From an uncultured delta proteobacterium (lineage in GTDB: Bacteria > RBG-13-61-14 > DRUE01), in contig CAIYYW010000366.1 in assembly GCA_903930515.1 (NCBI GenBank), positions 1 through 11,747 of the forward strand: a stretch of 11,747 nucleotides of DNA, in the 5' to 3' direction. Positions within the stretch are counted from its first letter, which is position 1. Every line of letters begins with the position of its first letter. The position numbers were made by a program, and so were the translations under genes. This document shows positions 1 through 11,747 of this stretch, one piece after another. The notes beneath the pieces were generated by a model. It did no database searches. It saw nothing but the letters and a program-made list of their open reading frames with translations, and had not been told where the DNA came from.

Positions 1-1050
1 CTGCAACTCTTCCAGCTTGTGCTCCAGGTTCCGGTTCGCCTTGTAGAGATCAATGCCCATCTCTCCATACCCGAGTTGTCCGCGGAGCTTTTCAATCAAC
101 TGGGCGATCACATTTTTGCTCAGGACCAGTTCGCCCACGATATTCATCAGGTTATCCAATTTGCCGATGTCCACCCGGACCGTCCGGGTAAGGCTCCGGA
201 CCGTCCCGATCTCTCCCTCCTCCGCCTCGGCTTCCCCTTCCTCCGATGCCGCCGGTTCCGGCTCGGCTGCGGCCTGGGCGGGAAGGGGCCGGCATTCCCC
301 GCCCGCTCCGGGCTTGATCAATTTAAGGGAAATGAGTTGGCTGCCGAGCTGGGCGAAAATATTTTTCTCCGGCAGGTCGGTCCCGAGCAGGAGGAAGAAG
401 GTGATCTTGTCTTCGGTGCTGGCCTCGGCGCTGGGGAGGGTGGTGATCAGTTCTCCCAGTTCCCGCATCGCCTTCTGGAGCACGGTCAGGTCTTCATCGA
501 AGGTGGCGAGACTGAAGATGGCGGTGACCTGGAAAATGAATTTTTGATCCTTAAGGTTTTCCACCAGCCGGTGCTCTTCATATTCGGTGAGCACGGTCAG
601 GATATCCCCGGACACCCCGCTTTCCCGGAGCCAGTCTTTGGCGTCCTCTTCCTCTTTTTCCTGCTCCACCCGCAAGAGCCTTTTCTTCAGCCCGTCAATC
701 TCCTCCGGGCTGATCTGCTCTCCCCCGGCCTTGCGGCTGATGATCGCCCGCAACTCTTCCACTACTTCAAACATGGTGTCCAGCCCCTCGGCGGTGAGCT
801 TGAGCTTGCCCAGCCGGAGCCGGTCCAGCAGGTCTTCCAGCTTGTGGGCGATCTCGCCGACTTCTCCGAAGCCGAACATCCCGCAGATGCCCTTGAGGGA
901 ATGGGCGGCGCGGAAGATGTCGTTGATCAGGGCGGGGTCCTGCTTGGTGTTGCGCTTGATCGCGCCATCCAGCTCCAACAGGCCGTGATTGAGCCGGTCC
1001 AGCAGGTCTTCGGCCTCGACCAGGAAATCAGAAAGGTTCACCCCGCTCAA
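1..1050 (-). CDS. cheA: CheA-type chemosensory histidine kinase, N-terminal 350 residues (runs off left edge)
   Basis: Cytoplasmic histidine kinase of a chemosensory (Che-like) pathway; it would autophosphorylate and pass phosphate to the CheY-like receiver encoded just upstream. Translating the minus strand gives an uninterrupted 350-codon frame to the window edge. Residues 1-105 are an Hpt (P1) domain with the box AAHSLKG and phospho-acceptor His50. Residues 145-250 form a P2-like region (LTEYEEHRLVENL), and 255-282 an Ala/Glu/Pro-rich linker. Residues about 290-350 start the H-kinase dimerisation domain, with the CheA signature DIGKLDNLMNIVGELVLSKN. The ATPase and CheW-like domains would lie outside the window. 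The start is TTG at 1050, because GGAGG at 1060-1056 sits 5 nt upstream; GTG at 1041 is less well placed. The TTG overlaps the receiver's TGA, implying translational coupling. Which chemosensory class it belongs to cannot be told. Confidence 0.93.
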   Translation of the reverse strand, partial: MSGVNLSDFLVEAEDLLDRLNHGLLELDGAIKRNTKQDPALINDIFRAAHSLKGICGMFGFGEVGEIAHKLEDLLDRLRLGKLKLTAEGLDTMFEVVEELRAIISRKAGGEQISPEEIDGLKKRLLRVEQEKEEEDAKDWLRESGVSGDILTVLTEYEEHRLVENLKDQKFIFQVTAIFSLATFDEDLTVLQKAMRELGELITTLPSAEASTEDKITFFLLLGTDLPEKNIFAQLGSQLISLKLIKPGAGGECRPLPAQAAAEPEPAASEEGEAEAEEGEIGTVRSLTRTVRVDIGKLDNLMNIVGELVLSKNVIAQLIEKLRGQLGYGEMGIDLYKANRNLEHKLEELQ

Positions 1051-1466
1051 TGTTTCCTCCGAATGCCCTTCGGACCGGGAGCGCCCATCCCCAGGTATTT
1101 CTTGATCAGTTCCTGGAATTTACCCGGGTCAATCGGCTTGATCAGATACTCGTCCGCGCCCAGGGAGATCCCCTTCTCGCGGTCCCGGGGGGAGCTTTCC
1201 GTGGTCACCACGATCAGCGGGATATGGGAATATTCAGGGTGGTTCCGGATGAAGCTGATCAGCTCCAGGCCGTTGATGTCCGGCATATTGATGTCGGTGA
1301 TGATCAGGTCGAATTTCCCGCGCGGAAGCTCCTTGAGCGCCTCGAACCCGCTGGCCACTTCAATGATGCTGACCAGTTCCGAGACTTCTTCCAGGGTGCT
1401 GACCAGGAACGCCCGGGTGATGGCGGAATCTTCCGCGATCAGGATCTGATAATTTTTTTTGGTCAT
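1047..1466 (-). CDS. Single-domain CheY-like response regulator
   Basis: Stand-alone receiver of 139 residues, probably phosphorylated by the adjacent CheA. The conserved receiver residues are visible: the acidic pair Glu12-Asp13 (ILIAEDSA), phospho-acceptor Asp58 in DLIITDINMPDINGLEL, the switch Thr88/Thr89 (VVTTESS), and Lys110 in the YLIKP motif. No output domain follows; the C-terminus after about residue 125 is a short basic tail. AGGA lies just upstream of the ATG, 13 nt after the stop of the PATAN-receiver gene. The stop codon overlaps the TTG start of cheA, so the three genes look like one operon. It could act on a motor switch, a type IV pilus or another output; the sequence gives no way to choose, so no cheY symbol is assigned. 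Confidence 0.93.
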   Translation of the reverse strand: MTKKNYQILIAEDSAITRAFLVSTLEEVSELVSIIEVASGFEALKELPRGKFDLIITDINMPDINGLELISFIRNHPEYSHIPLIVVTTESSPRDREKGISLGADEYLIKPIDPGKFQELIKKYLGMGAPGPKGIRRKH

Positions 1467-1479
1467 CTTCCTAAATCAG

Positions 1480-3423
1480 CTATTCATCCTTTTTATTTTC
1501 ATCCCGTTTCATCTCCAGGAGTCTCCTCTCCAGCAACGCCTTTTCCATGGACAGGCCGACCTGGACCAGGAAAATCTCCAGGCTCTCCGTGTCTCCGATC
1601 TCCTTGTCCTCCGGCGCGTTGTCCCCATAGAGGATCGCGGCCACTTTGCCGCTGGTGATGATGGGCGCCGCGAACACCTCCGCGGGCTCCTCGCCGCCCA
1701 GTCTTTCAATCAGGTATTGGTTCCACTTGTTGGGCTTCAATTTTTTCTTGAGCGGAATCCGCTTCTGGAGGGCTTCCTGGAAGATGCTCGGCTCCTGGAG
1801 CGGAATCCGCATCTTCCGCACCTGCCGTTCCGGGTCCTGGCCGTTGAGCCGGATGCCGAACTGTCCCAACCCGGCCACCTGGTCGCGGGTCACCACGAAG
1901 ATCACCGCCCGGTTCATCAGCTCGGAGGCGAACCGGAGCACCAACAGGGTGATCTGTCCGTTCGCGCTCGGGTCGTTCAATTCCTGGATCATACTCCGGA
2001 GCATCTCCAGCCCGCGACTCTTTTTGATCTCCGGCTCCGGAATCAACAACTCCTCTTCTCCCAGCTCCTTCCTCAATTCCTCGGCCAAATCAAATAACTC
2101 GTCTTTATTGGATTTTTCCTCCACCCGCGCTTCCGCTCCCGCGCTGAATATGGGAATAGTCTTGAGCGCGTTTTCCAGGATCTGGAGAAAATTGATCAAC
2201 TCGGGACTGGAGAAGGTTTCGTCCAGTTGCGAACTTTTGGGCTTGAAGAAAAAGTAATTGGCTTCCAGCTTTTCCGCCTGCTTCTGCGCCGCCTGGTTCT
2301 CGTAGTCGGTGGTGAGGATGCAGGGTATTTTGCGGTCCAGCTCCTTGATCTTGCGCAGCAGCTCCAGTCCTCCCAGCAGGTTTTTCCCGTCAAACCCGGG
2401 CATAATCAGGTCCGCGATCACGATCGGAACCAAGCCCTGCGATAGAAGATGCTTGACCCGGGCCAGGGCCGGATTCAATTCCGGGAATTTCTCCACCTTG
2501 AATCCCGCTCCCTGGAAATGACGGGTGATCGCCTCCAGCATCAACGGCTCGTCATCAACCGCAACCATCACCTGGCCGGTGGCCAAAAGGGGATCTTCTT
2601 TGGGAGCGGAGATCCGGGAGGCTCCGGCCGGAACCGGATCGCATTCCGGTTCCGGAGACGGTTTCTCTTGCGGTTCCGGGGCCGCGTCCGGGCCCGGGGA
2701 ATTGACCGCATCGCTCACCGGGGCCGGCGAAGCTTCCATTTCCGGGGACGGTTCGGCCGGTTTTTGTTTTTCATAATCATCCAGGAATTCGCTCACCGAG
2801 CTGAAATCCCCTTCCCCGCCGCCCGGCTCCTTCTTGAATTCCTCATCCTTGATCTCAAACTCCGGCTCGCCCGGAAGCGGCCCGACCGCGGGACCGCTCG
2901 CCATCCGCCTCTGCTCGTCCTGGAGCCGGGTGCCTTCCATCGCCAGGTATTGCGGGCTTAACCCCTGATCCATCACAAACTGCCGCCAGGGGTTCTTGAG
3001 CGAATTGATCTCCCCGTCCACTTCCATCAGCTCGAAGCTGAAATTGCCCTCCATCCATCCAAAGAAGCTGAACACCACCTGGGTGACTTCCTTCTCAATC
3101 ACCTGGTCTAGCTTGGACCGGGGCAACTGAACTTTTTCGGACAGGAAATCCTTGATCAACACCCCGTGGTCGCCCATCCGCTTGGCCTCGGCTAAAACCT
3201 GTTCCAGATGTTTCTGCGTGATCACCTTCTCTTCCACCAGCATCAGCCCAAGGTTCTTCTTGATCTCGCTGCTCAGAGCCGACACCACCAGACCGTCCTT
3301 GAAGATAATCTTGCCCTTGATCTCACCGCTGCTCAGGTTGAGCACTCCCGACTTCCGGGCGAGACTCACTATTTGCAGAATATCCCCCAGGCCTAAATCT
3401 TCCAGGCTTCCTACTAATCCCAT
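1480..3423 (-). CDS. PATAN (DUF4388) - receiver - GAF-like signalling protein
   Basis: A 647-residue cytoplasmic signalling protein, first gene of the che-like operon. Residues 1-160 resemble the PATAN/DUF4388 domain, typified by LGDILQIVSLARKSGVL followed by GKIIFKDGLVVSA; this module is found in bacterial signalling proteins and is thought to mediate protein contacts. Residues 175-280 are a Pro/Glu/Ala-rich, acidic, probably disordered linker. Residues 284-420 are a receiver domain: Asp290/Asp291, phospho-acceptor Asp338 in IADLIMPGFDG, Thr371/Thr372 and Lys394 in FFFKPK. Residues 470-635 look like a degenerate GAF fold (AAPIITSGKVAAILYG) with an amphipathic C-terminal helix. No membrane segment or DNA-binding domain is apparent. 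It may be a further phosphorylation target of the CheA. The domain calls for PATAN and receiver are good; GAF is tentative. Confidence 0.88.
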   Translation of the reverse strand: MGLVGSLEDLGLGDILQIVSLARKSGVLNLSSGEIKGKIIFKDGLVVSALSSEIKKNLGLMLVEEKVITQKHLEQVLAEAKRMGDHGVLIKDFLSEKVQLPRSKLDQVIEKEVTQVVFSFFGWMEGNFSFELMEVDGEINSLKNPWRQFVMDQGLSPQYLAMEGTRLQDEQRRMASGPAVGPLPGEPEFEIKDEEFKKEPGGGEGDFSSVSEFLDDYEKQKPAEPSPEMEASPAPVSDAVNSPGPDAAPEPQEKPSPEPECDPVPAGASRISAPKEDPLLATGQVMVAVDDEPLMLEAITRHFQGAGFKVEKFPELNPALARVKHLLSQGLVPIVIADLIMPGFDGKNLLGGLELLRKIKELDRKIPCILTTDYENQAAQKQAEKLEANYFFFKPKSSQLDETFSSPELINFLQILENALKTIPIFSAGAEARVEEKSNKDELFDLAEELRKELGEEELLIPEPEIKKSRGLEMLRSMIQELNDPSANGQITLLVLRFASELMNRAVIFVVTRDQVAGLGQFGIRLNGQDPERQVRKMRIPLQEPSIFQEALQKRIPLKKKLKPNKWNQYLIERLGGEEPAEVFAAPIITSGKVAAILYGDNAPEDKEIGDTESLEIFLVQVGLSMEKALLERRLLEMKRDENKKDE

Positions 3424-3567
3424 TTATACCTATCCAATTTGAAACTATCATAACCGTCTTCAAAAGTAAAGCCACTCGACTATCGAATGGTCCGGATGAT
3501 CGGTCCTTCCAATATCCGCGAATGGGCCAAAAGGGATTATTTATCAAACGGGGACCAGGGCCAAGGC

Positions 3568-3595
3568 TTGATTTCAGAGGAATCAGCGTTATATT
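3568..3595 (+). promoter_or_regulatory. Candidate sigma70-type promoter for the hdr-flx operon
   Basis: TTGATT at 3568-3573 and TATATT at 3590-3595 are separated by 16 nt and lie about 60 nt before the hdrC start, in the 232-bp divergent intergenic region. The short inverted pair TGATT/AATCA sits over the -35 and spacer and could be a protein site. For the opposite operon I see only TATGAT on the minus strand near 3444-3449 without a convincing -35. This is a visual match only. Confidence 0.4.
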
Positions 3596-3655
3596 TAGCA
3601 CATGCGAACTAAGAATTAGCAATGGGCTTCAAAAGCAAGGAGTTGAGATAACCGA

Positions 3656-4231
3656 ATGGAAGGCCATCCCGAAGATCAAGACCAAAGCCTGATGAGCCGG
3701 GTTCGCGAGGGAACGGGCGAATCGGCCTATAAGTGTTACCAGTGCGGCAAATGTTCCGCCGGTTGTCCGCTCGCGCTGGAGATGGACTATCCCCCCAGCC
3801 AGATCCTTCGGATGATCCAACTCGGCCTGCCCGGTCTGGAAGAAAAAGCGCTGGGATCGCTCAGCATCTGGCTTTGCCTGGCCTGCGAGACCTGCGTGGC
3901 GCGTTGTCCCAAGGAAGTTGACCTGCCGAAAATTATGGATTTTTTGCGACAAGAATCCTTGCGCCGGGGACTCACGCATCCCACGGCGAAAAATATCATC
4001 AAGTTCCATCGGGCCTTTCTTGACCCGGTGAAATATACCGGGAGGGCGTTTGAGGTCGGCCTGATCGCTGACTACAAGGCCCGAAACCCGATCAGCGCGT
4101 TCCAGGATGTTTTGATCGCGCCCAAGATGTTTTTCAAGGGCAAGCTCAGCCTGGCGCCTCATATGATCAAGGGAAGGGGCGAGATCGGGAGGATTTTTGA
4201 GCGGGCGATGAAAAAGGAAAGCAAGAAATGA
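3656..4231 (+). CDS. hdrC: HdrC: heterodisulfide reductase-type 4Fe-4S subunit C
   Basis: Iron-sulfur subunit that relays electrons from HdrA to HdrB in soluble heterodisulfide reductase-like complexes. The 191 residues carry two ferredoxin-type [4Fe-4S] motifs: Cys27-x2-30-x2-33-x3-37 (CYQCGKCSAGCP) and Cys74-x2-77-x2-80-x3-84 (CLACETCVARCP). These are followed by a helical C-terminal region ending in basic residues. The length fits the cytoplasmic HdrC family, and there is no membrane span, so this is not the HdrDE type. The ATG at 3656 has AAGGAG at 3637-3642, a somewhat long 13-nt spacing; the next in-frame ATG (3692) has no better site. It is the first gene of the operon, and its TGA overlaps the ATG of hdrB. 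Confidence 0.94.
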   Translation: MEGHPEDQDQSLMSRVREGTGESAYKCYQCGKCSAGCPLALEMDYPPSQILRMIQLGLPGLEEKALGSLSIWLCLACETCVARCPKEVDLPKIMDFLRQESLRRGLTHPTAKNIIKFHRAFLDPVKYTGRAFEVGLIADYKARNPISAFQDVLIAPKMFFKGKLSLAPHMIKGRGEIGRIFERAMKKESKK

Positions 4232-5142
4232 AGCTGGGATATTTTCCAGGATGCTCCCTGCTCGGCTCGGCCCGAGAGCTGGAAGAATCTCTTATGCTCG
4301 TGGCCAAAAAAGCCGGGATGGAGTTGACCACGATTCCGGACTGGAACTGTTGCGGGTCAACCGCGGCGCATAATCTGAACCACCTGCTTTCGGTCTCGCT
4401 CCCGGCCCGGATCCTGGCGCTGGCGGACAAGGCTGGGATGAAGGAAGTGCTGGTGCCCTGCTCGGCCTGCTACAACCGCCTGGCGATGGCGCAGTATGAG
4501 CTTCTGGAAAACCCGGATTTAAAAAAAGAGGTATCGGAAATTATTGAAATGGATTTTGAGGGGACTGCCAAACTATTGAATGTGGTGGAGGGGATGGAGA
4601 AAATTTTCGGGGAAGACTCCGTCCTGAAGGTGGAAAAACCGTTTGAGCATAAAGTGGCCTGCTATTACGGCTGCCTGCTGGTGCGTCCGGCCAAGGTCCT
4701 GAAATTTGACCGGCCCGAGGACCCGCAGTCAATGGACCGGTTGATGAAGAAGATCGGCGCGGACCCGATTGACTGGCCGGACAAGGTGGAATGTTGCGGA
4801 GCGGGCTTGAGCGTTTCCCGCACCGACCTGGTGGCCAAGCTCTCGGGCAAGATCCTGGAAAGCGCGGTCAAGCGGGGGGCCGAGGCGATCATTGTCGCCT
4901 GCCCGATGTGCCATTCCAATTTGGATATGAGAAGGGAAAATATAGAGAAGGCCGCGGGCAAAAAATATTCCATCCCGGTCCTATATCTCACCGAGGCGAT
5001 CGGGCTGGCGCTGGGCTTGAGCGAAAAGGAATTGGGGTTGCACCGGCACCTGGTCCCGGTGGTTTTCCCGATCCGGGAAAAGAAAGCGGAGCCGGAAAAG
5101 GCGGAGAGCGCTGAAGAGTCCGCGGGGGCGGTGGAGGAATAA
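4228..5142 (+). CDS. hdrB: HdrB: heterodisulfide reductase-type catalytic subunit B
   Basis: Catalytic subunit that in characterised HdrABC enzymes binds two non-cubane [4Fe-4S] clusters and reduces a disulfide. Both CCG motifs are complete: Cys9-x31-Cys41-Cys42-x35-Cys78-x2-Cys81, and Cys149-x39-Cys189-Cys190-x34-Cys225-x2-Cys228, matching the family pattern CX31-39CCX35-36CXXC closely. Its catalytic core therefore looks intact. In methanogens the substrate is CoM-S-S-CoB; in bacteria DsrC or an unknown disulfide is proposed, and no candidate is encoded in this window. The C-terminal 20 or so residues are an acidic Glu/Ala-rich tail that does not look like part of the core fold. The start overlaps the hdrC stop, with AGGA at 4215-4218. 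GGAGG at 5133-5137, in its last codons, serves hdrA. Confidence 0.95.
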   Translation: MKLGYFPGCSLLGSARELEESLMLVAKKAGMELTTIPDWNCCGSTAAHNLNHLLSVSLPARILALADKAGMKEVLVPCSACYNRLAMAQYELLENPDLKKEVSEIIEMDFEGTAKLLNVVEGMEKIFGEDSVLKVEKPFEHKVACYYGCLLVRPAKVLKFDRPEDPQSMDRLMKKIGADPIDWPDKVECCGAGLSVSRTDLVAKLSGKILESAVKRGAEAIIVACPMCHSNLDMRRENIEKAAGKKYSIPVLYLTEAIGLALGLSEKELGLHRHLVPVVFPIREKKAEPEKAESAEESAGAVEE

Positions 5143-5143
5143 G

Positions 5144-7135
5144 ATGGCCCGGATCGGAGTCTTTATCTGCCATTGCGGAGAGAACATCGCCGGGACCGTG
5201 GATGTGTTCAAGGTTGCGGAAGCGGCCGGCAAATTCCCGGGCGTGGTCCACAGCGTGGAATATAAATATATGTGTTCGGACCCGGGCCAGACCATGATCA
5301 AGGACGCGATCAAGGAGAAGAAGCTGACCGGGGTGGTGGTCGCGGCCTGTTCGCCCCGGATGCACGAACCCACCTTCCGGAGGGCCTGCGCGGAAGCGGG
5401 CTTGAACCCGTTTTTATGCGAGATGGCCAATATCCGCGAGCATTGCAGTTGGGTGCACGAGAAGGGCGAGGCGACCACCCAAAAAGCGATAGAGTTGATC
5501 CGGATTATGGTGGAAAAGGTGAAGCGGAACAAGCCGCTCTATTCCATCAAGGTGCCGGTGACCAAGACCGCGCTGGTGTTGGGAGGGGGCATCGCCGGGA
5601 TCCAGGCCGCGTTGGACATCGCCAATGCCGGCCACCAGGTGATCCTGGTGGAAAGGAGTCCGTCCATCGGCGGACATATGCTCCAGCTTTCCGAGACCTT
5701 CCCGACCCTGGACTGCTCGCAATGCATTTTGACTCCGCGGATGGTGGAAGTGGCGCAGCATCCGAAGATCACGCTTTATACTTATTCCGAGCTGGAAAGC
5801 CTGGATGGCTTCATCGGTAATTTCAAGGCCAGAATCCGGAGGAAGGCGCGCGGGGTGGACGAGAAATTATGCACCGGGTGCGGGGTCTGCATCCAGAAAT
5901 GTCCGCAGAAGAAAATCCCGAGCGAATTTGACGCCGGGATGGGAAAAAGGACCGCGATTTATGTTCCCTGCCCGCAGTCGGTCCCGAACCAGCCGGTGAT
6001 AGACCGCGAGCATTGCACCTATTATATTAAGGGCAAATGCAAGATTTGCGAAAAGTTCTGCGAGAGGAAAGCCATCCGGCTGGACCAACAGGATGAAATC
6101 ATAGAAGTCAATGTGGGCGCGGTGGTGGCCGCAACCGGCTTTGACATCCTCCATTCCAAGGATTTCCCGGAATACGGTTACGGCAAATATCCGGATGTGA
6201 TTGACGGCCTGCAATTTGAGCGGCTGGCCTCGGCCTCCGGACCCACCCTGGGAGCGATCAAGCGGCCCTCGGACGGGAAAGAGCCGGAGACCGTTGTGTT
6301 CATCGCCTGCGCCGGTTCCCGGGACGACGCCAAGGGGATTCCCTATTGCTCCAAAATCTGCTGTATGTACACGGCCAAACACGCGATGCTTTACAAGCAC
6401 AAGGTCCATAATGGAAAGGCCTATGTCTTTTATATGGACATCCGCGCGGGCGGGAAGAACTATGAGGAATTCGTGCGCCGGGCGATTGAGGAAGACGGAG
6501 CGGTTTATCTTAGGGGCCGGGTGTCAAGGATTTACGAGGAAGACGGAAAACTTATCGTCAAGGGAGTGGATACGCTTTTGGGGGCGCAGCCGGTTGAGAT
6601 CAAGGCGGATATGGTGGTGCTGGCCACCGCGATCGTGGCCAATCAGGACGCGGAATCTCTCGCGCAAAAACTGCGGGTAAGCTATGACCCCTACCATTTC
6701 CTGTCCGAGGCGCATCCCAAGCTCAGGCCGGTTGAGACCAATACCGCGGGAATTTTCCTGGCCGGAGCCTGCCAGGCGCCCAAGGATATTCCAGAAGCAG
6801 TGGCCCAGGCCTCGGGAGCAGCGGCCAAGGTCGCCGGCCTCTTCTCCTCGTCCGAGCTGTCGCGCGAGCCGGTGATCGCGGTGGTGAACCGCTTGCCGCC
6901 TCCGGTCTTCTCAACCTGCACCGGCTGTTTCCTTTGCGAAAAGGCCTGTCCCTATCAGGCGATTGAGCGGGAGGAGATCAAGGACCGGAAGGGCAATGTG
7001 ATTAAAGTAGTGGCCAAGGTCAATCCGGGCTTGTGCCAGGGATGCGGAACCTGCGTGGCGCTTTGCCGGGTCAAGGCCATTGATCTTCAAGGATTCACCA
7101 ACGAGCAGGTTTATTGCGAGCTGATGGCGTTATGA
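5144..7135 (+). CDS. hdrA: HdrA: FAD- and Fe-S-containing bifurcating subunit A
   Basis: Flavin-based electron-bifurcating core subunit, 663 residues, close to the usual length for a stand-alone HdrA. The N-terminal domain (1-135) has Cys9, 11, 44, 69, 92 and 101 (FICHCGENIAGTVD, CSPRMHEPTF), typical of the HdrA insertion domain. A dinucleotide-fold FAD site follows (VLGGGIAGIQAALDIANAGH, about 145-164), then TLDCSQCILTPRM around 188-200. An inserted ferredoxin has Cys243/246/249/253, with further cysteines at 291/299/302/306. The FAD domain continues with YCSKICCMYTAKHA (401-414) and TAGIFLAGACQAPKDI. The C-terminal ferredoxin has Cys592/595/598/602 and Cys631/634/637/641; the last motif ends CR rather than the usual CP. 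The family distributes electrons between ferredoxin and HdrBC. Its ATG follows GGAGG by 6 nt, 1 nt after the hdrB stop. Confidence 0.96.
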   Translation: MARIGVFICHCGENIAGTVDVFKVAEAAGKFPGVVHSVEYKYMCSDPGQTMIKDAIKEKKLTGVVVAACSPRMHEPTFRRACAEAGLNPFLCEMANIREHCSWVHEKGEATTQKAIELIRIMVEKVKRNKPLYSIKVPVTKTALVLGGGIAGIQAALDIANAGHQVILVERSPSIGGHMLQLSETFPTLDCSQCILTPRMVEVAQHPKITLYTYSELESLDGFIGNFKARIRRKARGVDEKLCTGCGVCIQKCPQKKIPSEFDAGMGKRTAIYVPCPQSVPNQPVIDREHCTYYIKGKCKICEKFCERKAIRLDQQDEIIEVNVGAVVAATGFDILHSKDFPEYGYGKYPDVIDGLQFERLASASGPTLGAIKRPSDGKEPETVVFIACAGSRDDAKGIPYCSKICCMYTAKHAMLYKHKVHNGKAYVFYMDIRAGGKNYEEFVRRAIEEDGAVYLRGRVSRIYEEDGKLIVKGVDTLLGAQPVEIKADMVVLATAIVANQDAESLAQKLRVSYDPYHFLSEAHPKLRPVETNTAGIFLAGACQAPKDIPEAVAQASGAAAKVAGLFSSSELSREPVIAVVNRLPPPVFSTCTGCFLCEKACPYQAIEREEIKDRKGNVIKVVAKVNPGLCQGCGTCVALCRVKAIDLQGFTNEQVYCELMAL

Positions 7136-7136
7136 A

Positions 7137-7164
7137 ATCCTTCTCCGCTAAAGCTACGAAGGAT
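7137..7164 (+). repeat. Inverted repeat overlapping the mvhD ribosome binding site
   Basis: ATCCTTC at 7137-7143 and GAAGGAT at 7158-7164 are perfect complements around a 14-nt spacer, filling most of the 36-nt gap between hdrA and mvhD. The right arm contains AAGGA, the likely Shine-Dalgarno for the mvhD ATG at 7172. Folded RNA would hide it, although AGGTGG at 7165-7170 stays free. The sequence resembles small hairpin repeats with a GCTAAAGCTACG-like core that I recall from environmental genomes. Confidence 0.6.
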
Positions 7165-7171
7165 AGGTGGG

Positions 7172-7609
7172 ATGATGTCGGAATTTGAACCGAAAATAGT
7201 CGCCTTTGTCTGTAACTGGTGCACTTACGCCGGAGCGGATTTAACCGGCACCAGCCGGATCAAGTATGCGTCCAATGTCCGGATGATCCGCCTGCCCTGC
7301 ACCGGCCGGATAGATTTCATGCTTTTACTCAAGGCCTTTGAACAGGGCGCGGACGGGATCATTGTTTCCGGATGTCACCCCAACGACTGCCATTACACGG
7401 CCGGGAACTTCCACGCCCGCCGTCGCTGGATGATGTTCCGTTCCCTGCTGGATTTCCTGGGAATAGACACCCGGCGGATCCATTTCGCCTGGGTGAGCGC
7501 GGCCGAGGGGGCGAAATGGGCGGAGTTCGTCAACTCGGTCACGGACCAAGTCAGGAAACTCGGCCCGAACGAGCAATATCAAAAACTGTCGCAAGCCGGA
7601 GTGGAATAA
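7172..7609 (+). CDS. mvhD: MvhD/FlxD: [2Fe-2S] electron-transfer protein of the Hdr complex
   Basis: Small iron-sulfur protein that in Mvh-Hdr and Flx-Hdr complexes connects the electron-input module to HdrA. The 145 residues have the family signature: FVCNWCTYAGADLTG with Cys14 and Cys17, Cys43 in RLPCTGRID, and Cys68/Cys73 in SGCHPNDCHY, the five cysteines seen in MvhD-type [2Fe-2S] proteins. HFAWVSAAEGAKWAEFV near the C-terminus is also typical. Two adjacent ATGs (7172, 7175) are possible starts; AAGGA at 7159-7163 favours 7172. The next gene follows after 7 nt. In the Flx nomenclature it would be flxD; because no NiFe-hydrogenase genes follow and Flx-like genes do, that is the more likely role. 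It stands alone and is not fused to HdrA. Confidence 0.94.
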   Translation: MMSEFEPKIVAFVCNWCTYAGADLTGTSRIKYASNVRMIRLPCTGRIDFMLLLKAFEQGADGIIVSGCHPNDCHYTAGNFHARRRWMMFRSLLDFLGIDTRRIHFAWVSAAEGAKWAEFVNSVTDQVRKLGPNEQYQKLSQAGVE

Positions 7610-7616
7610 AGGTCTG

Positions 7617-8420
7617 ATGGAAGAGTTAAGGAAAAAAGCGCGCGAACTGCTTACGAGCGGGGCGGTCAAGGTCATCATCGGATACGGCCCCGGATCGGGC
7701 AAGCGCGTCCGCGCGGTCTTTGTCCGCAAGCCGGAACAGGCCGACCTGCTTATTTGCGATGACCGCTGCCTCCAGAACCTGGCCGTGTATCTGACCAAGC
7801 CGGAAGTGAAAGCCCTGGGCAAAGCCGCGGTCGTGGCCAGGCTTCCAACCCTGCGCGCCATCCTCCAGCTGGCCGCGGAAAATCAACTTACGGACGGACA
7901 GGTGGTCGCGCTCGGAATTTCTCCGGAGGGAAAAATGACTGAGCTTTCGCAGTTCAAGGCGATAGAGGAATTCCTGGCCGGATTCAGCTTTGAACTGAGC
8001 GCCGAGGAAAAAGCGACGCTGGAGAAACTGGACCAGATGACCCCTGAACAACGCTGGCAGTTTTGGCAGGAACAGTTTGCCAAATGCGTCAGGTGTTACG
8101 GCTGCCGGGCGTCCTGCCCGCTCTGCTATTGCGAGAAATGCTTGGCCGAATGCAACCAGCCCCAGTGGATTCCCGCGGCTTCCCACCAGATCGGGAACCT
8201 GGATTGGCATATCATCCGGGCGATGCACCTGGCCAACCGCTGCGTGAATTGCGGGGATTGCTCCCGCGCCTGCCCGGTGGGGATCCCGCTTCATCTCTTG
8301 AATCAGAAACTGGCCGAGGAAGTTTTCAAGCAGTTCGGAGCGAGATCCGGGATGAAGGCGGCGCAGGAATACGCGCTTTGCAACTGGAAGCTGGAAGATC
8401 GGGAGAATTTTATTAAATAA
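7617..8420 (+). CDS. flxC: FlxC-like 4Fe-4S protein of the Hdr-associated NADH-input module
   Basis: Cytoplasmic iron-sulfur protein of 267 residues, probably relaying electrons between the FlxAB-like NADH module and MvhD/HdrA. Residues 1-125 resemble the N-terminal part of FrhB-like/coenzyme F420 dehydrogenase-related proteins (GYGPGSGKRVRAVFVRKPEQ, then CDDRCLQNLAVYL), with Cys47 and Cys51. The rest is an Fe-S region: Cys157/160/163/167 (CVRCYGCRASCP), immediately followed by Cys170/172/175/179 (CYCEKCLAEC), then Cys209/212/215/219 (CVNCGDCSRACP). That is two classical [4Fe-4S] motifs plus an extra four-cysteine set. The start lies 7 nt after the mvhD stop, preceded by AAAGG. The assignment to FlxC rests mainly on operon context; FlxB and FlxC names could be swapped in another scheme. 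Confidence 0.78.
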   Translation: MEELRKKARELLTSGAVKVIIGYGPGSGKRVRAVFVRKPEQADLLICDDRCLQNLAVYLTKPEVKALGKAAVVARLPTLRAILQLAAENQLTDGQVVALGISPEGKMTELSQFKAIEEFLAGFSFELSAEEKATLEKLDQMTPEQRWQFWQEQFAKCVRCYGCRASCPLCYCEKCLAECNQPQWIPAASHQIGNLDWHIIRAMHLANRCVNCGDCSRACPVGIPLHLLNQKLAEEVFKQFGARSGMKAAQEYALCNWKLEDRENFIK

Positions 8421-8425
8421 ATATG

Positions 8426-8449
8426 GGCGCGGACAAGAGTGTCTGCGCC
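8426..8449 (+). repeat. REP-like hairpin between flxC-like and flxB-like genes
   Basis: GGCGCGGACA (8426-8435) pairs with TGTCTGCGCC (8440-8449) around an AGAG loop: a 10-bp stem with one G-T pair, in the 47-nt gap inside the operon. Its reverse complement matches the palindromes at 10438-10457 and 10514-10529 (CAGACA, loop YTCT, TGTCTG), so it is a dispersed element in the opposite orientation. No T-run follows, so it is not a classical terminator; it may affect mRNA stability or uneven expression. Confidence 0.75.
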
Positions 8450-8467
8450 GCCAAGAGAATATAAAAA

Positions 8468-9484
8468 ATGATTATAGAGAAAAAATTATTGAAACAGGAT
8501 TCGGTGGAGAAACTGTTTGCCAAACTCAAGGCCGACGGCAGACGAATCCTGGCGCCCAAGGCCCAAGGCGACGAGATTTTCTTTGAGCAAGTCGCGTCTG
8601 CTTCGGAAATGGCCAAGGATTATATCCAGACCACGCTTTCTCCCAAGGGGGCGGTTTTCCCGCGGGTGGAAGCGTTGTTCCGGTATCAGATGGAAGGCAA
8701 GGATGTAAAGATTGAGAACAACTCCGAGCCGCAGCCGACCGTGATCTTCGGCTTAAGGCCTTGCGACGCCGCGAGCTTTGCCATTCTCAATTCGGTTTTT
8801 TCCTGGGACTACCAGGACTCGCAGTTCAAGTCCCGTCTGGCCCAAACCGCGGCCATCACCGTCAGCTGCAGCCGGGCGGATGAATATTGCTTCTGCACTT
8901 CCGTGGGAGGAAGTCCCGGAGACACCAAAGGCTCGGACATTTTGCTCACCCGGATCGGGAGCGGAGACTATCTCGCGGAAATCTTGACGGAAAAGGGCAA
9001 GGCCATGGTCACGCTTGCGCCCGAGCTGTTCGCGGAGGCGCCTTCGGAGGATAAGGAAAAATATCTGGCAAAGGTTCCGGTGAAATTTGATTTGAAGAAA
9101 CTGACGGAAAAATTGCCCGAGGCCTTCAATAACAACGAGCTTTGGATGGAGCAGTCGCTCCGGTGCCTGGGATGCGGCGCCTGCGCGTTCGTGTGTCCGG
9201 CCTGCGTCTGCTTTGACATCCAGGACGAGTCAAAGCGGGAATCCGGGGTCAGGCTCCGTTGCTGGGATTCCTGCGGGTTCTCCCTCTTCACCGCGCACAC
9301 CTCCGGCCATAACCCGCGCCCGGTCCAGAGTCAGCGCTGGCGACAGCGGGTGATGCACAAGTTCTCATACTTCAACGACCGCCAGAAATATCTCGGATGC
9401 GTCGGGTGCGGAAGATGCTCGCGCAAATGCCCGGCGGATATGAACCTGCTGGAACATTTGAAAGCGATTGCGGAGGCCAGGTGA
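8468..9484 (+). CDS. flxB: FlxB-like / sulfhydrogenase beta-type 4Fe-4S dicluster protein
   Basis: Iron-sulfur subunit of 338 residues, related to the beta subunit of sulfhydrogenase (HydB) and to AsrA of anaerobic sulfite reductase. It probably carries electrons from the FAD/NAD(P)H subunit encoded next. The N-terminal half has family landmarks: GLRPCD (95-100), then Cys134, Cys141 and Cys143 in CSRADEYCFCTSVGG. The C-terminal half has Cys233/236/239/243 (CLGCGACAFVCP) continuing into ACVCFDIQDE, then RCWDSC (264-269), HKFSYF, and a second [4Fe-4S] motif Cys311/314/317/321 (CVGCGRCSRKCP). The start at ATG 8468 has only a weak AAGAGA-like upstream site, downstream of the 8426-8449 hairpin. 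The stop TGA overlaps the next ATG. With no AsrC catalytic gene and with Hdr upstream, the Flx role is preferred to sulfite reduction. Confidence 0.85.
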   Translation: MIIEKKLLKQDSVEKLFAKLKADGRRILAPKAQGDEIFFEQVASASEMAKDYIQTTLSPKGAVFPRVEALFRYQMEGKDVKIENNSEPQPTVIFGLRPCDAASFAILNSVFSWDYQDSQFKSRLAQTAAITVSCSRADEYCFCTSVGGSPGDTKGSDILLTRIGSGDYLAEILTEKGKAMVTLAPELFAEAPSEDKEKYLAKVPVKFDLKKLTEKLPEAFNNNELWMEQSLRCLGCGACAFVCPACVCFDIQDESKRESGVRLRCWDSCGFSLFTAHTSGHNPRPVQSQRWRQRVMHKFSYFNDRQKYLGCVGCGRCSRKCPADMNLLEHLKAIAEAR

Positions 9485-10323
9485 TGAGCGAGCCTAACAT
9501 ATACCAGCCCTTTTTGATGCGGATTGATAAGATCACGGAAGAGGCTCCGCTGGTCAAGACCTTCAAGCTGGTGTTCGTCAACGATGAGGAAGGCAAAAAG
9601 TTCCAGTTCAAGGCCGGCCAGTTCGGGGAATATTCCGTGTTCGGAGAGGGGGAATGCACCTTATGTATAGCGTCCCCCCCAACCCGACCGGGTTATATTG
9701 AATGCACCTTCCGCCAGGCCGGAAGAGTCACCGGAGCGCTCGCCGGCAAGGAGGAAGGCGAAATCATCGGGTTCCGCGGTCCTTATGGCAATACCTTTCC
9801 GCTGGAACAATGGCAGGGAAAAAACCTGCTCTTCATCGCCGGGGGCATTGCGCTCCCGCCTTTAAGGTGCGTAATCTGGAACGCGCTGGACTTAAGGGAT
9901 CGGTTCAAGGAAATCACCGTTATTTACGGAGCCAGGAGCGTGGCCGACCTGGTTTATAAGCAAGAGCTTGAGGAATGGGCCAAGCGCGGGGATCTGAAAA
10001 TATTGACCACGGTTGATCCCGGAGGAGAAACCCCGGACTGGAAGGGCGAAATCGGGTTCGTGCCCGCGGTCCTGGAAAAGGCCGATCCCATCTGCGAAAA
10101 TACCGTCGCCCTGGTCTGCGGTCCCCCGATTATGATCAAGCTCACCCTCCCGGTCCTGGCAAAGCTCGGATTCAGCCCGGAAAATACCTTCACCACTTTG
10201 GAAAACCGGATGAAATGCGGGATCGGAAAATGCGGGCATTGTATGGTCGGAAAATACTTCGTTTGCAAGGACGGACCCGTGTTCACATTGGCTCAACTCA
10301 ATCAACTCCCGCCGGAATACTGA
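9484..10323 (+). CDS. flxA: FlxA-like FAD/NAD(P)-binding oxidoreductase with C-terminal [2Fe-2S]
   Basis: Electron-entry subunit that would oxidise NAD(P)H for the Hdr-Flx complex; 279 residues, related to sulfhydrogenase gamma (HydG), AsrB and PyrK-like ferredoxin-NADP reductase folds. Residues 1-105 are the FAD-binding barrel (FKAGQFGEY at 42-50, GFRGPYGNTFP at 96-106). Residues 112-225 are the NAD(P)-binding domain (LLFIAGGIALPPLR, VIYGARSVADLVY, LVCGPPIMI). Residues 243-265 bind [2Fe-2S]: Cys245-x4-250-x2-253-x7-261 (MKCGIGKCGHCMVGKYFVC). In the stretch where relatives usually have a Pro/Ser flavin motif, this protein has CTLCIASPP (58-66). The start at 9484 overlaps the upstream TGA and follows GGAGG (9472-9476) by 7 nt; a longer frame from 9397 lies within flxB and is unlikely. 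It is the last gene of the operon. Confidence 0.88.
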   Translation: MSEPNIYQPFLMRIDKITEEAPLVKTFKLVFVNDEEGKKFQFKAGQFGEYSVFGEGECTLCIASPPTRPGYIECTFRQAGRVTGALAGKEEGEIIGFRGPYGNTFPLEQWQGKNLLFIAGGIALPPLRCVIWNALDLRDRFKEITVIYGARSVADLVYKQELEEWAKRGDLKILTTVDPGGETPDWKGEIGFVPAVLEKADPICENTVALVCGPPIMIKLTLPVLAKLGFSPENTFTTLENRMKCGIGKCGHCMVGKYFVCKDGPVFTLAQLNQLPPEY

Positions 10324-10353
10324 TTCACCACAGAGGCACAGAGGGCACAGAGA
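10324..10353 (+). repeat. CACAGAG-type short tandem tract
   Basis: After TTCA come CCACAGAG, GCACAGAG and GGCACAGAG, units of 8, 8 and 9 bp ending in a purine-rich A. It begins at the base directly after the flxA stop. It aligns without gaps to the tract at 10471-10500, with seven differences, all A/G transitions. Confidence 0.85.
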
Positions 10354-10367
10354 AAAAATATTTGGGT

Positions 10368-10386
10368 CAAGGGACTGCGTCCCTTG
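10368..10386 (+). repeat. Palindrome 1: CAAGGGAC-TGC-GTCCCTTG
   Basis: Perfect 8-bp stem with a 3-nt loop, the closest strong hairpin to the end of the operon. No T-run follows (CGCCTGAATA), so at most it could act as an mRNA 3' end stabiliser. Confidence 0.75.
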
Positions 10387-10403
10387 CGCCTGAATACTGA
10401 TTG

Positions 10404-10429
10404 AATGTGCGAGCGCCTTCAGGCGCGAT
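10404..10429 (+). repeat. Palindrome unit 2 (GCGCC-TTCA-GGCGC), copy A
   Basis: The 26-bp unit AATGTGCGAG + GCGCCTTCAGGCGC-type palindrome + GAT recurs at 10569-10594 with one difference. The hairpin stem is 10413-10417 / 10422-10426. Confidence 0.8.
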
Positions 10430-10437
10430 ATTCGGGG

Positions 10438-10457
10438 CGCAGACATTCTTGTCTGCG
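10438..10457 (+). repeat. Palindrome 3: CGCAGACA-TTCT-TGTCTGCG
   Basis: Perfect 8-bp stem with a 4-nt loop, preceded by GGGG and followed by ATCAA. It is the same family as 10514-10529 and, inverted, as the intra-operon hairpin at 8426-8449. Confidence 0.8.
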
Positions 10458-10470
10458 ATCAAATAAATTT

Positions 10471-10500
10471 TTCACCGCAAAGGCGCAAAGGACGCAAAGA
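10471..10500 (+). repeat. CGCAAAG-type short tandem tract
   Basis: After TTCA come CCGCAAAG, GCGCAAAG and GACGCAAAG, again 8, 8 and 9 bp. It is collinear with the CACAGAG tract at 10324-10353. Two further units (GGCGCAAAG, CCCGCAAAG) lie at 10537-10554. Confidence 0.85.
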
Positions 10501-10513
10501 ATTCTAGGGGCAA

Positions 10514-10529
10514 CAGACACTCTTGTCTG
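10514..10529 (+). repeat. Palindrome 4: CAGACA-CTCT-TGTCTG
   Basis: A 6-bp stem preceded by GGGGCAA and followed by CGATTAA. Second copy of the CAGACA family in this region. Confidence 0.78.
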
Positions 10530-10536
10530 CGATTAA

Positions 10537-10554
10537 GGCGCAAAGCCCGCAAAG
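10537..10554 (+). repeat. Partial CGCAAAG tract, two 9-bp units
   Basis: GGCGCAAAG followed by CCCGCAAAG, lacking the TTCAC lead of the full tracts. It directly follows palindrome 4, suggesting mosaic growth of the region. Confidence 0.7.
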
Positions 10555-10568
10555 AATTTTTTGCTTTT

Positions 10569-10594
10569 AATGTGCGAGTGCCTTCAGGCGCGAT
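10569..10594 (+). repeat. Palindrome unit 2, copy B
   Basis: Identical to 10404-10429 except C to T at 10579, which turns a C-G pair of the stem into a T-G wobble, so the RNA hairpin would still form. Confidence 0.8.
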
Positions 10595-10608
10595 TAATTG
10601 CTGTGCGG

Positions 10609-10622
10609 GAGACTTTAGTCTC
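10609..10622 (+). repeat. Palindrome 6: GAGACT-TT-AGTCTC
   Basis: Perfect 6-bp inverted repeat preceded by GTGCGG and followed by AATAGCG. The stem sequence is unrelated to the others, but the layout is the same. Confidence 0.7.
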
Positions 10623-10633
10623 AATAGCGGGAA

Positions 10634-10649
10634 CAGATTATTTTTTCTG
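10634..10649 (+). repeat. Palindrome 7, degenerate (CAGA ... TCTG)
   Basis: Preceded by GCGGGAA and followed by CAATCAA, like palindrome 4. Only 4 bp of stem remain around an AT-rich loop, so it is probably a decayed copy of the CAGACA family. Confidence 0.5.
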
Positions 10650-10710
10650 CAATCAAATGTGCGTATTCAATTATTTCTTAATATGCCAATCTGACTTAAC
10701 TTTAAACTTT

Positions 10711-10722
10711 AGACCTGACCCC
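10711..10722 (-). repeat. GGGGTCAGGTCT motif, possible REP/RAYT-type element end
   Basis: On the minus strand the motif GGGGTCAGGTCT lies 10 nt after the stop of the hypothetical gene and is followed by an AAAGTTTAAAGTT tail. I recall this motif from repeats next to REP-associated tyrosine transposase genes, but no transposase is present here. Confidence 0.35.
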
Positions 10723-10732
10723 AGGGTTCTAT

Positions 10733-11680
10733 TTAGGTAAACAAACATATAGCAGCATTCGCATAATATTCTTTGTTTAATAAAATTGTGTCGGCAAATA
10801 AAGTTATCATGTTTTCTCTTTTATTTTTCGATAGCTGGTTGAAATATTCTGGCGACATTACAAAATTCTCGCAATGTTGCAATACAATCCAGGAAATTAA
10901 ATCTTTCTGAGCCTTTCCTTTTTTAGAGCTAATTGTGTCTAAATACGAGTCTATGTATCTTTCATCCCTAGCCAAATAGGAGAATATAATTATATAATCA
11001 CCATTTCTCGGAAATATATTTAAAGCAACCCTCACAACATCATTTGTAGTTTGAAAATCGTCAAGAGAATAAAGAGCACTGACAGCGATAGATGGTTCGG
11101 CATTTTTCAACAATATAACCATATGTTTTATCTCATTATATCTCCTATTAAGAAAGGCATCATCATAGCTCTTTTTATATAAGTAACAGTAGTATGCATT
11201 TACTAAATGACTTACAGCTTGCATTCCTTGAGTAGAGTAAGTATCGCCACGCCACAACCCTAGTCGGATTCCTTTTTGGTAAGCACTCTGAATTTTGGCG
11301 GCTCCTAAACTTACAGCATGAAGTTCTCTTAATACTGAGCGATAAGCAAGAAGAAATAAATGACTAGGATTATTTATATTAATATTGCAATTGTCGATTC
11401 GATTAAATATATTAGAGTCATGAATTGAACATAATCCTGTAAATGTTGAAGCATTGTTTACTCCGACGCTTTTAAATTCCACAATCTGATTCATATTATT
11501 TAGATGACGAAGGCACATCATTATCACATGCCCTCTTACAGCGATTTTGCTCATAACTCTTTTTAATGGTATTGAATGAGATTTTATCGCGCTTCTTTTG
11601 CATATCTCTTCAGGCTCAAGGCAATGTTGAAGTCTTGCATTCTGCAATTTGAAAATAAAATCTTTTAGTTCTTTATTCAT
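10733..11680 (-). CDS. Hypothetical protein with Cys/His cluster, AT-rich, probably acquired
   Basis: A 315-residue protein I cannot assign to a named family. The N-terminal part has a possible zinc site of treble-clef/HNH-like spacing: Cys20, Cys27, His35 (KSHSIP) and Cys84-x2-His87-Asp88 in NNASTFTGLCSIHDSNIF. I recall the ASTF-x2-C-x2-HD pattern from uncharacterised bacterial proteins, but no nuclease active site can be confirmed. Residues 105-315 look mostly helical (LAYRSVLRELHAVSLG). No signal peptide or clear membrane segment is seen. The ATG at 11680 is the earliest possible start, because an in-frame TGA precedes it directly; the ribosome site is weak (GGAAAAAG). Its strongly AT-rich composition contrasts with the GC-rich neighbours, and repeat-like motifs lie just outside both ends, suggesting transfer. 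It is not part of the hdr operon and runs towards it. Confidence 0.75.
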   Translation of the reverse strand: MNKELKDFIFKLQNARLQHCLEPEEICKRSAIKSHSIPLKRVMSKIAVRGHVIMMCLRHLNNMNQIVEFKSVGVNNASTFTGLCSIHDSNIFNRIDNCNININNPSHLFLLAYRSVLRELHAVSLGAAKIQSAYQKGIRLGLWRGDTYSTQGMQAVSHLVNAYYCYLYKKSYDDAFLNRRYNEIKHMVILLKNAEPSIAVSALYSLDDFQTTNDVVRVALNIFPRNGDYIIIFSYLARDERYIDSYLDTISSKKGKAQKDLISWIVLQHCENFVMSPEYFNQLSKNKRENMITLFADTILLNKEYYANAAICLFT

Positions 11681-11698
11681 TCACTTTTTCCATTTTAT

Positions 11699-11714
11699 GG
11701 TGCCAGATACTGCC
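11699..11714 (+). repeat. GGTGCCAGATACTGCC motif, possible REP/RAYT-type element end
   Basis: Lies 19 nt upstream of the hypothetical gene start, on the opposite strand to the GGGGTCAGGTCT motif beyond its stop, so the two point outward from the gene. Both fit a loose GGKGNCAG pattern. Recognition is from memory and weak. The remaining bases to 11747 show nothing I can name. Confidence 0.3.
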
Positions 11715-11747
11715 TACTTTCAACTACTATGATCTCCTCCTCCGTCA

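Follow-up and report, generated by a model that had tools for sequence, protein, structure and literature searches.

A mosaic of REP-type hairpins, probably orphaned from their transposases, in an uncultured bacterial lineage

A cluster of small palindromes in an 11,747-nucleotide stretch of DNA from an uncultured bacterium (the window) is best read as a mosaic of REP-type elements of at least three classes; their cognate RAYT genes would have been lost from this genome or lie in its unassembled part, leaving copies that are probably immobile remnants (probability about 0.86). The window corresponds to contig C366 in a genome of 3.65 Mb and 401 contigs (G000, the window genome), and the cross-species comparison covers one congener (G001). 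An earlier note, made from the window alone, had suggested substrates of single-strand (Y1) transposases, and this proposal is supported by a lead, loop and tail shared genome-wide, by compensated stems and by congener RAYT genes flanked by the same hairpin classes. It is the combination of these RAYT genes with dispersal, covariation and differences between orthologous sites that identifies the hairpins of the array as REP elements.

All seven palindromes reported for positions 10361 to 10660 are present, and they alternate with other repeats as follows:

10324 to 10354, + strand: non-palindromic dispersed repeat of the CGCAAAG type (CACAGAGGCACAGAGGGCACAGAG), 67-77% like the later CGCAAAG copies
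10368 to 10386, + strand: class C hairpin CAAGGGAC-TGC-GTCCCTTG with lead TTGGGT (palindrome 1)
10406 to 10429, + strand: class A element TGTGCGA-GCGCC-TTCA-GGCGC-GAT, found 19 times in identical form across the sampled DNA of its own genome and the congener (palindrome 2, GCGCC-TTCA-GGCGC, 10413 to 10426)
10434 to 10459, + strand: class B element GGGGC-GCAGA-CATTCTTG-TCTGC-GAT (palindrome 3, CGCAGACA-TTCT-TGTCTGCG, 10438 to 10457)
10471 to 10501, + strand: CACCGCAAAGGCGCAAAGGACGCAAAG repeat
10507 to 10533, + strand: second copy of the class B element (ACAGACACTCTTGTCTGC; palindrome 4, CAGACA-CTCT-TGTCTG, 10514 to 10529)
10535 to 10558, + strand: degenerate CGCAAAG repeat
10571 to 10594, + strand: class A element with the wobble stem GTGCC/GGCGC, a variant that recurs in the congener (palindrome 5, GTGCC-TTCA-GGCGC with a T-G wobble, 10578 to 10591)
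10602 to 10625, + strand: class A element with stem GAGAC/GTCTC and a compensatory A-T at the second pair (palindrome 6, GAGAC-TTTA-GTCTC, 10609 to 10622)
10627 to 10653, + strand: decayed class B element, 72% to the reference copy (palindrome 7, a decayed CAGACA copy, lies within it)
10691 to 10722, - strand: terminal inverted repeat GGGGTCAGGTCTAAAGTTTAAAGTTAAGTCAG, standing alone, from a TIR-flanked Y1 transposase (TIRYT) element
8425 to 8452, - strand, outside 10361 to 10660: class B element in a short gap between two operon genes

Perfect pairing over at least 6 bp, around a loop of 2-4 nt, is seen in five of these hairpins, which are accompanied by one wobble copy and one decayed copy. 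This level is reached by none of 2000 dinucleotide shuffles of the array (mean 0.30 hairpins) and by none of 5474 other 300-bp windows from a sampled part of the same genome. Folded as single-stranded DNA, the array also surpasses its shuffles (z = -3.36), and its sequence matches 51 places in its own genome. The hairpins of classes A, B and C are interleaved with the non-palindromic CACCGCAAAGGCGCAAAGGACGCAAAG (CGCAAAG) repeat, and a transposon terminal repeat closes the array just beyond 10660. The CGCAAAG-type repeat adjoins class A and B elements at many other loci; as a dispersed repeat (CACCGCAAAGGCGCAAAGGACGCAAAGAATT; 10324 to 10354, 10471 to 10501 and 10535 to 10558), it usually lies next to hairpins and outside genes.

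The palindromes had been described as sharing one layout with unrelated, interchangeable stems. Shared leads and tails do exist, but they form two layouts: GTGCGR...GAT is confined to hairpins with a TTYA loop (class A) and GGGGC...GAT to the CAGACA hairpins (class B). Class A follows TGTGCGR-NNNNN-TTYA-NNNNN-GAT and has three copies in the array. Class B follows GGGGC-NNNNN-CAYTCNTG-NNNNN-GAT, with two copies and a decayed third in the array and the fourth at 8425 to 8452, and class C is represented by the single CAAGGGAC hairpin. The stems likewise sort into these classes rather than being unrelated, though within a class they do differ in sequence while keeping their pairing. In place of free interchange of stems across one layout there are thus three REP classes, each varying in its stem in its own way and matched to a separate RAYT. 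The copy carrying a wobble-preserving C to T change is a genuine recurrent variant, with two further instances in the congener. At the 5' end, class A carries the tag GTGC, while class B carries GTAG in some copies (GGTAGTGAGG, CCGTAGTGGAG, TTGTAGGGGG) and GGGG or GTGG in others, compared with GTAG, GYRG, GTMG or GTGG in the GTAG superfamily.

Classes A and B are both dispersed through the window genome and its one congener. With stem positions left free, the exact class A pattern occurs in 38 copies in the window genome and 22 in the congener (genome-wide counts), and in none of 39 other genomes searched, one of them from the same order; a reversed version of the pattern, used as control, is absent from all 41 genomes. 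Class A accordingly matches the description of a REP as a 20-40 nt palindrome in many dispersed copies. The remaining class statistics are drawn from about 24-27% of the genome together with loci that contain matches, and 80 loci with relatives of the neighbouring oxidoreductase serve as the negative control. Among copies picked by lead and loop only, all five class A stem pairs form in most, and the paired stems differ (GCGCC, GCGAC, GGGAC, GCGGC, GAGAC, GCGCG), each with its own complement. When class A is picked by its lead alone, full pairing is seen at 33/459 and 22/188 sites and, in control genomes, at 0/428; the equivalent values for class B are 33/160 and 13/46 against 0/110. In 28 distinct class A sequences, chosen blind to stem pairing, 93.6% of cells pair and double changes occur in three of the five pairs. 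The covariation score of 0.301 lies above all 500 shuffles (0.081 +/- 0.024) and above versions slid along the sequence (0.02-0.07). Some class A arms are mismatched and look recombinant, for example GCGACTTTAGGCGC. The earlier note's lead-stem-loop-tail model is therefore borne out genome-wide by selection on lead and loop against control genomes: leads and tails are shared beyond chance, and the stems are no isolated palindromes, since copies occur throughout the genome and in none of the control genomes.

RAYT genes flanked by these hairpins occur in the congener, confirming the predicted co-occurrence there. An intact 152-aa RAYT on contig C320 has class B hairpins on both sides; a RAYT on C324, broken by one TAA, has class A hairpins on both sides in inverted orientation; and a RAYT on C699 is framed by class C-like hairpins. 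On C487, a paralogue of the class B RAYT (46% identical) is framed by GTAG-tagged class B arrays. All four contigs thus show the REPtron arrangement, in which a RAYT lies between two REPs of the same class. The proteins of C320, C324 and C699 score 86.7, 105.2 and 90.1 bits against the NCBIfam model NF047646 'REP-associated tyrosine transposase' (cut-off 80), and among solved chains the closest to the C320 protein is 4er8, named TnpArep (E = 1.2e-4). The aligned RAYTs share invariant HxH histidines, a Y130-NPV motif and invariant tyrosine columns (candidate catalytic tyrosines). Of the five matches to Y1 transposases in the window genome, none has class A, B or C hairpins at its flanks, and no RAYT cognate to these classes was detected in the assembly, which lacks about 6% of the genome; for this search the broken class A gene was read in a single frame through its one stop codon. 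Its own RAYTs were considered as owners of the hairpins and rejected, as they are flanked by GGGGTCAG TIRs or a GGTGGCTGTCCC inverted repeat instead. The REP elements of the window genome are therefore probably orphaned. A further genome of the same order (G002) contains 19 Y1 transposase places; several of its short RAYTs lie between hairpins that share the overall plan of those above with another sequence (GCGGGTG...CACCCGC), and many of its long Y1 genes lie between GGGGTCAG TIRs that are variable but have matched ends.

The layout of class A is the one published for REPs that flank RAYTs, TGTAGGAGCGGATTCATCCGCGAT of P. entomophila among them (Nunvar 2010, PMC2817692). With the GTAG-1 REPs and RAYTs of Pseudomonas and Xanthomonas it shares a 4-nt tag, an unpaired dinucleotide, a short perfect stem, a TTYA-type loop and a conserved 3-nt tail, as well as compensated stem variants and a RAYT gene between two inverted copies (Nunvar 2010, PMC2817692; Di Nocera 2013, PMC3733652). 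It differs in its tag, GTGC instead of GTAG, in its host lineage, which is uncultured and represented by two genomes, and in its cognate RAYT, which is broken in the congener and was not found in the window genome; tag, broken gene and missing cognate all count against a REP/RAYT reading. Small perfect hairpins are also typical of the Group 3 REPtrons of Stenotrophomonas maltophilia and Marinomonas, in which the tag and certain loop positions mattered and stem sequence was less critical, though mismatches are harmful (Corneloup 2021, PMC8266576). Recognition by TnpA-REP proteins is of the folded single strand: they bind the REP by its tag and a loop or bulge and cut close by (PMC8266576). The constant lead and loop and drifting stem found here are as predicted by this mode of recognition, with biochemistry available for those systems and sequence for these.

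Comparison of orthologous sites points to turnover between the two species. Two congener genes are separated by a class B element some 45 nt long, where the orthologous gap in the window genome is empty, and another orthologous gap contains A then B in the window genome and B then A plus a third hairpin in the congener. At the site of the array itself, hairpin C1 alone is shared and the A and B copies are absent from the congener, though the right flank is not homologous. The congener ortholog of C1 (CAAGGGTC-CGC-GACCCCTG) differs by one compensatory A-T to T-A pair and one mismatch. The string CGCCxGAATACTGATT flanks C1 on both sides and resembled a target duplication; similar GAATACTxxTC strings are part of repeat modules elsewhere, and hence no such duplication is claimed. 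These site differences fit past mobility.

A mechanism can be proposed on this basis. Each class would be a small hairpin on which, once single-stranded, a cognate HuH/Y1 transposase (RAYT, TnpA-REP) acts, presumably by binding and cleaving it and transferring it through single-stranded intermediates. Specificity would be carried by the 5' lead and the loop, with the stem required only to be complementary, and stem sequence could thus drift with compensatory changes. Copies would have built up between genes in the ancestor of the genus and later, possibly clustering because new ones land beside or inside old ones. With the cognate genes gone or among the unassembled 6%, the elements of the window genome would now be inactive, and the relic end of a TIR-flanked RAYT relative adjoins these orphan copies.

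This relic is the solitary TIR that ends the array. It begins with GGGGWSAS, the TIR signature of TIRYTs (Di Nocera 2013, PMC3733652), and is shared with the flanks of Y1 genes: both ends of a TIRYT transposase element on congener contig C469 match window positions 10696 to 10723. Three long Y1 genes of the window genome (about 320 aa) have TIRs beginning GGGGTCAG, which also fit this signature and liken them to published TIRtrons (PMC3733652); the TIR is however a mere neighbour of the array hairpins and unrelated to them in sequence. A search for similarity between the window and plasmid DNA found nothing. Upstream of the array, 3656 to 10323 holds an operon for HdrA/HdrB-like, FlpD/MvhD, ferredoxin-type and NAD/FAD-binding subunits, predicted from sequence to encode a redox complex of electron-confurcating type. 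On the other side, a 315-aa open reading frame (10733 to 11680, - strand) has a GC content below that of neighbouring genes and no Pfam or NCBIfam match, nor any DNA match in the congener; it was possibly acquired.

Because the array lies directly 3' of this + strand operon, its hairpins might instead act as RNA, stabilizing or terminating the 3' end of the oxidoreductase transcript under selection for RNA hairpin shape, as the earlier note had also considered. One stem does tolerate a wobble pair, and REPs are able to stabilize mRNA (PMC3733652). However, no hairpin is followed by the T-run of an intrinsic terminator, no Rfam family exceeds its gathering threshold anywhere in the window, and RAYT genes are framed by the same hairpins. 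Genome-wide, the elements stand on either strand relative to genes and also in divergent gaps, though these counts are low, many copies being found at the ends of contigs. As with REPs, which lie mostly outside genes, class A is intergenic in 20 of 24 cases and class B in 17 of 24, in DNA called 88% coding by a rough, hexamer-scored gene model that misses both genes bordering the array (an earlier longest-ORF map overcalled, at 93% coding, and was replaced). An RNA role as the main explanation is very unlikely, though RNA function could be a secondary effect of the hairpins.

Just as improbable, if not more so, is a reading in which the hairpins only form the ends of larger units, either MITEs or IS relics left by a double-strand DDE transposase, or one composite repeat duplicated as a whole. 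Longer modules do recur, and a copy of the 76-bp block from 10646 to 10722 (decayed class B element, AT-rich spacer and TIR) lies on C514 of the congener, at 81% identity and in a non-orthologous position. Single A or B units nevertheless stand alone and in varying order, no DDE element is linked to them, and it is RAYT genes that bear these hairpins at both ends. A reading as unrelated palindromes gathered by chance in intergenic DNA under little constraint has nothing weighty in its favor beyond short palindromes being common (about 0.3 per 300 bp), and is effectively refuted by the shuffles (0/2000), the copies across the genome and the covariation.

REP-type elements may also serve as targets for one another. 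A further hairpin, class F (consensus CTTG-TCCKCCGTAGCYTTRGCGAAGGMGGA), has compensated stems of its own; in both genomes, several class A loops carry it as an insert exactly at TTY^A, in one orientation or the other. Nested class F copies lie in the window genome on C94 (L036), C16 (L056), C35 (L073), C68 (L105), C12 (L052), C206 (L009) and C297, and in the congener on C34, C118, C467, C475, C487, C514 and C673. In a search that started from class F and was blind to class A, 8 of 29 testable copies were abutted by inverted arms of 6-8 bp at identical offsets (random rate 0.8%). Inspection of the same list by eye adds about three copies in class A elements with decayed arms and about 11 in the loop of another class F copy, with nests up to three deep. 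Two copies in a genome of an unrelated family (G010; L386, L390) occupy the same loop point of a different hairpin, GGACTGGYTT...AARCCAGTCC, suggesting that class F moves between distant lineages. Insertion was plausibly catalyzed by a putative single-strand transposase, targeting a pyrimidine-rich tetranucleotide exposed in an extruded loop; no transposase for class F was found. Recursive loop-homing insertion, with hairpin loops as landing sites for further hairpins, is on balance the favored account of these nests. REPs within palindromes (PMC3733652) and IS elements that target REPs (PMC1525189) are already on record. The latter (IS1397, ISKpn1, IS621, ISPpu9) are another case of mobile DNA landing on REP hairpins; here, in contrast, the insert is a 26-30 nt hairpin, placed in the loop repeatedly and recursively. 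No earlier record of recursive hairpin-in-loop insertion was found in the literature searched, most subscription papers lying outside it.

The array itself consists of REP elements of an already known type, and its attraction is the pairing of an owner and an orphan species; the nested insertions go beyond the earlier observation of palindromes. Complete REP/RAYT systems, of several classes each with a matched transposase, now extend to a little-known uncultured lineage, and provide a clean case in which tag and loop are constant and stems drift by compensation, as single-strand recognition predicts. As one species has RAYTs beside its elements and the other has orphans, the persistence of REPs after RAYT loss is open to study. 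Loop-homing, if true, would account for both nested palindromes and mosaic arrays, and the nested insertions, if confirmed, would open the choice of target by these elements to direct testing.
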